NCBI RefSeq assembly: GCF_003443535.1
Contig: NZ_CP031946.1
Location: 186,001-250,000 of the forward strand
Direction: 5' to 3'
Origin: Ruegeria sp. AD91A
GTDB lineage: Bacteria; Pseudomonadota; Alphaproteobacteria; Rhodobacterales; Rhodobacteraceae
Length of the DNA stretch: 64,000 nucleotides
Position 1 is the stretch's first letter. Every line of letters begins with the position of its first letter. This document shows, in pieces, positions 1 to 64,000 of the stretch. The notes below the pieces were generated by a model. It was not told the origin of the DNA, did no database searches, and saw only the letters and a list, made by a program, of their open reading frames with translations. A program made the position numbers and the translations under genes.

Positions 1-2
1 GT

Positions 3-344
3 CTGGCGGAATGTGTGACCAGCACCCAACAGAAGGCATCCGATCTTGGTTTGCTCGCGCCAATGGTCGGGCATGTGGGGGATGGGAACTTCCACTCGCT
101 TCTACTGATCGACATGGAAAATACCGAAGAAGTTGTCAAAGCCGAAGAGTTTGTCGGCTGGTTGAATGATCTGGCAATTTCAATGGAAGGCACCTGTACA
201 GGTGAACACGGCATCGGTCAGGGCAAAATGCCTTACCTCATCAAGGAACTGGGTGCTGCCACGCAGTATATGGCGGCGATCAAGGCCGCTCTGGACCCCG
301 AAAATATCATGAATCCCGGCAAGGTTTTGTCCGACCAATCGTAA
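3..344 (+). CDS. FAD-linked D-lactate/glycolate-type dehydrogenase, C-terminal fragment
   Basis: The reading frame is open from the left edge, so only the last ~113 residues are present. It is the C-terminal FAD-oxidase domain of the D-lactate dehydrogenase (cytochrome)/GlcD family, which oxidises 2-hydroxy acids and passes electrons to the respiratory chain. Family motifs seen are GHVGDGNFH (metal/substrate histidines), CTGEHGIGQGK and the terminal LDPENIMNPGK. The exact substrate (D-lactate, glycolate or D-2-hydroxyglutarate) cannot be told from the C-terminus. The family is certain; the specific enzyme is not. Confidence 0.85.
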   Translation: MAECVTSTQQKASDLGLLAPMVGHVGDGNFHSLLLIDMENTEEVVKAEEFVGWLNDLAISMEGTCTGEHGIGQGKMPYLIKELGAATQYMAAIKAALDPENIMNPGKVLSDQS

Positions 345-430
345 TGATTTTCGCGTTCTGGCCCGCATTGCGCCTTCAAATCGTCCACATGTTTTGGTTT
401 CACAGACTTGATTGAGAACAGGTGGTCGAC

Positions 431-709
431 ATGAGTGCAAAATATCTGGCAGGGTTTGCAGCAGTCTGTGGGGTGGTCGTTGCTGGGCTGGATTATTCTC
501 AGCAAGCCAAGGCATCCGAGACTGGGCTGGGTATCAAAGGTTATCTTGCATCGGTATCCTCGCGTGTCGGAATCTCGGACAGTTGGTTCGAAGCAGAAGC
601 TCAACCTGTACAGCCAGAGGAACCTGCGGCTAAGACGCCGTCAGAGGACACTCGGAAGCTCGTCTGCACCACGATCGGGACAAGCAAGCGCTGTCGCTCC
701 AGCGGTTGA
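431..709 (+). CDS. Small exported hypothetical protein (92 aa)
   Basis: I do not recognise a family. ATG at 431 follows AGGTGG six bases upstream and is preferred over an in-frame GTG at 422. The N-terminus has a hydrophobic stretch (about residues 5-18) ending near QQAKA, consistent with a signal peptide or anchor. The middle is acidic and Pro/Glu-rich. The C-terminal ~20 residues hold two cysteines (CTTIGTSKRC) that could form a disulfide after export. It stands alone between two unrelated enzymes and is followed by a hairpin. Codon use looks like its neighbours, so it is probably a real but uncharacterised gene. Confidence 0.5.
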   Translation: MSAKYLAGFAAVCGVVVAGLDYSQQAKASETGLGIKGYLASVSSRVGISDSWFEAEAQPVQPEEPAAKTPSEDTRKLVCTTIGTSKRCRSSG

Positions 710-733
710 GATCAGGGGTTTCATGCCTGATCT
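709..733 (+). other. Stem-loop downstream of the small exported protein
   Basis: AGATCAGG at 709-716 and CCTGATCT at 726-733 form a perfect 8-bp stem with a 9-nt loop directly at the stop codon of the preceding gene. No U-run follows immediately (a T7 run lies about 30 nt further on), so it may be a weak terminator or a 3'-end stabilising structure. Confidence 0.4.
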
Positions 734-851
734 TCGATCCGCTTTCGATGTTCGGGTCGTTTTTTTCATATCACTGGTCGGATGAATGTCGCGCGATCCC
801 CCTCAAGTGCGCCATATGGTGTCAACTGATTTCAAGGGGAGACGCCCGGTT

Positions 852-3359
852 ATGAAAACCCAAGTCAAAGCATTGGTCGTTGGCGGCGGCGCCGTTGGGA
901 CCTCGATTGCCTATCATCTGGCCAAAGCGGGCTGGGATGATGTGATGTTGATCGAACGGGACGAGTTGACGTCCGGGTCCACCTGGCACGCGGCTGGCCT
1001 GCTGCCACTGTTCAACATGTCCTATGCGACAACTCACATCCACAAGTACTCGGTCGACTTCTACAAGACGCTGGAAGAAGAAACCGGGCTGAATGCGGGT
1101 TTTGCCGTTGTCGGCAACCTGCGCATGGCACAGACGCAAGAGCGCATGGATGAGTATATGCTCTACGCCTCGACAGCGGAGACCTGCGATGTCGCGTACG
1201 AATGGCTGACCCCCGACCAGATCAAGGAGCGTTGGCCCCTGATCGAGACATCGGATCTGAAGGGTGCGATCTATCACACCGAGGACGGCTACATTAACCC
1301 GGCTGACGTGACTCAGGCGATGGCCAAGGGGGCCCGTCAGCGTGGTGTAGAGATCGTGCGCAAGATGCAGGCGGATGCCTTCCACTGGAATGGCACCCAT
1401 TGGGAAGTCACCTGCACCAAGATGGTGGAAAAAGGCGGCAATCTTGTCGAGAGCGATGAGAAGGTCGTGATTACTGCCGAGCATGTCGTCACTGCATCGG
1501 GCAACCACGCACAGCGCACCGCCAAGATGCTGGGCATCAAGATGTCGGCGATCCCGGTCGAGCATACGTTCATCGTCATGGACAAAGACCCGGAATTGGT
1601 CAAATGGCGTGAAGCGGGCAACCCCGAACACCCCGTTGTGCGCGATGCGGACAACGAATCCTATGCGCGTGAAGAGCGCGGTGGCTGGATTCTGGGTATC
1701 TATGAACACGGCGCCCCCGCGCGGTTTGAACACGGTGTGCCGGACAGCTTCCGCGCAGACCTGTTCCCGCTGGATCTGGATCGGATTGCGGATCAGTACA
1801 TGGCCATGGCCGAGCGTGTGCCGTCCTGCGCCGAATCCGGCCTGAAGGACGATTTCAACGGCCCGATCTGCTATACGCCTGACGGCAACCCGCTGGTTGG
1901 TCCTGCGCCGGGTCTGCGCAATATGTGGTTGGCAGAAGGTTTCAGCTTCGGTATCACCGCCGCCGGCGGCACCGGCTATTATCTGGCGCAGTTGATGGTC
2001 GATGGCGAAGCCGAGATCGACATGGCCTCGCTGGACCCCAAACGCTACAGCAGCAACTGGATGACCACCGAGTTCGCGGCCCGCAAGAACGAAGAGTGCT
2101 ATGAGCACGTCTATATCCTGCACCATCCGGACGAAGAGCGTGAAGCTTGCCGTCCGCTGCGAACAGTTCCGGCCTACGACCGTCAGAAAGCGCGCGGCGC
2201 TCAGTTTGGATGGGTCAACGGCTGGGAACGTCCGAACTATTTCGGCCCCGTCGATGCAGCTGACAATTTCGACAAGGAAAGCCGCTCGTTCCGTCGTGGA
2301 GGCTGGTGGCAGTACGCTGTCGAAGAAGCCAAAGCGATCCGCGAAGGCGTCGGCCTGATCGACGCGTCGGCCTTCACCAAACATGTCGTCAAAGGCCCCG
2401 GTGCGACCCAGTTCCTGGATTGGTTCACCTGCAACAAGTTGCCGAAGGTCGGTCGGATCAACCTGACCTACGCGCTGACGTCGCACGGTACCACCCGCAC
2501 CGAATACACCATCGTCCGCAATGGCGAGAACAACTACTACATCGTCTCTGCCGGTGCCTGGACCGAGTATGACGCCGACTACCTCCGCAAGGCGGCCGAG
2601 GACAAGATGGAGGAGTTCGGTTACATCGAAATCCAGGACGTGACCACGCAATGGGGCGTCTTCGCCATCGCCGGACCCAAGTCGCGCGACGTTCTGAAAG
2701 AGGTCATCAAAGACGCCGATCCGGAAACCGCGCTGTCCAACAAGCGATTCCCGTGGCTGTCGGCCCGTCAGATCGAACTGGGCATGTGCCCGGTCAACGC
2801 GATCCGCGTGGCCTATACCGGCGAACTGGGCTGGGAGCTGCACCACCCGATCGAGATGCAGAACTACCTGTTCGACCTGCTTGAAAAAGCCGGTGAGAAG
2901 CACGGCATGAAGCTGGTCGGTGCGCGCGCCCAGAACTGGCTGCGGCAGGAGAAATCCTATCGCGCCTTCGGCACCGAACTGGGCCGCGATGCGACCCCGC
3001 TGGAAGCCGACCTGCCGCGCTTTGTCGATTTGTCGAAAGACTTCTACGGCAAGGCCAAGCTGGAAGAGACCGGCGTGCGCGTGAAGTGCTGTACCCTGCT
3101 GATCGACGGCCCGGAGGATGCCGACCCATGGGGCCGCGAGGCACTGTACACACCGGAAGGCGAGCGTGTGGGTCGATTGACCTCGGGCGGTTATTCCGTG
3201 GCATTCGAGAAGTCCATCAGCATGGGTTATGTAAAGCCCGAGCTGGCAGTCGAAGGCACAAAGCTGAAGGTCAAAATGCAGGACAAGCTTTGGGATGCGG
3301 TTGTAACCTGCGACAGCCCTTACGATCCTAAAAACGAAACCATCCGCAAGGACGGTTGA
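852..3359 (+). CDS. Dimethylglycine/sarcosine dehydrogenase-like flavoprotein with GcvT domain
   Basis: Predicted 835-residue enzyme of the dimethylglycine/sarcosine dehydrogenase family, which oxidatively demethylates N-methylated glycines and passes the one-carbon unit to tetrahydrofolate. The start is ATG 852, preceded by AAGGGGAG; the frame extends upstream to 786 but has no comparable ribosome site there. Residues ~5-35 form the FAD Rossmann motif (VVGGGAVG). GSTWHAAGL near residue 46 matches the histidine that binds FAD covalently in this family. A DAO fold runs to ~residue 390, then an FAO_M linker, then a GcvT/aminomethyltransferase domain from ~430 to the end (AYTGELGWE near 670). 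Dimethylglycine versus sarcosine cannot be separated by eye. A terminator follows, so it is probably monocistronic. Confidence 0.85.
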   Translation: MKTQVKALVVGGGAVGTSIAYHLAKAGWDDVMLIERDELTSGSTWHAAGLLPLFNMSYATTHIHKYSVDFYKTLEEETGLNAGFAVVGNLRMAQTQERMDEYMLYASTAETCDVAYEWLTPDQIKERWPLIETSDLKGAIYHTEDGYINPADVTQAMAKGARQRGVEIVRKMQADAFHWNGTHWEVTCTKMVEKGGNLVESDEKVVITAEHVVTASGNHAQRTAKMLGIKMSAIPVEHTFIVMDKDPELVKWREAGNPEHPVVRDADNESYAREERGGWILGIYEHGAPARFEHGVPDSFRADLFPLDLDRIADQYMAMAERVPSCAESGLKDDFNGPICYTPDGNPLVGPAPGLRNMWLAEGFSFGITAAGGTGYYLAQLMVDGEAEIDMASLDPKRYSSNWMTTEFAARKNEECYEHVYILHHPDEEREACRPLRTVPAYDRQKARGAQFGWVNGWERPNYFGPVDAADNFDKESRSFRRGGWWQYAVEEAKAIREGVGLIDASAFTKHVVKGPGATQFLDWFTCNKLPKVGRINLTYALTSHGTTRTEYTIVRNGENNYYIVSAGAWTEYDADYLRKAAEDKMEEFGYIEIQDVTTQWGVFAIAGPKSRDVLKEVIKDADPETALSNKRFPWLSARQIELGMCPVNAIRVAYTGELGWELHHPIEMQNYLFDLLEKAGEKHGMKLVGARAQNWLRQEKSYRAFGTELGRDATPLEADLPRFVDLSKDFYGKAKLEETGVRVKCCTLLIDGPEDADPWGREALYTPEGERVGRLTSGGYSVAFEKSISMGYVKPELAVEGTKLKVKMQDKLWDAVVTCDSPYDPKNETIRKDG

Positions 3360-3365
3360 TCGAAG

Positions 3366-3400
3366 AAAGGCCCTGGAAACCTCCGGGGCCTTTTCTTTTT
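3366..3400 (+). terminator. Intrinsic terminator after the methylglycine dehydrogenase
   Basis: AAAGGCCC at 3366-3373 pairs with GGGCCTTT at 3386-3393 across a 12-nt loop, followed by a T-rich run to 3400. It lies just after the stop codon of the + strand gene and immediately before the end of the convergent - strand gene. Confidence 0.75.
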
Positions 3401-3401
3401 G

Positions 3402-3737
3402 TCATGCTGAGAGTTCGTCGAAGCATTCCAGCGCTTTGGCCGCGTACATCATTGCTGGGCCGCCACCCATCTGGATTGCCATGGCCAACACGTCGGACAC
3501 TTCCTCTCGTGTTGCACCTGCCTTGATCAAAGCTTCGGTATGCAGGGTGATACAGGGTTCGCAGCGCAGGCTGACCGACATGCCTAACGCAATGAGTTCC
3601 TTGGTTTTGTAGTCGAGTGTACCGCTCTCTTTGACGGCTTTGCCAAGCGCTCCGAATGCGCGCGTCGTGTCGGGGATAGAACCGTTCAGGTTTCGCAAAC
3701 TCTTTCGTGTTGCCGAGAGTTTTTCTTGCCATGCCAT
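3402..3737 (-). CDS. Carboxymuconolactone decarboxylase / AhpD-like protein
   Basis: A 111-residue all-alpha protein of the AhpD/CMD family. The core RCEPCITLHTEAL (about residues 58-70) carries the CxxC and downstream His typical of AhpD-like peroxide-reducing or thiol-redox members. The flanking LDYKTKELIALG and VLAMAIQMGGGPA segments are also characteristic. True gamma-carboxymuconolactone decarboxylases usually lack the CxxC, so a redox role is more likely than aromatic ring catabolism, and no aromatic pathway genes are adjacent. It converges on the flavoprotein gene and is probably transcribed alone. Confidence 0.8.
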   Translation of the reverse strand: MAWQEKLSATRKSLRNLNGSIPDTTRAFGALGKAVKESGTLDYKTKELIALGMSVSLRCEPCITLHTEALIKAGATREEVSDVLAMAIQMGGGPAMMYAAKALECFDELSA

Positions 3738-3809
3738 TTCTGAGTGCCCTTCTTCATATTTCGCAACCGGAATATGAAGTGGGGTACAGCTGTTTGACTT
3801 TGATCTCGA

Positions 3810-4463
3810 TCAGACGACAGGGCGCTCGGCAATGAATGCAAGGTTGTTGGCAGGCATCTCGACCGTAGCCAGCATGTGCAGACCGACGTTTTTGAACAAA
3901 TTCAGAATGTCCCCGTCGTTTTTGTAGCCGATTTCGGGGTCTTGTTGAAACAAAGCCGCATGAAAGCGGACATCCCCGTCACTGGTGAGTTGGCCCGAGC
4001 GTTTGAATGGGCCGTACAAGATGAACCGCCCCTTTGGTGACAGCGATTGGGCGACTTCTGAAACGATGGTTCTGGTTTCCTGCCAACTGATCAAGTGAAT
4101 CAAGTTGATCAGAACGATCAGGTCCTTGCCGTAAATCCGCCTGTGCCAGCCTGAATTCACTGCATCCAGTTCTACGACCTGCGCGACATTGGGCGAGTTG
4201 CGGGTATAGGCGTCGATACTCACGCGCCGCTCAGGTTCAACTTCCGAAGGCTGCCAGGTCAGCCCGGGCAGCACTTCGGCGAAGGCACTGACATGCTGAC
4301 CTGTCCCGCTTGCAATTTCCAATGCCTGACCTTGGGACGGGCCCCATTCTTGCAGCAATGCACACAGGGCGTCCGTGTTTCGGGATGCTGCCGGGGCCAC
4401 CAGCTTGCCATCTTCAGACGCATTGGCAACGCTTGCAGAAGAGGGGAGGCTGCGTTTGATCAT
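3810..4463 (-). CDS. DUF938 family SAM-dependent methyltransferase-like protein
   Basis: A 217-residue protein of the DUF938 family, annotated as SAM-dependent methyltransferases of unknown substrate. The SAM motif ALEIASGTGQH lies near residues 47-57. An acidic post-motif (PSEVEPE) and IHLISWQ and LYGPFKRSGQ segments follow as in other members. Its ATG overlaps the stop of the upstream oxidase gene (ATGA, 4460-4463), so the two are translationally coupled. No methyl acceptor is known. The family call is firm; the activity is inferred. Confidence 0.8.
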   Translation of the reverse strand: MIKRSLPSSASVANASEDGKLVAPAASRNTDALCALLQEWGPSQGQALEIASGTGQHVSAFAEVLPGLTWQPSEVEPERRVSIDAYTRNSPNVAQVVELDAVNSGWHRRIYGKDLIVLINLIHLISWQETRTIVSEVAQSLSPKGRFILYGPFKRSGQLTSDGDVRFHAALFQQDPEIGYKNDGDILNLFKNVGLHMLATVEMPANNLAFIAERPVV

Positions 4464-5533
4464 CGTTTTAACCTGTAAGGGGTCAACATGCCTACTATGT
4501 CAGGTTTCAGCTCGGGTGTGTTTCCAACAACAAGATCGCACAACAGTTGCGAGGCCGCCGGTGAGGTTTGAAAACCATACCCGCCCTGACCGCCACTCCA
4601 GACAAACGAAGGGTCCAGTGGGTCGCGCCCAAGCACCAAGGTCCCGTCAGGGGCAAAACTGCGCAAACCTGCCCAATTCGTTTCAACCCTTGTGACCGGC
4701 TCGGTCATCAACTCTTCATACCGCGCCAGACCCTCTGCCAACACCATATCATCTGCATAGGCATCCTGCGGCGGAACCGGATCGGCTTCGGAGGGAGAGA
4801 CCAGAAGCTTGCCCGCATCCGGTTTGGCGTACCATGTCTCGCCAGCGCCCAGCATCATGGGCCAGACAGAAACGTCATGCCCTCCGGGGGCGGGCAGACG
4901 CGCCATCGACCGACGGCGAGGTGTGATGCCGATACCAGGCAGCCCTGCAAGCTGTGCAACCTCATCCACCCAGGCACCGGCTGCGTTGACCAGAGTGCGG
5001 GCTTCAAAGATCTCATTGGCCTCAACCACCCAGTGCTTTTCTTTTCGAATGCCGGTGACTTTGCTTTTCGTCGAAACCGTTCCTCCGTTTTGCCGGATGG
5101 TCCGGGCGAAATCCTGCAACAGGCGATCTGTATCGATGTCAAAGGCCGCTTCGCTGATGGCTGCAAACCCGACTTTGTCCGGGTTCAGGATCGGAACGCG
5201 CGATATGGCCTGATCCATCGTTATCTTCACCATGTTCAGATCGGCGCGATCGGCTTCAAAAATGTCGGGTTGTTCAACCGCTCCGACCAGCATCAAACCC
5301 CGCGGGGTCAGGTACCCGCCATTCTGTGTGCGCAAGAAGGCGGCCCCCGCTTTGTTCAGGGCGACGACCGAGGGAGGCCCATAGCTTTCTTCGAACAACG
5401 CCGCCGACCGGCCCGATGCGTGATAGCCCAGGGCGTCTTCGGCTTCGAGAACCACCACAGTTCCATGTTGCGACAGGCGCGCACCCGCACTGAGCCCGGC
5501 AATTCCGCCGCCGATGATAAGGAAATCAATCAT
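4460..5533 (-). CDS. FAD-dependent amino-acid/amine oxidase (DAO family)
   Basis: A 357-residue DAO-fold flavoprotein. The N-terminal FLIIGGGIAGLSAGARL is the dinucleotide-binding motif and VVVLEAED the strand ending in the ribose-binding acid. The C-terminal WSGGQGGYGFQTSPA is the FAD-contact motif of glycine/D-amino acid oxidases and dehydrogenases. It probably oxidises an amino acid or secondary amine, but substrate residues cannot be assigned by eye. It is the first gene of a two-gene unit, with the DUF938 methyltransferase overlapping its end, and is divergent from the DUF3302-HlyD pair across 162 bp in which I see no clear operator. Confidence 0.8.
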   Translation of the reverse strand: MIDFLIIGGGIAGLSAGARLSQHGTVVVLEAEDALGYHASGRSAALFEESYGPPSVVALNKAGAAFLRTQNGGYLTPRGLMLVGAVEQPDIFEADRADLNMVKITMDQAISRVPILNPDKVGFAAISEAAFDIDTDRLLQDFARTIRQNGGTVSTKSKVTGIRKEKHWVVEANEIFEARTLVNAAGAWVDEVAQLAGLPGIGITPRRRSMARLPAPGGHDVSVWPMMLGAGETWYAKPDAGKLLVSPSEADPVPPQDAYADDMVLAEGLARYEELMTEPVTRVETNWAGLRSFAPDGTLVLGRDPLDPSFVWSGGQGGYGFQTSPAASQLLCDLVVGNTPELKPDIVGMLTPYRLKR

Positions 5534-5695
5534 GATTTGCGATCCGTTCGAGACAGATATGCAATGGGTTTCTTGAATTTCATGCTGACCCTAAAGCTCC
5601 TCATTCGCCACGCGTTTGGGTTTTCAAACTATAAGCAGCCTTGAAATTGTGCTTCAACCCGGTCAAAGAAGTATCAAAATAAACAGGAGGGTAAG

Positions 5696-6124
5696 GTGAC
5701 CGCAGCAGACCTTCATCCAATGGCCACAGGGCATGTTCCCGGATACGTTGTCGCAGCTGACGGAAGCGATTACCTTTTCTCCGCCATGGTCGTTTTTTTC
5801 GTCGTTCTGGTGGTGTTGATCGGTGTCGGATACCTGACACTTCATTCAGTTCCTGAAAAAATGGCCCACGAAAACAATCACCCGCAATTCCAATTGGTGG
5901 GTATTCTGGCGCTGCTGGCACTGTTCACACATAATGGGCTTTTCTGGGTTGCCGCTATATTGGTCGCAGGGTTCCAGTTTCCGGATTTTGCCACCCCGCT
6001 TAGAAATATTGCCGACGCCATTCGTTCTCTTGGTCAATCTCCTGTTCCGGAACCGGTGCCTGAAACAACGGTACCGGCATCGCCGGATTCCGAAGCCAGC
6101 GATGCGCAGGAGCAAACCACATGA
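5696..6124 (+). CDS. DUF3302 family inner-membrane protein (YibI/YiaW-like)
   Basis: A 142-residue protein starting at GTG 5696, five bases after a strong AGGAGG. Two hydrophobic segments (about residues 28-50 and 66-90) frame the conserved H-x-VP...NHP element typical of DUF3302 proteins such as E. coli YibI and YiaW. The C-terminal ~45 residues are Pro/Glu/Thr-rich and probably disordered. The next gene begins inside its stop codon (ATGA at 6121), so this is a coupled pair with an HlyD-type protein, the same arrangement as yibI-yibH. The family's function is not established; a role with the partner in envelope transport is inferred. Confidence 0.75.
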   Translation: MTAADLHPMATGHVPGYVVAADGSDYLFSAMVVFFVVLVVLIGVGYLTLHSVPEKMAHENNHPQFQLVGILALLALFTHNGLFWVAAILVAGFQFPDFATPLRNIADAIRSLGQSPVPEPVPETTVPASPDSEASDAQEQTT

Positions 6125-7353
6125 TCGAGACCATGCTCTGCGCCCTGATAACGGTGCTGCCCGACTATCTGTTCCGCCGGTTCGTTCAGGGTAAGCGGAT
6201 CGGTCACGAGATTACCTTGTTTACCATGTGGTACGAACTGCGGTGGGGGTTGACCACCTGTGCCATTCTGGCGCTGACCGTGATCACCACGCTGTTTTAT
6301 TTTCATCCAGCTAGTAAAACCGCGGCGTCCTATTTCCGGACAGTGACCATTCTGCCGCAATTGGGTGGCCGTGTTTCCGAGGTTTTTGTCAAGAACAATG
6401 AGCTGGTAACCGCTGGGCAACCGATTTTTCGGATCGAGGATTTTAGTCAGACTGCACAGGTTCAGGCGGCAAATGCGCAGATTGCACAGGTGCAGGCCTC
6501 ACTTAAGGTTGCGGAAACCGACTTGGCCGAGGCCGAAGCTGGAATTGCCGGTGCCAAGGCAGCGCTTGCGCAGTCTCTGGAGGATCTTGAGCGCAACACA
6601 ACCCTGCGTGACGAAGGTTCAAGCGCGGTAAGGTTGGCCGAGATTGAGAGGCTGGAAAACCTTGTTGCCCAGCGAGAGGCCCAGGTTCTTGCAGCGGAAT
6701 CCAAACGTGCTGCGGTTGAGCAGCAGATTGAAGAACTGATCCCCGCGCAGCTGGCAAGTGCCATTGCGCAACTGGATGCTGCGCAGACCGAATTGGACAA
6801 AACCGTAATCATCGCGGGCGTCACGGGGCGGGTCGAACAGTTCGGCCTGCAGGTCGGTGATTACGTAAGCCCGTTGTTGCGACCTGCTGGTATTCTAGTG
6901 CCATCGCACACCGGACATGACCGCTTTCAGGCCGCTTTCAGCCAGCTGTCTGCTCAGGTGATAAAGCCGGGCATGATTGGCGAATTGGGCTGCATGACCA
7001 AGCCATTCACCGTGATCCCCACTGTGGTGGTCGAGGTGCAGGATGTCATTCCTTCCGGCCAGATCCGTCCATCGGATGAATTGCGGGACGTGCAGACCAA
7101 CAGCAATCCCGGCTCGATTCTGGTTTATATGGAGCCGCTATACAAAGGTATGGCCGATGACATTCCACCGGGCAGCAATTGTCTGGCCAATGTCTACACA
7201 GACAACCACGAGCGGTTGGAGCACGAGGATCTGGGCTTTTGGGATGCGGCTTTCCTGCATGTGGTCGACACGATCGGCGTGGTGCATGCGGCCGGTCTGC
7301 GTTTGCGTCTGATCCTGATGCCTGTCAACACACTGGTGCTGACCGGGCACTGA
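6121..7353 (+). CDS. HlyD/EmrA-type membrane fusion protein (YibH/YiaV-like)
   Basis: A 410-residue periplasmic adaptor protein. One transmembrane helix lies at ~residues 40-62, then a biotinyl-lipoyl half-motif (ILPQLGGRVSEVFVKNNELV), a long Ala/Glu/Gln-rich coiled coil (~110-220), the second lipoyl half (IIAGVTGRVEQFGLQVGDYV) and a beta-barrel region. The C-terminus carries an extra hydrophobic stretch. Adaptors of this kind link an inner-membrane pump to an outer-membrane channel, but neither is encoded nearby; only the DUF3302 partner is present, as in yibIH and yiaVW. The export substrate is unknown. Confidence 0.8.
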   Translation: MIETMLCALITVLPDYLFRRFVQGKRIGHEITLFTMWYELRWGLTTCAILALTVITTLFYFHPASKTAASYFRTVTILPQLGGRVSEVFVKNNELVTAGQPIFRIEDFSQTAQVQAANAQIAQVQASLKVAETDLAEAEAGIAGAKAALAQSLEDLERNTTLRDEGSSAVRLAEIERLENLVAQREAQVLAAESKRAAVEQQIEELIPAQLASAIAQLDAAQTELDKTVIIAGVTGRVEQFGLQVGDYVSPLLRPAGILVPSHTGHDRFQAAFSQLSAQVIKPGMIGELGCMTKPFTVIPTVVVEVQDVIPSGQIRPSDELRDVQTNSNPGSILVYMEPLYKGMADDIPPGSNCLANVYTDNHERLEHEDLGFWDAAFLHVVDTIGVVHAAGLRLRLILMPVNTLVLTGH

Positions 7354-7379
7354 TCTGGTACAGGCTGCGCAGTTTTGTA

Positions 7380-7416
7380 GGGCCCGGCAGAAACTCACTG
7401 CCGGGCCCTTGGTTTT
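7380..7416 (+). terminator. Strong intrinsic terminator between convergent genes
   Basis: An 11-bp perfect stem: GGGCCCGGCAG at 7380-7390 and CTGCCGGGCCC at 7398-7408, loop AAACTCA, followed by TTGGTTTT. It closes the DUF3302-HlyD transcript and overlaps the end of the convergent alcohol dehydrogenase gene, so it may also act on the other strand. Confidence 0.85.
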
Positions 7417-8560
7417 ACAGAGCCGCCTTGAACAGTTGCGTCAGGTTGTCTTTCGTCAACTCAATCGGGTTTCCGCCGCATGAAGGATCGACGATCGCCC
7501 CTTCGACAAGCTCTGCGATTGAGGCTTCGGTCACACCCAGGTCGGACAGAGTGCGGGGGATGCCAAGGCTGTCGTTGAAATCCTGCACGAAGGCGCGGAA
7601 CCCATCGAAGCCACCGTCGATGTCCAGATATGCCGCGGCTTGCTGGAACCGGTCTGCAATGGCCGGGGCGTTGAAGTCCAGAACAGCGGGCATGCAGACC
7701 GCGTTTGTGGTGCCGTGATGGGTGTTGAATACAGCACCAATTGGGTGGCTCATCGCGTGGATCGCGCCAAGGCCCTTCTGGAATGCCGTTGCGCCCATGG
7801 CAGCGGCGCTCATCATCTGGGCACGGGCTTCGATATCGGTACCGTCAGCATAAGCGCGTGGCAAGTACTCCTTCACCAGTCGCATACCTTCCAGCGCGAT
7901 GCCCTGGCTCATTGGGTGATAATGCGGGCTCGAGAAGGCTTCGACGCAATGCGCGAAGGCGTCCAGGCCTGTTCCTGCCGTGATGAACTTGGGCATTCCG
8001 ACGGTCAGATCCGGGTCGCAAATCACAACGGTGGGCAGAACCTTGGGATGAAAGATGATCTTCTTGGCATGGGTCTCAGAATTGGTGATGACGCTTGCGC
8101 GGCCCACTTCCGACCCTGTCCCTGCGGTGGTCGGAACCGCAATGATTGGCGCGATAACGTCGGCATCGGCACGGGTCCACCAGTCGTCGATATCCTCAAA
8201 ATCCCAAACGGGGCGGGTCTGACCCGCCATGAATGCGACCATCTTGCCCAGATCCAGCCCGGAGCCGCCGCCAAAGGCGATCACCCCGTCATGGCCACCC
8301 GCGTTGTAGGTCGCAACTCCAGCCTCGAGGTTCTTCTCATTCGGGTTGGGGTCCACATCGCTGAACACCCCACGGCCCAGGCCAGCGGCGTCCATGATAT
8401 CCAGTGTCGCGGTGGTGATGGGCAGATCGGCCAGCCCCTTGTCCGTGACCAGCAATGGCTTCTTCATTCCGGCGGCGGCGCAGGCTTCGGGTAATTCCCT
8501 GATGCGCCCGGCTCCGAATTTGATGGCGGTCGGATAGGACCAGTTTCCAACAAGTGTCAT
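7415..8560 (-). CDS. Iron-containing (group III) alcohol dehydrogenase
   Basis: Predicted 381 residues from ATG 8560 (MTLVGN), preceded by AAAGGAAA; an upstream in-frame start would add six residues with no better site. Group III signatures: FGAGRIRELPE at the N-terminus, the NAD-binding VIAFGGGSGLDLGK near residue 95, VPTTAGTGSEV near 140, and metal-ligand histidines in FAHCVEAFSSP, HAMSHPIGA and NTHHG. It oxidises a primary alcohol to an aldehyde with NAD. It is the last gene of the operon starting at 15300, directly after the aldehyde dehydrogenase. I infer that it acts on a gamma-glutamylated amino alcohol or its free form. Confidence 0.85.
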   Translation of the reverse strand: MTLVGNWSYPTAIKFGAGRIRELPEACAAAGMKKPLLVTDKGLADLPITTATLDIMDAAGLGRGVFSDVDPNPNEKNLEAGVATYNAGGHDGVIAFGGGSGLDLGKMVAFMAGQTRPVWDFEDIDDWWTRADADVIAPIIAVPTTAGTGSEVGRASVITNSETHAKKIIFHPKVLPTVVICDPDLTVGMPKFITAGTGLDAFAHCVEAFSSPHYHPMSQGIALEGMRLVKEYLPRAYADGTDIEARAQMMSAAAMGATAFQKGLGAIHAMSHPIGAVFNTHHGTTNAVCMPAVLDFNAPAIADRFQQAAAYLDIDGGFDGFRAFVQDFNDSLGIPRTLSDLGVTEASIAELVEGAIVDPSCGGNPIELTKDNLTQLFKAAL

Positions 8561-8627
8561 GTCAGGTTTCCTTTGCAAAATAAGGCCTGCTTCGGCGAGG
8601 GGGTGGGTCCGAAGCAGGCCGTCGTCC

Positions 8628-10010
8628 TTAGCCCGTTACCTTTTTGAGGTGGTAGGATTTGGGACGTGTCAGGTTGTGATATCCGATCACGGACAGACCG
8701 CCGCCGCGCCCGGTATTCTTGCAGCCCGTCCAGCACAGGCCGGGGTCCAGATAGTCGGCGCGGTTCATGAACACAGTGCCCGTTTCAATCCGGTCACCTA
8801 CCCGCGCCGCACGATCCACATCACGGGTCCACAGGCTGGCGGTCAGGCCAAACTCACTGTCATTCATCAATGCGATGGCCTCTTCGTCGGATGACACTTT
8901 CATGATGCCCACCACGGGCCCAAAGCTCTCGTCCCGCATCACGCGCATGTCATGGGTGACATTGGTCAGGATTTGCGGTGTCAGGCACGCGCCACCATCG
9001 TCTTCAGCGAAGGTGTCGATATGCGCGACCGCGCCGGATGCAACCGCCTCGGCGATCTGTGCTCGCACCTCATCGGCAAAACGCACATTGGCCATCGGGC
9101 CAATCGTTGTCTCGGCATCCAGCGGGTTGCCCAGTTTGTACCCCTTCACGATGTCCACCGCCTTGGCGACAAAGTCATCATAGAGGCTTTCGTGGACATA
9201 GATCCGCTCAATACCACAACAACACTGGCCCGAATTGAACATCGCACCGTCAATCAGCGTGTCGACTGCGGCATCCAGATCGGCGTCGTCCATGACATAG
9301 CCGGGATCCTTGCCGCCCAGCTCGGTGCCGACGCCAGTAAATGTGCCGGCCGCGGCACGTTCCATCGCCTGGCCGCCGCCGACCGAACCGGTGAAGTTCA
9401 CAAAATCAAACGCGTTACCCGCAATCAGGTCGTTCGTAACATCGTGGTTCAGAAAGACGTTCTGGAACACGTCCTCGGGCACACCCGCCGAATGGAACGC
9501 CCTTGCCATGCGCTCGCCCACCAGCAAGGTCTGGGTGGCGTGTTTCAGGACGACCGTGTTGCCCGCGATAAGCGCCGGTGCGACCGTGTTGATCGCCGTC
9601 ATGTAAGGATAGTTCCAGGGCGCCACCACAAAGACGACCCCGTGCGGGATGCGCTTGATATAACGCTTGAACGTCTCATCCTCGCCCACAGCGATATCTG
9701 CCAGGGACGCCTCGGCAATCTTCGCCATGTGGCTTGCGCGTTCGTTGAACCCACCGAACTCACCACCATAACGCACCGGGCGACCCATCATATGGGCCAG
9801 TTCGGGCACGATCTCATCGTTCATGGCACCAATGGCGGCCACGCCAGCCATCACAAGATCAATCCGCTCCTGCAACGGACGGGTCGCCCATTCCGCCTGA
9901 GCAGCCCGAGCGCGGGCTGCGGCCCCGAAAGCGGCGTCTCGCGACAATACTTCACGTTCGGCAAAAACCGATCCGTCGATCGGCGAGACACATTTCAATA
10001 TCTGCCCCAT
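8628..10010 (-). CDS. NAD(P)-dependent aldehyde dehydrogenase
   Basis: Predicted 460 residues from ATG 10010, five bases after GGAG. ALDH features in order: VAPWNYPYMTAINT with the catalytic Asn (~residue 135), NTVVLKHATQT (cofactor lysine), NFTGSVGGG, TELGGKDPGYV with the general-base Glu, FNSGQCCCGIERIYV with the catalytic Cys, and ESFGPVVGIM. It oxidises an aldehyde to the acid. It lies between the glutamine-synthetase-like ligase and the Fe-alcohol dehydrogenase and probably takes the product of the latter. A repeat element with a hairpin (10045-10092) separates it from the ligase gene. Confidence 0.88.
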   Translation of the reverse strand: MGQILKCVSPIDGSVFAEREVLSRDAAFGAAARARAAQAEWATRPLQERIDLVMAGVAAIGAMNDEIVPELAHMMGRPVRYGGEFGGFNERASHMAKIAEASLADIAVGEDETFKRYIKRIPHGVVFVVAPWNYPYMTAINTVAPALIAGNTVVLKHATQTLLVGERMARAFHSAGVPEDVFQNVFLNHDVTNDLIAGNAFDFVNFTGSVGGGQAMERAAAGTFTGVGTELGGKDPGYVMDDADLDAAVDTLIDGAMFNSGQCCCGIERIYVHESLYDDFVAKAVDIVKGYKLGNPLDAETTIGPMANVRFADEVRAQIAEAVASGAVAHIDTFAEDDGGACLTPQILTNVTHDMRVMRDESFGPVVGIMKVSSDEEAIALMNDSEFGLTASLWTRDVDRAARVGDRIETGTVFMNRADYLDPGLCWTGCKNTGRGGGLSVIGYHNLTRPKSYHLKKVTG

Positions 10011-10044
10011 TTTCACTCCATTTCCGAAAGAAACAGGAACCCTG

Positions 10045-10092
10045 CTTCATCTGGCTAAAAATATCCCGGGGGCTGGGGGCAGAGCCCCCAGC
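10045..10092. repeat. Dispersed intergenic element, copy 1 (with hairpin)
   Basis: CTTCATCTGGC at 10045 followed by AAAATATCCCGGGG closely matches the sequence at 43906-43932. It is followed by a perfect 9-bp stem with a 3-nt loop (GCTGGGGGC at 10072-10080, GCCCCCAGC at 10084-10092). Read on the - strand it is a GC hairpin then CCCCGGGATATTTTT, terminator-like in form. It sits between two genes of one operon. Confidence 0.65.
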
Positions 10093-10103
10093 ACGACCCG
10101 AAC

Positions 10104-11456
10104 TCACGCCCGCTCGAACCCGCGGGCGATTTCCCAATCCGTCACCACGCGCTCGAACTCCTCGATTTCGACCTCAGCAGCACGGGTATAGTGGTCGACG
10201 ACGTCATCGCCCATGGCCGCCCGCAACATGACCGAACCATGCAGGGCATCCCGCGCCGCACGAAGGTTGCCAGGGATCATGCCAGTCTCGCCCTGATAAA
10301 CGTCCCCTTGGGTGGGTGGCTGCAAGTCCAACTCCTCTTCGATGCCCGCGATCCCTGCCGCCAGCATGCCAGCCATCGCCAGATAGGGGTTCATATCTGA
10401 GCCCGGAATCCGGCACTCGACTCGCACAGCCTTGGTGCCGTCTCCGCACAGGCGGAAACCAGCGGTGCGGTTGTCCACTGACCAGATGATCCGCGTCGGC
10501 GCGAAGGTGCCTTTCATGAAGCGTTTGTAGCTGTTGATGTAGGGTGCCATGAAACAGGTATAATCCGGGGCGTATTTCAGCAGACCGGCCATGTAGTTCT
10601 TCATCAGCGCCGACATGCCCAGTTCGTCAGCGTCATCGTAAAAGGCGGGCTTGCCGTCGGCCCACAGTGACTGATGCACGTGGGATGAACTGCCCACCTT
10701 ATCGTGATGCCATTTCGGCAGGAAAGTCGCCGCATGACCATGCTGCCACGCGATCTCTTTCACCGCGTTTTTGGCAATCGAATGGTACTCGGCTGTATCC
10801 ATGGCGGGCGCGTATTTGATGTTCAGCTCTTCCTGCCCAGTCTCGGCCTCACCTTTGGTGTTCTCAACCGGAATACCCGCATCCCACAAATGGTTGCGGA
10901 TCGGACGCATCACATGTTCTTCCTTGGTGGTCTGCAGGATGTGATAGTCTTCGTTATAGCCTGATACCGGCGCCAGATCGCGGAACCCTTCCTTGCGGAT
11001 CTGATCAAAGCTCTTTTCGAACAGGAAAAACTCAAGCTCGGTCGCCGTCATGGCGTCATAGCCCATGGCTTTCAAACGGTTGACCTGCTTTTTCAGGATA
11101 GAACGCGGTGCGTGCGGCACTTCCTCATGGGTGTGATGATCCAGCACATCACACATCACCATCACCGTGCCCTCAAGCCACGGCACCGGGCGCAGGGTGC
11201 TAAGGTCCGGCTTCATGACATAATCGCCATAGCCCCGTTCCCAACTGGTCGAGGCATAGCCATCGGGTGTCGCCATCTCCAGATCGGTGGCCAGCAGGTA
11301 GTTGCAGCAATGGGTCTCTTCCCATGCGCCTGCCACGAAATGGCCCGCGTGAAATCGTTTGCCCATCAATCGGCCCTGCATGTCCACCATGCAGACCAAA
11401 ACCGTGTCAACCGAACCCTCGGATACCTGCGTTTTCAGATGTTCGAACGTGAGCAT
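10104..11456 (-). CDS. Glutamine-synthetase-like gamma-glutamyl-amine ligase
   Basis: A 450-residue glutamine-synthetase-fold enzyme. Catalytic motifs are present: TATELEFFLF (metal-binding Glu), GQEELNIKY, the ATP-site GSSSHVHQSLW, VDNRTAGFR and VECRIPGSDMNPYLAMAG. It lacks the C-terminal adenylylation region of housekeeping GlnA and resembles the PuuA/GlnA3-like branch that ligates glutamate to amines. Neighbouring alcohol and aldehyde dehydrogenases, a TRAP importer and an N-formylglutamate amidohydrolase-like enzyme point to gamma-glutamylation of an imported amine as the first catabolic step. The product could be gamma-glutamyl-ethanolamine; the acceptor amine is an inference. Confidence 0.82.
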   Translation of the reverse strand: MLTFEHLKTQVSEGSVDTVLVCMVDMQGRLMGKRFHAGHFVAGAWEETHCCNYLLATDLEMATPDGYASTSWERGYGDYVMKPDLSTLRPVPWLEGTVMVMCDVLDHHTHEEVPHAPRSILKKQVNRLKAMGYDAMTATELEFFLFEKSFDQIRKEGFRDLAPVSGYNEDYHILQTTKEEHVMRPIRNHLWDAGIPVENTKGEAETGQEELNIKYAPAMDTAEYHSIAKNAVKEIAWQHGHAATFLPKWHHDKVGSSSHVHQSLWADGKPAFYDDADELGMSALMKNYMAGLLKYAPDYTCFMAPYINSYKRFMKGTFAPTRIIWSVDNRTAGFRLCGDGTKAVRVECRIPGSDMNPYLAMAGMLAAGIAGIEEELDLQPPTQGDVYQGETGMIPGNLRAARDALHGSVMLRAAMGDDVVDHYTRAAEVEIEEFERVVTDWEIARGFERA

Positions 11457-11506
11457 GTGCCACCTTTATCTTTGCCGAGATCCATCATCGGCCATTCGTC
11501 CTGTTT

Positions 11507-11533
11507 GACCCGCCCCCACGGAAGGGGCAGGTC
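11507..11533 (-). other. Intercistronic stem-loop after the TRAP binding-protein gene
   Basis: On the - strand GACCTGCCCC pairs with GGGGCGGGTC over ten positions (one U-G wobble). It lies 14 nt past the stop codon of the binding-protein gene, and no U-run follows. The position and form suit an mRNA-stabilising or partially attenuating hairpin rather than a full terminator. Confidence 0.5.
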
Positions 11534-11546
11534 GCTTGGCCAATTC

Positions 11547-12578
11547 TTAGCCGTAGCGGTAGGGCCGTCCAGCCTTCAGCATGTCGGCGTTATATTGTTT
11601 GAAGATTTCAACAACCTTCGCCTTGGTCTCGGACTCGGCTGCTATCTCATCCCAGAATGCAACGGCGGCCGCCTCGACCGTCGCCCATTCGTCGTCCGGA
11701 ATCGAGGTCAGCTGCATCTTGTCGCCATTGACGCGCAGGCTGGCTTCACCGCCCCAGTACCACCACTGACGATAATAGTGCGACTGATCGGTGCAAACGC
11801 GGAACAAGGTCTGCAGGTCTTCGGGCAACTCATTCCAGCGATCCATGTTGGCGAAGAACGATCCAGCCCATGCGCCCGAAATGTTGTTGGTCAGGAAGTA
11901 GTTGGTCACATCCGCCCAGCCGACAGTGTAGTCTTCGGTGATGCCGGACCATGCGATGCCGTCCAGCTCACCAGTTTGAACCGCGACTTCGATGTCTTCC
12001 CAGGGCAGGGTGACCGGCACAACGCCGAACTGAGACAGGAAGCGGCCCGCAGTCGGGAAGGTGAAGACACGCTTGCCCTGCAGGTCAGCGAGACTGTTGA
12101 TCGGGTCTTTGGTGGCAAAGTGGCAAGGGTCCCACGCACCGGCCGAGATGTGTTTTACACCGACTGCCGAATATTGCTCGTCCCAGATTTCATTCAGGCC
12201 GTACTGGTTGAACAGAACCGGCACATCCAAAGAATAGCGTGATGCGAATGGGAAATAGCCGCCGAAAACAGTGACCTCGGTGGGTGACGCCATCGAGTCA
12301 TCATCCGACTGCACGGCATCAATCGTGCCGCGCTGCATGGCGCGGAACAATTCACCCGTTGGAACCAGCTGATCGGCATAGAACAGCTCGATCTGCATCC
12401 GGTCGCCGGCGATTGTGTTGAACATCTTGATGGCGGGGTCGATCACGTGTTCGGCCAACGCCGGGCCGGCATAGGTCTGCATCCGCCATCTGATGGTCGA
12501 TTGCGCCAGTGCAGGCGTCGCCAGCGCAGCAGCGGGGGCCGCCGCGGCACCTTTCAGAAATGTACGTCTGTTCGTCAT
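11547..12578 (-). CDS. TRAP transporter periplasmic substrate-binding protein (DctP/TakP family)
   Basis: A 343-residue DctP-family binding protein with a Tat-like signal (NRRTFLKGAAAA, cleavage after ATPALA). The fold markers SLADLQGKRVFTFPTAGRF, LPWEDIEVAVQTGELDGI and WWYWGGE match the TakP-like branch annotated for mannitol/chloroaromatic or keto-acid ligands. ATG 12578 has GGAGAGAGAGA upstream. It delivers substrate to the DctQ/DctM permease encoded just upstream in the operon. Small stem-loops flank the gene on both sides, which would favour higher steady-state levels of this part of the message. The ligand is not visible from the sequence; the catabolic genes suggest an amine or amino alcohol. 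Confidence 0.88.
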   Translation of the reverse strand: MTNRRTFLKGAAAAPAAALATPALAQSTIRWRMQTYAGPALAEHVIDPAIKMFNTIAGDRMQIELFYADQLVPTGELFRAMQRGTIDAVQSDDDSMASPTEVTVFGGYFPFASRYSLDVPVLFNQYGLNEIWDEQYSAVGVKHISAGAWDPCHFATKDPINSLADLQGKRVFTFPTAGRFLSQFGVVPVTLPWEDIEVAVQTGELDGIAWSGITEDYTVGWADVTNYFLTNNISGAWAGSFFANMDRWNELPEDLQTLFRVCTDQSHYYRQWWYWGGEASLRVNGDKMQLTSIPDDEWATVEAAAVAFWDEIAAESETKAKVVEIFKQYNADMLKAGRPYRYG

Positions 12579-12608
12579 TCTCTCTCTCCGTTGGTCAGTT
12601 TCAGTTAT

Positions 12609-12644
12609 GCGGGGATTGCCCGCGAAGCCCCGGTTTGATCCGGG
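12609..12644 (-). other. Two small stem-loops in the gap between DctM-type and DctP-type genes
   Basis: GCGGG/CCCGC (12609-12613 with 12619-12623) and CCCGG/CCGGG (12629-12633 with 12640-12644) are short inverted repeats side by side in the 67-bp gap upstream of the binding-protein gene. Stems are only five pairs, so the structural call is weak. Confidence 0.35.
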
Positions 12645-12645
12645 A

Positions 12646-13971
12646 TCATTTGTTGTAAACGTATTCGGGCAGCCAGAGCGCGATCTGCGGGAAGGTCATG
12701 ATAATCGCCAGCGCCAGCGTCATCACCATCACGAAAGGCAGGATTGACCCGTAGATGTCGCGCAGCGAAATCTCTGGCGGTGCCATCGCGCGCATCAGGA
12801 ACAGGTTATAGCCGAAGGGCGGTGTCATATAGGCGATCTGGGTCGTGATCGTATAGAGCACCCCATACCAGATCAGATCGAATCCCATTGCGCCGACCAG
12901 GGGAACGTACAAAGGCGCGACGATCACCAGCATGGCAGTGTCGTCCAGAAACGTGCCCATCAGGATAAAGCTGAGCTGCATCAAGATCAGGATCAGCCAA
13001 GGGTTCAGGCCCAGACGTTCGGTAAACAGGTTCTCGATTGCTCGAACGGCGCCCAAACCGTCGAAAACAGCGCCAAAGGCAAGCGCAGCCAGGATGATCC
13101 ACATGAACATACAGGTAATGCCCAACGTTGACCGGACCGAGGTCTCGAATACTTCGCGCGTCATACGGCCCTTGAGGATGGCTGCGGCGAACGCCGTCAA
13201 GGCGCCGATGGCTGAGCTTTCGACCAGCGAGGTCCAGCCGTTGACAAAGGGCACCATCATCGCGGCGAATATACCCAAAGGCAGAAGGCCCGCGCGCAAC
13301 AGGCGCAGTTTCTCTGCCATGGGCACGTCGCGCTCTTCGGCTGACAGAGCCGGCCCCAAGGCCGGGTTAATGCGGCAGCGGATCACGATATACAGGATGA
13401 ACATTGCAGCCATCATCAGCCCGGGAAGCAGCCCGGCAAGCCACAGCTGCCCAACCGGCTGGCGCGCAATCATTGCATAAAGAACCAGCACGACGGAGGG
13501 TGGCACAAGGATGCCCAGTGATGATCCGGCTTGTATCACCCCGGTCACCATCTTCTTGTCGTACCCACGTTTCAGCAACTCAGGCAGCGCAATGGTCGCT
13601 CCGATGGCCATGCCCGCAACACTCAGCCCGTTCATGGCCGAAATCAGCACCATAAGGCCAATCGTGCCAATCGCGAGACCGCCGTTCAGACCGCCCATCC
13701 AGACGTGGAACATCTTGTACAGATCGTCTGCGATTTTGGACTCGGCCAAAACGTAGCCCATGAAGATGAACATCGGCAGGGTCAGCAGCGGGTACCATTT
13801 CATCAGCTTCATGGCTGCCGAAAAACCAATGTCATAGCCGCCGCGATCCCCCCACAGGAACAGGGCGGCCATCACGGCGACAAAACCAATCGCGCCAAAA
13901 ACGCGCTGCCCGGTCATTAGCATCAGCATCATGGTCGAAAACATCAGGATGGCGATCAACTCGTAGGACAT
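12646..13971 (-). CDS. TRAP transporter large permease (DctM family)
   Basis: A 441-residue polytopic membrane protein with about 12 hydrophobic segments. Typical DctM features include the VIQAGSSLGILVPPSVVLVLYA segment (~residues 142-163), MGTFLDDTAMLVI and MTPPFGYNLFLM. It is the ion-coupled transport subunit that works with the small permease and the periplasmic binding protein. Its start codon overlaps the last base of the small-permease gene, as is common in TRAP operons. Confidence 0.92.
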   Translation of the reverse strand: MSYELIAILMFSTMMLMLMTGQRVFGAIGFVAVMAALFLWGDRGGYDIGFSAAMKLMKWYPLLTLPMFIFMGYVLAESKIADDLYKMFHVWMGGLNGGLAIGTIGLMVLISAMNGLSVAGMAIGATIALPELLKRGYDKKMVTGVIQAGSSLGILVPPSVVLVLYAMIARQPVGQLWLAGLLPGLMMAAMFILYIVIRCRINPALGPALSAEERDVPMAEKLRLLRAGLLPLGIFAAMMVPFVNGWTSLVESSAIGALTAFAAAILKGRMTREVFETSVRSTLGITCMFMWIILAALAFGAVFDGLGAVRAIENLFTERLGLNPWLILILMQLSFILMGTFLDDTAMLVIVAPLYVPLVGAMGFDLIWYGVLYTITTQIAYMTPPFGYNLFLMRAMAPPEISLRDIYGSILPFVMVMTLALAIIMTFPQIALWLPEYVYNK

Positions 13972-14489
13972 CAGATCACCTCGCGCGGGATGTCATGGCC
14001 CTGGATGCGCAGAATATCTTTGAACAGTTCCGAGATTGCCTGCAGCAACATCAGGAACAGACCCACGACCATTATGACCTTGATCGGCCACAGATAGGGA
14101 CGCCACGCCGTCGGGCTGCGTTCACCATATTGCAGCGAATAGCTCAGCGAGTCGTATCCGCCATAAATCATCACACCAAGATAGGTTATCAGGAAAAAGA
14201 CGGTGATCGCATCCGTCCATGCCCGACGGCGGTCGGACCATTCGCCGTACAGCAGGTCCATGCGGACGTTGGACCCCATCTGGATCGAATAAGGGCCGCC
14301 CAGAATGTAGTAGGCGACCATTGCGAACTGGGCCATCTCCAGTGTCCATAGCGATGGCAGAAAGAACGTTTTCGAGATCGAGGACCAGAGCAGGATGCCC
14401 ATCATGACGAATATTCCGTACATGACAACGCGCCCGATCCAGCGGTTCGCGCGGTCAATGACCGCCACATATCCCCGCATAAAATTCAT
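13971..14489 (-). CDS. TRAP transporter small permease (DctQ family)
   Basis: A 172-residue protein with four predicted transmembrane helices and the DctQ pattern: FLPSLWTLEMAQFAMVAYYILGGPYSI in the first half (split by charged turns) and a Trp/Pro-rich loop (SPTAWRPYLWPIKV) before the last helix. It partners the large permease, with which it shares one base, and lies 16 bp after the amidohydrolase gene in the same transcript. Confidence 0.9.
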   Translation of the reverse strand: MNFMRGYVAVIDRANRWIGRVVMYGIFVMMGILLWSSISKTFFLPSLWTLEMAQFAMVAYYILGGPYSIQMGSNVRMDLLYGEWSDRRRAWTDAITVFFLITYLGVMIYGGYDSLSYSLQYGERSPTAWRPYLWPIKVIMVVGLFLMLLQAISELFKDILRIQGHDIPREVI

Positions 14490-14505
14490 CTCGATACCTC
14501 TGTTC

Positions 14506-15300
14506 TCATGGTTTCGCCTCTGCGTGCGATATGTCTTTGATGACCGATTGCAGAATTGGCATCAGCAATCCCGCAATGCGATTCACGCCTTTTGGTGAGT
14601 CGATCAGATCGTTTCGGACTTCGATCATGACATTTGGAAGCCCACGCCTGATCGCGTGTTCGCGCAACGTGTGTGTGACGCCATCTGTGGCCGAGTAGGG
14701 CTCATTCAAAGCCACACGTAGCCCCGAGCCTTCCGAGTGCCGAAGCATGAGTTGTGCGGCGCAGTCGTCTGCATCATGGAGAATTCCCAGCTCTACCGAT
14801 CTGGGTTGTCCTTTGTAGACAGGCGTGAAGCTGTGGATCGTAAACACAACCGGCGGTTCACGTCGCGAATCCAGCGTAGATGAAACCAGCTGTTTGAACG
14901 GTTCATAGACATCGCGAACCCGCTGGGCACGTTGAGCGTCCGTCAGGTTCATGTTTCCGGGAACGGAAAACACTTCGCTGACCTGCGGCATGGCATCTTC
15001 GCGTTCGGGCGGACGGTTGCAGTCATAAACCAGCCGACTGACGCGCGAGTGGACAAGCGGCGCATCCAAAGCGCCCATCAGTTCCACCGAAAGGTCCAGC
15101 GCGCCGATGTCCCACGCCGCATGAGAAGACGCAGCCACCTCATCCAGCCCCAATCCACCCAGCGCGGCAGGAATAAACCGGCTTGCATGTTCGCATATCA
15201 GCACAGCAGGCGCGCGACCGTGCGCATTGAGCACGCGGGCTGCCGGGGCTTCAGTCGGCTGTAGCAATGATGACTCGGTCTCGTGACGCATAGGTAGCAT
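14506..15300 (-). CDS. N-formylglutamate amidohydrolase family protein
   Basis: Up to 264 residues of the FGase (HutG-like) zinc amidohydrolase family: LICEHASRFIP near residue 33, SRLVYDCNRPP near 90, TIHSFTPVYKG near 148 and MIEVRNDL near 235. Known members remove formyl from N-formylglutamate in histidine breakdown, but no hut genes are here. In this operon it probably hydrolyses a gamma-glutamyl amide, releasing glutamate and an amino acid. Start is uncertain: ATG 15300 overlaps an inverted-repeat arm, ATG 15291 is three codons in, and neither has a clear ribosome site; a leaderless message is possible. First gene of the seven-gene operon. Confidence 0.8.
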   Translation of the reverse strand: MLPMRHETESSLLQPTEAPAARVLNAHGRAPAVLICEHASRFIPAALGGLGLDEVAASSHAAWDIGALDLSVELMGALDAPLVHSRVSRLVYDCNRPPEREDAMPQVSEVFSVPGNMNLTDAQRAQRVRDVYEPFKQLVSSTLDSRREPPVVFTIHSFTPVYKGQPRSVELGILHDADDCAAQLMLRHSEGSGLRVALNEPYSATDGVTHTLREHAIRRGLPNVMIEVRNDLIDSPKGVNRIAGLLMPILQSVIKDISHAEAKP

Positions 15301-15375
15301 TTGTTACAGCAACTTCTCACCTGTCAAGAAAATTTCTGTAGACAAAATTACAAACAAACATATTCTGTAACAAAT
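15299..15375. promoter_or_regulatory. Divergent promoter region with three copies of a putative regulator box
   Basis: ATTTGTTACAG at 15299-15309 and CTGTAACAAAT at 15365-15375 are exact reverse complements. A third related copy, TTTCTGTAGACAAAATT, lies between them at about 15333-15349. The region separates the catabolic operon (-) from the RpiR-type gene (+). The boxes are the best candidates for the operator of that regulator, and one arm covers the first ATG of the operon. Confidence 0.6.
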
Positions 15376-15382
15376 TTAAGAA

Positions 15383-16267
15383 ATGAGAGCGCCAATGGCC
15401 ACCGTTGCCAAACTTGTCAAACAGCGGATTCAGGATGAGCTGGACGATCTGACACGCTCCGAGCGTCAGTTGGCCTCTGTCCTGTTGCAGGATTATCCGA
15501 TGGCCGGTTTGCAATCGATCACCAAGCTGGCCGCTGCAGCGCAGGTTTCGACCCCGACCGTTATTCGCATGGCGCGCAAGCTTGGCTTCGACGGGTTCCC
15601 GGACCTGCAGGACGCGCTGCGCGAAGAAGTGGCGGCGCAGATCAAAAAGCCGATCTCGAAGCGGGACGCCTGGGTTGTGGATGATGAGGCTGAGCATCCA
15701 ACAACGCGCTTTGCGCAAGCGGTATGGACCAACATGCGCCACACGCTGGAACGTCTGGACAAAGAGATGTTCGATGCCGTTGCGCATCTTCTGGCAGAGA
15801 CAGAGCGCCATCTTTATGTCGTTGGTGGCCGCATCACCCGGTCAAACGCGGATTACCTGTTCAATCACATGCAGATCATCCGACCCAATGTGACGATGCT
15901 GGGCAATTCGGCGAATGTCTGGCCGCAATACCTTTTGGATATGGATGAATCATCCGTTCTGGTGATCTTCGACATCCGCCGTTACGAGGCGCATCTGGAG
16001 AAGCTGGCACAGGTTGCCTCGGGCCGCGGCGTCACCGTTGTGCTGTTTACGGATCAATGGGGGTCACCGATAGGAAAGACCGCCAATTATTCCTTCCACG
16101 CGCTGGTTGAGGCACCATCCAGTTGGGATTCGACGATTGCCTTGCAGTTGATTTCAGAAACACTGATTGCAGAAGTGCAGGAGGCACGGTGGGAAGAAAG
16201 CAAGGAGCGGATTGAAGAACTGGAACGGTTTTTCTCGTCGACCAGAATATTCCGTAACCAGGACTGA
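15383..16267 (+). CDS. MurR/RpiR family transcriptional regulator
   Basis: A 294-residue regulator with an N-terminal RpiR-type helix-turn-helix (about residues 20-80; LTRSERQLASVLL, then QVSTPTVIRMARKLGFDGFPDLQ) and a C-terminal SIS domain (about 130-270; HLYVVGGRITRSNADYL) that binds phosphosugars or other small ligands in relatives. A second in-frame ATG at 15395 is possible. It is divergent from the TRAP/gamma-glutamyl operon and probably controls it and itself through the repeated CTGTA-ACAAA boxes in the 82-bp gap. The inducer is unknown. Confidence 0.88.
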   Translation: MRAPMATVAKLVKQRIQDELDDLTRSERQLASVLLQDYPMAGLQSITKLAAAAQVSTPTVIRMARKLGFDGFPDLQDALREEVAAQIKKPISKRDAWVVDDEAEHPTTRFAQAVWTNMRHTLERLDKEMFDAVAHLLAETERHLYVVGGRITRSNADYLFNHMQIIRPNVTMLGNSANVWPQYLLDMDESSVLVIFDIRRYEAHLEKLAQVASGRGVTVVLFTDQWGSPIGKTANYSFHALVEAPSSWDSTIALQLISETLIAEVQEARWEESKERIEELERFFSSTRIFRNQD

Positions 16268-16371
16268 ACGTCCGGTAGTGGGCGGCGCAGTTTCCGAAAA
16301 AATGCACCACTAAATTTGCCACTTCCGGCTTGACGTGCCCGAACGCATGACTTAACCAGCGCAAACCATTT

Positions 16372-16445
16372 GCGGGTATAGCTTAATGGTAAAGCCCCTG
16401 CCTTCCAAGCAGGCTATGTCGGTTCGATTCCGTCTACCCGCTCCA
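16372..16445 (+). tRNA. tRNA-Gly (anticodon TCC)
   Basis: A complete cloverleaf: acceptor GCGGGTA/TACCCGC, discriminator T, encoded CCA at 16443-16445, anticodon stem CCTGC/GCAGG with loop CTTCCAA giving anticodon TCC, and T-loop GGTTCGATTCC. It reads GGA (and by wobble GGG) glycine codons. No integrase or attachment repeat is seen next to it. Confidence 0.96.
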
Positions 16446-16574
16446 TTCCTTTCATTAAATTCTGCGTCAAATGGCCCTTTCGACCTACCGATTGTGGTCG
16501 TGATGCTTGACCATACCTGACTGTACCTCCAAGAAAGCGGTCACTCAGTACCGTTCAGGACACAAAGGCCAGAC

Positions 16575-18395
16575 ATGGCAAGACAAACCGTCAGCAAACC
16601 AGCAAATGCCGCAGCCCCCGGCGCCTCTGAAGAACGCGCCCGTTCAAAGAAGATTGGGGTGCTGGCCTCGCTTTGGCCGTTCATGAAGCCCTACAAGTTC
16701 CTGATGATCGGCGCGACGCTGGCGTTGATTTTGACGGCGAGCATGACCCTGACGCTGCCACTGGCAGTACGGCGCGTCGTTGACAATTTCCGCATTCAGG
16801 ATGGCGAGCTTCTGGATTGGTATTTTCTGGCCGCGCTCGGCATTGCCGCCGTTCTAGCCGTGGGCACCGGTATTCGGTATGCACTGGTCACCCGTCTGGG
16901 TGAACGGGTGGTGGCTGATATCCGCAAGGCGGTGTTTGACCGCGTCATCGGCATGAGCCCGGAATTCTACGAACGCATCATGACAGGTGAGGTGCTAAGC
17001 CGGATCACCACTGATACGACGCTGATCCAATCGGTTCTTGGTTCATCCGTGTCCATTGCCCTGCGAAATATGTTGATGTTCGTCGGTGGGCTGGTTCTGA
17101 TGCTGCTGACATCTGCCAAACTGACCGGGCTGGTATTGTTGCTGATCCCTGTCGTCATAGTACCGATTCTCGTTCTTGGCCGCCGCCTTCGCGTGATCAG
17201 CCGCGAGAATCAGGACTGGATCGCCGCCTCGTCCGGCAATGCGGGTGAGGCATTGGGGGCAGTGCAGACCGTTCAGGCGTTTTCTCACGAACAAGCCAGC
17301 CGTCAGCAATTCGGTGAGATGACCGAGACCTCTTACGGTGTATCGCTGCGCCGCATACAGACCCGTGCGGTCCTGACGGTTATCGTGATCTTCCTGGTCT
17401 TCTCGGGTATTGTTGGCGTTCTGTGGATGGGTGCGAACGACGTGCGAAACGGGCTAATGACCGAAGGCGTTCTGATCCAGTTCGTGATCTATTCGATCAT
17501 CATGGCAGGTTCAGTGGCAGCCCTGTCCGAAATTTGGAGCGAACTTCAGCGCGCCGCAGGTGCCACCGAGCGTCTGGTCGAGTTGCTGCATGCAGAAGAT
17601 ACTGTCACCGACCCTGCCAATCCTAAAGCGCTGCCCAAAGACATTCAGGGCGAAATCCGGTTTGAAGACGTCAGCTTCCGCTACCCGGCGCGCCCCGATA
17701 CAGTTGCACTGGATCATCTCTCGCTTTTAGTGAAACCCGGCGAGACGGTCGCATTTGTCGGGCCATCGGGTGCGGGAAAAACAACCGTGATTCAACTGAT
17801 CCAGCGCTTCTATGATCCAAACTCGGGCCGCGTGACGCTGGACGGCCTTGATCTGCGCGACCTTGACCGGTCAGACTTCCGCCACCACATGGCTTTGGTG
17901 CCTCAGGATCCTGTGATCTTTGCTGCGTCCGCGCGTGAAAACATCCGCTTTGGGCGTCTGGACGCCTCGGATGCAGAAGTCGAATCTGCCGCGCGTGCCG
18001 CTGCCGCGCATGACTTTATCGCGGCCTTGCCAGAAGGATATGACAGCTTTGTCGGCGAACGGGGTGTCATGCTGTCCGGCGGGCAGAAGCAACGTATCGC
18101 CATTGCCCGCGCAATCCTGCGCGACGCGCCGGTTCTGCTGCTGGACGAGGCGACTTCGGCGCTGGATGCGGAAAGTGAACGCGCAGTGCAAGGTGCTGTG
18201 GACAAGATGCGTGCCGGGCGCACGACCCTGATCGTTGCGCATAGATTGGCAACTGTGAAAAAAGCCGACCGCATCGTTGTGCTGGAAGAAGGCCGCATCG
18301 TAGCGCAAGGCAGCCACGAGGATCTGGTGTCTCAGGACGGGCTGTATGCACGCCTTGCGCGCCTGCAGTTCACCGATGGTGTCGCTGCTGAATAA
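16575..18395 (+). CDS. ABC exporter, fused transmembrane and ATPase domains (MsbA/ABCB type)
   Basis: A 606-residue half-transporter that would act as a dimer. The membrane domain occupies ~residues 35-320 with six helices. The nucleotide-binding domain follows: Walker A GPSGAGKTT near 396, Q-loop VPQDPVIF, signature LSGGQKQRIAIARAIL near 500, Walker B VLLLDEATSALD near 520 and switch His in VAHRLATV. It exports lipids, drugs or other hydrophobic compounds; the family is too broad to name a substrate. It is flanked by tRNA-Gly upstream and terminator hairpins downstream, so it is probably monocistronic. Confidence 0.9.
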   Translation: MARQTVSKPANAAAPGASEERARSKKIGVLASLWPFMKPYKFLMIGATLALILTASMTLTLPLAVRRVVDNFRIQDGELLDWYFLAALGIAAVLAVGTGIRYALVTRLGERVVADIRKAVFDRVIGMSPEFYERIMTGEVLSRITTDTTLIQSVLGSSVSIALRNMLMFVGGLVLMLLTSAKLTGLVLLLIPVVIVPILVLGRRLRVISRENQDWIAASSGNAGEALGAVQTVQAFSHEQASRQQFGEMTETSYGVSLRRIQTRAVLTVIVIFLVFSGIVGVLWMGANDVRNGLMTEGVLIQFVIYSIIMAGSVAALSEIWSELQRAAGATERLVELLHAEDTVTDPANPKALPKDIQGEIRFEDVSFRYPARPDTVALDHLSLLVKPGETVAFVGPSGAGKTTVIQLIQRFYDPNSGRVTLDGLDLRDLDRSDFRHHMALVPQDPVIFAASARENIRFGRLDASDAEVESAARAAAAHDFIAALPEGYDSFVGERGVMLSGGQKQRIAIARAILRDAPVLLLDEATSALDAESERAVQGAVDKMRAGRTTLIVAHRLATVKKADRIVVLEEGRIVAQGSHEDLVSQDGLYARLARLQFTDGVAAE

Positions 18396-18398
18396 GAG

Positions 18399-18434
18399 TG
18401 ACGCTCCGGCATTTGCGAATTCGCCGTAGCGTCA
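18399..18434 (+). terminator. Hairpin after the ABC exporter gene
   Basis: TGACGCT-c-CGGC pairs with GCCG-t-AGCGTCA (18399-18434): an eleven-pair stem with one mismatch, directly after the stop codon and followed by a weak T-rich stretch (TTCTACATTTT). The second hairpin at 18466 is the better terminator. Confidence 0.5.
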
Positions 18435-18463
18435 TTCTACATTTTACCCCCCTTGAAGGCTAA

Positions 18464-18489
18464 GGCCTCGCTTGCGCGAGGTTTGTTTT
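18464..18489 (+). terminator. Intrinsic terminator upstream of the acyl-CoA synthetase
   Basis: CCTCGC at 18466-18471 and GCGAGG at 18476-18481 form a six-pair stem with a TTGC loop, followed by TTTGTTTT. It ends the ABC exporter transcript about 70 nt before the next start codon. Confidence 0.65.
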
Positions 18490-18554
18490 GCTTCCATCTT
18501 GGTCGCGAATAACAAGCCCGCGCAAAACGCGGGAGAATATACGGGAGGAACCAC

Positions 18555-20444
18555 ATGGCCTTTGTGGGATTGGAAGACAAGAAGCGTATGGAACAGGAAA
18601 TGCCGTGGGAGGATCGGGATTTGCCTGTCACCTTCCATCAGCTTTTGTCGCGCACGGCAGGGAAGTTTCCCAACCATAATGCCATGAGTTTCCAACTGTT
18701 CTCGGGCCCGAACGACAAGGCCGAGACCCTGACCTGGTCGCAACTTTTGGCTCAGGTCAATCAGGCGGCTAACCTGTTCCGCTCGCTGGGTGTGGGCGAA
18801 AAAGACGTGGTCGCTTTTGTGCTGCCCAATTGCAATGAGACATTGGTCACACTGATGGGCGGTGCGGTCGCGGGGATCGTGAACCCGATCAATCCCCTGC
18901 TTGAACCGGAACAGATCGCCGCGATCCTGCGCGAGACCGGCGCCAAGGTCGTGGTGACGCTGAAATCCTTCCCGAAAACAGATGTCGCCCAGAAGGTCGA
19001 GGAAGCGGTGCGCCACGCACCCAAGGTCAATACCATTCTGGAAATTGATCTGAACCGGTATCTGACCCCGCCCAAATCATGGCTGGTGCCGTTCCTGCGC
19101 CCCAAGATGGGCGACAAGGAAAAGCTCGCCCATGCGGATTACAAGAACTTCCACACTGGACTGGCCAAACAGCCGACGACGCTGACTTTTGAAGACAGCA
19201 AGGAAGATCGTGTCGCCTGTTACTTCCATACCGGTGGCACCACAGGTATGCCGAAGGTGGCGCAGCACAAGTATTCCGGCCTGATCTACAACGGCTGGTT
19301 GGGTAGCACGCTTCTGTTTGACGAAAACGACGTCATCATGTGCCCGCTGCCCATGTTCCACGTTTTCGCGGTGCACGTGATTGTGATGGCAGCCGTTTCA
19401 TCCGGTGCCCATGTGGTTTTCCCGACACCACAGGGATATCGCGGCGACGGGGTGTTCGACAATTTCTGGAAGCTGATCGAGCGTTGGAAGGTGAGCTTTA
19501 TCATTACCGTGCCAACTGCGATTTCAGCCAAGATGCAACGCCCGGTCGATGCCGATATCTCAAGCGTAAAAACGGCCTTTTCGGGCTCGGCCCCGCTGCC
19601 GGTGGAACTGTTCCGCCGGTTTGAAGAAGCCACCGGCGTCACCATTGTCGAAGGGTATGGTCTGACAGAAGCAACGTGCTTGGTCTCGTGCAATCCGGTG
19701 GACGGCGAGAAAAAGATCGGATCGATCGGTATTCCGTTTCCTTATACAGACGTCAAAATCCTGCAGGACGGACCGGACGGACCGACCGAATGCGGGACTG
19801 ATCAAATCGGTGAGATCTGTATCTCGAACCCAGGTGTCTATGCGGGAAATACTTACACCGAGGCCGATAAGAACGTTAACCTGTATCACTTCGATGAGTA
19901 CCTGCGCACAGGTGATCTGGGGCGCTTCGACGAAGATGGGTATCTGTGGATCACCGGTCGCGCGAAGGACCTGATCATTCGTGGCGGTCACAACATCGAC
20001 CCTGCCGAGATCGAAGAGGCTTTGCTGGGCCATGAAACCGTTGCTTTTGCCGGTGCTATCGGCCAGCCGGATGCGCATTCCGGTGAAGTTCCCTGCGCCT
20101 TTGTCGAACTGGTCGAGGGCGCATCGGTCACCGAAAAAGAGCTGATGGATTACTGCAAGGTCCACGTGCATGAACGCGCGGCGCAACCCAAGCACATGAC
20201 CATTCTGGATGAGCTGCCCAAAACTGCCGTTGGCAAGGTGTTCAAGCCTGATCTTCGGAAACAGGCTATCACTCGTATCTACAACGGCGCTCTCGAGGAT
20301 GCTGGTTTAACGGCACGGGTAGTTTCTGTCATCGATGACAAGAAGCGCGGCCTGGTCGCGCAGCTTGACGCGAACGGATCTTCGGAAGACGATGTTGCTA
20401 AAGTGCTGGGGGTATACACCCGGCCATGGGAGTGGTCTGAATAA
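18555..20444 (+). CDS. Acyl-CoA synthetase (AMP-forming)
   Basis: A 629-residue ANL-superfamily ligase that activates a carboxylic acid through an acyl-adenylate. ATG 18555 follows GGGAGGAA. Motifs: P-loop HTGGTTGMPK near residue 227, EGYGLTEATC near 365, YLRTGDLGRFDEDGYLWITGR (A7/A8 region, ~450; given here in one run of 21 only as the segment 19900-19960) and PKTAVGKVFKP with the catalytic lysine near 560. It resembles long-chain or fatty-acyl ligases of Rhodobacterales, but chain length cannot be judged. An esterase gene follows 12 bp downstream, suggesting a shared transcript in ester or fatty-acid use. Confidence 0.85.
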   Translation: MAFVGLEDKKRMEQEMPWEDRDLPVTFHQLLSRTAGKFPNHNAMSFQLFSGPNDKAETLTWSQLLAQVNQAANLFRSLGVGEKDVVAFVLPNCNETLVTLMGGAVAGIVNPINPLLEPEQIAAILRETGAKVVVTLKSFPKTDVAQKVEEAVRHAPKVNTILEIDLNRYLTPPKSWLVPFLRPKMGDKEKLAHADYKNFHTGLAKQPTTLTFEDSKEDRVACYFHTGGTTGMPKVAQHKYSGLIYNGWLGSTLLFDENDVIMCPLPMFHVFAVHVIVMAAVSSGAHVVFPTPQGYRGDGVFDNFWKLIERWKVSFIITVPTAISAKMQRPVDADISSVKTAFSGSAPLPVELFRRFEEATGVTIVEGYGLTEATCLVSCNPVDGEKKIGSIGIPFPYTDVKILQDGPDGPTECGTDQIGEICISNPGVYAGNTYTEADKNVNLYHFDEYLRTGDLGRFDEDGYLWITGRAKDLIIRGGHNIDPAEIEEALLGHETVAFAGAIGQPDAHSGEVPCAFVELVEGASVTEKELMDYCKVHVHERAAQPKHMTILDELPKTAVGKVFKPDLRKQAITRIYNGALEDAGLTARVVSVIDDKKRGLVAQLDANGSSEDDVAKVLGVYTRPWEWSE

Positions 20445-20456
20445 GCCGGAGGGACA

Positions 20457-21380
20457 ATGGACTATGAACGCCTGATCGACGAAGAAACCTGGGCGTTCAT
20501 ACGTCGCACGGCCGAAAGCTATCCTGATGACGCGGTTCAGTTGTCGATTGAGGATCAGCGCCGTGTCTATGACACCATGTGTCAGGACTTTCGCCAACCA
20601 CGCCCGGCTGGCGTGGAAACAGAGGACAGGGCGGCCGATGGTGTTCCGGTTCGTATCTACTCTGCCGGGCAACCAACCCGAACAGTCGTCTATTTTCATG
20701 GTGGCGGTTTCGTTGTTGGTGGTCTCGAAAGCCACGACGATGTTTGCGCTGAGTTATGCGTCCAAACCGGGTACCGGGTCGTCGCCGTCGATTACCGGCT
20801 GTGCCCTGAACATGTGCACCCGGCACAGTTTGATGACTGTTGGACGGCTGCGAACTGGGCCGCAAGCGAATACGGTGACCCGCTGATATTGGCCGGTGAC
20901 AGCGCCGGTGGAAATCTGGCTGCCGCTGTTTCCCATCACGCGCGCGGGCGTTTGGACGGGATCCTGGGGCAGGTGCTGATCTACCCGGGCCTCGGTGGGG
21001 ACCCCAGTCAGGGGTCCTACACGGAACATGCCCAGGCCCCCTTGCTGACGTTGGATGAAATCAAGTTTTATGAAACCGTCCGATACTCGGGCGTTCAGCC
21101 CAAGGGCGATCCAACCTATGCTCCGTTGCAGGACAGTGACTTTTCAAACCTGCCGCCGACCGTGGTTGTAACGGCTGATTGCGATCCGCTGCGAGACGAC
21201 GGGCAGGTTTATTGCAGGCGGATCAACGCGGCGGGCGGGCGGGCCCACTGGATCAACGAATCCGGTCTTGTTCACGGCTATCTGCGCGCGAGAACCTCGG
21301 TGAAACGTGCGGCTGACAGTTTCGAACGTATTTCGGTTGCGATAGAAGCGCTGGGGCAGGGGATTTGGTCCTACGACTAA
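20457..21380 (+). CDS. Alpha/beta hydrolase (hormone-sensitive lipase family esterase)
   Basis: A 307-residue HSL/GDSAG-type esterase: oxyanion motif HGGGFVVGG near residue 82, nucleophile elbow GDSAGGNLAAA near 148, acid in TADCDPLRDDG near 240 and catalytic His in VHGYLRA near 270. It hydrolyses small carboxyl esters. It begins 12 bp after the acyl-CoA synthetase, which could activate the acid it releases. The physiological ester is not known. Confidence 0.87.
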   Translation: MDYERLIDEETWAFIRRTAESYPDDAVQLSIEDQRRVYDTMCQDFRQPRPAGVETEDRAADGVPVRIYSAGQPTRTVVYFHGGGFVVGGLESHDDVCAELCVQTGYRVVAVDYRLCPEHVHPAQFDDCWTAANWAASEYGDPLILAGDSAGGNLAAAVSHHARGRLDGILGQVLIYPGLGGDPSQGSYTEHAQAPLLTLDEIKFYETVRYSGVQPKGDPTYAPLQDSDFSNLPPTVVVTADCDPLRDDGQVYCRRINAAGGRAHWINESGLVHGYLRARTSVKRAADSFERISVAIEALGQGIWSYD

Positions 21381-21456
21381 TGCAGCGAATGTCTCGGCAA
21401 TGGTGCTCGAAAGCCCGGTACGTTCACAACCCAACAAACCGTTAGGCTGTGGTATA

Positions 21457-21480
21457 GTCTCTTGGAATTTCCAAGGAGAC
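21457..21480 (+). promoter_or_regulatory. Hairpin containing the ribosome-binding site of the methyltransferase gene
   Basis: GTCTCTTGGAA (21457-21467) is complementary to TTCCAAGGAGAC (21469-21480) with one bulged base, so the AAGGAG ribosome site would be base-paired eight bases before ATG 21489. TATAGT at 21453-21458 could be a -10 element, in which case transcription would begin inside the structure and the repeat would instead be a DNA operator. Confidence 0.45.
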
Positions 21481-21488
21481 ATTAGGTT

Positions 21489-22292
21489 ATGACCGACCCC
21501 TTCCAGAACGTTGATGCCGCAGGGCCTGAATTCATCAAGTTGTTTGCGGATTCAATGGACCAACGGCAAGCGGACCCGACCATGGAACGGATCGTTGCTG
21601 CGTATCTGGATCATCTGCATGTGACGCGGGCGTCCACAGTTGTAGAGGTCGGTGCGGGTGCAGGCGCCGTAACGCGTCGCATCGCATCACGCTGCCACCC
21701 GGCAGAAGTTGTCGGGTTTGAACCCTCGAAAGGGTTTGTCTCGGAAGCCAGCGATCGGGCTAAAGAGTATTCGAACCTGACGTTTAAGGTGGCAGACGGT
21801 GCCGCGCTGCCTTTGGAAGATGATGCCGCCGATGCGGTCATTATGCATACGGTGCTAACGCATGTGGAAGATCCCGGATCTCTGGTTGCCGAGGCTTTCA
21901 GAGTGCTTAAACCTGATGGTCTGTTGATTGTGTGTGACGCTGATTTTTCCAAAGCGACGTTCAGCTCTTTTCCAAATGATCCACTGGATATCTGCGCAAA
22001 AGAGTTCGTCCGCGAGTTTGTGACCGATCCCTTTGTTGTCGCAAAACTCAGGCCAATGATTGCCGGTGCCGGACTTTCTGTTAGGCACTTTGACGTTCAG
22101 AGCAGAGTTGTATCAACACCAGAGCACATGTTGCCTTGGGTCGACCTGACCACCAAGCAAATGTGCGAGCGAGGTGACATCGGAAAAGAATTAGCGGCGG
22201 GGCTTGTGGCCGAGCACGAAAGACGTGCTCGAAACGGGTCACTTTACGGATATCAGGTGTTTGCGACAGTGGTGGCCGCAAAGGCCACATAA
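21489..22292 (+). CDS. Class I SAM-dependent methyltransferase
   Basis: A 267-residue methyltransferase of the UbiE/Methyltransf_11 type. Motif I VVEVGAGAGAVTRRI lies near residues 48-62, the acidic post-I element VVGFEPSKGF near 76, and motifs II/III around DAVIMHTVLTHVEDP and LKPDGLLIVCDADF. The methyl acceptor is unknown. ATG 21489 is preceded by AAGGAGA, which lies in a potential hairpin. It is transcribed away from the phosphodiesterase gene at 22316 (convergent) with no obvious terminator in the 23-bp gap. Confidence 0.8.
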   Translation: MTDPFQNVDAAGPEFIKLFADSMDQRQADPTMERIVAAYLDHLHVTRASTVVEVGAGAGAVTRRIASRCHPAEVVGFEPSKGFVSEASDRAKEYSNLTFKVADGAALPLEDDAADAVIMHTVLTHVEDPGSLVAEAFRVLKPDGLLIVCDADFSKATFSSFPNDPLDICAKEFVREFVTDPFVVAKLRPMIAGAGLSVRHFDVQSRVVSTPEHMLPWVDLTTKQMCERGDIGKELAAGLVAEHERRARNGSLYGYQVFATVVAAKAT

Positions 22293-22315
22293 GCGACCCC
22301 GAAGCTGCATGCGCA

Positions 22316-23152
22316 TTACCGCAGAAACGGTTCGGCCTTCATTGTCTCTGCAATGGGGGCACCTATTCGGCTCAGGATGGTCGGGGCCAATTGCAACTGG
22401 TTTATGACAGTCTCAGAGTCTGGCCCTTCGGCGTCGCCGAAATAATACAGCGCCGTTTCCTGTTGCAGCGGGCTGCGCCCACCGTGGTGCCCACGCTCGT
22501 CCTGGCCGTGATCCGCCGTGACGATCACTTCATATCCCAACTGACGCCAGCGGGGGATGAAAGGGGCCAGCATCTCGTCGGCGACAAAGCAGGCGTGATC
22601 CATTTCTTCACAATCGTGGAAGAAACGGTGGCCCATACTGTCCAGCGTGCAGGTGTGCAGAATGCCATAGTCCAGCCCGAACCGCAGGCACAGATTGGTC
22701 AGAGTGGCATACAGGTCGACATCAGATGGCGTCATCTGATTGGCTTTGCCATAGCCGGTCATGCTGTGAAAACGGCCATGGTTGATCGTCCGGCTTTCGG
22801 GTTCGTCATATTCGATGTCGCGGACGTAATCAAAGGGATGACGGTTGAAGAACTGCGACCAGTAGCTGTGTGTCACCGCTCCGGTCACACCACCGGATTC
22901 ACGCACCTGACTAAAGACGTCCTTGTGGCTCAGCCGGAAGACGTTTCCATTCCCGGTGCAGCCGTGCTCTTGCGGCGTCACGCCTGTGTGGATCGACGCA
23001 TAGCAACTGGCCGATGTCGAAGGCAGCACCGCGCGCAGTTTCCAGACACGCGCTTCGCCGCTGTCGACCCAGCCTTCGAGATTGCCGAACAGGCGGCGAA
23101 AATTGCGATAGGGGACACCGTCCAGAATGATGAGAAGTAGCTTGCGGTCCAT
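22316..23152 (-). CDS. Type I phosphodiesterase / nucleotide pyrophosphatase-like protein
   Basis: Predicted 278 residues from ATG 23152 (AAGGG upstream); the frame runs further but that extension shows no family similarity. Alkaline-phosphatase-fold metal and catalytic residues are visible: LLIILDGV near residue 8, the nucleophile region LPSTSASC near 44, TLDSMGH near 170 and VTADHGQDERGHHGG near 228. Such enzymes cleave phosphodiesters or nucleotide pyrophosphates. It is downstream of the peptide-type ABC importer on the same strand but separated from it by a terminator hairpin at 23234-23276. A role in using organic phosphate is possible but not shown. Confidence 0.8.
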   Translation of the reverse strand: MDRKLLLIILDGVPYRNFRRLFGNLEGWVDSGEARVWKLRAVLPSTSASCYASIHTGVTPQEHGCTGNGNVFRLSHKDVFSQVRESGGVTGAVTHSYWSQFFNRHPFDYVRDIEYDEPESRTINHGRFHSMTGYGKANQMTPSDVDLYATLTNLCLRFGLDYGILHTCTLDSMGHRFFHDCEEMDHACFVADEMLAPFIPRWRQLGYEVIVTADHGQDERGHHGGRSPLQQETALYYFGDAEGPDSETVINQLQLAPTILSRIGAPIAETMKAEPFLR

Positions 23153-23233
23153 GTCGAGGCCCTTTGATAGACATTGCGTTCCGGCGACCCTAGGAGATTC
23201 GACGTCCATCGGCTGCCACTTTGCGCCCCCAAT

Positions 23234-23276
23234 AGCAAAATCCCGACACCTGTCATCAGACAAAGTGCCGGGATTT
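23234..23276 (-). terminator. Terminator after the peptide-type ABC importer operon
   Basis: Read on the - strand, AAATCCCGGCAC and GTGTCGGGATTT pair over 12 positions (one G-U), loop of 15 nt, ending in a run of four T. It is 31 bp beyond the ATPase stop codon and upstream of the phosphodiesterase gene. Confidence 0.7.
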
Positions 23277-23306
23277 CAAACCGTCATTGAATTGTCGCGA
23301 ACCGGA

Positions 23307-24944
23307 TCAGTTCCCGGCGCTTTCCATCTTGCGATGGGCGACAACTTCCTCCAGCCAGCCCAGATGCATTTCAGGCACCGAACTGAGCAGCAGGTCGGTA
23401 TAATCGTCGAAAGGCGGGCTCAGCACCTGACTCTTTGAGCCATAACGGGCCACGCGACCCTGATACATCACCGCGATGCTGTCGCTGATCGCGCGGACCG
23501 TCGCCAGATCGTGGGTGATGAACAGATAGGCCACATCCTCGATCTTCTGCAAGTCCAGCAACAGTTTCAGGATGCCGTCCGCCACCAGCGGATCCAGCGC
23601 TGAAGTGACCTCGTCACAGATGATCATCTTGGGCTTTGCCGCCAGCGACCGCGCGATACAGACACGCTGTTTCTGGCCGCCAGACAGTTCCGCAGGATAG
23701 CGGTCGATGAATTTTTCACCCAGCTCGATCTCATCCAACAACTCGGTGATCCGTTTGCGCTTCTCAGCGCCGCGCATGTTGAAATAGAACTCCAACGGGC
23801 GGCCGATGATGGTGCCGACGGTCTGGCGTGGATTCATTGCCACGTCTGCCATCTGATAGATCATCTGCAACTCGCGCAGATCCTCGCGAGACCGTCCCGC
23901 AAGGTTCGGCGAAAGTGTGCGCCCGGCAAAATTGATCTCACCATCGCGCGGCGGCAACAGGCCGGTGATAACCCGGGCCAGTGTTGACTTGCCCGAACCG
24001 GATTCGCCAACGACCGCCAGCGTCTGTCCCGGATGAAGTTCGACATTGACGTTGTGCAGCACGTCGAAGTTCAGCCCCTTGTAGCGTGCCGTGATGCCTT
24101 CGACGGTGAGCAGCGGTTCCGGCGTGGGCTGTTTTTCTTCGTGCTCGATTGAACGAACCGAGACCAAAGCCTGCGTATACTCTTCCTGCGGGTTGTTGAT
24201 GATCTGGTCGGTGCTGCCGTATTCGACTGTATCACCCATCCGCAAAACCATGATATCGTCGCTGACCTGCGCAACAACGGCCAGGTCATGCGTGATGTAC
24301 AAAGCGGCAACGCCGGTATCGCGAATGGCATCCTTGATTGCCATCAGAACGTCGATCTGGGTGGTCACATCAAGCGCTGTGGTCGGTTCGTCGAACACCA
24401 CCAGATCAGGTTCGGGGCACAGAGCAAGAGCGGTCATGCAACGCTGCAACTGACCGCCTGAGACCTGGTGCGGATAACGGCTGCCGATGTTGTCAGGATC
24501 GGGCAATCCCAGCTTGGCGAACAGTTCGCGCGCGCGGCCTTCGGCCTCTTTGCGGCTGAACTTCTTGTGCTCGACCGCGGCTTCGACAACCTGATCCATG
24601 ATCTTCTTGGCCGGGTTGAACGACGCGGCAGCGGATTGCGAGACATAGGCAACCTCACCCCCGCGCAGATTGCGGATATCGCCATGCGATGACTTCAGGA
24701 CGTCACGTCCGTTGACCCAGACTTCGCCGCCGGTGATTTCAACGCCACCCCGGCCATAGGCCATTGAGGCGAGACCGATTGTGGATTTCCCAGCACCGGA
24801 TTCACCGATCAGGCCCAACACCTTGCCGCGCTCGAGGTCAAAACTGACCCCGTGCACGATTTCGATGTTATGGGGTTTCTCACCCGGTGGATAAACGGTC
24901 GCACCGATCTTGAGGTCGCGGACCTTGAGAAGGGTATCACTCAT
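23307..24944 (-). CDS. ABC importer ATPase with two nucleotide-binding domains (DppD-DppF fusion type)
   Basis: A 545-residue protein containing two complete ATPases. The first has Walker A GESGAGKST near residue 48, signature VSGGQLQRC near 170 and Walker B DLVVFDEPTTALD. The second has Walker A GESGSGKST near 315, signature LSGGQKQRVCIARSLA near 420 and Walker B MIICDEVTSALDP. The arrangement is that of GsiA/YejF-type transporters for peptides, glutathione or related compounds. It is the last gene of a four-gene importer and overlaps the permease gene upstream by four bases. Confidence 0.9.
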   Translation of the reverse strand: MSDTLLKVRDLKIGATVYPPGEKPHNIEIVHGVSFDLERGKVLGLIGESGAGKSTIGLASMAYGRGGVEITGGEVWVNGRDVLKSSHGDIRNLRGGEVAYVSQSAAASFNPAKKIMDQVVEAAVEHKKFSRKEAEGRARELFAKLGLPDPDNIGSRYPHQVSGGQLQRCMTALALCPEPDLVVFDEPTTALDVTTQIDVLMAIKDAIRDTGVAALYITHDLAVVAQVSDDIMVLRMGDTVEYGSTDQIINNPQEEYTQALVSVRSIEHEEKQPTPEPLLTVEGITARYKGLNFDVLHNVNVELHPGQTLAVVGESGSGKSTLARVITGLLPPRDGEINFAGRTLSPNLAGRSREDLRELQMIYQMADVAMNPRQTVGTIIGRPLEFYFNMRGAEKRKRITELLDEIELGEKFIDRYPAELSGGQKQRVCIARSLAAKPKMIICDEVTSALDPLVADGILKLLLDLQKIEDVAYLFITHDLATVRAISDSIAVMYQGRVARYGSKSQVLSPPFDDYTDLLLSSVPEMHLGWLEEVVAHRKMESAGN

Positions 24945-25756
24945 CCCCGGCCTCCTTTCAGCGATGTGGTTCGGTTCAGGATCCAGTCAGCCACAAGGTT
25001 GACCGAAATCGCCAGCGTCGCGATGGCGACAGCCGGGTACAGCGCCGCGCCAATGCCATAGACGATGCCATCTTTGTTTTCCTTCACGATGCCACCCCAG
25101 TCGGCCAGTGGGGGCTGTACGCCCAGGCCCAGGAAGGACAGGGTAGAGATGAACAGCACCATGAAGATGAACCGCAGTCCAAACTCGGCCACCAATGGCG
25201 ACAATGCGTTCGGCAGGATTTCCCGGAAGATGATCCAAGCCCGTCCCTCACCGCGCAGTTTTGCGGCTTCGACGTAATCCATCACGTTGATATCCACGGC
25301 AACGGACCGCGACAGGCGATAGGGGCGTGTCGCATCCAGAAGGCCCATGACAAGGATCAGGATCGGAACAGTGACCGGAACGATGGCCAGAATGACCAGC
25401 GCGAGGATCAGGGTCGGGATCGACATGATCAGATCGACTGTCCGGCTGAGCGCCTGATCCGCCCAACCGCCCAGAACGGCGGCCAGCAAACCGAGCGAGG
25501 TACCGGTCAGAAAGCTGAGCAATGTCGCGGCGGCGGCAATGAAGATCGTCGTGCGCCCGCCATAGATCATGCGGGTCAGCAGGTCACGGCCGATATTGTC
25601 AGTACCCAGCAGGTGCTCGGCACTGGTCGGCTCCCATACATCGCCGACCACTTCCGCCATCCCGTAGGGCGCGATCAACGGGGCAGCGATTGCCACGAAG
25701 AAATAGGCGCCGGTGAACATAAGGCCAATCAGAGCCGAAATAGGAATGTTCTTCAT
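24941..25756 (-). CDS. ABC importer permease (DppC/OppC family)
   Basis: A 271-residue membrane protein with six hydrophobic segments and the cytoplasmic coupling motif EAAKLRGEGRAWIIFREILPN (~residues 168-188, given by position 25200-25260). The N-terminal SALIGLMFTGAYFFVAIAAP and GTDNIGRDLLTRMIYGGR are standard for DppC-type subunits. It pairs with the DppB-type permease, whose gene end it overlaps by four bases. Confidence 0.9.
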   Translation of the reverse strand: MKNIPISALIGLMFTGAYFFVAIAAPLIAPYGMAEVVGDVWEPTSAEHLLGTDNIGRDLLTRMIYGGRTTIFIAAAATLLSFLTGTSLGLLAAVLGGWADQALSRTVDLIMSIPTLILALVILAIVPVTVPILILVMGLLDATRPYRLSRSVAVDINVMDYVEAAKLRGEGRAWIIFREILPNALSPLVAEFGLRFIFMVLFISTLSFLGLGVQPPLADWGGIVKENKDGIVYGIGAALYPAVAIATLAISVNLVADWILNRTTSLKGGRG

Positions 25757-26709
25757 TTCGGATGCCTCAGTCTTGGGTTTGCGAGGATCGAGACGATATC
25801 CGCGACCATGTTCAGGCCGATGTAAACAGCCGCGAACACCACGCCGCAGGCCAGAACGACCGGCACGTCACGCTTGGTCACGGCGTCCACAAGGTACTGC
25901 CCCATGCCGGGATAGACGAATACAACTTCGACCACGACAACGCCGACAACCAGATAGGCGAGGTTCAGCATGACGACGTTCACGATGGGCGAGATTGCGT
26001 TGGGAAAGGCATGCCGCGCGATGACCTGAAATGTGCTCAGGCCCTTAAGCTCTGCCGTTTCGATATAAGCGGATTGCATCAGGTTCAGAATTGCAGCCCG
26101 GGTCATACGCATCATCTGCGCCAGCACCACAAGTGTCAGAACAAATGCCGGCAAGGCGACGGCGTACAGTTTCTGGCCGATGGACATGGAATCATTGACC
26201 ATGGCAAGCGAGGAAAACCATCCCAGTTTGACTGAGATGTAATAGATCACAACGTAGCCGATCAGAAACTCGGGGATCGATACCGTCGTCAATGTGATGG
26301 CGGAAATCAGCTTGTCTGGCCAGCGATTGCGGTATCTGACGGCCAGCAGCCCAAGGAAAATCGCTAGTGGAACCGAAACGATTGCCGCAACACAAGCCAG
26401 GAAAAGCGTGTTGCCGAGGCGTTTTCCGATGCTCTCAGAAATATCAAGCTTGTTGGTAAGCGATTGACCAAGGTCGCCCTGAACAATGCCTCCCAGCCAT
26501 TCGAAATAGCGGGTCAGGGCGGGGCGGTTCAGGCCCATTTCTTCGCGGAGGTTAGCCAAGGCCTCGGGGGTTGCGGACTGCCCCAGGACGGCTTGCGCGG
26601 CGTCTCCGGGAAGAGCTTCGGTCAGGCCAAAAATCAAGGCCGAAGCGCCAAACAGCAATAGGATTCCCAGCGCGAGGCGCTGGGAAACCAATTTGATGAT
26701 GGGATGCAT
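25753..26709 (-). CDS. ABC importer permease (DppB/OppB family)
   Basis: A 318-residue permease with six hydrophobic segments. DppB signatures include FGLTEALPGDAAQAVLG near residue 28, the LGIFLGLLAVRYRN-like segment in the first third, and the coupling motif ETAELKGLSTFQVIARHAFPNA (~residues 220-241, at about 26000-26060). It forms the channel with the DppC-type subunit and begins 15 bp after the binding-protein gene. Confidence 0.9.
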   Translation of the reverse strand: MHPIIKLVSQRLALGILLLFGASALIFGLTEALPGDAAQAVLGQSATPEALANLREEMGLNRPALTRYFEWLGGIVQGDLGQSLTNKLDISESIGKRLGNTLFLACVAAIVSVPLAIFLGLLAVRYRNRWPDKLISAITLTTVSIPEFLIGYVVIYYISVKLGWFSSLAMVNDSMSIGQKLYAVALPAFVLTLVVLAQMMRMTRAAILNLMQSAYIETAELKGLSTFQVIARHAFPNAISPIVNVVMLNLAYLVVGVVVVEVVFVYPGMGQYLVDAVTKRDVPVVLACGVVFAAVYIGLNMVADIVSILANPRLRHPK

Positions 26710-26724
26710 TATCCGTGGCCCGTC

Positions 26725-28311
26725 TTAGACGAACCACATTTTGCGGGACATGTTGCCGTTCATCATCTCTTGCGTCGGGTCGCTTTCCCAGCCGTCCAGT
26801 TGGTTGCTGACACCTTCGACAAAGTCGTTGAACATCGGGCAGATCAGGCCGCCTTCGTCGCGGACCATTCTGCCCATCTGGCTATAGATGCCCTTGCGTT
26901 TTTCAACGTCCAGCTCCGCCTTTGCCGCGAATAGCATGTCATCGAACGCCTGAACCTTGAACCGAGTGTCGTTCCAGTCTGCGGTTGATAGATACGCGGT
27001 CGAGTACATCTGGTCCTGAACCGGACGGCCGCCCCAGTAGGAGGCACAGAAAGGTTGCACGTTCCAAACTTCGGACCAGTATCCGTCATTGGGTTCACGC
27101 TTGATCTCAAGCGGAATTCCGGCCTGCGCCGCCGTCTGTTGGAACAGCGCTGCGGCATCCACAGCACCCGGGAAGGCACCGTCAGCAACACGAAGGATAA
27201 TCGGCGAGCCGTCATGACCGGACTTCTTGTAGTGCTCGGCGGCTTTTTCCACGCTGAACTCGCGCTGTTCGATGGTCTCATCAAACAGTGGGTAGGCGGC
27301 GTTGATCGGCATATCATTCCCGATCGAGCCATAGCCGCGCAGTACCTTGTCCACCAGATCCGTACGGTTGATTGCGTATTTCAGTGCCGTGCGCAGTTCG
27401 TTGTTGTCGAACGGAGCCGTGTCGCAATGCATAATGAAGACATAATGTCCGCGACCCGCTGTTGAATGCACCGTCAGGTTTGGCGCGCGCCCCAGTAAGT
27501 CGGCTACTTTGGGTTCTACGCGGTTAACGGCGTGCACCTGACCGGACTGCAGCGCTGCAGTACGTGCGGTCGCATCGTTGATGACAACCACTTCGACGCT
27601 GTCAAAGTTGCCGAAATCGCTGTTCCAGTGGTTTTCGTTCTTGGTGAACAGGTGACGGACACCGGGCTCGTCAACTTCCAGTTTGTACGGACCAGTGCCG
27701 ATCCCAGCCGCCGGGTTATCCATGCCGCCGTCCGGCTGAATGATCAGGTGGTAGTCCGCCATCAGATAAGGCAGATCGGCGTTCGCTTCGGTCAGAGTGA
27801 CCTGGAAGTTGTCGCCGTCGGCCTTCATTGACTCGATGCCCTTCATGATGCCGAGGGCGCCAGATTTGGAGTCTTCGTTCGAGTGGCGCTGCATGGTCTT
27901 CAGCACGTCCTCGCTGGTCATAGTCTTGCCATTGTGGAACTCGACACCCTGACGCAGTTTGAAGGTCCAAACCTTGGCGTCCGCGCTGCCTTCGACGCTT
28001 TCAGCCAGGCGCGGCTCGATGGTCCCATCAGGTGCAACTTCTACAAGCTGGTCGCCGAATTGCTTGCCGTTCTGGAACGGAACCGAGCTGGCATAGGTCG
28101 CGGGATCCAGCGAGTTTGTGGACTCGCCACCCTGAAGGCCAAACTTCAGGTCGCCGCCCTTTTTCGGGCCAGCTGCGCGTGCTGCGTCGGCGAACATCGT
28201 GCTAGCCACGGCAGCCGAAACGCCCAGGGCCGCGGCTTTCCCCATGAATTCGCGGCGGGTCATTTTTCCGGCTGTGACCTGACCGGCCATATGCGTGATT
28301 TGTTCGTTCAT
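26725..28311 (-). CDS. Periplasmic solute-binding protein, family 5 (peptide/opine type)
   Basis: A 528-residue binding protein. A twin-arginine-like signal (TRREFM at residues 18-23, then a hydrophobic stretch ending ADAARA) suggests Tat export. SBP_bac_5 features: DLKFGLQGGESTNSLDPATY near 55, LAESVEGSADAKVWTFKLRQGVEFHNG around 105-131 (at about 27915-28000) and LRTALKYAINRTDLVDKVL near 310. The ligand could be a peptide, an opine or another cationic compound. It is the first gene of the importer operon; a perfect palindrome lies about 46 bp upstream of its start. Confidence 0.9.
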   Translation of the reverse strand: MNEQITHMAGQVTAGKMTRREFMGKAAALGVSAAVASTMFADAARAAGPKKGGDLKFGLQGGESTNSLDPATYASSVPFQNGKQFGDQLVEVAPDGTIEPRLAESVEGSADAKVWTFKLRQGVEFHNGKTMTSEDVLKTMQRHSNEDSKSGALGIMKGIESMKADGDNFQVTLTEANADLPYLMADYHLIIQPDGGMDNPAAGIGTGPYKLEVDEPGVRHLFTKNENHWNSDFGNFDSVEVVVINDATARTAALQSGQVHAVNRVEPKVADLLGRAPNLTVHSTAGRGHYVFIMHCDTAPFDNNELRTALKYAINRTDLVDKVLRGYGSIGNDMPINAAYPLFDETIEQREFSVEKAAEHYKKSGHDGSPIILRVADGAFPGAVDAAALFQQTAAQAGIPLEIKREPNDGYWSEVWNVQPFCASYWGGRPVQDQMYSTAYLSTADWNDTRFKVQAFDDMLFAAKAELDVEKRKGIYSQMGRMVRDEGGLICPMFNDFVEGVSNQLDGWESDPTQEMMNGNMSRKMWFV

Positions 28312-28356
28312 TTAGTGATCTCCCTATCGAGTGGTTCCAGCCCTTTTCGGGCTTTT

Positions 28357-28374
28357 GTTGACGCATGAGTCAAC
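28357..28374. promoter_or_regulatory. Perfect palindrome upstream of the binding-protein gene
   Basis: GTTGAC at 28357-28362, six-base spacer, GTCAAC at 28369-28374. It lies 46-63 bp upstream of the ATG at 28311, a usual place for an operator controlling the importer. No regulator gene is adjacent. The rest of the 235-bp gap (28312-28546) holds no other gene or clear signal. Confidence 0.4.
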
Positions 28375-28546
28375 GTTGGCTTATTTCCGCGGACCGGGCA
28401 AGGACATTTCTCCTAAATACCGATGGCCGAAGCCCTCTCTTTCTTGTCCGGTGTGCGGCAATTGCTGAGTGGGTGTTCAGGTGCAGTCTGCATTTCCGGG
28501 TAGTTTCCGGTCGATTGCGGGTCAAGGTGGCATGATAAGCGTCAAT

Positions 28547-29650
28547 TCATCCACGTATCGCGACAACCAGGTCCATGACATTGGTGCCGGTTGGCCCTGT
28601 TATCAGCAAAGCATTGGCTTTTTCCAGGAAAGACCCGCTATCGGCTTTTCGAAGCGCGCGATCTGCGCCATCACCCCAGGTTGCGCCTGTTATGATTCCT
28701 CCCGCCGCATTTGTCGGACCGTCCGTGCCGTCGGTGCCGCCCACGACCACCGCAAGATCTGTTTGGCCTGAAATCTCTTTGGCCAAGGCAAGCGCAAGGG
28801 CCTGATTTCTGCCGCCACGCCCCGGGTGATCAGGCAAAACCACGGTCGGTTCTCCGCCAAAGATCATCACTCCCTTTTTCATTTCGCGCAGCATGGGCCC
28901 AAGACGCGCCGCGACCTGCAAATAGTCGTCGTGCAGGGCCTCATTATTGGTCAAGACACTCAACCCCGCCGTTTCTGCCGCTTTGGCAGCCGCATTGCGG
29001 GCATGCGCGTTCGAAGCAACGATCCGGGTGGTGGCCGCAAAGGAATGGTTATCAGGCAATGCTCCGATTCCCGATCCGATGACATTCAGGTCGTCTCCGG
29101 GCACATCCGAAATCGCCAGAACAGTGGCGCGGTTTCCGGCGAAATGGGACAGCAGACCGCCGCCCTTGATACGCGACAGCTTGCGCCGCTCGGCATTCAT
29201 CGCGCGGATATCCAGCCCTTTGGACAGCAGTTTGCGGTTTAACGCCTCGAGGTCATCAAGTGATGTTCCGGGAAGTAGGTCCTCGGCCAGGGATGACGCG
29301 CCGCCCGAGACCAGCAGCAGCACATGTGATCCGGGTTCCATTTGTTCCATGGCGAGGCGCAGAGCACGCCCGCCCGCGAGGCTGCGGTCGTCCGGAACGG
29401 GGTGTGAAGCTTCAATCACCTCGACCCCACCCGGCAGGTCGCGGCCATGGTCGTCTTTGGTGACCACAAGCGTGGGGATAGCGCCAAATTGCGCCAGCGC
29501 AGCCCGCGCCATGGCTGCGGCTGGTTTGCCCACGGCCAGAATACGGTCGGGTTTCGGGACATCAGGCAAGGCGGCTTGGGTGGCCTGATACCCGCCGACG
29601 GCCTCAACCCCGGCCTGCCACAACCTGACGGCTTGCTTCTCAATATCCAT
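28547..29650 (-). CDS. Glycerate 2-kinase (GckA/TtuD, MOFRL family)
   Basis: Predicted 367 residues from ATG 29650, which overlaps the dtd stop codon (TGATG). Family features: ILAVGKPAAAMARAA near residue 38, VIEASHPVPDDRS near 80, LLLVSGGASSL near 108, KLSRIKGGGL near 155 and the MOFRL segment GRGGRNQALALALA near 275 to the intact end LITGPTGTNVMDLVV. It phosphorylates D-glycerate to 2-phosphoglycerate in the serine/glyoxylate route. At 367 residues it is shorter than the usual ~410-440, with a compact central region, but all core motifs remain. Confidence 0.88.
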   Translation of the reverse strand: MDIEKQAVRLWQAGVEAVGGYQATQAALPDVPKPDRILAVGKPAAAMARAALAQFGAIPTLVVTKDDHGRDLPGGVEVIEASHPVPDDRSLAGGRALRLAMEQMEPGSHVLLLVSGGASSLAEDLLPGTSLDDLEALNRKLLSKGLDIRAMNAERRKLSRIKGGGLLSHFAGNRATVLAISDVPGDDLNVIGSGIGALPDNHSFAATTRIVASNAHARNAAAKAAETAGLSVLTNNEALHDDYLQVAARLGPMLREMKKGVMIFGGEPTVVLPDHPGRGGRNQALALALAKEISGQTDLAVVVGGTDGTDGPTNAAGGIITGATWGDGADRALRKADSGSFLEKANALLITGPTGTNVMDLVVAIRG

Positions 29651-30087
29651 CAATTCTCCACCCAGATCGTGACTGGCCCATCATTTACAAGCTCAACCGC
29701 CATGTCCGCGCCGAACTGTCCGGCTTCCACTGCAATCCCCTGCGCGGCAAGGTGCTCTGCGAAGACCGTGTACAACTGCTCTCCCAGCTCAGGCGGGGCT
29801 GCGTTCGAAAATCCGGGGCGATTGCCGCCGGAGGTGTCCGCCGCCAATGTGAACTGGCTGACCACCAAAGCAGAACCTTCAACATCCAGAAGCGAGCGGT
29901 TCATCTTGCCGGCGTCGTCCTTGAAAATCCGCAGTTTCGCGGTTTTCTCGGCCAGTTTTTCTGCCTGTGCCTTGCTGTCGCCCTGCATGGCACAGACAAG
30001 AATCATGAGCCCAGGGCCGGTTGTGCCTATGACGGTGCTTCCGACCGACACTTTGGCCTGTGTCACCCTTTGCAGCAATGCGCGCAC
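29650..30087 (-). CDS. dtd: D-aminoacyl-tRNA deacylase
   Basis: A 145-residue Dtd. Both diagnostic elements are present: [20 protein letters not shown] (~residues 78-97) and the NDGPVTIW cross-subunit motif near the C-terminus. The N-terminal [15 protein letters not shown] is typical. It hydrolyses D-amino acids (and glycine mischarged on tRNA-Ala) from tRNA. It is translationally coupled to the glycerate kinase gene by a one-base overlap. Confidence 0.96.
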
Positions 30088-30129
30088 TTGGTTCCTCCCC
30101 CGAAACGTTGAGCCTGCCTGAGCGACGGT

Positions 30130-30798
30130 TTAGCCGCGCCAGTCCACAAAGTCACCCAATGCCGCGCGCTCCGTACGGAAGCTGTTTGCAGGATGATCCG
30201 TATCCGAATAGCCAAAAGAAATTGCGCACAGGATCAGCCGGTCATCGGGGATCTGAAAATACTGATGCAAAAAAGGACTATATGTGGCCAATGCCGCTTG
30301 CGGGATGGTTGCCACGCCCAAAGCCTGAGCAGCGAGCGCAAAAGCCGTGACAAAGCCGCCGCAATCCATTGCACCATATGGTCCAAGCTCTGCCGGGCTT
30401 GAGATGATGGCACAATGTGGTGCGCCAAACAGGGCAAAGTTCTGCATCATTTGCTGGGCCGATTCCTCGCGGTTCCCCCGTTTTACGCCAACCGCGTCGT
30501 AGAGTGCCCAGCCGCACGTCCGGCGGCGGTCTTGGTACACGCCGGAGTAAGACGTGGGAAATGGAAGATCCGGGGCCGGTGTGCCGTTTTCCGCCTCGTT
30601 TAGCATCGCGTCGCGGAACCTGTCGGTTTCGTCTCCGCTGGTGATGATCAGTTGCCAAGGTTGCGAGTTGCACCAGCTTGGCACCCGGGACGCGCTGGTC
30701 ACGATCTGCGCGATCTGTTCTTGCGGTACCGGGTCCGGCAGAAAGGCCCGGCAGGAATGACGTTTGTCCAGCAAGGCATTCAATTCAGCAATCGACAC
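30130..30798 (-). CDS. Nitroreductase family protein
   Basis: A 222-residue FMN-dependent nitroreductase-fold protein. N-terminal RHSCRAFLPDPVP (FMN phosphate contacts), SRVPSWCNSQPWQLII near residue 40, and C-terminal LGVATIPQAALATYSP and LILCAISFGYSD match the family. It probably reduces quinones, nitro groups or a flavin-linked substrate with NAD(P)H. It lies 42 bp upstream of dtd on the same strand. The natural substrate is not evident. Confidence 0.85.
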   Translation of the reverse strand: MSIAELNALLDKRHSCRAFLPDPVPQEQIAQIVTSASRVPSWCNSQPWQLIITSGDETDRFRDAMLNEAENGTPAPDLPFPTSYSGVYQDRRRTCGWALYDAVGVKRGNREESAQQMMQNFALFGAPHCAIISSPAELGPYGAMDCGGFVTAFALAAQALGVATIPQAALATYSPFLHQYFQIPDDRLILCAISFGYSDTDHPANSFRTERAALGDFVDWRG

Positions 30799-30863
30799 AT
30801 GGACCTCTTCTCAACGTTGCAGGTCTGAGGATGAAGGTGCGGTGTACAATGTACAAGAGGCTG

Positions 30864-31979
30864 TTATTGCTGTCCTGTTGCCATCAAGTACCCGACACCT
30901 GCGGCAACCAGCAGGCCAAGTACAACGGCGATTGTGATCTTTATTGCCGACCAGGGGCGCTCTCCCTGAACCCGACCGGTCCGGCCGTTCACCACGAAAC
31001 GATAGGTCTGGCCGCGATACTTATAGGCCGCCAACCAGACCGGCAGCAGGATATGTTTGAATGTGACATCGCGCACATCGGTGTCCACTGCGTGGATACG
31101 TTGCCTGTCGCCACCAATATCAAAACGTACATCCCGCTCGATCATGCGCGCCATATGTGCTCGGGCCTCGGCATATCCCTCTTTCAGCTCAACCGTATAG
31201 GCCTCGGCGCGAAACCCGGCGAGGTATTCTGGCTGGTAGGGTTCCAGAGCCGGTAGATCCCAAGGCTCCAGAGCATCGGTGTAAGTCTTGGGCAGTGACC
31301 TTGAGGCCAATACCAACACGTCGTCAAAAAAACGCGCCACCCGGCCGGACTTGGGCGTCCAGCGGACTTTTGGCACCTGTTGTTGCACCCGTTTGCCATC
31401 CCGCATGACGGTGCGGGTTTCATAGTAGACTGTGCCGCGCTCTCCGCGATAGGCCGATTTGGTATCGGCATCAAAGGTCCAGTACGGCACGTAGATACCC
31501 TGCATCCTACGTCCTTTGCGGGCATAGTCCTTGAGCCCGTTCGGAGCGAACCACAACCGCCCCAGCCAATCGCTCATCGCCGTGTGGGCCACGCGTTCAT
31601 CCAGAGCAAAAGGCAGAACGCCCTTCGGTTTGATATGTCGGTTCACCCCGGTGTCCGTCACAACCGGAGTAGCGCAGAACGGGCATTCCGCAGCATGGGT
31701 GTTGGGGTCGAATTCAACCTGCGCCGCACAATTTGGGCAGGACAGAACCCGTGTCTCTTCGATTTCGCTGTCGGGCAGGCGGTCGGCGATGGCCGCGTCG
31801 AAATCCAGCTCGCGCAGGCTGGCGCCGCCCCAGGGGCCCGCACCGATCGGTTCGGAATGGCCGCAATGGTCACAGGTCAGCGTGCCGGATTTCGGGTCGA
31901 ACCGATAGTCCGCACCGCACTGGTCACACGGAAAACGGTGTTCCGCGACATCAGGCGATGGGGCAGGGGCATGAGTCAT
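30864..31979 (-). CDS. Zinc-ribbon membrane-associated protein (YdjG-like)
   Basis: Predicted 371 residues from ATG 31979. Two N-terminal zinc ribbons are visible: CDQCGADYRFDPKSG...CDHCG (residues ~17-40) and CPNCAAQVEFDP...CPFC (~80-105). A long middle domain (HIKPKGVLPFALD, YVPYWTFDADTKSAY) and one C-terminal transmembrane helix (IKITIAVVLGLLVAAGVGYL) follow. Proteins of this type are often called PriA or primosomal protein N' because of the zinc ribbon, but no helicase motif is present. It resembles B. subtilis YdjG, which works with an SPFH protein at the membrane. Last gene of the XpaC-TelA-SPFH operon. Confidence 0.75.
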   Translation of the reverse strand: MTHAPAPSPDVAEHRFPCDQCGADYRFDPKSGTLTCDHCGHSEPIGAGPWGGASLRELDFDAAIADRLPDSEIEETRVLSCPNCAAQVEFDPNTHAAECPFCATPVVTDTGVNRHIKPKGVLPFALDERVAHTAMSDWLGRLWFAPNGLKDYARKGRRMQGIYVPYWTFDADTKSAYRGERGTVYYETRTVMRDGKRVQQQVPKVRWTPKSGRVARFFDDVLVLASRSLPKTYTDALEPWDLPALEPYQPEYLAGFRAEAYTVELKEGYAEARAHMARMIERDVRFDIGGDRQRIHAVDTDVRDVTFKHILLPVWLAAYKYRGQTYRFVVNGRTGRVQGERPWSAIKITIAVVLGLLVAAGVGYLMATGQQ

Positions 31980-31986
31980 GACGCGC

Positions 31987-32304
31987 TCAGTCCTTGAGAG
32001 GGAAGTAGAGATAGGCCGCGCGGTTTTCCTCGGGCAGGACATGCGGCAGCATCGCGGCCTCGCAGGCCCCGATCGTCTTGAAACTGTCGCGCCCTTCGGC
32101 CAGCGTCAGGCTATGATTGGCCGCCGAGGGCTCGCGTGGGTTCGTGTCACAATGGATTTTCTCGTCCTCCCAGAAACAGATCGGACAGATCAGGTACTTT
32201 CCGCGCTCCGAAAGGGTGACATAGTCGCAGCAGGGGCAGACGAAATGCGGGCCGGGCCGCGTTCTGCGTCTGACCTTCTTCGTGCGCTTTCCAGGGCCGG
32301 TCAT
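31987..32304 (-). CDS. CPCC family cysteine-rich protein
   Basis: A 105-residue protein with the CPCC family core: FVCPCCDYVTLSERGKY (residues ~21-37) and LICPICFWEDE (~38-48), giving two C-x-x-C knuckles that probably bind one zinc. The N-terminus is strongly basic (KRTKKVRRRTRP). The family has no defined function. Gaps to both neighbours are 7-9 bp, so it belongs to the same transcript as the SPFH and zinc-ribbon genes. Confidence 0.78.
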   Translation of the reverse strand: MTGPGKRTKKVRRRTRPGPHFVCPCCDYVTLSERGKYLICPICFWEDEKIHCDTNPREPSAANHSLTLAEGRDSFKTIGACEAAMLPHVLPEENRAAYLYFPLKD

Positions 32305-32313
32305 GCGGTGCCC

Positions 32314-33462
32314 TCATGTGCCGGGTGGGGGCGGAGGCAGAATGGTGAACAGCTGCGCCAGCTCCTGCACCTCGCCCGCTTTCTTCCATCCGTCCTGACC
32401 AGGCGTCCACACGAAAGTGTCGCGCGTGATCTCGCCGTCGCTGGCCATGCGGCCCATCTTGGCCTTCGAGAACGGGCCGCTGGTCTGTCCGTCCACCGCG
32501 ATATGCCACACATGCTCGACGGGGGGCGGAGGCGGCGGGGCCACATGCGCGGCCGGTTGCGCAGCAGCGGGCGCGGTCGCGCCCCACGGGCCTGACGGCT
32601 GACCCGCTGCCATGTTCGCCATCTGGTTCGCCATCGCCATGCCCATTCCCATGCCAAGGCCAGCGCCCATGCCGCCACCGCCGTTTGGGTTGCTGGCGGC
32701 CGCCGTCATTGCCTCGGCTGCGGAATACTGTGTAAACTTGCCCAGATCACCGGCCAATCCCATCGAGGTGCGCTTGTCCAGCGCCGCCTCGACCGCTGGC
32801 GGCAACGAGATGTTTTCGATATAGAACTCAGGCATCTCGAGCCCGTATCCGTCCAGTACCGGCGACACCTCGGCCGCGATCAGCTTGCCCAGATCGGCGG
32901 TGTTGGCGGCCATGTCCAGAACCGGAATGCCCGACCCCGCGATGACCCGACTGAATTCCTGCACGATGATGTTGCGGATCTGAAAGCTGATCTCGTCCAT
33001 TGTGAATTCACCGTCAGTTCCTACGATCTCGATCAGGAACTTGGCTGGGTCCTTCACACGTACAGTATAAGTGCCATAGGCGCGGATCCGGGTCGGCCCG
33101 AACTCCGGATCGCGCAGCATGATCGGGTTCTTTGTGCCCCATTTCAGGTCGTTGAACCGTGTGGTGTTGACGAAATAAATCTCTGACTTGAACGGAGATT
33201 GAAATCCATGATCCCAGTGCTGCAACGTGGTCAGGATCGGCATGTTGTTTGTTTCAAGCATATAAAGGCCCGGCGTAAACACATCCGCCAGTTGGCCTTC
33301 GTGCACAAAGACCGCCGCCTGACCTTCGCGCACGGTTAGCTTGGCGCCATACTTGATCTCGTGACCTTCGCGCTCGAACCGCCAGACCATGGTGTCACGG
33401 GTGTCATCCACCCAATGAATGACATCAATGAATTCTCCGGTCAGAAAATCGAATATTCCCAT
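32314..33462 (-). CDS. SPFH-domain protein with C-terminal GYF_2 domain (YdjI-like, 'virion core' family)
   Basis: A 382-residue protein. Residues ~25-230 form the SPFH/Band-7-like domain (AVFVHEGQLADVFTPGLY, ISFQIRNIIVQEFSR, IENISLPPAVEAALDKR). A Gly/Met/Ala-rich linker (~250-285) and a Pro stretch follow. The C-terminus (WHIAVDGQTSGPFS to DGWKKAGEVQEL, ~325-375) is a GYF_2/DUF4339 tyrosine-type adaptor domain. B. subtilis YdjI, an SPFH protein of this subfamily, helps localise PspA in membrane stress. Here it sits between a DUF2927 lipoprotein and two zinc proteins, consistent with a membrane scaffold. Confidence 0.85.
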   Translation of the reverse strand: MGIFDFLTGEFIDVIHWVDDTRDTMVWRFEREGHEIKYGAKLTVREGQAAVFVHEGQLADVFTPGLYMLETNNMPILTTLQHWDHGFQSPFKSEIYFVNTTRFNDLKWGTKNPIMLRDPEFGPTRIRAYGTYTVRVKDPAKFLIEIVGTDGEFTMDEISFQIRNIIVQEFSRVIAGSGIPVLDMAANTADLGKLIAAEVSPVLDGYGLEMPEFYIENISLPPAVEAALDKRTSMGLAGDLGKFTQYSAAEAMTAAASNPNGGGGMGAGLGMGMGMAMANQMANMAAGQPSGPWGATAPAAAQPAAHVAPPPPPPVEHVWHIAVDGQTSGPFSKAKMGRMASDGEITRDTFVWTPGQDGWKKAGEVQELAQLFTILPPPPPGT

Positions 33463-33484
33463 TTGGGTTCTCCTGTCCTTGGGG

Positions 33485-34441
33485 TCAGAGCGGCTGCCCC
33501 ATCAGTTCGTGTGCAATAATTCTTACAATGGGTCGTGCTTCGTCGACGTCTACGCCGGGCTGCAGTCGCGGGTCATACAGCATCGTCAGCAGCTTTTCGT
33601 CGTGGCTGGTCAGCAGGGCAAACTCGTCGTCATCATTGAAAATCGAAGGTCGCGCTGCCGGGCTGTCATTGGACAGGCCAAGACCCTGAGCAATTTCTTC
33701 GTGAATGCAGCTTTGGCGGCCCAGATCCGTCAATTCGGCCCGGATAAGGGAAACGGCTCGTACGTATCTGTGTGGTGATGAGGTCGTTGCCGATGCAAAC
33801 ACCAGACAATCGATATTGGCACGTGGATTGGCCACCAGGTTCAGCGAGTCCTGACCGATATTCGGGATCAGCTGCTTCAGGCGGGATACGACATAGGCGC
33901 TGTCGTCCTTGCCTGCAAAAAAGACATGGAAATTGGCGTTGCGAGAGACGACGGAAATCGGATGATCGGTCAATCTGGCCAGACGGGCGGCAAAGGACCG
34001 AACCTGATCTGTGTCTTTCTGCCGTGCAGAGGGAAGCACGGAAGGGCCGAACTCGGTCTGTATGCGCACCGACCCGGACCATCGGCTGAGTTGCCCGTCC
34101 GTCTGACGAGAGCCAACCGCGACGCTCTGCGTCGGATACTCACTGTAGAACGCAATCGCTTCGAAATTCCGCGACAGATCTTCGGTATCATAGGGGGTGT
34201 CGGGGCCGCCCCCATCGATGCGCAAAAGTCCCCGCACCAGCAGGTCCCGTTCAACCCGCCGATAAAAGCGCGCCAGATCCTGACTTGCGGCAGACGGCGG
34301 CACATAAGCATTGGCTGCCACAGGTGCGGGTGCGGGGCGGGGTTGCGGAACAACGGATGACGTCAGGGTCTCATCGCAATTGGCCAGGGCCAGGAATGAT
34401 ACTATCCCCAATGTTCGTTTCAAGTAACCGAAGGCCCGCAC
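33485..34441 (-). CDS. DUF2927 family putative lipoprotein
   Basis: Predicted 318 residues from GTG 34441, which has AAGGGCGGG upstream and lies 13 bp after the telA stop; the frame extends further into telA but without a signal sequence. The N-terminus (RAFGYLKR then TLGIVSFLALANC) looks like a lipoprotein signal, though Asn before Cys is unusual. A Pro/Ala-rich linker precedes the DUF2927 domain (~90-300) with LARFYRRVERDLLVRG at its start and HEEIAQGLGLSND near 255. The latter echoes a zincin helix but has Gln in place of the second His. Function unknown. Confidence 0.7.
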   Translation of the reverse strand: MRAFGYLKRTLGIVSFLALANCDETLTSSVVPQPRPAPAPVAANAYVPPSAASQDLARFYRRVERDLLVRGLLRIDGGGPDTPYDTEDLSRNFEAIAFYSEYPTQSVAVGSRQTDGQLSRWSGSVRIQTEFGPSVLPSARQKDTDQVRSFAARLARLTDHPISVVSRNANFHVFFAGKDDSAYVVSRLKQLIPNIGQDSLNLVANPRANIDCLVFASATTSSPHRYVRAVSLIRAELTDLGRQSCIHEEIAQGLGLSNDSPAARPSIFNDDDEFALLTSHDEKLLTMLYDPRLQPGVDVDEARPIVRIIAHELMGQPL

Positions 34442-34454
34442 GCTGAACCCGCCC

Positions 34455-35645
34455 TTAGCCAGGTACCGCCGTACCGGCATTGTCGCCGGTTCCGTCGCGC
34501 CGTGCCTTGGCAGACGCCAAAGTGTCGCGCAGTTCCTTTTCCATCTTCTGCAACTCAGCTTCGGCTGCGGCGCGTTTGGCCTTGCCTTCGTCCGCAATCG
34601 CAAGGCTTTCGTTGATGGTGCCAATTAGGTCGGCATTGGCCTGCTTGACCGCTTCGATGTCGAACACACCGCGCTCCATTTCTTGGCGGATCATCTTGTT
34701 CGATTCTCGCAGGTTGGCTGCGTTCGAGGTCAAAAGCTCGTTGGTCAGGTCATTGGCATCCCGCACCGCGGCAGCGGCCTCGGCGCTGCGCTGGATCGTA
34801 ACCGCCTGGGCCAGTTGCGTTTCCCAAAGCGGGACGGTGTTCACCAGTGTCGAGTTGATCTTGGTGACCAGCGACTTGTCGTTTTCCTGAACCAAACGGA
34901 TCGACGGCAGCGACTGCATCGTGACCTGTCGTGTCAGTTTCAGGTCATGAACCCGGCGTTCGAGGTCATCGCGTGCCGCGCGCATGTCGCGCAGTTCCTG
35001 CGCCTTCATCACCTGTTGTTCTTCGGGTGCAGCCTGAACTTCGGCTTCTTTTTCAGGGATGGCGTGGCTGTCGAGTTCGGTCAGCTTCTCTTCGCCCGCC
35101 GCGATGTACAGCGCCAGTTCATCATAGAAATCCAAGGTCTTTTCATACAGCAGGTCCAAAGACTTGATATCCTTGAGCAGCGTATGCTCATGCCCCAGTA
35201 GATCGTCGGTAATGCGGTCGATCTGGTCCTGAACGTCTTCGTACTGAGCGGTAAATTTTGCAAATGGTGCAGCTCTGCCCAACAGTTTTTCCCACCAGCT
35301 ACGTTCGCGACGCACGTCAAGTTCACTGACCGAGAACCCGCGTATCGTGGTTACGATGTTGCGCAGGCTGTCACCGGCCGGGCCGACATCCTTGTTGCGC
35401 ACATCCGCCAGCATGGCCTGGCTGATTTCCTGAAGTTCGGCCTGAGCGGACGAGCCAAACGCGACGATCGAATTGGTGTTGTCCATGTCGATTTCATTCA
35501 TCCGCTTGCGGATTTCGGCGCTGACGGGTTCGTCGGCTTCCTCCAGCGACACGACTTCGGCCTGTGGTTCGGGCAGGGCAACTGCGGTGACTTCCTGTAC
35601 CAGAGTTTCGGCCTGAACTGCCTTTTTCTTGATCTCATCGGACAT
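34455..35645 (-). CDS. TelA family (toxic anion resistance) protein
   Basis: A 396-residue, highly helical, cytoplasmic protein of the TelA/KlaA family (PF05816): RSWWEKLLGRAAPFAKF near residue 113, DRITDDLLGHEHTLLKDIKSLD near 145 (at about 35155-35220), YIAAGEEKL, and a C-terminal coiled region ending in a Lys/Ala-rich tail. Relatives are linked to tellurite resistance, and TelA/YaaN-type proteins pair with XpaC in Firmicutes, as here (30-bp gap). The biochemical role is not established; membrane or envelope stress is the common theme. Confidence 0.88.
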   Translation of the reverse strand: MSDEIKKKAVQAETLVQEVTAVALPEPQAEVVSLEEADEPVSAEIRKRMNEIDMDNTNSIVAFGSSAQAELQEISQAMLADVRNKDVGPAGDSLRNIVTTIRGFSVSELDVRRERSWWEKLLGRAAPFAKFTAQYEDVQDQIDRITDDLLGHEHTLLKDIKSLDLLYEKTLDFYDELALYIAAGEEKLTELDSHAIPEKEAEVQAAPEEQQVMKAQELRDMRAARDDLERRVHDLKLTRQVTMQSLPSIRLVQENDKSLVTKINSTLVNTVPLWETQLAQAVTIQRSAEAAAAVRDANDLTNELLTSNAANLRESNKMIRQEMERGVFDIEAVKQANADLIGTINESLAIADEGKAKRAAAEAELQKMEKELRDTLASAKARRDGTGDNAGTAVPG

Positions 35646-35675
35646 GGGGATGTTCCTCGCTCAAATAATGGCCGG

Positions 35676-36590
35676 TCAGTCCAACCGGACGCCTTCGCGC
35701 TGCAGTCTTTCACGCAACACGTCGATTTCGACCGTCAGATCACTGCGGTCATCCAATAACATTTTCCGCGTACGTGCGGAAAAATTCTGCTCCAGATCGT
35801 CCAGCAGGGCGGAATAGTCGGCAAGCGCCTGCGCATCACGGGTGCGCGCGTAGACATCAGCAAACTTGACAGTCGCGTCACGCGCGCCCCGCAGATAGAC
35901 GGTCAGGTATTTTCTGGCTCCGGCCAGATCGCGAGGATCTTCCTCGACCGTGCGGAACAGGTCACGTGCGGTGTCCTGAAACCGCTCCACACGGGCTTCG
36001 ACGCGTCGGTCGCCCGCGCGTTTTATGGCATCCGTCATTTCCGACAACTGTTTCTCGGCATCATCGACCACGCGGGCCACACGGTCTTGCTGATAGGTGT
36101 CGACCCCTTCCATCCCTTTGTCCTTCATCGGATCAAGTCCAAATGAGACAGAGTGCAGAACGGTCGCCGCAACGCCAAACAGTACGGGGGCCAACAGGCT
36201 GACCTGCGCGGCTGCCTCAGCGTCCAGAAACTCGGATCTGTAAGACGCAAGGCCTGCGCCAAGGCCAGTGAGAACACTGGCAAAGATCTTGCGCGGAAAA
36301 GCGGGCCTTCGGGCGGTTTTGCGGGCGTTGTACGCGGCCTCGGCCCTCAGGCCTTCCCGCAGCAAGAATGCGGCCGCCGTCAGAAAACCAGCGGCGATCA
36401 ACCCGATGGTCATGCCAATCGCGCCGTCGTTCAGGGACAGAAACACCAGAGGAATGGCGGGCAGAAACAAAGTATTCGCACGCGCACCAGCGGGCTCGAC
36501 CCGCGCGCCGTCAAACTGACCCCTTGGCAGCGGAGCGTTTTCCGTTTCATCGCCCTGTGGGCTGTATTTACCGCCAAACCGTTTTGCCAT
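35676..36590 (-). CDS. XpaC-like 5-bromo-4-chloroindolyl phosphate hydrolysis family protein
   Basis: A 304-residue protein with a Pro/Gly-rich N-terminus, two hydrophobic hairpins (about residues 40-75 and 105-145), then a soluble helical domain (~180-300) containing DDAEKQLSEMTDAIKR and ARKYLTVYLRGARDATVKF typical of XpaC. The name comes from an X-phosphate hydrolysis phenotype in Bacillus; no phosphatase motif is evident, so the name may mislead. XpaC and TelA are conserved neighbours in other phyla. A 29-codon gene ends three bases before its ATG. Confidence 0.85.
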   Translation of the reverse strand: MAKRFGGKYSPQGDETENAPLPRGQFDGARVEPAGARANTLFLPAIPLVFLSLNDGAIGMTIGLIAAGFLTAAAFLLREGLRAEAAYNARKTARRPAFPRKIFASVLTGLGAGLASYRSEFLDAEAAAQVSLLAPVLFGVAATVLHSVSFGLDPMKDKGMEGVDTYQQDRVARVVDDAEKQLSEMTDAIKRAGDRRVEARVERFQDTARDLFRTVEEDPRDLAGARKYLTVYLRGARDATVKFADVYARTRDAQALADYSALLDDLEQNFSARTRKMLLDDRSDLTVEIDVLRERLQREGVRLD

Positions 36591-36593
36591 GGC

Positions 36594-36683
36594 TTACAGA
36601 CCCCCGAGCAAGCCAGTGCAGACGCCGAACAACAGCACCAGCAGTACAGCGTAGGCCAGTTTTTGCACTCCGCTTCCGGACAT
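36594..36683 (-). CDS. 29-residue single-span membrane peptide
   Basis: An ORF of 29 codons starting at ATG 36683, preceded by a GGGGGG ribosome-type site. The product has a short polar N-terminus (MSGSGVQK) and one hydrophobic span (LAYAVLLVLLFGVCTGLLGG). It ends three bases before the XpaC start, in the right place to be the first gene of the operon and translationally linked to it. It is too short for routine gene calling. Support is the ribosome site, clean membrane topology and spacing; conservation is untested. Confidence 0.55.
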   Translation of the reverse strand: MSGSGVQKLAYAVLLVLLFGVCTGLLGGL

Positions 36684-36765
36684 CACGCCCCCCAAATAGC
36701 AGCTTTCACTGAAAATTTAGGGGATACGCGGGCTTAGCGCTAGGGGGAAGGTTGCCGAACCCGCA

Positions 36766-37581
36766 TCACTTGCGGGGAATCTTGCCGATTTGAGGTCGTT
36801 TTCTTTGTGGCCGTGACGGGCGTTTGGGCGCGTTGTCGGCTTTATCTTCGGAATCCAGACCCAGTTGATCGCGCATGACCCTGCGACGGACTTCTTCGAC
36901 CTCACCCTGTTTCAGAGTCCCCAGCTGGAAGGGGCCGTAGGACACGCGCAACAGTCGGTTCACGGTTAAACTGATATCCTCCATCGCGCGGCGGATTTCG
37001 CGGTTCTTGCCTTCGCGCAAGCCGATCGTCAGCCAGGCATTTGCGCCCTGTTGGCGATCCAGCGACACGGTCATTGTCTGAAATCGCTCTCCTTCGATTA
37101 CCAGCCCCTTGCGCAACGGTTCGAAGTCTTCGTCCTTCGGGCGACCGTTCACTCGCACGCGGTACTTCCGCAACCAGCCAGTCGAGGGCAGTTCAAGCTT
37201 GCGCTTGATGCCGCCATCGTTGGTCAACAGCAGCAACCCTTCGGAATTCAGATCCAGCCGACCGACGCTCATCACCCGTGGCATGTCGTCGGGCAGCCTG
37301 TCGAATATTGTCTCTCGCCCTTTTTCGTCGCTGGTCGTTGTCACCAACCCGGCAGGCTTGTGATACAGCCACAGGCGCGATGGTTCCGGTTCCGAGACCG
37401 GCTTGCCGTCGACTACGATCTTGTCTTTCGCCGTCACGTTCAGGGCAGGGCTGTCAATGGTCTTGCCATTCACTGCCACGCGGCCTGCTTCGATCATGCG
37501 TTCCGCCTCGCGCCGCGACGCTACGCCAGCGCGGGCCAGGACTTTGGCGATCCGATCGCCGGGGGGTGGGGTCTTGTTCAT
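36766..37581 (-). CDS. Large-subunit rRNA pseudouridine synthase (RluB/RsuA family)
   Basis: Predicted 271 residues from ATG 37581. An S4 RNA-binding domain occupies ~residues 8-65 (RIAKVLARAGVASRREAERMI in part). The RsuA/RluB-type catalytic domain follows, with YHKPAGLVTT near 80, the catalytic Asp in SVGRLDLNSEGLLLLTNDG (~112) and GKNREIRRAME near 205. The tail is Lys/Arg-rich. By domain order it is most like RluB (U2605-type sites in 23S rRNA). It is divergent from tadA, 61 bp away. Confidence 0.88.
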   Translation of the reverse strand: MNKTPPPGDRIAKVLARAGVASRREAERMIEAGRVAVNGKTIDSPALNVTAKDKIVVDGKPVSEPEPSRLWLYHKPAGLVTTTSDEKGRETIFDRLPDDMPRVMSVGRLDLNSEGLLLLTNDGGIKRKLELPSTGWLRKYRVRVNGRPKDEDFEPLRKGLVIEGERFQTMTVSLDRQQGANAWLTIGLREGKNREIRRAMEDISLTVNRLLRVSYGPFQLGTLKQGEVEEVRRRVMRDQLGLDSEDKADNAPKRPSRPQRKRPQIGKIPRK

Positions 37582-37642
37582 GTCAGGGCCATACCGCATC
37601 CCGCGCGCTTGCGAAAGGCGGGTTTCTGATGCAGTCAGGGGC

Positions 37643-38107
37643 ATGGTGTTCAAATCGCATATGGAACAGGCCCTGGCCGAGGCGCGCGCAGCGGCTGATC
37701 GCGGCGAGGTGCCCGTGGGGGCTGTTATCGTCGGTCCGGACGGAACCGTTGTGGCGGCGGCTGGAAACCAAACGCGTGAGCTGAATGACCCCACGGCCCA
37801 TGCTGAAATCGTGGCCTTGCGTGCAGCCTGTGCGCAGACGGGGTCTGAACGGCTGCCGGATCACGATCTTTATGTCACGCTGGAGCCTTGCGCGATGTGC
37901 GCAGCGGCCTTGGCGGCCGCGCGCATCCGGCGGATCTATTACGGTGCGGCAGACCCCAAGTCCGGGGGTGTGGCGCATGGTGCACGCGTATTTTCGCATG
38001 CACAGGCGCATCACGTGCCCGAGGTTTATGACGGGATTGCCTGCGAAGACGCCGCCGCACTTTTGAAAGACTTCTTTGCGTCGCGCCGGAAGGACGTGCC
38101 AAGCTGA
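37643..38107 (+). CDS. tadA: tRNA-specific adenosine deaminase
   Basis: Predicted 154 residues from ATG 37643 (GGGG just upstream); ATG 37661 is an alternative. Zinc and catalytic motifs: THAEIVAL (HAE) near residue 53 and TLEPCAMCAAAL (PCxxC) near 84; RRIYYGAADPKSGG is TadA-typical. It converts A34 to inosine in tRNA-Arg(ACG). The longer open frame starting at 37403 overlaps the divergent pseudouridine synthase and is not used. Confidence 0.93.
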   Translation: MVFKSHMEQALAEARAAADRGEVPVGAVIVGPDGTVVAAAGNQTRELNDPTAHAEIVALRAACAQTGSERLPDHDLYVTLEPCAMCAAALAAARIRRIYYGAADPKSGGVAHGARVFSHAQAHHVPEVYDGIACEDAAALLKDFFASRRKDVPS

Positions 38108-38115
38108 AGTCGGGC

Positions 38116-38808
38116 CTAGAGTTTGATCGGCTGCATCACCTCAGGCTCGATCACATCGACCCCCGGCAATCCGTCGATCAACGCCTGTGCGGACTGTTCC
38201 AGGATGGGGAACGTTCTGTAGTGGCATGGGATGACCGCCTTGAAGTTGAAGTAGCGCTTGGCGGCATAGGCGGTGGCTTTCATGTCCATGGTGAAATGCC
38301 CGCCGGCCGAAAGGATGCCGATATCGGGCTTGTGGTAATCTCCCATCCAATCCATGTCGGCCATGATGTCGGTATCGCCCGAGACATAGAGCATATGCCC
38401 CTCAGCCGCGATCATGAAGCCGACTTCACTGCCACCGGTGCGCAGACCGTCCGGTGTTGAAAAGGTCGAGCTGTGAGAAGCCGGAACCATTGTCACCTTG
38501 ACGCCGTTCAGATCGACGGTGCCACCCTTGTTGAAACCGATGGTCTCAATGCCTTCCGTTTCGCTCCAGAATCCCATCAGATCATACTGGCCGACAACGG
38601 GGACTTTCAGGTGTTTGGCCAGCGGCAGAATATCAACCACGTGGTCGAAATGCGTGTGGGTCAGAAGGATATGAGTCGCACCATCCAGCGCTGCATCATG
38701 CTGATCTTCCGGCAAGACCGGGTTGCCGGTCAGCCACGGGTCGATCAACAGAACCTGCCCCTGAGTTTCAATGCGAAAACTGCCATGGCCCAGCCAGATA
38801 ATGTTCAT
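38116..38808 (-). CDS. UPF0173-type metal-dependent hydrolase (metallo-beta-lactamase fold)
   Basis: A 230-residue MBL-fold protein of the UPF0173 family. The zinc-ligand motif is THTHFDHVVD near residue 50; further ligands are in VPASHSS (~108), YVSGDTD (~140) and IPCHYRTFP (~190). The N-terminal IIWLGHGSFRI is characteristic. Substrate unknown. It converges on tadA with an 8-bp gap and is divergent from the ceramidase-like gene. Confidence 0.88.
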   Translation of the reverse strand: MNIIWLGHGSFRIETQGQVLLIDPWLTGNPVLPEDQHDAALDGATHILLTHTHFDHVVDILPLAKHLKVPVVGQYDLMGFWSETEGIETIGFNKGGTVDLNGVKVTMVPASHSSTFSTPDGLRTGGSEVGFMIAAEGHMLYVSGDTDIMADMDWMGDYHKPDIGILSAGGHFTMDMKATAYAAKRYFNFKAVIPCHYRTFPILEQSAQALIDGLPGVDVIEPEVMQPIKL

Positions 38809-38868
38809 TCCGGTTTTCCTCCCATAAGGTCTCTTGGCAGCAGCCTAGCATCGGCTATGTAAAATTCC

Positions 38869-39540
38869 ATGGACTGGATTCGAGAAATCGATGGCTATTG
38901 CGAACGCTTGTCGGCGGACTATTGGGCCGAGCCGATCAATGCGATCACAAACGCTGCTTTTCTGATTGCCGCATGGATCATGTGGCGGCGCGTACGCGAT
39001 CAGGACATGCCACTGGCCAAGGGTCTGGTCGTGATTCTGGCCATGATTGGGATCGGCAGCTATCTGTTTCACACCCATGCCAGGGTGTGGGCGGCATTGG
39101 CGGATGTGGTGCCGATCCTGCTGTTCATATTGGTCTATATATATGCGGTGAACCGGGACATCTGTCGCATGTCGTCTGGATTGGCCTTCGTCGGTATGAT
39201 TCTGTTTCTTCCCTATGCGGCGGCCGTTGCACCATTGTTCCAACGTGTGCCAGGGATTGGTGGGTCGGCGGCTTATGCGCCGGTCCCTTTGTTGATCCTG
39301 ATCTACGCGTTCCTGCTGCGGGGCAATGACCCGAACTTGGCCAGAGCGATGACGCTCGGGGCCCTGATCCTGATTCTATCCATCACTTTCCGTGCGCTCG
39401 ATTTGCAAATTTGCAAGCAATGGCCGATGGGGACGCATTTCATGTGGCATATCCTGAATGCCATCATGCTGGGTTGGATGATCGAGGTGTATCGCGCGGC
39501 CTTCATCAGGGGCCGTTTCGACGATGGCCTTGGGCCTTGA
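38869..39540 (+). CDS. Ceramidase-like membrane hydrolase (CREST superfamily)
   Basis: A 223-residue protein with about seven hydrophobic segments. The metal-site pattern of the alkaline ceramidase/CREST superfamily is visible: SYLFHTHARVWAALAD (Ser-x3-His ... Asp, ~residues 64-79) and THFMWHILNA (His-x3-His, ~185-194). The N-terminal YWAEPINAITNAAFLIAA also fits family PF05875. Bacterial members are thought to be membrane-embedded hydrolases, but a ceramide substrate is not implied. It is a single gene between UPF0173 and DUF4202. Confidence 0.78.
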   Translation: MDWIREIDGYCERLSADYWAEPINAITNAAFLIAAWIMWRRVRDQDMPLAKGLVVILAMIGIGSYLFHTHARVWAALADVVPILLFILVYIYAVNRDICRMSSGLAFVGMILFLPYAAAVAPLFQRVPGIGGSAAYAPVPLLILIYAFLLRGNDPNLARAMTLGALILILSITFRALDLQICKQWPMGTHFMWHILNAIMLGWMIEVYRAAFIRGRFDDGLGP

Positions 39541-39613
39541 GTCGCGGAATGGTCCTTTCCGGCCATCCCACGTCTCATGGAAACGAGGTCGGCGAATCCG
39601 CATTGGTCCGTGT

Positions 39614-40177
39614 TCAGGTCTGAAAGGCCGCGGCCAGATGATCGGGCAGATCGAATTCGCGCAATACCCGTGCGCGGCCGTCGGGCGACATCTTACGGGC
39701 AGTCTTTTCGACGATGCTCTGGATTTTCTCGGCCGAGTGTTTCGCAGCAAAGGGCTGGAAATACCATTCCAGGAATACAAAGCAGATCACGTCTTCCAGC
39801 GCCTGCACCTCTGCGTCGCGCTTGAGGCCCTGTTTGCGCAACATGCGCCCTGCGGCCTCAACCTGTTCCGCGTCATAACCTTCACGGGACATCAAGCCCA
39901 TGACCACTTCGGCATGGTGTTCGCCCTGCGCCTTGCGCCAGGCCAAATATCCCGCCCGGCCTTCGGGGTATTCACTGCGGGCAAGTTTCCAACGCTCAAC
40001 ATGCTGCCCGCGCGCGGCGATCTGAAGTGCGTCAGAAGCTTCCGGAAACAGGCGGTCCAGCTCGGCACTCATGCGTTCGCCATACAACAGCGCCGCGGGG
40101 CGGCCATCGTCTTGGTTGGGGTCATTTTCGTTGGCTGCGTCGATTGCGTCCAGAACCGCTTGTTTTTGCGTGCTCAT
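39614..40177 (-). CDS. DUF4202 domain-containing protein
   Basis: Predicted 187 residues from ATG 40177 (GGAG upstream). Residues ~10-185 match DUF4202, an all-alpha family (AARGQHVERWKLARSEYPEG, YLAWRKAQGEHHA, and VICFVFLEWYFQPFAAKH before the C-terminus). The conserved His/Asp/Glu pattern recalls HD-type enzymes and suggests a metal site, but no activity is known. It is monocistronic by context. Confidence 0.78.
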   Translation of the reverse strand: MSTQKQAVLDAIDAANENDPNQDDGRPAALLYGERMSAELDRLFPEASDALQIAARGQHVERWKLARSEYPEGRAGYLAWRKAQGEHHAEVVMGLMSREGYDAEQVEAAGRMLRKQGLKRDAEVQALEDVICFVFLEWYFQPFAAKHSAEKIQSIVEKTARKMSPDGRARVLREFDLPDHLAAAFQT

Positions 40178-40282
40178 TTTCTGCTCCACTGGCTTGCCTG
40201 AACTACGAAACCTCGGCGCAGTTCTGTTCGTCATTCGACGTCATGCTAACGGCTTGCCCTGGGATGTGCATCCTCGAAAATG

Positions 40283-40321
40283 AAAAACGGCCGGGTCAGA
40301 GAGGGGATATCTGACCCGGCC
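40283..40321 (-). terminator. Terminator of the small exported protein gene
   Basis: On the - strand a 12-bp perfect stem (40310-40321 with 40289-40300) is followed by GTTTTTC. It lies 12 bp after the stop codon of the 52-residue protein. Confidence 0.8.
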
Positions 40322-40333
40322 GGGACCTGCGCT

Positions 40334-40492
40334 TTAGCTGGCAGGTTTAACCTGATCCTGCGTGACCGGTTCCGCAATAGGGGACGGGAAGGTCAACGTG
40401 CGTGTCAGGTTGCTTGTGTCGATACCCAAGGCCATGGCCGGTGCGGCCAGAAACGTGGCGGACAAGACTGCGGCTGTTATCAGGGGTTTCAT
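40334..40492 (-). CDS. Small exported protein (52 aa), unknown function
   Basis: Starts at ATG 40492 (MKPLITAAVL) with GGAG ten bases upstream. Residues 1-21 are a clear Sec signal peptide (cleavage after APAMA). The mature part is only ~31 residues, acidic/proline-containing, and has no cysteine. It has its own strong terminator and an upstream region with phased direct repeats, so it is probably regulated as a single gene. I recognise no family. Confidence 0.6.
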   Translation of the reverse strand: MKPLITAAVLSATFLAAPAMALGIDTSNLTRTLTFPSPIAEPVTQDQVKPAS

Positions 40493-40529
40493 GTTTTTTC
40501 TCCGGTTTGCGTTATGTCGCACAAATAAA

Positions 40530-40611
40530 ATGAACAGTACAGTTTAGTTTTCAAGGTCCGCAATGAACTATTCAGTTTACTTTTTCGCATACCACTCATT
40601 CAGTTTTGAAT
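40530..40611. promoter_or_regulatory. Phased direct repeats, putative operators
   Basis: Two copies of ATGAAC-N4-CAGTTTA-S-TTTT begin at 40530 and 40563, exactly 33 bp (three helical turns) apart. Each contains TGAAC-N6-GTTTA, an imperfect palindrome of the kind bound by TetR-type dimers. A palindrome ATTCA-GTTT-TGAAT follows at 40598-40611. The array lies in the 227-bp gap (40493-40719) between the divergent small exported protein gene and gatC. Confidence 0.5.
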
Positions 40612-40719
40612 GGCAAGAGAAGACGAGGAATCCGAAACTCGGACCTGCCAGCGGCGCGGCGGTCTTGCGACTGTCGCAACAGACGGGTAAACGCCCCTTA
40701 ACGTAGATGAGGGAAGCCG

Positions 40720-41007
40720 ATGTCGATTGACCAAAGCACCGCCGCCAAAGTGGCCAAGCTGGCCCGGATCAAGGTCGAGGATGACGCGCTGCCGGCGCTG
40801 GCATCCGAGTTCAACACCATCCTAGGGTTCATCGAACAGCTGAACGAAGTGGATGTGGAAGGTGTCGAGCCGATGGTCTCGGTCACACCCATGCGCCTCA
40901 AGCGTCGTCAGGACGAAGTCACTGATGGCAATCAGCAGGACAAGATTCTGGCCAACGCCCCCGACGCCCGTGAAGGGTTCTTCGCAGTCCCCAAAGTGGT
41001 GGAGTAA
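40720..41007 (+). CDS. gatC: Asp/Glu-tRNA amidotransferase subunit C
   Basis: A 95-residue GatC: AAKVAKLARIKVEDD at the N-terminus, FNTILGFIEQLNEVDVEGVEP in the centre (at about 40809-40872) and FFAVPKVVE at the end. It stabilises GatA in the GatCAB complex that converts Glu-tRNA(Gln) or Asp-tRNA(Asn) to the amide forms. The gene is three bases upstream of gatA; gatB is not in the window. Confidence 0.95.
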   Translation: MSIDQSTAAKVAKLARIKVEDDALPALASEFNTILGFIEQLNEVDVEGVEPMVSVTPMRLKRRQDEVTDGNQQDKILANAPDAREGFFAVPKVVE

Positions 41008-41010
41008 GAC

Positions 41011-42498
41011 ATGAGCGAACTGAACAAACTGGGCCTGGCCGAGGCCCGCGACGCATTGCGAGCCGGCGACGTCACTTCTGTCGAGCTGACAGACGCCTGC
41101 CTGAAAGCCATTGATGAAGCAGATGCGCTGAACGCATTCGTCCACAAGACGCCTGAGATCGCGATGGAACGCGCCAAGGCTGCGGATGAACGGATCAAGG
41201 GTGGCGACGCTCCGTCTATGTGTGGCCTGCCGATCGGCATCAAGGACCTATTCTGCACCAAGGGCGTGCCGTCGCAGGCCGCGTCGGGCATTCTTGAAGG
41301 TTTCAAGCCGGAATACGAATCCACTGTTTCGCAGCAACTGGCCGACGCAGGCGCAGTGATGCTGGGCAAGCTGAACATGGACGAATTCGCCATGGGGTCG
41401 TCCAACGAAACATCGGTCTATGGCAATGCCGTCAGCCCATGGCGTCGTGGCAACGATGATGCGCAGCTGACGCCGGGCGGCTCGTCCGGCGGATCTGCGT
41501 CTGCTGTGGCCGCTGACCTGTGCCTTGCGGCAACGGGCACCGATACCGGCGGTTCCATCCGCCAGCCCGCGGCTTTTGTCGGCATCACCGGCATCAAGCC
41601 GACCTATGGTCGCTGCTCCCGTTGGGGCATTGTCGCCTTCGCATCCTCGCTGGATCAGGCCGGCCCGATGACCAAGAACGTCCGCGACGCCGCGATCATG
41701 CTGGAAACCATGTGCGGTCATGACGCCAAGGATTCGACCAGTACGGACCTGGCCGTCCCGAATTTCGAAGCGATGCTGACCGGAGACATCAAGGGCAAGA
41801 AGATCGGTATCCCCAAGGAATACCGCATGGACGGCATGCCCGCAGAGATCGAAAAGCTCTGGGCCGACGGTGCCGCGATGCTGAAGGATGCGGGTGCCGA
41901 AATCGTCGATATCTCACTGCCGCACACCAAGTATGCGCTGCCAGCCTACTATGTGATCGCCCCGGCCGAGGCGTCTTCGAACCTCGCCCGTTATGACGGT
42001 GTCCGTTATGGGCATCGTGCGCAGTTGGCGCAGGGGGATGGCATCACCGAGATGTACGAAAAAACCCGCGCCGAGGGCTTTGGTCACGAAGTGCAACGCC
42101 GGGTCATGGTCGGTACATACGTGTTGTCGGCGGGCTTCTACGACGCCTACTACAACCGTGCCCGCAAGGTGCGCACGCTGATCAAGAAAGACTTCGAAGA
42201 CGTGTTCGCGGACGGAGTCGACGCCATCCTGACCCCGGCGACCCCATCGGCAGCATTCGGTCTGGGCGAAATGACCGAGGCAGATCCAGTTCAAATGTAT
42301 TTGAACGACGTCTTTACAGTGACTGTGAACCTGGCCGGATTGCCCGGAATATCGGTCCCCGCCGGGTTGGATACACAAGGCCTTCCACTGGGTTTGCAAC
42401 TGATCGGGCGTCCTTGGGAAGAAGGCGATCTGCTCAACACCGCCTATGCGCTGGAAAACGCAGCCGGTTTTGTGGCCAAACCCGGGAAATGGTGGTAA
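41011..42498 (+). CDS. gatA: Asp/Glu-tRNA amidotransferase subunit A
   Basis: A 495-residue amidase-signature enzyme, the glutaminase subunit of GatCAB. The Ser-cisSer-Lys triad is visible: GIKDLFC (Lys ~79), [13 protein letters not shown] (cis-Ser ~154) and [12 protein letters not shown] (nucleophile Ser ~178). The C-terminus has the usual [13 protein letters not shown] and [12 protein letters not shown]. It is in an operon with gatC. Length is normal for the family. Confidence 0.96.
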
Positions 42499-42536
42499 GC
42501 CTAAGGCAACAGAATATCTAGACACGGAGCCAAACA

Positions 42537-43241
42537 ATGCGCGTTTTGCTTTTGGTGCCCGCTCTGACACTGGCAGCTGCATGCACAGACGTCGCACCGC
42601 TGACCAGCACAGGTTTCAACACGCCTGAATATCAGGCGCAGCGAGAAGCTCAATTGGCAGGTCAAGGTGCGGTCGGCAACCCTCTGCTGGCTCCGGTCGA
42701 TGTGTCACAACAACCGCTGGGCGCTCCCGGTGCGGCGACTGTTGCCACGGGTGAAAACGCGGATATCGCCAACCAGGCCGCGGCGGCATTGGCCATCACA
42801 TCTGGCCAAAACCCAGCCGCGGCTACGGCGGTTCCCGTGGCGAACACTGGCGCGATTTCGGATGAACAGGATTTTGCCGCCGTGTCCGAACGCCGCAGCA
42901 TCGAAACCGACGCCGTCCGAATCGAGCAGAACCGCCAGACGTATGAGCTCGTGACCCCGACGGCAGTGCCCGAGCGTACGGCGAGCGGCCAGACAAACAT
43001 TGTGCAATACGCGCTGAGCACGTCCAATCCCGTTGGCACCCAACTCTACAGCCGCTCGGGCTTAAACCTTCAGGCCAAAGCTCAGAGGAACTGCGCGCAA
43101 TTCCCATCCCCGGATCAGGCTCAGATCGAGTTTCTGTCCAATGGCGGCCCACAGCGCGACCGTAAAGGTCTGGACCCGGATGGGGACGGCTATGCGTGTG
43201 GCTGGGACCCAAGCCCGTTCCGCAGTGCCGTCAGAAACTGA
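42537..43241 (+). CDS. Lipoprotein with C-terminal excalibur calcium-binding motif
   Basis: A 234-residue protein with a lipoprotein signal (VPALTLAAAC, Cys at 16). A long Ala/Thr/Glu-rich, low-complexity region (~40-170) precedes the excalibur domain (~185-230): RNCAQFPSPDQAQ and then DPDGDGYACGWDPSPFR, an EF-hand-like calcium loop with two conserved cysteines. Probably an envelope protein. It follows gatA by 38 bp and its 3' end overlaps the start of the amidase gene. Confidence 0.75.
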   Translation: MRVLLLVPALTLAAACTDVAPLTSTGFNTPEYQAQREAQLAGQGAVGNPLLAPVDVSQQPLGAPGAATVATGENADIANQAAAALAITSGQNPAAATAVPVANTGAISDEQDFAAVSERRSIETDAVRIEQNRQTYELVTPTAVPERTASGQTNIVQYALSTSNPVGTQLYSRSGLNLQAKAQRNCAQFPSPDQAQIEFLSNGGPQRDRKGLDPDGDGYACGWDPSPFRSAVRN

Positions 43242-43899
43242 AACCTCGCCCATTTGGCATCCGTCGCCCAATTTTGGTGAACGCCGGGATGGGCTGACGC
43301 CATCTTTAATCGTGATTCATTACACCGCGATGGACAACGCGCAGGCGGCTCTGGATCGTCTGTGCGACCCGGAGGCCGAGGTCTCGGCCCATTACCTGAT
43401 CGGCAATGATGGCACGCTTTGGCAAATGGTGCGCGAAGAAGACCGGGCCTGGCACGCGGGTGCCGGAGAATGGCACGGTCAGACCGACATCAACTCCCGT
43501 TCCATTGGCATCGAGTTGGACAACACCGGCAAGCATCCGTTCTCGGAACCCCAATTGCACAGGCTCGAACAGTTGTTGCATCAGATAATGCACCGTTGGG
43601 CCATTTTACCAAATGGCGTTATCGGCCATTCGGACATGGCGCCCGGGCGCAAATTTGACCCCGGTCCGCGATTTGACTGGTTGCGGCTGGAGCGCAACTT
43701 GCTGGCTACGCCACGCGGATATGCCCTTGGCCCGCAAGCTGCATCAGAGGACCAGTTCCGAAATCTGGCTCAAGCCGCCGGTTTCAGCGCTGATGTAGAC
43801 GATGAAACGCTGTTACGTGCCGTCCGCCTTCGATACCGCCAATGGGGCAGGGGGCCATTGCAGCAAGCCGATCTCGCCCCGTTGATCCGGCACTCCTGA
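43192..43899 (+). CDS. N-acetylmuramoyl-L-alanine amidase (AmiD/amidase_2 family)
   Basis: Up to 235 residues. Zinc amidase motifs: LIVIHYTAM (first His) near residue 40, DRAWHAGAGEWHG near 85, SIGIELDNTG and VIGHSDMAPGRKFDPG near 145 (second His and Asp). A C-terminal peptidoglycan-binding-like helical region follows. It cleaves the amide bond between MurNAc and L-alanine in cell-wall recycling. The start is uncertain: ATG 43192 has GGGGA upstream but overlaps the lipoprotein gene by 50 bp; GTG 43225 would still include the whole domain. No signal peptide is evident. Confidence 0.85.
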   Translation: MRVAGTQARSAVPSETETSPIWHPSPNFGERRDGLTPSLIVIHYTAMDNAQAALDRLCDPEAEVSAHYLIGNDGTLWQMVREEDRAWHAGAGEWHGQTDINSRSIGIELDNTGKHPFSEPQLHRLEQLLHQIMHRWAILPNGVIGHSDMAPGRKFDPGPRFDWLRLERNLLATPRGYALGPQAASEDQFRNLAQAAGFSADVDDETLLRAVRLRYRQWGRGPLQQADLAPLIRHS

Positions 43900-43904
43900 T
43901 CCGC

Positions 43905-43970
43905 ACTTCATCTGGCCGAAAATATCCCGGGGTTGAATTGGCCGCAGGCCAAGAAGGGGCTGGCCCCTTC
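43905..43970. repeat. Dispersed intergenic element, copy 2 (with two hairpins)
   Basis: CTTCATCTGGC at 43906 and GAAAATATCCCGGGG up to 43932 match the element at 10045-10071. It is followed by hairpins TTGGCC/GGCCAA (43938-43952) and GAAGGGG/CCCCTTC (43953-43970). It lies between the amidase stop codon and rnpB and may also act as a terminator. Confidence 0.65.
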
Positions 43971-44022
43971 TTTGAACCATCATCCCTTGACGCCGCTGGG
44001 CGCAAAGCCTAACCAGCCCAAG

Positions 44023-44420
44023 CGCGGAGGGCCGGATGGCCGCTGGGGTCGCAAGGCCCGAGAGGAAAGTCCGGACTCCACAAGACATCGGTGCCGGGTA
44101 ACGCCCGGGCGGGGTAACCCGACGGAAAGCGCCACAGAAATCAGACCGCCTGCGATTTCGGTCAAAGGTAAGGGTGAAACGGTGGGGTAAGAGCCCACCG
44201 CGCCTCTGGCAACAGCGGCGGCACGGCAAGCCCCACCGGGAGCAATGCCAAATAGGGTCCCCGCGCGGGCCGGTCGGCGCAAGCCGATACCGCCGCTAAG
44301 CGCGTCTTGGCCGAGAGGGACCGGGTTGGCAGCTTGAGCCGTGCAGCAATGCACGGCCTAGAGGAATGGTCATCGAAGGGGGAAACCCCGGAACAAGATC
44401 CGGCTTACAGGCCCTCCGCG
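44023..44420 (+). ncRNA. rnpB: RNase P RNA (bacterial type A)
   Basis: About 398 nt. The ends pair as P1: CGCGGAGGGCC at 44023-44033 with GGCCCTCCGCG at 44410-44420. The universal core is present: GAGGAAAGTCCGGACTCC near 44070, ACAGAA near 44135, TAGAGGAATGG near 44360 and GAACAAGATCCGGCTTACAGG near 44390-44410 (including the CCA-interacting region). It is the catalytic RNA that matures tRNA 5' ends. Transcription is rightward; the GYD gene converges from the right. Confidence 0.96.
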
Positions 44421-44429
44421 CGTACCCTC

Positions 44430-44762
44430 CTATCCTCCGGGCGGCGTGTAGGAACCGGTCAGCGCTGCTGCCTTTTCGGTTATCGACGAGAACTCGTCCG
44501 CGGTCCAGGCACGAACGGTTTCTATGTTCGTCACTGCACCCGATGCGGCGACAGCCATGCCAACGGCCACAGCGTCTGTTCCATCGGGGGCTTCGCTAAT
44601 CACGACCACGTCGTTGCTGCCGGTTGTCATGTAAAAGGACAGCAGCCTGCCACCTACTTTTTCCAGCAAGGCTTTCACCGGCCCGGTGCGGTTTTCAGGT
44701 TTTTGCAGCATCCCTTGGACGCCAGCCTGCGAGTAAGATGCATAAGTAATGAAAATAGGCAT
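44430..44762 (-). CDS. GYD domain-containing protein
   Basis: A 110-residue alpha/beta protein of the GYD family (FITYASYSQAGVQGML at the N-terminus, GGRLLSFYMTTGSNDVVVISEAPD near 37-60 by position 44580-44655, VRAWTADEF near 85). The family is small, ferredoxin-like in fold and without assigned function. It is the last gene of a set with DUF1326 and DUF2182 proteins, 69 bp after the latter, and ends next to rnpB. Confidence 0.82.
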   Translation of the reverse strand: MPIFITYASYSQAGVQGMLQKPENRTGPVKALLEKVGGRLLSFYMTTGSNDVVVISEAPDGTDAVAVGMAVAASGAVTNIETVRAWTADEFSSITEKAAALTGSYTPPGG

Positions 44763-44831
44763 TGGTTTCTCCGTCTATTTGTTGAAACAGTGCAGGGGTT
44801 TATCGTCTACCGACCCCTTGGCGGACGGGCG

Positions 44832-45674
44832 TCAGATGTCAGAAAACAACGGTGCAGTGATGAACCAGAGGCCAGCACTGATCAGCGCCAAGCCAGTCAC
44901 GGGAACAAGCCACCGGGCCCTGGGCAGGAGCTTTTCCAGCGCGACGTAGGCGGCAATTCCGACAATCCAGTAGAGATTCATGATCCCTCCTACGAACAGC
45001 AGCAACATCAGTGCCCAGCAGCACCCCAGACAATATGTGCCGTGTTCCGCACCGGTTCGGAACGCCCCGAATGGTCCAGGTCGGTTGTGATCGGCCAGGA
45101 AACGTGCAGGGCTTTGGCAGTGGCGCAGGCATGCGTTCTTCAAACCTGAAAACTGATAGGCACCGGCAGCCAGCAGAATACTTCCTGCGAAGACACCGGA
45201 ACTGATCGTCATCATTGGACCGTCGAACAGACCGACATGCTCCAGCCCCCATTGCAACGCAGTTGCGGTCAGACTGAATGCACCCCAGGCAACAAGATAA
45301 CCTGACAGGAAACAGAATCCGAACGTTGCCGTTCGATGCTTTTCAGGACCTATCCGCTTGATCGCGATGAACAGAAGAACGGCAGGTGCAGCGCTCGGGG
45401 TCATCATGGCGATCATCATGACCCACCACATCAGAAAGATCAGCAAGGCATAGCTTGCGCTCCAGGCGGACCCAGAGCCCATTTGCATGGGATCTCCGAT
45501 CGGGCCGGCCATTCGGGTCATCTCGACCGCAGACATGGTCATTCCGATACCGGTTATCGTGTACCAGGCTGCTGCGAGAATAATCAGAAGAACACTTCCC
45601 AGAACAATCGCGTTGTCCTGTCTCAACAACCGTTCAACCGCCCCAAACCGGGACGATATGTTTTGTCTGGTCAT
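44832..45674 (-). CDS. DUF2182 family integral membrane protein
   Basis: A 280-residue protein with about seven hydrophobic segments. The family motif LMWWVMMIAMMTPSAAPAVLL lies around residues 80-100 (at about 45375-45435), with FCFLSGYLVAWGAFSL and CLGCCWALMLLLFVGGIMNL further on. DUF2182 proteins are annotated as predicted metal-binding membrane proteins, the conserved Met/Cys/His suggesting copper. It follows the DUF1326 gene by 13 bp, a pairing that recurs in other genomes; they probably act together. Confidence 0.82.
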   Translation of the reverse strand: MTRQNISSRFGAVERLLRQDNAIVLGSVLLIILAAAWYTITGIGMTMSAVEMTRMAGPIGDPMQMGSGSAWSASYALLIFLMWWVMMIAMMTPSAAPAVLLFIAIKRIGPEKHRTATFGFCFLSGYLVAWGAFSLTATALQWGLEHVGLFDGPMMTISSGVFAGSILLAAGAYQFSGLKNACLRHCQSPARFLADHNRPGPFGAFRTGAEHGTYCLGCCWALMLLLFVGGIMNLYWIVGIAAYVALEKLLPRARWLVPVTGLALISAGLWFITAPLFSDI

Positions 45675-45687
45675 GGGAGGTCTCCGC

Positions 45688-46323
45688 CTAAGCGCCTAGA
45701 ACGCCGTGGCCCGAGATGTTCAGATGCGCCAAATGAGCGTGCGTCGCGTCAAAGGTCAGGTTGATCTGACCGCCTGTTGTCGTCGCACTGCCCGATGCCG
45801 CCTCGGCACGGCGGTATTCAAAGCCATTCGGCAATTGTATCGACGCGCGGTGAGGTGCGCCCGATACGATATGTGGGATCGGGTTGACCTCAACATCGAA
45901 AACCCCGGCAACCTTGGCGTATCCGCTACGTTCTTCGCGGTTCCAATCCAGCTCGATTGGAACGAAAAGTGTTTCGTGTTTCGTTGGTGCCATGGCGCTG
46001 AAGACATACCAGAACGTGGCCATTTCATCGGTATCCTGACCGGTCATGATCGCTTGCAACGCGGCCCGCTGTTCAGCCGTTGCGCTTTCATCAATGATCA
46101 GCTGCATCTGACCATTCCCTTCATGAATTGGTCCCGGCCAATAATAAACCCCTGCCGCCCGAAGCCCGCCCAGATCAGTGTCACCGTAGTGACCGCTTTG
46201 AATGTCGAAAACGACAACCGCCTCGCAATTTCCGTGAGACGGAAGTACGCTGAACTGACACGGGCAACCGAAATTGCAATTGCAATTGGCCAGTTCTTCG
46301 GCCTGAATAGCCCATTCTGTCAT
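45688..46323 (-). CDS. DUF1326 domain-containing protein
   Basis: Predicted 211 residues from ATG 46323 (GGGGG upstream). The DUF1326 signature ANCNCNFGCPCQFSVLPSHGNC lies at ~residues 11-32 (46228-46293), clustering four or more cysteines near the N-terminus. The rest is beta-rich, without signal peptide or membrane span. Function unknown; the Cys cluster and the DUF2182 partner suggest metal binding or handling. It is the first gene of the operon; the 269-bp region upstream (46324-46592) shows no other gene or strong signal. Confidence 0.8.
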   Translation of the reverse strand: MTEWAIQAEELANCNCNFGCPCQFSVLPSHGNCEAVVVFDIQSGHYGDTDLGGLRAAGVYYWPGPIHEGNGQMQLIIDESATAEQRAALQAIMTGQDTDEMATFWYVFSAMAPTKHETLFVPIELDWNREERSGYAKVAGVFDVEVNPIPHIVSGAPHRASIQLPNGFEYRRAEAASGSATTTGGQINLTFDATHAHLAHLNISGHGVLGA

Positions 46324-46592
46324 GATAGCCCCCAAGAAAAGTCACGCAAAACACCCCTGCTCGATGCGGATCAATCCCACTTGGCACTGCCTCGGCCTTC
46401 GAGCCTGAATTCGGCTTCTTGGATACGCAAACCTATCACGAAAGCGTGATATGTACAAACATCATGGCGAATAACCCGCCTTCTCCAGACGTTATAGTGC
46501 GCGTCAGTCGCGCTGGGGTTGAGTGCGGTATTCGTGCTTCCATTCTGCTGTTAGGCTTGCGGCACCAATTTTTTTGAAACGGGAGGTTGATT

Positions 46593-47300
46593 ATGAGCTT
46601 TATGAAAACGCTGGCGTCCGTGGCCATTGGGTTTGCTGCTGCCAAGGGCATGGACAAATATCAGAAGATGGGCGGCATGGCTGGCCTGCAGGACATGATG
46701 CAGGGCGCCGGCGGCGGTTTTGGCGTGGATCAGCTGGGCAAAATGGCAGAGCAGTTTGGTCTGCCCGGTGGCGCGTCAGGCTTGCAGGACATGATGAGCA
46801 AGATGGGCATCGGCGGCAGCGCAACCGGTGCGGCCGGATTGGGTGGGTTGTTGAATGCCATGCAGGGGGCCGCCAAGACGGCCAACCAACAAACAGGTGA
46901 CATGATGGAAACCGTATTCGGCGGCACGCCCGCGGGTGCGGCAATGGAAGAGCAGGCGAAGCTGATGCTTCGGGCGATGATTCAGGCAGCCAAGGCGGAT
47001 GGCGAACTGGACGAACAGGAAAAGGAAATCATTCTGGGTGAATTGGGCGATGACATCAGCGATGAGGAACGCGCTTTCGTGCAAGAGCAGCTGAACGCAC
47101 CGATTGATGTAATGGGATTGGCGGCTGATTCTGGTGCGCCGTTCAAAACGCAGATCTATGCAGCATCTCTGGCCGCGATCCGTCTGGATAACGCGCGCGA
47201 GGCATCATACCTGCGGCAACTGTCCACCGCGTTGGGCCTTTCGGACGCTGAAAGAGACCAAATTCACACCTATATGGGCGCTCCAACACTGCCTGGTTGA
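46593..47300 (+). CDS. DUF533 / TerB-like family protein
   Basis: Predicted 235 residues from ATG 46593, six bases after GGGAGG. The first ~100 residues are Gly/Met/Gln-rich (repeated MGGMAGLQDMM-type segments) and follow a hydrophobic patch (SVAIGFAAAKG). The C-terminal ~110 residues are a helical TerB-like domain: KLMLRAMIQAAKADGELDEQE near 128 (46957-47019), acidic residues placed as in TerB metal sites, and a LRQLSTALGLSDAERD end. YebE/DUF533 relatives are envelope-stress associated in enterobacteria. Role here unknown. Confidence 0.82.
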   Translation: MSFMKTLASVAIGFAAAKGMDKYQKMGGMAGLQDMMQGAGGGFGVDQLGKMAEQFGLPGGASGLQDMMSKMGIGGSATGAAGLGGLLNAMQGAAKTANQQTGDMMETVFGGTPAGAAMEEQAKLMLRAMIQAAKADGELDEQEKEIILGELGDDISDEERAFVQEQLNAPIDVMGLAADSGAPFKTQIYAASLAAIRLDNAREASYLRQLSTALGLSDAERDQIHTYMGAPTLPG

Positions 47301-47340
47301 ATCTGCACCCGATTCCTGAGCCGGTATCATCGGATTGGCC

Positions 47341-47369
47341 TTGACATGGGCGGTGCAGCGCGTAAAAGC
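47341..47369 (+). promoter_or_regulatory. Putative sigma-70 promoter of rpmG
   Basis: TTGACA at 47341-47346 is a consensus -35 box. A weak -10 (TAAAAG at 47363-47368) follows with a 16-bp spacer, leaving a leader of about 50-55 nt before the rpmG ATG at 47428. Confidence 0.45.
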
Positions 47370-47427
47370 GCACGCTCATAGGAATTCAACCGAAAGGCCC
47401 CTGCCTTTTCGGACGCAGGAGATAACC

Positions 47428-47595
47428 ATGGCGAAGCCGACGACAATCAAGATCCGTCTGAACTCGACCGCGGGCACGGGCCACTTCTACGTGACCAAAA
47501 AGAATGCGCGCACCATGACTGAGAAAATGACCATTCGTAAATACGATCCGGTCGTTCGCAAGCATGTCGAGTACAAGGAAGGCAAGATCAAGTAA
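47428..47595 (+). CDS. rpmG: 50S ribosomal protein L33
   Basis: A 55-residue L33 starting at ATG 47428 with AGGAG upstream. [19 protein letters not shown] and [13 protein letters not shown] are typical of alphaproteobacterial L33. It has no cysteines, so it is the zinc-independent (C-minus) form. It is followed at once by a strong terminator and is a single-gene transcript. Confidence 0.97.
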
Positions 47596-47620
47596 TCTGC
47601 CGTTCCAAATGGAAATTCCG

Positions 47621-47650
47621 AAAAGGGCTCTGGTTCACAGAGCCCTTTTT
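47621..47650 (+). terminator. Intrinsic terminator after rpmG
   Basis: AAAAGGGCTCTG (47621-47632) and CAGAGCCCTTTTT (47638-47650) form a 12-pair stem with loop GTTCA, ending in five T. Confidence 0.92.
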
Positions 47651-47801
47651 CAGTTCTGATTTCCTGTTTTTGACAGGTGGCAATCCAAGCAGTCCGTTGC
47701 AGTGGCGCATCAGCGTTTGGTGCAATCGCATCCGCTGCGGCTTGCTTTTTGTGGGGACCTGCAAGTACGTTTCAGCAAACCGCCACAAAATGTTGACCGC
47801 C

Positions 47802-48308
47802 ATGAAAAAAATCTTGTTATCCACAATCGCCGTTCTAACCCTAACGGCCTGTGAAGACCCGTTTAACCGCGAAGGTGTCGGGTTTACTGGAATCGATGGC
47901 GAACCACGCACGATTTCGGACGTACCCGGAGCCGTAGCCTTTCTGCCGGATGCGACCAACGTTCCTGCGGAACTGGCGGAACTGCGGACAGTCACGCTTT
48001 TGAGTGATGAGGTGGAATCTTCCAAGGTAGCATCGGTTGCAATCGATAACGGCGGCCAGACGCCAGACAACGCGGTGCAATTGCAAGGTAGCGACACGAA
48101 CCTGTTCCTGAGCACTGTCAGCGTGAACGGCACTTTGTTTGGTGTGCTGCGCACGCCCTCCAACAGTGTGAAAGTCGACAATTCGATCGGTGTGAGCTTT
48201 GCGGAAGAAACAGAGCGTTTTACAGGCTGTCTGCCGGCTGGCAATGTGTTCCGCAAAGGTACATCCGAGAAGAGCTCGGGCTTTGCCATACCGCTAAACT
48301 GCAGTTGA
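47802..48308 (+). CDS. Small putative lipoprotein, unknown family
   Basis: Predicted 168 residues from ATG 47802 (MKKILLST); ATG 47790 adds four residues. Neither has a strong ribosome site. The signal STIAVLTLTAC has a good lipobox with Cys at 17. The mature part is beta-rich with two further cysteines near the end (TGCLPAGN and LNCS). I recognise no family; Rhodobacterales encode many such single-domain lipoproteins. A terminator follows at 48332. Confidence 0.65.
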   Translation: MKKILLSTIAVLTLTACEDPFNREGVGFTGIDGEPRTISDVPGAVAFLPDATNVPAELAELRTVTLLSDEVESSKVASVAIDNGGQTPDNAVQLQGSDTNLFLSTVSVNGTLFGVLRTPSNSVKVDNSIGVSFAEETERFTGCLPAGNVFRKGTSEKSSGFAIPLNCS

Positions 48309-48331
48309 ACACATAAACGCTTCGGAAACAG

Positions 48332-48360
48332 AAAGCCCCGCCTTGTCAGGCGGGGCTTTT
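48332..48360 (+). terminator. Intrinsic terminator after the small lipoprotein
   Basis: AAAGCCCCGCC (48332-48342) and GGCGGGGCTTTT (48349-48360) form an 11-bp stem with loop TTGTCA and a terminal T run. Confidence 0.9.
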
Positions 48361-48390
48361 CATTTCCGGGCAAAAGAAGTCCGGCGCGCA

Positions 48391-48419
48391 AAGAAAAGGG
48401 CCGGTCAATGACCGGCCCC
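48391..48419 (-). terminator. Intrinsic terminator after the Bax inhibitor-like gene
   Basis: GGGCCGGT (48398-48405) and ACCGGCCC (48411-48418) make an 8-bp GC stem with a 5-nt loop. On the - strand it is followed by TTTTCTTT. It lies 26 bp past the stop codon at 48445. Confidence 0.85.
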
Positions 48420-48444
48420 AAACCAATTCAGGTGTCAACAAGGG

Positions 48445-49224
48445 CTATTCTTGCTGGCCCATGAACATCAGCAGGAACTGGAACATGTTCAGGAACGAGA
48501 TGTACAGGCTCAGCGCGCCGTCAAAGGCCGCTTTGTCCAGCCATTCCTGGTCGCCATGCGCAGCATGGGCGACGTACGTGTTCTTGATGTCCTGTGTGTA
48601 GAACGCGGTCAGACCGGCAAAGATCAGGATGCCGATGGCCGAAATGGCCAGCATCATCACACCGGATTGCAGGAACAGGTTGATGATCATCGCAACCAGC
48701 AGACCGATCACACCCATCATCAGGAAGGTGCCCATTCCGCTGAGGTTCCGCTTTGTGGTGTAGCCATAAAGGCTGAGGCCAGCAAAGGCGATCGACGTCA
48801 CCAGGAAGGTCTGGGTAATCGAGTAGGGTGTGAAGACCAGAAAGATCGAGCTCATCGAGATGCCCATCACGGCGGCAAAGACGAAGAAGCCAAGCTGAAC
48901 CGTCGCCGCCGAGCCGCGGCGCATCAGGGCACCCCAGCCAAAGAGGATAAAGGCCAGCGGCGCGAACATGACCACCCATTTCAGCGGCGACAGGAACAGC
49001 GTGCCGCCCAGGCTGGTCAGATAGCGATCTGCGCCGATCTGTGCGACCGCGTTGCTTGGATCGCTGGTGACAGCCAGACCCGCAATAGCCCATGCCGCCA
49101 GTGCAGTGATCAGCATGCCGACGGACATCGTGCCGTAGACTTTGTTCATGTGGGCGCGCAGGCCCTGATCAATCTCGGCGGCGCGCGCGCCGGATGCCGT
49201 CCGGATCGTATCGAATTGTGCCAT
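48445..49224 (-). CDS. Bax inhibitor-1/YccA family membrane protein
   Basis: Predicted 259 residues from ATG 49224. After a ~30-residue cytoplasmic N-terminus there are seven hydrophobic helices, ending with SLYISFLNMFQFLLMFMG. The BI-1 segments IYTQD-like (AFYTQDIKNTY near residue 205) and the last acidic residues (LDKAAFDGALSLYISFLN) are present; the Asp residues are those implicated in pH-gated calcium leak in homologues. Physiological role in bacteria is unclear (YccA interacts with FtsH). Single gene with its own terminator. Confidence 0.9.
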   Translation of the reverse strand: MAQFDTIRTASGARAAEIDQGLRAHMNKVYGTMSVGMLITALAAWAIAGLAVTSDPSNAVAQIGADRYLTSLGGTLFLSPLKWVVMFAPLAFILFGWGALMRRGSAATVQLGFFVFAAVMGISMSSIFLVFTPYSITQTFLVTSIAFAGLSLYGYTTKRNLSGMGTFLMMGVIGLLVAMIINLFLQSGVMMLAISAIGILIFAGLTAFYTQDIKNTYVAHAAHGDQEWLDKAAFDGALSLYISFLNMFQFLLMFMGQQE

Positions 49225-49408
49225 CAAAGGGTCTCCCTAGTCGTCAAGTTACATCGCCCCGGTTGTACGGGGCGGTTTTCCATCTAAATATCGGCAACAA
49301 GGGGCTGTGTTTCAAGAGATTCCGGGCGAAAACCGACCAAAACACGCAACAAAAATGGCGACAGGCGACTCAAGGCCTCCTATCGCCATAAAAATATGAG
49401 TTTCACGG

Positions 49409-49618
49409 TTACCTTTTCCAGAATTGGGGGGCATCCCAGAAAAAGCGATTTGCTTCTGCAGATGCTTCTTCCCGGGTCACGCCGATATCTTCCAGCACGG
49501 CGTCGTCCAGCAGTGCCAGCTTCCGCCGCTGTCTGGTCAGCTCGAAGGCTTGAGAGATCAGGGTCACAAAAGAACGTTTGGCTGGTTTGCAAGGATGATG
49601 GATCGCGAGTTGGGTCAT
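49409..49618 (-). CDS. DUF1127 small protein
   Basis: Predicted 69 residues from ATG 49618 (AAAGGA upstream). The C-terminal half contains the DUF1127 (YjiS-like) pattern: RQRRKLALLDDAVLEDIGVTREEASAEA (by position 49454-49537) and a Phe/Trp-rich end (RFFWDAPQFWKR). Alphaproteobacterial DUF1127 proteins are short, Arg-rich and in some cases linked to RNA turnover or phosphate and stress responses. It is divergent from a LysR-type regulator with a LysR-type box between them. Confidence 0.8.
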   Translation of the reverse strand: MTQLAIHHPCKPAKRSFVTLISQAFELTRQRRKLALLDDAVLEDIGVTREEASAEANRFFWDAPQFWKR

Positions 49619-49659
49619 AACTTGTCCTTTCTGCATTCTCGATGGTTTCGCCGGTTGTC

Positions 49660-49674
49660 ATCAATTTCCTTGAT
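49660..49674. promoter_or_regulatory. LysR-type T-N11-A box in a divergent promoter
   Basis: ATCAA-TTTCC-TTGAT is a perfect interrupted palindrome that fits T-N11-A. It lies 42 bp from the DUF1127 start and 69 bp from the LysR start, the expected place for a LysR-family regulator controlling its own gene and a divergent target. Confidence 0.5.
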
Positions 49675-49742
49675 TGATATGGGTGAGTATGACATATTTT
49701 TAAAACGAATATTTTTGATGGAACACATAAGGAATCGTGAAG

Positions 49743-50624
49743 ATGCGAAACTTGGACATTACCACCCTGCGATCCTTTGTGGCGGTTTCGGATCAAGGCG
49801 GCGTTACCCGCGCTGCCGGATTTCTGCACCTGACGCAATCTGCGGTTTCCATGCAGCTGAAACGGCTGGAGGAGCTGTTGGGCCTGGAGTTGCTGGACCG
49901 AAGCGGCAGAACAATTGCCCTGACCGCATCCGGTGAGCAGCTGTTGGCTTACGCGCGCCGTATGATCGCCTTGAATGACGAAGTTATCTCGAAACTCACC
50001 GACCAGGCTTTTGAGGGTGAGGTGGTTCTGGGCGTTCCCCATGACATCGTCTACCCCGCGATCCCTCGGGTCCTACAGCGGTTCAACGCCGATTTTCCCC
50101 GCGTCAGGGTGCAGTTGGTGTCGTCCTATTCACTGCAATTGAAAGACATGTACAAGCGGGGCGAATGTGATGTGATCCTGACGACCGAACCGTCTTCGGC
50201 CGATGGCGCGGAGACCATAGCAGAGTTGCCGTTGCGCTGGATTGGTGCGCCGGGCGGATCTGCATGGCGCAAACGTCCGTTGCCTCTGGCACTTGGACGG
50301 CGCTGTCTGTTCAGACCGCAGGTCATTTCAGCACTGGATGCCGCCGGAATACCGTGGGAACTGTCGGTAGAAACCGAAAACGACCGTACAATAGAAGCCA
50401 CGGTCAGTGCCGATCTTGCCGTACACGCAATGCTGGACGGGACCGAGGCCGCACATCTTGAACAGATCGACTCGGGCGGTGCTCTGCCGGATTTGCCAGC
50501 GCATATGATCAATCTATACGGTGGGGAGCCGGGCCGGGATGCGGTTGTCGAGGCTCTGGCCCAGTTGGTACGTCAGAACTTCAGACTGCTGGGCGGTACC
50601 CAATTGCGGGCAGTGGTTGGGTGA
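49743..50624 (+). CDS. LysR family transcriptional regulator
   Basis: Predicted 293 residues from ATG 49743 (AAGGA nine bases upstream); GTG 49737 is an alternative. The N-terminal winged helix (LDITTLRSFVAVSDQGGVTRAAGFLHLTQSAVSMQLKRLEELLG, residues ~3-46 by position 49749-49880) is clear, and the rest is a substrate-binding LysR effector domain (GEVVLGVPHDIVYPAIPRVL). No metabolic target is implied by the neighbours; the divergent DUF1127 gene with a T-N11-A box is the best candidate. It converges on the quinone oxidoreductase gene with a 6-bp gap. Confidence 0.9.
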   Translation: MRNLDITTLRSFVAVSDQGGVTRAAGFLHLTQSAVSMQLKRLEELLGLELLDRSGRTIALTASGEQLLAYARRMIALNDEVISKLTDQAFEGEVVLGVPHDIVYPAIPRVLQRFNADFPRVRVQLVSSYSLQLKDMYKRGECDVILTTEPSSADGAETIAELPLRWIGAPGGSAWRKRPLPLALGRRCLFRPQVISALDAAGIPWELSVETENDRTIEATVSADLAVHAMLDGTEAAHLEQIDSGGALPDLPAHMINLYGGEPGRDAVVEALAQLVRQNFRLLGGTQLRAVVG

Positions 50625-50630
50625 CCGCGA

Positions 50631-51587
50631 TCAGGGCGTGATCACGATCTTGCCTGTCGATTTGCGCTCTTTCAACAGCTGCATTCCGTGTGCGACGTCT
50701 TCAAGTGGCAGGACATGACTGATGTGCGGTTTTATCCGGCCCTCTGAATGCCATTTGAACAGGGTTTCAAAGCTGTTGTGCACAGCTTCGGGGCGGAACT
50801 TCAGATATCCGCCGATATAAACCCCGATCACACTCAGGTTTTTGACCAGCAGATGATTGGCGGGGATCTGCGGAACGTCACCCCCGGCAAATCCGATGGG
50901 CAGCAAGCGTCCCTCGGGGTTGGTGGCGCGGAAAGCGGCCTTGAACACATCTCCGCCGATGACGTCATAGACGACATCCGCGCCGCCCAGAGACTTGACC
51001 CGTTCCCGCAAGTCTTCGGAAGCATCGATCAGATGATCGGCACCGGCAGCTCGGGCAACGGCTAGCTTGTTCTCGCCTCGTGCCTGGGCGATAACTGTGG
51101 CGCCCATGAGTTTACCGATTTCGACGGCGGTCAGGCCAACGCCACCTGCAGCACCCGTGACCAGAAGGGTTTCGCCGGGTTGCAGACGCGCCCTGTGTTC
51201 AAGGGCCATGTGACTTGTCGCATATGCGATCTGGATGGCGGCGGCATCTTCGAAACTGGTGCTGTCCGGCAGCAGGATCGCGCGGTCCGCGTCGAAAACG
51301 CCGTATTCCGCCAACCCGCCCTGACCTGAATAGACCGCGATCCGGTCGCCCGGCCTCAGCGTTGAAACTCCGGGTCCGACTGTATCCACGACGCCGGCGA
51401 CCTCCATTCCCAGAGTGAACGGGGCAGGTGGAGTGTCCTGATACGAGCCCTTCTGCATCAGCAGGTCAGCGAAGTTCAGGCCACAAGCTTTTATCGCGAC
51501 CCGCACCTGGCCTTTTCCCGGCTCAGGTTTATTCACGTCACAAAGCTGGGCAGACGCCCCGTCGGATGGAATGCAATAGGCCCGCAT
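50631..51587 (-). CDS. NADPH:quinone oxidoreductase-like (zeta-crystallin family) protein
   Basis: Predicted 318 residues from ATG 51587 (AGGA upstream). MDR features: GLNFADLLMQKGSY near residue 42, LGMEVAGVVDTVGPGV near 62, the NADPH motif VTGAAGGVGLTAVEIGKLMGA near 142 (by position 51100-51165) and DVVYDVIGGDVF near 205. The zinc-ligand cysteines of alcohol dehydrogenases are absent, which supports a quinone- or enoyl-reductase. Substrate unknown. Confidence 0.87.
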   Translation of the reverse strand: MRAYCIPSDGASAQLCDVNKPEPGKGQVRVAIKACGLNFADLLMQKGSYQDTPPAPFTLGMEVAGVVDTVGPGVSTLRPGDRIAVYSGQGGLAEYGVFDADRAILLPDSTSFEDAAAIQIAYATSHMALEHRARLQPGETLLVTGAAGGVGLTAVEIGKLMGATVIAQARGENKLAVARAAGADHLIDASEDLRERVKSLGGADVVYDVIGGDVFKAAFRATNPEGRLLPIGFAGGDVPQIPANHLLVKNLSVIGVYIGGYLKFRPEAVHNSFETLFKWHSEGRIKPHISHVLPLEDVAHGMQLLKERKSTGKIVITP

Positions 51588-51770
51588 ACGGTTCCTCAAC
51601 AGTTTGCGACATAGGCGCGTGTGCCGTCAGAAAAGTCAATCCGTTTGCTTCGACGAGGGAAAGGACCGTAGTTTCGGGGGGGGCGAAATCAAGTGGCCGA
51701 AAAAGAGATTCGCAAAGGCTCAAGGTAATACAACCACAAATCCCTGTAAGGTGTGCTCGACTCAACCAGC

Positions 51771-51801
51771 TTGAAAAAAAACTCAAAACCGGCATTATAT
51801 A
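51771..51801 (+). promoter_or_regulatory. Putative sigma-70 promoter of the XRE regulator
   Basis: TTGAAA at 51771-51776 and TTATAT at 51795-51800 with an 18-bp spacer, in an AT-rich patch ~130 bp upstream of the regulator. The rest of the 342-bp gap 51588-51929 holds no gene that I can support. Confidence 0.45.
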
Positions 51802-51929
51802 CAGTCAGTGCTGCAAACGGGGGGCGGTACAGTCCGTATTGGGGAGCGGTTAAGGGGAGCTCTCTAGAATTGCGATATCGGACGTCGCAAAATCCCGTGC
51901 AGATGTTTGTGTAGTATAGGAGAATACCA

Positions 51930-52301
51930 ATGACTCATCACGTCGATGCCCATGTGGGCAAGCGCGTTCGGCATCGCCGCTGGCTGATTGGGATGACCCA
52001 GCAGCAGTTGGCACAGCAAGTTGGTATCAAGTTTCAGCAAATCCAGAAATATGAGACCGGTGCCAACCGAATCAGCGCATCCCGCCTGTGGGACATCGCC
52101 GAGGCGTTGGATGTTCCGGTCAGCTTTTTCTTCGAAGGTCTGGAAGAAGCCCAGAAAAGCGATGCGGACAAGAAATCTGTCCCTGCTGACCTGATGGGTG
52201 ACAAAGAAGCTTTGGATCTGGTGCGCTCTTACTATGCGATTCCGGAAAACCAGCGTCGCCGCTTGTTCGAGCTGGCGCGGGTTCTCAGCGACGTTGCCTG
52301 A
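51930..52301 (+). CDS. XRE family helix-turn-helix regulator
   Basis: A 123-residue regulator starting at ATG 51930 (AGGAG upstream). The Cro/C1 HTH spans ~residues 8-65: VRHRRWLIGMTQQQLAQQVG, then FQQIQKYETGANRISASRL. A short helical C-terminus (~85-123) may aid dimerisation. Proteins of this size and sequence are single chromosomal copies in many Rhodobacterales and are not clearly phage-borne. Target unknown. hisN follows 40 bp downstream. Confidence 0.9.
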   Translation: MTHHVDAHVGKRVRHRRWLIGMTQQQLAQQVGIKFQQIQKYETGANRISASRLWDIAEALDVPVSFFFEGLEEAQKSDADKKSVPADLMGDKEALDLVRSYYAIPENQRRRLFELARVLSDVA

Positions 52302-52341
52302 CTGACTTGACTTTGTCGCGGATTGCCCGCACCTCAGGGGC

Positions 52342-53133
52342 ATGCAACCGACGACACCGAGCGATATCGAAATTGCCGAAGAAATGGCCGAAGCAGCGCG
52401 AGCGGCCATACTCCCTTTTTTTCGTCAAACAAACCTAGAAACTGCCAACAAACTGGCCGACGGGTTTGACCCGGTCACCGTGGCTGATCGGGCCGCTGAA
52501 CAAGCGATGCGGGAAGTTCTGGCGCGGCAACGCCCGGATGACGGTATTCTGGGCGAAGAGTTCGGCGAGCATAAGGGCACCAGTGGCCGTACTTGGGTAT
52601 TGGATCCCATCGATGGGACCCGCGGGTTTATCAGTGGCACGCCAACCTGGGGCGTTCTGATAGCGCTGAGCGATCACGATGGGCCGTTCATGGGTGTGAT
52701 CGACCAGCCTTATATCGGAGAGCGTTTTGTTGGATCGTCTTCCGGTGCTCACCTGACCGGTCCGCAGGGCACCAGCAGAATGCAAACGCGCAAGATCAGA
52801 ACGCTGGATCAGGCAACTCTGTTTACCACCTTCCCCGAGGTTGGAACCCCGAAGGACCGCGCAGGGTTTCAGGCCGTGTCCGAGCAGGTGCAACTGACGC
52901 GCTATGGAATGGATTGCTACGCCTATGCGCTTCTGGCTGCCGGGCAGGCGGATTTGGTGATCGAGGCGGGTTTGAACTCTTATGATATTCAGGCGCCGAT
53001 TGCCGTTATTCAGGCGGCCGGCGGTATTGTAACCGATTGGCAGGGTGGCCCTGCTCATGAAGGTGGCCGGGCCTTGGCTGCGGCAAACGCTGACCTTCAT
53101 GCCGCAGCGCTTGAGATACTCCGCCAGTTCTGA
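52342..53133 (+). CDS. hisN: Inositol-monophosphatase-family phosphatase, HisN type
   Basis: A 263-residue IMPase-fold phosphatase. Metal-binding motifs: PVTVADRAAE near residue 47, GILGEEFG near 73, WVLDPIDGTRGFISGTPTWG near 90 (by position 52598-52658) and a second Asp in SYDIQAPIAVIQAAGG near 218. The DGTRGFISG variant is typical of histidinol-phosphate phosphatases of the HisN subgroup, the last-but-one step of histidine synthesis. Activity on inositol or other sugar phosphates cannot be excluded. It begins 40 bp after the XRE regulator. Confidence 0.82.
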   Translation: MQPTTPSDIEIAEEMAEAARAAILPFFRQTNLETANKLADGFDPVTVADRAAEQAMREVLARQRPDDGILGEEFGEHKGTSGRTWVLDPIDGTRGFISGTPTWGVLIALSDHDGPFMGVIDQPYIGERFVGSSSGAHLTGPQGTSRMQTRKIRTLDQATLFTTFPEVGTPKDRAGFQAVSEQVQLTRYGMDCYAYALLAAGQADLVIEAGLNSYDIQAPIAVIQAAGGIVTDWQGGPAHEGGRALAAANADLHAAALEILRQF

Positions 53134-53247
53134 ATTCTGTTGCCCAGTGCGCCAAAGGCAACTAAACCAGTGATGGCCGGTTCTTGAGCCCGTTTTCCAC
53201 CGGTTGACGCACTTCTTGCATGAGACGGGCAGATGCAGGAGCGCGAA

Positions 53248-54582
53248 ATGACGGAAATCCTACTCAAGAATGCTGATCTGATCCTGACGATGGACGAGTC
53301 CCGGCAAGAGTTGTCCCGGGCTGATGTTCTGGTCCGCGACGGGCAGATTTCCCGGATCGGGCGGGGGCTGGAAACACAGGGTGAGGTGCACGATGCCTCG
53401 AGCTGTGTGGTGACACCCGGCCTGGTAAATACCCACCACCATCTCTATCAAACTCTGACACGGGCGGTGCCGGGCGGACAGGATGCGTTGCTGTTTGGGT
53501 GGCTGCAAACGCTCTATCCGATCTGGTCGCGTTTTGGGCCGGAAGAAATGTTCACCTCGGCCCAGATCGGTTTGGCAGAACTGGCGCTGTCGGGGTGCAC
53601 GCTCAGTTCCGATCACCTTTACCTCTACCCCAATGGCGCGCGGCTTGGGGATACGATCGCTGCCGCGTCCGAGTTGGGAATGCGGTTCCATCCGACGCGT
53701 GGCGCGATGAGCATTGGTGAAAGCGACGGCGGCCTGCCACCGGACAGTCTGGTGGAAAAGGAAGCCGCCATTCTGGACGACATGATCCGGGTTGTTGATA
53801 CGTTTCATGATTCATCCGAGGGTTCAATGTGCCGCGTTGGCCTTGCTCCGTGCTCACCGTTTTCCGTCAGCCGGGACCTGATGCGGGATGCAGCGTTGCT
53901 GGCGCGGGACAAGGGCGTGATGCTGCATACCCATCTGGCCGAGAATGATGAGGATATCGCCTATTCGCAGGCGCAATTCGGCTGCCGCCCGGGGCAATAT
54001 GCCGAGGAATTGGGTTGGACCGGCCCGGATGTCTGGCACGCCCATTGCGTCAAGCTGGACGGGGCCGAGATCGATCTGTTTTCACGTACCAAAACAGGTG
54101 TGGCCCATTGCCCCTGTTCAAATTGTCGTCTCGGATCAGGTATAGCTCCGGTGCGGGCAATGCGGGATGCCGGTATCAAGGTTGGCCTCGGCGCGGATGG
54201 ATCGGCCAGCAATGACAATGGCAACCTCATGCTTGAGGCGCGCCAGGCCATGTTGCTGCAACGGGTTGCCAATGGTGCAGATGCCATGTCGGCCCGCGAA
54301 GCGCTTGAGATTGCGACGCGCGGCGGGGCGGATGTGTTGGGACGTCCCGATTGCGGACGGCTGATGCCCGGAAAACGTGCCGATATTGCGGTGTGGGATA
54401 CCCGCGGCATCGAAAGCGCGGGCAGTTGGGATCCGGCGGCCCTGCTTCTGGCGGGGCCGATGACTGTGAAACATCTGTTCGTCGAAGGCCGCCAGATCGT
54501 ACGTGATGGATACATAACAACCATTGATCTGCCCCGCGTGATCGAACGCCAAAACATGCTTGCCCGGGCGTTGCAGGCTTAA
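53248..54582 (+). CDS. 8-oxoguanine deaminase-like amidohydrolase (TRZ/ATZ family)
   Basis: Predicted 444 residues from ATG 53248 (AGGAG upstream). Amidohydrolase metal sites: NTHHHLYQTL near residue 62, HTHLAENDED near 225, WHAHCVKLDG near 260 and GLGADGSASNDNGNLMLEARQ near 310 (by position 54184-54244). The SASND...NLM-EARQAM block is that of 8-oxoguanine deaminases, which convert 8-oxoguanine to urate; hydroxydechloroatrazine ethylaminohydrolase is a close relative and often the automatic name. It converges on guanine deaminase with overlapping stop codons, suggesting purine salvage or breakdown. Confidence 0.78.
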   Translation: MTEILLKNADLILTMDESRQELSRADVLVRDGQISRIGRGLETQGEVHDASSCVVTPGLVNTHHHLYQTLTRAVPGGQDALLFGWLQTLYPIWSRFGPEEMFTSAQIGLAELALSGCTLSSDHLYLYPNGARLGDTIAAASELGMRFHPTRGAMSIGESDGGLPPDSLVEKEAAILDDMIRVVDTFHDSSEGSMCRVGLAPCSPFSVSRDLMRDAALLARDKGVMLHTHLAENDEDIAYSQAQFGCRPGQYAEELGWTGPDVWHAHCVKLDGAEIDLFSRTKTGVAHCPCSNCRLGSGIAPVRAMRDAGIKVGLGADGSASNDNGNLMLEARQAMLLQRVANGADAMSAREALEIATRGGADVLGRPDCGRLMPGKRADIAVWDTRGIESAGSWDPAALLLAGPMTVKHLFVEGRQIVRDGYITTIDLPRVIERQNMLARALQA

Positions 54583-55865
54583 GCCGCCTGCCGCCCGCCG
54601 ATCCAGACCTCTGCCACGGCCCGATCGTCGCCCATCATGATCGTCGGAAAGATCGCTTCCCAAACATCTTCCGCGTGGGCCTCGCGTTGGGCGATGGCGG
54701 GGGTCGAGGCGAGGTCGATCACGACCAGATCCGCCTCCATCCCAGGGGCGATGTTTCCGATGCAGTCGCCCATACGCAGGCTCCGGGCCGATCCGACCGT
54801 GCCCAACCACAGCAATTGCGCCGGGTGCAGAGGGCGGCCGCGCAATTGGCCAATCTCATAGGCGGCGGCCATGGTGCGTAGCATCGAAAAGCTGGACCCG
54901 CCGCCGGTATCCGTGGCCAGACCGATCCGGTGGCCATCATGGATCAGCCCGTTCATGTCAAACAATCCCGATCCGATGAACGTGTTCGACGTGGGGCAAT
55001 GAATCAAAGAGGCATCGACCTCGCGCAGTCGATCCCGTTCCCGGTCTTCCAGATGGATGACATGGCCATACAGGCCGTTCTGGCCCAACAGGCCAAATTT
55101 CTCGTAGGTGTCCAGATAATCCCTTGCATCAGGGAACAGGGACCGGACCCATTCGATTTCATCCGTTTGCTCGCTCAGATGGGTTTGCATGAGACAATGC
55201 GGATGCTCGGCCCAAAGCGCGCCCATGGCCTCAAGCTGCTCAGGAGTCGAGGTTGGTGAAAAGCGTGGTGTGATCGCATAGGACAGGCGACCGACACGGT
55301 GCCATTTCTCAAGCAGTGCGGCGGATTGGTCATAAGCCGTCTGCGCGGTGTCGCGCAGACCTTCGGGCGCGTTACGGTCCATACAGGTCTTGCCGGCGAC
55401 CACACGCTGCCCACGATTTTGCGCCGTGGTGAAAAAGGCATCCACGCTTTCAGGGTGAATCGTGCAAAAACTGCACATGGTCGTGGTGCCGTGGGCGGTC
55501 GTCAGGTCCAGATACCGGTTGGCTATCTCGGTCGCATAGTCGAAATCGCCGAACTTCATCTCTTCCGGGAAGGTGTAGGTGTTCAGCCAGTCGATCAGCC
55601 GTTTGCCCCAGCTGGCGATCATCGCCGTCTGTGGATAATGCACATGCGGGTCGACGAACCCAGCCATGATCAAGCGCGTTCCGTGATCCTTCGTGACTGC
55701 GTCAGGGTGGGCTTTTTTCAGTGTATCGACGGTGCCGACCTCTGCAATTCGCCCGTGTTCGACCACGACCGCTTCGTCCAGCCGGGTCGCCTCGGTCGGC
55801 TCTCCATCAAAGGGTGAGCCTGTGAAACTCAGAACACGCCCTTTCAAAAGCGTCTTTTGCGCCAT
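54579..55865 (-). CDS. guaD: Guanine deaminase
   Basis: A 428-residue amidohydrolase with guanine-deaminase features: GFVDPHVHYPQTAMI near residue 71 (metal His), FPEEMKF near 96, GTTTMCSFCTIHPES near 125, MQTHLSEQTDE near 225, HVIHLEDRERD near 262 and GLATDTGGGSSFSMLRTM near 315. It converts guanine to xanthine. Its stop overlaps that of the 8-oxoguanine deaminase-like gene by four bases on the opposite strand, and it is divergent from mgtE. Confidence 0.9.
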   Translation of the reverse strand: MAQKTLLKGRVLSFTGSPFDGEPTEATRLDEAVVVEHGRIAEVGTVDTLKKAHPDAVTKDHGTRLIMAGFVDPHVHYPQTAMIASWGKRLIDWLNTYTFPEEMKFGDFDYATEIANRYLDLTTAHGTTTMCSFCTIHPESVDAFFTTAQNRGQRVVAGKTCMDRNAPEGLRDTAQTAYDQSAALLEKWHRVGRLSYAITPRFSPTSTPEQLEAMGALWAEHPHCLMQTHLSEQTDEIEWVRSLFPDARDYLDTYEKFGLLGQNGLYGHVIHLEDRERDRLREVDASLIHCPTSNTFIGSGLFDMNGLIHDGHRIGLATDTGGGSSFSMLRTMAAAYEIGQLRGRPLHPAQLLWLGTVGSARSLRMGDCIGNIAPGMEADLVVIDLASTPAIAQREAHAEDVWEAIFPTIMMGDDRAVAEVWIGGRQAA

Positions 55866-56001
55866 TTTCCCTGTTCTCCACCTGTTTGGAACCGCGCACT
55901 AGCATAGGCGGACGAAAGAAGTGGGTAAATCGGCGCATTGTCATTGTTTTCTGGTAGCTGCTTCTTCTATTTAAGGGCAAATCGAAAAAAAGGGGCAGAG
56001 C

Positions 56002-57396
56002 ATGACGACAGGCAGTGACGAAGCCGGACACGATCAGCCCCGGGATGAGGACGTCTATGCGCTCGATCCCAAGGCTGTGGCCGCGATCCTTTATGCAGTG
56101 GATATTGACGACCGCGATAAGCTGATCGAGTTGATGGAGCCGCTGCATTCGGCCGATATTGCTGACCTTCTTGAGCAGATCAACCCGTTTGACCGTTCCC
56201 GCCTGATCCGCCTGTACGACAAGGAATTTGACGGCGATATCCTTTCCGAACTGGATGAATCGGTTCGTGAAGAGGTGATCTCGGTTCTGAAGCCGGACGT
56301 TCTGGCAGAAGCCGTGCGCGAGATGGAAAGCGACGATGTCGTTGACCTGCTGGAAGACCTTGAAGAGCCGCAGCAGGAAACCATTCTGGACGCGTTGGAG
56401 GATTCCGAGAGGATCGCCGCCGAACAGGCGCTGTCCTACCCCGAGAATTCTGCCGGTCGTCTCATGCAGCGCGAAGTCGTCATGGCGCCTGAGCATTGGA
56501 CCGTTGGACAAGCAATTGATTTCATGCGCGCCAATGACGATCTGCCGGAACAGTTCTATCATATTGTTCTGGTCGATCCGCGCCTGAAGCCGGTGGCGCA
56601 GGTGACTTTGGGCAAGCTGATGGCGACACGGCGTGAGGTGCCGCTGCTCGATCTGGCAGAAGAGGAATTCCACAGTATCCCCGTCGATCAGGACGAGGAA
56701 GACGTGGCTTATGCCTTTAACCAGTATCACCTGATCTCGGCCCCGGTGGTGGATGCCGATGGGCGTCTGGTCGGTGTCATTACAATCGACGATGCGATGG
56801 TGGTTCTGGACGAAGAGCACGAAGAAGACATCCTGCGCCTTGCCGGTGTGAGCGACGAAAGCTCACTGTCCGACAGCGTGGCGGCGACCAGCCGGCGGCG
56901 GTTGCCGTGGCTGGCGGTGAACCTGTGCACGTCTATTTGTGCCTCGTTGGTGATTTCGCAATTCGAAGCGGCGATTGATCAACTGGTCGCGCTGGCCATC
57001 CTGATGCCGATTGTCGCGTCGATGGGCGGCAATGCGGGAACACAATCCCTCACCGTTGCGGTGCGCGCGTTGGCGACGCGCGACCTGACTAATGCAAACG
57101 TGATGCGCGTTATTCGCCGGGAACTGCTGGTGGGCATGCTGAACGGGCTCTGCTTTGCCATCGTGCTGGGGACCGTGGGGATGCTGTGGTTCGATTCTCC
57201 TTGGCTGGGTGTCGTGATCGGGTCGGCCTTGGTCGTGAACATGATCATCGCAGGGTTTGCAGGTACGGTAGTACCGGTCGTGCTTGACCGCTTGGGCATC
57301 GACCCGGCGCTTGCATCGGGGACCTTTGTGACAACCACGACGGACGTCATGGGGTTCTTCATCTTTCTTGGGCTTGCCAGCGTGGTGCTACTGTGA
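56002..57396 (+). CDS. mgtE: Magnesium transporter MgtE
   Basis: A 464-residue MgtE: N-terminal helical superhelix (~20-130; LMEPLHSADIADLLEQI, ESDDVVDLLEDLEEPQQE), two CBS domains (~135-265; VLVDPRLKPVAQVTLGKLM, APVVDADGRLVGVITIDD) and five membrane helices (~280-464) with LMPIVASMGGNAGTQSLTV near 335. The cytosolic part is the Mg-sensing gate. It is the first gene of a run with the cyclo-ligase, which starts within its stop codon. Confidence 0.95.
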   Translation: MTTGSDEAGHDQPRDEDVYALDPKAVAAILYAVDIDDRDKLIELMEPLHSADIADLLEQINPFDRSRLIRLYDKEFDGDILSELDESVREEVISVLKPDVLAEAVREMESDDVVDLLEDLEEPQQETILDALEDSERIAAEQALSYPENSAGRLMQREVVMAPEHWTVGQAIDFMRANDDLPEQFYHIVLVDPRLKPVAQVTLGKLMATRREVPLLDLAEEEFHSIPVDQDEEDVAYAFNQYHLISAPVVDADGRLVGVITIDDAMVVLDEEHEEDILRLAGVSDESSLSDSVAATSRRRLPWLAVNLCTSICASLVISQFEAAIDQLVALAILMPIVASMGGNAGTQSLTVAVRALATRDLTNANVMRVIRRELLVGMLNGLCFAIVLGTVGMLWFDSPWLGVVIGSALVVNMIIAGFAGTVVPVVLDRLGIDPALASGTFVTTTTDVMGFFIFLGLASVVLL

Positions 57397-57950
57397 CCGA
57401 TCTGACCGAAATCAAAGCCGCAGCGCGCAAAGCGGCCTTTGCCCGCCGCAAGGCCGCGTTTGATGCCCGCTTGCCGGGTGCAGCCGGGCGCTTGTCCGAG
57501 GTTCTGGCAGGCCATCGCGGTGTGCCCCTGTCAGGTTATATGCCGATCCGGACCGAGATCGACCCGGTCCCCGCCATGGCCGAGGCGTCGGCCTATGGCC
57601 CGGTGGGTGTGCCTGTCATTCAGGCAGCCGGTCTGCCGCTGAAATTCTCTCGCTGGACACCAGAAGGCGCGCTCAGGGATGGTCCCTTTGGTGCAAAAGT
57701 GCCCCAGGTGGATGACTATTTCGGCCCCGAAATTCTGATCGTGCCGCTGGTCGCCTTCGATGCAAATGGTGGTCGCCTGGGTTATGGCGGCGGGTTTTAC
57801 GACCGGACACTGGAAGGTCTGCGCGCCAAACGCCCGACGCTTGCCATCGGCTTTGCTTTTGATGCGCAAGAGGCTGCGGACCTGCCTCTCGAACTGACCG
57901 ACCAACCGCTGGACATGGTTGTCACGGAAAGCCGCGTGCTGACCTTCTAG
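57393..57950 (+). CDS. 5-formyltetrahydrofolate cyclo-ligase
   Basis: A 185-residue cyclo-ligase starting at GTG 57393, inside the mgtE stop (GTGA). Family markers: basic N-terminus (RKAAFARRKAAF), YMPIRTEIDPVP near residue 50, and the ATP/folate motif VAFDANGGRLGYGGGFYDRTL near 118-138 (by position 57754-57816). It recycles 5-formyl-THF to 5,10-methenyl-THF with ATP. Chain length and motifs are normal. Confidence 0.92.
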   Translation: MTDLTEIKAAARKAAFARRKAAFDARLPGAAGRLSEVLAGHRGVPLSGYMPIRTEIDPVPAMAEASAYGPVGVPVIQAAGLPLKFSRWTPEGALRDGPFGAKVPQVDDYFGPEILIVPLVAFDANGGRLGYGGGFYDRTLEGLRAKRPTLAIGFAFDAQEAADLPLELTDQPLDMVVTESRVLTF

Positions 57951-57953
57951 CTG

Positions 57954-58181
57954 CTACTTCTCGAAGTGGCTGCGCAAGTAATCCCAGGCATCCACCTCGG
58001 TGCCGTCCTTCAGGATGCAGATGCCGTAGACGCTGCCGTCTTCGTTTTTTCGAAGTTGGTAGGTCCCGTCGTTTTCAATGCAAAAGGTCGCAGCGGGGTT
58101 GGGCATGGATGTCTTGGTGCCTTCGGCCGCGGCAGCAGTTGCCGCCAGAAGGCAGCCTGTCAGAACAATTGACGACTTCAC
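57954..58181 (-). CDS. DUF333 small exported protein
   Basis: A 75-residue protein starting at GTG 58181 with AAGGA upstream. The signal segment VLTGCLLAATAAAA ends near residue 20. The mature part follows the DUF333 pattern: MPNPAATFCIENDGTYQL, then EDGSVYGICILKDGTEVDAWDYLR (by position 57970-58040), with the second conserved Cys. DUF333 proteins are small periplasmic proteins or lipoproteins (often labelled hemolysin) of unknown role. Antiparallel between the cyclo-ligase and the YmdB-type gene. Confidence 0.75.
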   Translation of the reverse strand: MKSSIVLTGCLLAATAAAAEGTKTSMPNPAATFCIENDGTYQLRKNEDGSVYGICILKDGTEVDAWDYLRSHFEK

Positions 58182-58314
58182 GAAGAATTCCTTCCGTATT
58201 CAAGAGATGTCTCGAAACATTGCCGCGGCAGAATTTGATTTCAACCCCGAAGTCTGCCGGAAATTTCATGCTTCCGCCTTGTTATTGCCCTGCGCAGCCC
58301 CTACGACCCGGATC

Positions 58315-59130
58315 ATGAGGATTTTGTTTCTTGGTGATGTCATGGGGCGCGCGGGGCGCGCTGCCGTTCAGCAGCACTTGCCGCGTCTGCGCGACGAATG
58401 GCGGCTGGATTTTGTTGTGGTCAACGGTGAAAACGCGTCCAACGGCATGGGGCTGAGCGGGGATCACGCCAGGCTGTTGCTTGATGCCGGGGCAGATTGC
58501 CTGACGCTGGGCGATCATGCCTTCGATCAGAAAGACATGCTGCAATTTATCGAGAAAGAACAGCGAATCGTACGGCCCGTGAACTTTGCCAAAGGCGCGC
58601 CGGGACGGGGTCATCGGCTGTTCACGGCGCCGGGTGGACGCAAGGTTCTGGTGGTGCAGGTGCTGGGTCAGGTCTTTATGAAACGACCGTTTGACGACCC
58701 GTTCTCAGCCATTGAGCCGATTCTGAAGTCTCACCCGAGAGGCGGGCAGGCGCAGGCCATCATCGTGGATATGCATTGCGAGGCCACGTCCGAAAAGATG
58801 GCGATGGGCCATTATTGTGACAAGCGCGCAAGCCTTGTGGTGGGGACGCACACCCATGTGCCAACGGCGGATTCCCAGATTTTGCCGGGTGGCACCGGGT
58901 ATCTGACGGATGCGGGCATGTGCGGAGACTACGACTCGGTCATCGGGATGGACAAGCAGGAGCCTATGCGCCGGTTCATCACCGGTATGCCCAAGGCACG
59001 CTTTACCCCCGCAACCGGTGAAGCCACTCTGAGCGGCGTGTTTGTGGAAACCGACGACCGTGACGGACAGGCCAAATCCGTGCGTATGGTGCGGGTCGGA
59101 GGGCGTCTGGAACAAGCCGGGCCCGAATAG
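58315..59130 (+). CDS. YmdB/TIGR00282-type metallophosphoesterase
   Basis: Predicted 271 residues from ATG 58315; the open frame extends upstream into the DUF333 gene but the family begins exactly at MRILFLGDVMGRAGR. Metal-site motifs: GDVMGRAG near residue 7, VVNGENASNG near 38, LGDHAFDQ near 66, DMHCEATSEK near 152 and GTHTHVPTAD near 178. B. subtilis YmdB hydrolyses cyclic AMP and affects RNA turnover and biofilm choice; the substrate here is not known. Single copy near folate and Mg genes. Confidence 0.92.
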   Translation: MRILFLGDVMGRAGRAAVQQHLPRLRDEWRLDFVVVNGENASNGMGLSGDHARLLLDAGADCLTLGDHAFDQKDMLQFIEKEQRIVRPVNFAKGAPGRGHRLFTAPGGRKVLVVQVLGQVFMKRPFDDPFSAIEPILKSHPRGGQAQAIIVDMHCEATSEKMAMGHYCDKRASLVVGTHTHVPTADSQILPGGTGYLTDAGMCGDYDSVIGMDKQEPMRRFITGMPKARFTPATGEATLSGVFVETDDRDGQAKSVRMVRVGGRLEQAGPE

Positions 59131-59217
59131 TCATCGTTAGGCTTGCTCTGTCGGGCGCAATGCGTGAAACTGCATGTCATCAGGCGCTTGGGCCGGGGTT
59201 CGGACAGAATACCACGA

Positions 59218-60996
59218 ATGAATTTCCTTTCACTGACAGACACAGGAAGCGCAGTTCTGGCGCTGCTCATCGTTGCGGGCATGTTCATCATGTTCCTGCG
59301 CGAAGTTTATCCGACCGAAGTCGTAGCCCTTGGCGGTGTTTCTCTGATGCTTGTAACTGGCATCCTACCCTATCAAAGCGCGCTTGCGGTTCTGTCCAAC
59401 CCGGCACCCTGGACGATTGCCGCGATGTTCATCATCATGGGGGCCTTGGTGCGGACCGGAGCCTTGGACTCGTTCACTTCGACCGCACAGAAGCAGGCTC
59501 AGGTAAACCCGCGTATTGCCATCGCTTTGCTTATGGGGTTTGTCGTGCTGGCCTCGGCGGTGGTGTCGAATACGCCAGTGGTTGTGGTCATGATTCCGGT
59601 CTTTGTGCAAATTGCCCGCACGCTGAATGTTCCCGCATCCAAATTGCTGATTCCGTTGAGTTACGCAGCCATTTTGGGCGGCACGCTGACGTTGATCGGC
59701 ACGTCCACGAACCTGCTGGTGGATGGCGTGGCCCGCGCGCAGGGGATGAAAGCCTTTACGATTTTCGAAATCACGCCTCTGGGGATCGCGCTGGTGATCT
59801 ACGGCATGATTTATTTGCGCTTCATCGCGCCCAAACTGTTGCCCGAGCGGGACAGCATGGCGTCGCTGCTCAGTGACCGGTCCAAGATGAAGTTCTTTAC
59901 CGAGGCCGTCATTCCGCCGGATAGCAACCTGATCGGGCGCGAAGTGACCGGCGTGCAGTTGTTCAAACGCCCCGGCGTGCGCCTGATAGATGTCATCCGG
60001 GGGGATGAGTCGTTGCGGCGTAATCTGAAAGGCGTCGAGCTGAAAGTAGGCGATCGGGTGGTTTTACGCACCGAGATGACCGAACTTCTGAGCCTTCAGA
60101 GCAACAGGGAACTCAAACGTGTGGATCAGGTATCTGCCGTTGAAACCAAGACGGTTGAGGTGTTGATCACACCCGGGTGCCGTTTGGTGGGGCGGACCCT
60201 TGGAATGATGCGGCTTCGGCGTCGCTATGGCGTTTACGTGCTGGCGGTGCACCGCCGTAACCAGAACATTGGTCGCCAGTTGGATGATTTGGTGGTCAGG
60301 GTTGGGGATACGTTGCTTTTGGAAGGTGCCCCGGCGGATATCCAGCGGCTTGCGGCTGATATGGACATGGTGGACGTCACACAACCATCGGCTCGAGCAT
60401 TCCGTCGAAGCCATGCACCCATTGCGATTGGTGCTCTTGTAGGGATTGTCGTCCTCGCCGCGCTGGGCATTGCGCCCATCCTGTTGTTGTCGATTGTGGC
60501 CTGCGCCGTGGTTCTACTGACCCGCTGTATCGACGCGGATGAGGCGTTTTCCTTTGTTGAAGGTCGCCTGTTGGCGTTGATCTTCGCGATGCTGGGCATA
60601 GGGGCTGCGCTGGACAGCTCTGGCGCGGTTTCTCTGATCGTCGAAGCTGTTGCGCCGGGGCTCAGTGCCTTGCCGCCATTCCTGATTATCTGGGCGATTT
60701 ATCTGCTGACCTCGGTGCTGACCGAACTGGTCTCCAACAACGCCGTTGCGGTTGTCGTCACTCCGATCGCCATCGGTCTGGCGCAGGCTGTCGGGATAGA
60801 TCCGCGTCCGCTGGTCGTTGCGGTTATGGTGGCGGCCTCGGCATCGTTTGCAACACCGATCGGGTACCAGACAAACATGATGGTCTATGGTCCCGGAGGC
60901 TACAGGTTCACCGATTTCATGAAGGTAGGCGTGCCGCTGAACCTGACGGTCGGATTGTTAGCGTCCCTGCTTATCCCATTGATCTGGCCGTTATGA
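59218..60996 (+). CDS. SLC13/DASS-type transporter with two RCK_C domains
   Basis: Predicted 592 residues from ATG 59218. About six helices (~10-210), including NPAPWTIAAMFIIMGALV and the substrate loop SNTPVVVVMIPV and GTSTNLLVDG. Two RCK_C (TrkA-C) domains follow (~225-300 and ~310-395; LKGVELKVGDRVVLR, VRVGDTLLLEGAP), then a second bundle (~400-592) with TELVSNNAVAVVVTPIA and FATPIGYQTNMM. Relatives carry dicarboxylates, sulfate or other anions with Na+. The RCK pair is a common insertion and may sense ligand. Substrate not assigned. Confidence 0.88.
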   Translation: MNFLSLTDTGSAVLALLIVAGMFIMFLREVYPTEVVALGGVSLMLVTGILPYQSALAVLSNPAPWTIAAMFIIMGALVRTGALDSFTSTAQKQAQVNPRIAIALLMGFVVLASAVVSNTPVVVVMIPVFVQIARTLNVPASKLLIPLSYAAILGGTLTLIGTSTNLLVDGVARAQGMKAFTIFEITPLGIALVIYGMIYLRFIAPKLLPERDSMASLLSDRSKMKFFTEAVIPPDSNLIGREVTGVQLFKRPGVRLIDVIRGDESLRRNLKGVELKVGDRVVLRTEMTELLSLQSNRELKRVDQVSAVETKTVEVLITPGCRLVGRTLGMMRLRRRYGVYVLAVHRRNQNIGRQLDDLVVRVGDTLLLEGAPADIQRLAADMDMVDVTQPSARAFRRSHAPIAIGALVGIVVLAALGIAPILLLSIVACAVVLLTRCIDADEAFSFVEGRLLALIFAMLGIGAALDSSGAVSLIVEAVAPGLSALPPFLIIWAIYLLTSVLTELVSNNAVAVVVTPIAIGLAQAVGIDPRPLVVAVMVAASASFATPIGYQTNMMVYGPGGYRFTDFMKVGVPLNLTVGLLASLLIPLIWPL

Positions 60997-61011
60997 TATC
61001 GGCACAGATTT

Positions 61012-61028
61012 GCCGCTTTGCTTGCGGC
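61012..61028 (+). other. Short stem-loop after the SLC13 gene
   Basis: GCCGC (61012-61016) and GCGGC (61024-61028) form a 5-bp stem with a 7-nt loop. There is no T run, so this is at best a weak terminator. Confidence 0.25.
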
Positions 61029-61090
61029 GTACTTGTAAATATCGGATGAACAGCAATCTTTTGTAGAACTGATATTTAAAGGGTACTGCT

Positions 61091-61828
61091 ATGCTGACAC
61101 TCGTCCGCACCACGTTTCCTGCGGTTGCTTTCGCCACCGTTTTGAGCGGCACATCGCTTGCTGGAACCGTCGAAGGAACTGCAACCTACCGAGAGCGTAT
61201 TGCGCTTTCGCCCGACACGACCTTGTTCGTCGAGCTTCAGGATATCTCATTGGCGGATGCGCCGGCCGAAACGCTTGCCGCGCAGAGATATGCCCTGACC
61301 GGTGTGCCGGCGCAGTTTGAACTGACCTATGATGATGCGTTGATTCAGGACGGGCGCAGCTATGCCGTGCGCGCTTCGGTCATGCAGGGGCAAAAGCTGT
61401 TGTTCACCACCGATACTGTCTATCCGGTTCTGACACATGGGGCCGAGAATTCAGCTGACCTGCTGATGATACAGGTGCAACACCAAGGTGCCGCGATGCT
61501 GGAAAACACCGAGTGGTACGCCTCGGGCCTCAATGGTGCGCCTATTGAGACAGAGAAACGTCCTGAACTTGCTTTCGGGCAGGGCGGGGCCTTTTCAGGA
61601 AACGGCGGTTGCAACCGGTTCAGTGGCCAGGCCGAGATTTCTGCCAATCGGATCGAGTTCCCGGACAATATGGCCGCAACGCTCATGGCGTGCCCACCCC
61701 CGCTAGATGAGGTCGAGCGGCAGTTTCTGAAAGCGATGCAAAGAGTCACGACCTTCGCGGTGCAAGGCAACGCGCTGGCCTTGCTGGATGCTCAGGGTGA
61801 GCCGGTGATCAAACTGGTACGCAAGTAA
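61091..61828 (+). CDS. Exported YbaY-META (HslJ-like) domain protein
   Basis: A 245-residue protein with a signal peptide ending near SGTSLAG. Residues ~27-125 are a YbaY-like beta domain (VEGTATYRERIALSPDTTLFVELQD by position 61163-61240, and ALTGVPAQFELTYDD). Residues ~135-240 are a META/HslJ domain (ENTEWYASGLNG, GGAFSGNGGCNRFSGQAE, MAATLMACPPPLDEVERQFLKAM by position 61670-61740). HslJ is tied to novobiocin or heat stress in E. coli. The two-domain combination occurs in many proteobacterial envelope proteins; function unknown. Confidence 0.82.
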   Translation: MLTLVRTTFPAVAFATVLSGTSLAGTVEGTATYRERIALSPDTTLFVELQDISLADAPAETLAAQRYALTGVPAQFELTYDDALIQDGRSYAVRASVMQGQKLLFTTDTVYPVLTHGAENSADLLMIQVQHQGAAMLENTEWYASGLNGAPIETEKRPELAFGQGGAFSGNGGCNRFSGQAEISANRIEFPDNMAATLMACPPPLDEVERQFLKAMQRVTTFAVQGNALALLDAQGEPVIKLVRK

Positions 61829-61841
61829 AAGGGCAGGGTTG

Positions 61842-63503
61842 TCAGGCGACGGCCCTCGATCGCCCTGCGTTGCGACCTGAAAAGATGCAGCCACCCAGGA
61901 ACGTTCCCTCCAGCGCGTTGTAACCGTGATAGCCACCGCCACCGAACCCGGCGACTTCGCCGGCAGCGAAGAGGCCGGGCACCACTTGACCGTCGGCACC
62001 GATCATCTGACTGTCCAGATTGGTCTGCAAACCGCCCAGCGTCTTGCGTGTCAGAACATGCAGCTTGACCGCGATCAACGGGCCGTTGGACGGGTCAAGG
62101 AACTTGTGAGGTTTGGCGGTGCGGATCAGTTTGTCTCCACGATAATTGCGGGCTGCAAGGATCGCCATCATCTGCGCGTCTTTTGAGAAGGGATTGTCGA
62201 CCTGAGAATCCCGCGCTTCGATCTGGGCGCGCAAATGGGCCTCGTCTATCAGCCCCCCACCCAAATGGTTCATTCCGTTGACCAGCTCGGTCAACGTGTT
62301 GGCAACAACAAAATCCTCGCCTTTCTCCTTGAATGCCTCGACCGGGGCGGTCGCTTTGGACCCGGACAGAATTCGTTGACGAATAACCTCTTTCCAGCTG
62401 CCTGACGTGAAGTCTGGGTTCTGCTCGGACCCGGACAGGGCGAATTCCTTCTTGATCACCTTCTGGGTCAGAACAAACCAACTGTATTCATACCCGGTTT
62501 TCAGGATTTCGCGCAGTGTCCCCAGCGTATCGAACCCGGGCAGGCAGGGGGGGTGCAACCGGTTTCCGCGTGCATCGAACCACATAGAGCTGGGGCCGGG
62601 CAGAATGCGAATGCCATGGGCGGGCCAGATCGGGTCCCAGTTGCGAACGCCTTCGGTGTAATGCCACATGCGGTCACCATTGATGACATGGCCACCTGCT
62701 TTTTCACTGATAGCGATCATACGACCGTCGACGTGAAACGGTACCCCTGCCACCATGTCCTGTGGCGGTTCCCCTAGACGATCCCTGGGCCAGTTCTGGC
62801 GCACCAACTCAAAATTGCCACCAATACCGCCAGAGGTGACGATCACAGAAGGCGCATAAGCCTCGAACTCGCCGACCTCGTCGCGGTTGGTTTTGCCGCC
62901 GCGCTGGGCGGTGTCATCGGCCAGAACCTCGCCGGAGACGCCTTTGGCGGTGCCATTCTGCATAATGATATGGCTGACCTGATGACGGTACTTCATCTGG
63001 ATCAGCCCGGCACTGGCATGGTCGCGGACGCGACGGATGAAGTGTTCCAGCACTCCGGGGCCGGTGCCCCACGTGATGTGAAAGCGCGGGACAGAATTGC
63101 CGTGCCCGTTTGCGTAGGACCCGCCGCGCTCGGCCCAGCCTACGACCGGAAACCAGCGCAGCCCCATCTCGTGCAGCCAGGGGCGCATTTCGCCAGCTGC
63201 GAACTCGATATAGGCTTCGGCCCATTTGCGAGGCCAGGTATCTTCTTCCCGGTCAAACTGCGCGCTGCTCATCCAGTCGCGCAACGCCAGATCGTGGCTG
63301 TCGCGGATACCCATACGGCGTTGTTCCGGGGTGTTGACCATAAACAGGCCACCCAGGCTCCAGAATGCCTGACCGCCCAGAAAGCCTTCTGGTTCCTGAT
63401 CGAGTATGATTACCTTTTTACCTCGGTCGCCCAGTTCAGCTGCGGCGGCCAATCCGGCCAGACCAGCACCGACAACGATCGCATCAGCAGTGTTGTTTGT
63501 CAT
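61842..63503 (-). CDS. FAD-binding dehydrogenase (KstD/fumarate-reductase-like fold)
   Basis: Predicted 553 residues from ATG 63503 (AAAGGA upstream). FAD motif AIVVGAGLAGLAAAAEL near residue 8 and IILDQEPEGFLGGQAFWSLGG near 34 (by position 63345-63405). The C-terminal FAD contact is GFGGGGYHGYNALEGTFLGGCIFSGR near 520 (61880-61960). It matches the COG3573-type group of FAD-binding dehydrogenases related to 3-ketosteroid delta-1-dehydrogenase and fumarate reductase. Substrate unknown. The adjacent SBF/BASS-type gene lies 10 bp upstream, so a transported organic acid or sterol-like compound is possible but unproved. Confidence 0.83.
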   Translation of the reverse strand: MTNNTADAIVVGAGLAGLAAAAELGDRGKKVIILDQEPEGFLGGQAFWSLGGLFMVNTPEQRRMGIRDSHDLALRDWMSSAQFDREEDTWPRKWAEAYIEFAAGEMRPWLHEMGLRWFPVVGWAERGGSYANGHGNSVPRFHITWGTGPGVLEHFIRRVRDHASAGLIQMKYRHQVSHIIMQNGTAKGVSGEVLADDTAQRGGKTNRDEVGEFEAYAPSVIVTSGGIGGNFELVRQNWPRDRLGEPPQDMVAGVPFHVDGRMIAISEKAGGHVINGDRMWHYTEGVRNWDPIWPAHGIRILPGPSSMWFDARGNRLHPPCLPGFDTLGTLREILKTGYEYSWFVLTQKVIKKEFALSGSEQNPDFTSGSWKEVIRQRILSGSKATAPVEAFKEKGEDFVVANTLTELVNGMNHLGGGLIDEAHLRAQIEARDSQVDNPFSKDAQMMAILAARNYRGDKLIRTAKPHKFLDPSNGPLIAVKLHVLTRKTLGGLQTNLDSQMIGADGQVVPGLFAAGEVAGFGGGGYHGYNALEGTFLGGCIFSGRNAGRSRAVA

Positions 63504-63513
63504 AACGGTCCTT

Positions 63514-64000
63514 TCAGCGCCTGCGGAACCAGACAAGAAACGGCAGAACCACGGCGTACATCGTAATACCATAAACCGCCGAGGGCAGGGCCAGCGGGCT
63601 GAACCCGCTTTCGGTATTCGTAATCAGCGCCGCCAGTGTAATGCCCAGCGTGGAATTTTGAATTCCGGTTTCGATTGAAATCGTCTTGCACTCATTCCAG
63701 GACAGGTTTGATATCCTCGCCAGCCCTAATCCACAGAAAAGCAATACGATATTCAGAGAAATCAAGCCGGCGCCCATGATGCCGAGATTTTCGACGAACA
63801 GTTGCCAGTTCCCGGCCAGTGCAGCGGCAACGATCAGCACGAACAAAACGGTCGCGAGCGCCGACAACCCCGGCTCCACACGGTTTGCAAACCCCGTTGC
63901 AAAGTTGCGAATCCCTACACCAATGGCCACCGGTAACGTAGTGATCAGGAACAGAGCAACAGCCAGCCCGGTGATGGAAACGTCAGGGGCTTCGTCGCCC
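63514..64000 (-). CDS. SBF/BASS-family sodium:organic-anion symporter, partial
   Basis: The frame is open to the right edge, so only the C-terminal ~161 residues are seen. About five hydrophobic segments remain. The bile-acid:sodium symporter (SBF) pattern is IETGIQNSTLGITLAALI with LALPSAVYGITMYAVVLPF after it; the conserved E-x-GxQN/S Na-site motif is clear. It is translated just before the FAD-binding dehydrogenase (10 bp), probably the same transcript. Natural substrate undetermined. Confidence 0.85.
   Translation of the reverse strand, partial: GDEAPDVSITGLAVALFLITTLPVAIGVGIRNFATGFANRVEPGLSALATVLFVLIVAAALAGNWQLFVENLGIMGAGLISLNIVLLFCGLGLARISNLSWNECKTISIETGIQNSTLGITLAALITNTESGFSPLALPSAVYGITMYAVVLPFLVWFRRR

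Follow-up and report, generated by a model that had tools for sequence, protein, structure and literature searches.

A conserved gene cluster joining XpaC-TelA to an SPFH-GYF2 and zinc-ribbon protein pair in Rhodobacteraceae, a candidate membrane-protection operon

Introduction

When genes for two groups of stress-related proteins stand side by side in one operon, do their products form a single membrane-protection assembly or are they merely neighbors? The question is raised by a locus in Ruegeria sp. AD91A (genome of 4.4 Mb in 2 contigs), within a stretch of 64,000 nucleotides that is referred to here as the window and whose positions are used as coordinates below. Bacterial membrane-stress biology has been centered on PspA. 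The Bacillus YdjFGHI system is composed of PspA, YdjG, YdjH, and YdjI, and SPFH/YdjI proteins are associated with membrane microdomains and are partners of PspA. TelA and XpaC are linked with envelope and tellurite stress, and XpaC-TelA (XpaC-YaaN) and TerC-TelA (the yce operon) are recognized stress modules. The proteins encoded by the present locus are of known kinds, but we know of no published description of their combined arrangement.

Results

The seven-gene locus

Gene content, gene order, co-occurrence, the coding signature of a short peptide gene, a 5' element, and predicted folds were computed for the locus and its relatives. Seven reading frames were read from the sequence of the minus strand between 30864 and 36683, in the transcription order 29-aa peptide, XpaC, TelA, DUF2927 protein, SPFH-GYF2, CPCC, and a zinc-ribbon membrane protein designated ZnTM; all of the frames and the gaps of 3-30 bp given in a first-pass annotation of the window are confirmed. 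The features are as follows.

36714..36749, minus strand: promoter-like element, TTCCCCCTAGC-N19-TAAATT, immediately 5' of the operon
36594..36683, minus strand: single-pass membrane peptide of 29 aa (profile HMM matches, codon signature)
35676..36590, minus strand: XpaC family, Pfam PF10112 (2.6e-29), hydrophobic segments at residues 48-81 and 126-154
34455..35645, minus strand: TelA family, Pfam PF05816 (7e-108), no hydrophobic segment
33485..34441, minus strand: DUF2927 protein, Pfam PF11150 (3.6e-56)
32314..33462, minus strand: SPFH protein, Band_7_1 PF13421 (1.4e-101), with C-terminal GYF_2 PF14237 (4.3e-22)
31987..32304, minus strand: CPCC cysteine-rich protein, accessory, Pfam PF14206 (2.1e-22)
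30864..31979, minus strand: ZnTM, with two N-terminal zinc ribbons, a middle domain, and one C-terminal hydrophobic segment (342-370)

The intergenic gaps, in the order of transcription, are 3, 30, 13, 22, 9, and 7 bp, values that depend on the starts chosen for the DUF2927 protein (GTG at 34441) and ZnTM (ATG at 31979), both of which have longer frames. TelA is all-helical in a structure model of moderate confidence, and sequence comparison with solved structures gave nothing for it under E 0.18; SPFH-GYF2, which has no hydrophobic segment, matched one entry through its GYF region (E 3.6e-6) and two others at E 0.04. The Pfam matches of ZnTM are to zinc ribbons only, with one above the cut-off. 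A pseudouridine synthase, which we take to be RluB (this name and that of TadA, used below, are our own assumptions), is encoded on the same strand 82 bp upstream of the operon, and a nitroreductase downstream. A ceramidase-family protein (PF05875) is also encoded nearby, on the plus strand at 38869-39540.

Conservation of gene order

Sixty Rhodobacteraceae loci were picked via TelA from 60 of the 133 TelA-bearing genomes among 149 genomes of the family. A second set, of 80 named loci found via SPFH, comprises the best 80 of 583 and is therefore biased toward close relatives; the closest sequences in it, from Ruegeria and Silicibacter, are 93-97% identical to the window SPFH. The two sets have at least five genomes in common, and four of the named loci are identical to loci of the first set. 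XpaC and TelA, which are adjacent on one strand in the window, are followed by DUF2927, SPFH, and ZnTM in this order and on one strand in 53 of the 60 loci, and the same order is present in 73 of the 80 named loci (69 of 76 after removal of the four identical ones). XpaC itself is present in 60/60 of the TelA-selected loci. The seven exceptions among the 60 comprise two loci with no match to DUF2927 (L035 and L050), two that end at DUF2927 (L058 and L071), and three that have XpaC-TelA alone (L047, L052, and L089, the last being cut by the end of its contig). Genes that accompany the cluster in some relatives occupy constant positions. A TerC-family gene (PF03741), in the loci that have it within reach, directly precedes XpaC in 12 of 12 cases among the 60 loci and 13 of 14 among the 80, on the same strand and at a distance of 37-299 bp. 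Cytochrome b561, where found, is between SPFH and ZnTM (all 19 loci and all 23 matches), and a PfkB kinase follows the cluster in 20 of the 60 loci; one representative each of TerC, cytochrome b561, and PfkB was confirmed by Pfam. The recurrence of the five genes, excluding the peptide and CPCC, exceeds chance. The first-pass annotation had regarded the XpaC-TelA and SPFH-zinc-ribbon modules as combined, and had named an order unique to this strain as the outcome that would count against its proposal; the modules instead form one conserved unit.

The co-occurrence of the two modules across the family points in the same direction. Matches to PF13421 are present in 134 of the 149 genomes and are strong (E<1e-80) in 132, the weak ones being in G059 and G122. 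TelA and strong SPFH matches are concordant in 146 genomes, with both in 131 and neither in 15, and discordant in 3 (G098 and G122 have TelA without a strong SPFH match, and G119 the converse); the Fisher p of 1.5e-17 is uncorrected for relatedness and, because the genomes are related, should not be read as an independent-trial probability. By a hand count from two tables, TelA and SPFH lie close together on one contig in 123 of the 131 genomes that have both; they do not in G004, G018, G062, G064, G082, G083, G085, and G110, in some cases perhaps through contig breaks.

The two modules outside the Rhodobacteraceae

TelA is above the cut-off in 25 of 289 genomes of a class sample and 45 of 299 of a phylum sample, both of which include Rhodobacteraceae. 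Among 20 class-level loci, five (L096, L097, L099, L100, and L109), spanning four other alphaproteobacterial families, have XpaC-TelA-SPFH-ZnTM without DUF2927. The SPFH proteins of L096, L097, L099, and L109 are 52-59% identical to that of the window. It should be noted that absences at distant loci are weak evidence because the models were trained on the family and, in several of the more remote loci, picked up TelA itself partly or not at all. One of 17 loci chosen through TelA in the phylum sample, L126, carries XpaC-TelA and then a protein that matches GYF_2 and, below the threshold, Band_7_1. A different TelA context, TelA, a solute-binding/VWA protein, and XpaC, is found in two alphaproteobacterial loci (L098 and L103).

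The SPFH-ZnTM pair also exists apart from TelA. In 14 of 18 proteobacterial loci with strong SPFH matches from elsewhere, the first match that follows SPFH on its strand is ZnTM, although three of these ZnTM matches are weak and L138 has a second SPFH piece in between; neither TelA nor XpaC is among the listed neighbor genes of the 18. This two-gene SPFH-GYF2 and ZnTM unit thus has the same SPFH-then-ZnTM arrangement as the operon, but no TelA, XpaC, or DUF2927 is seen beside it. The SPFH and ZnTM models are also matched by pairs on plasmids of Vibrio and Tsukamurella, and GYF_2 is present in both. Because SPFH-ZnTM is found elsewhere without TelA and XpaC, the two pairs appear to have been independent modules before they were joined. 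A further plasmid, of 1.46 Mb from Paracoccus ferrooxidans (L233), carries TelA-DUF2927-SPFH-zinc ribbon followed by a carbohydrate kinase; the XpaC model finds no match in the protein annotated directly upstream of TelA there.

A short membrane peptide at the head of the operon

The 29-aa peptide has no Pfam match. A profile HMM was built on nine copies and refined on copies upstream of XpaC, a procedure that is partly circular but left other segments free to match. When 140 loci, cut into 55,714 segments, were searched at E<1e-4, it gave 114 matches, of which 103, in 103 loci, are directly upstream of XpaC; for the 136 loci that remain without duplicates the figures are 110 matches, 99 of them at the XpaC start. 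The other 11 matches (E<0.01) are all in XpaC-bearing loci, nine of them between two XpaC copies by position. Tandem XpaC-like genes precede TelA in L062, L064, L065, L070, and L089, with a peptide match about 1 kb past the start of the first one. With the first peptide model there was no match, or one only at E>0.05, in 25 of 135 XpaC-bearing loci. In 163 pairs of peptide genes with at least 75% identity over 18 codons, differences at codon positions 1, 2, and 3 number 497, 178, and 1118, with 978 synonymous versus 493 nonsynonymous codon changes; for the 136 pairs that remain without duplicates, the corresponding values are 423, 148, and 935, and 812 versus 421. From the codon-position and synonymous biases the peptide looks like a conserved protein-coding gene under purifying selection.

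A promoter-like element at the 5' end

Upstream of the peptide gene, TTCCCCCTAGC is followed at a fixed spacing by TARRTT. Among 121 upstream regions the 11-mer is present in 53, exactly in 42 and with one mismatch in 11, and nearly all of these copies are accompanied by the TARRTT half, L201 being without it. A relaxed form of the pattern, derived from the same loci in which it was counted, is present in 51 of 169 TelA-bearing loci, in one copy each and always 5' of XpaC, and no copy was found within the cluster or on the opposite strand in any of the 169; in the rearranged locus L168 the element is 5' of TelA instead. By set, it is present in 18 of the 60 and 33 of the 80 family loci (51/140) and in 0 of 40 loci outside the family. 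The 118 of 169 loci without this form of the element must therefore start otherwise. A search for a wider regulon by exact match of the 11-mer across the genome gave no second target (one copy, versus two for the reversed control). A conventional sigma-70 scan of 30000-37800 gave one site, in the start region of the DUF2927 gene, against a shuffle mean of 1.9, and 9 terminator-like sites in the same interval compare with a shuffle mean of 8.3, so that both scans are uninformative. The element may be a dedicated promoter or operator, and the two modules probably share one promoter.

The DUF2927 protein

The DUF2927 protein has a hydrophobic N-terminal stretch and a conserved Cys22 and is a probable lipoprotein, as originally annotated; its description as a family of unknown function needs to be amended, as a metzincin/matrixin (MMP) fold with altered zinc ligands is predicted. 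The matrixin (MMP, M10) metallopeptidases have the zinc motif HExxHxxGxxH, whereas the DUF2927 protein, in a register placed tentatively through the conserved glycine, has EExxQxxGxxN and so departs from the zinc motif. Glu248, Glu249, Gln252, Gly255, and Asp259 are invariant in 35 DUF2927 sequences, and Asn258 and His247 are present in at least 90%; HEExxQ..G..ND occurs in 54 of 55 matches, the other having EExxHxxG..NH. The protein is probably an inactive relative of the matrixins, a pseudo-matrixin. The genome has a second DUF2927 gene (G000:C1:756590-757189).

PspA

PspA is not encoded in the operon, and the genome has a single match to the PspA family (PF04012; G000:C1:1770939-1771607), outside the window and about 1.5 Mb from the operon. 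The absence of PspA that was part of the original description consequently holds for the locus, and for most of the family, as 22 of 100 Rhodobacteraceae genomes have PspA above the cut-off, but not for Ruegeria sp. AD91A, which is among the 22. The two top PspA scores belong to G022 and G089, which have neither TelA nor SPFH, two cases that prove nothing. With a single-sequence PspA model, a weak test because it is built from one divergent sequence, none of the listed neighbors was labeled in L093-L132 or L133-L150 and no match was found in L151-L230. In its own surroundings (L001:1161-2855), the PspA-family gene has a TetR-type regulator upstream and a gene for a small membrane protein with a sub-threshold YiaAB match downstream.

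Discussion

The proposition that the operon specifies an inner-membrane surveillance or stabilization (membrane-protection) assembly that merges two older modules appears to us about evenly balanced. XpaC, in the membrane, and TelA, long, helical, and at the cytosolic face, would make up the first module, and SPFH-GYF2, as a peripheral protein oligomerizing on the membrane, with ZnTM as a tail-anchored zinc-ribbon adaptor, would make up the second. The short membrane peptide would head the transcript and, together with DUF2927, would join both modules in Rhodobacteraceae; the secreted pseudo-matrixin might monitor the periplasmic side or bind to it. In its simplest form, the assembly would consist of a TelA scaffold anchored to the membrane and, on the cytosolic side, a patch of SPFH that ZnTM keeps in place; the peptide would lie within the membrane and DUF2927 outside it. 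We infer joint transcription, physical assembly, and this sub-cellular placement, and also the membrane-protection role, which is based on the stress role of TelA and XpaC and the roles of SPFH and YdjI proteins described above. A more specific model is put forward tentatively: a PspA-independent, Rhodobacterales-centered machine with its own promoter, in which a TelA-XpaC helical scaffold is linked to SPFH-GYF2 through the ZnTM adaptor, the peptide is a sensor or regulator of membrane state, and the inactive matrixin lipoprotein is a periplasmic sensing arm.

In the sampled genomes of the Rhodobacteraceae, which include many marine Roseobacter-type genera, PspA is a minority gene and TelA is near-universal. 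Should the operon protect the membrane, it would help to account for the ability of these bacteria to do without PspA, provide a set of genetic partners for TelA, XpaC, and DUF2927, families that are poorly understood, and add a very short conserved membrane protein of a kind that gene finders may overlook. The apparent status of the peptide as a conserved coding gene, the matrixin-fold prediction for DUF2927, and the 5' promoter-like element are the new findings of this analysis.

The operon has in common with Bacillus YdjFGHI a Band_7_1 SPFH protein (PF13421 also matches in B. subtilis) and a zinc-ribbon membrane protein. Unlike that system it has no PspA and is joined to XpaC-TelA, DUF2927, and the small peptide; its SPFH protein also differs in ending in GYF_2; in L235, a clostridial relative, zinc ribbons are at the end instead. 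The description of ZnTM as "YdjG-like" refers only to its zinc ribbons and one membrane helix, a likeness of architecture. As in the XpaC-TelA and TerC-TelA modules, XpaC is beside TelA, and TerC is just upstream in some relatives, but the operon is longer, with SPFH-GYF2, ZnTM, and DUF2927 added in a single order.

A function in metal handling, either metal/oxyanion homeostasis or metal loading of exported proteins, with membrane protection secondary, is unlikely. In its favor, TerC directly precedes XpaC in 12 of the 60 and 13 of the 80 loci, and the window encodes both a zinc-ribbon protein and a CPCC protein. However, TerC is absent from the six operon proteins and the neighbors scanned in the window and was not found in most loci, DUF2927 is without the matrixin zinc histidines in register, and zinc ribbons are usually structural. 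Only 2 of the 26 TerC-bearing loci (L086 and L183) have the 5' element, the other 24 being without it. The CPCC protein, initially annotated as an operon member, was rejected as a core part, as it is present in 1 of the 60 Rhodobacteraceae loci and 1 of the 80 named loci, and is better described as accessory.

It is improbable that these are separate stress genes kept adjacent by vertical inheritance in Rhodobacteraceae with no shared machine. Homologues of RluB, TadA, and DTD are likewise present in 54, 51, and 40 of the 60 loci, with RluB upstream on the same strand in 46, and the modules are separable, as in L130-L132 and in the 14 of 18 loci elsewhere that have SPFH-ZnTM with no listed TelA. 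Against this, the concordance of TelA and SPFH includes the 15 joint absences; the core is kept in the five loci from four other families, in whose fetched stretches no RluB or TadA match was found (the contig of L109 ends just before XpaC); and the element is at the 5' end only.

An anti-phage or abortive defense system is very improbable, as a PADLOC search with the six operon proteins gave nothing convincing (one weak match, E 0.006, for the DUF2927 protein) and the operon, unlike defense islands, is near-universal across Rhodobacteraceae, although a Vibrio plasmid carries a related pair of SPFH and ZnTM genes that adjoins a gene group with a TIR-domain protein. In this plasmid, from Vibrio coralliilyticus (L234:1-7154), the SPFH-GYF2/ZnTM pair is divergent from the TIR-domain genes, which are accompanied by weak WD40-like matches, and might be a defense-linked version of SPFH-ZnTM.
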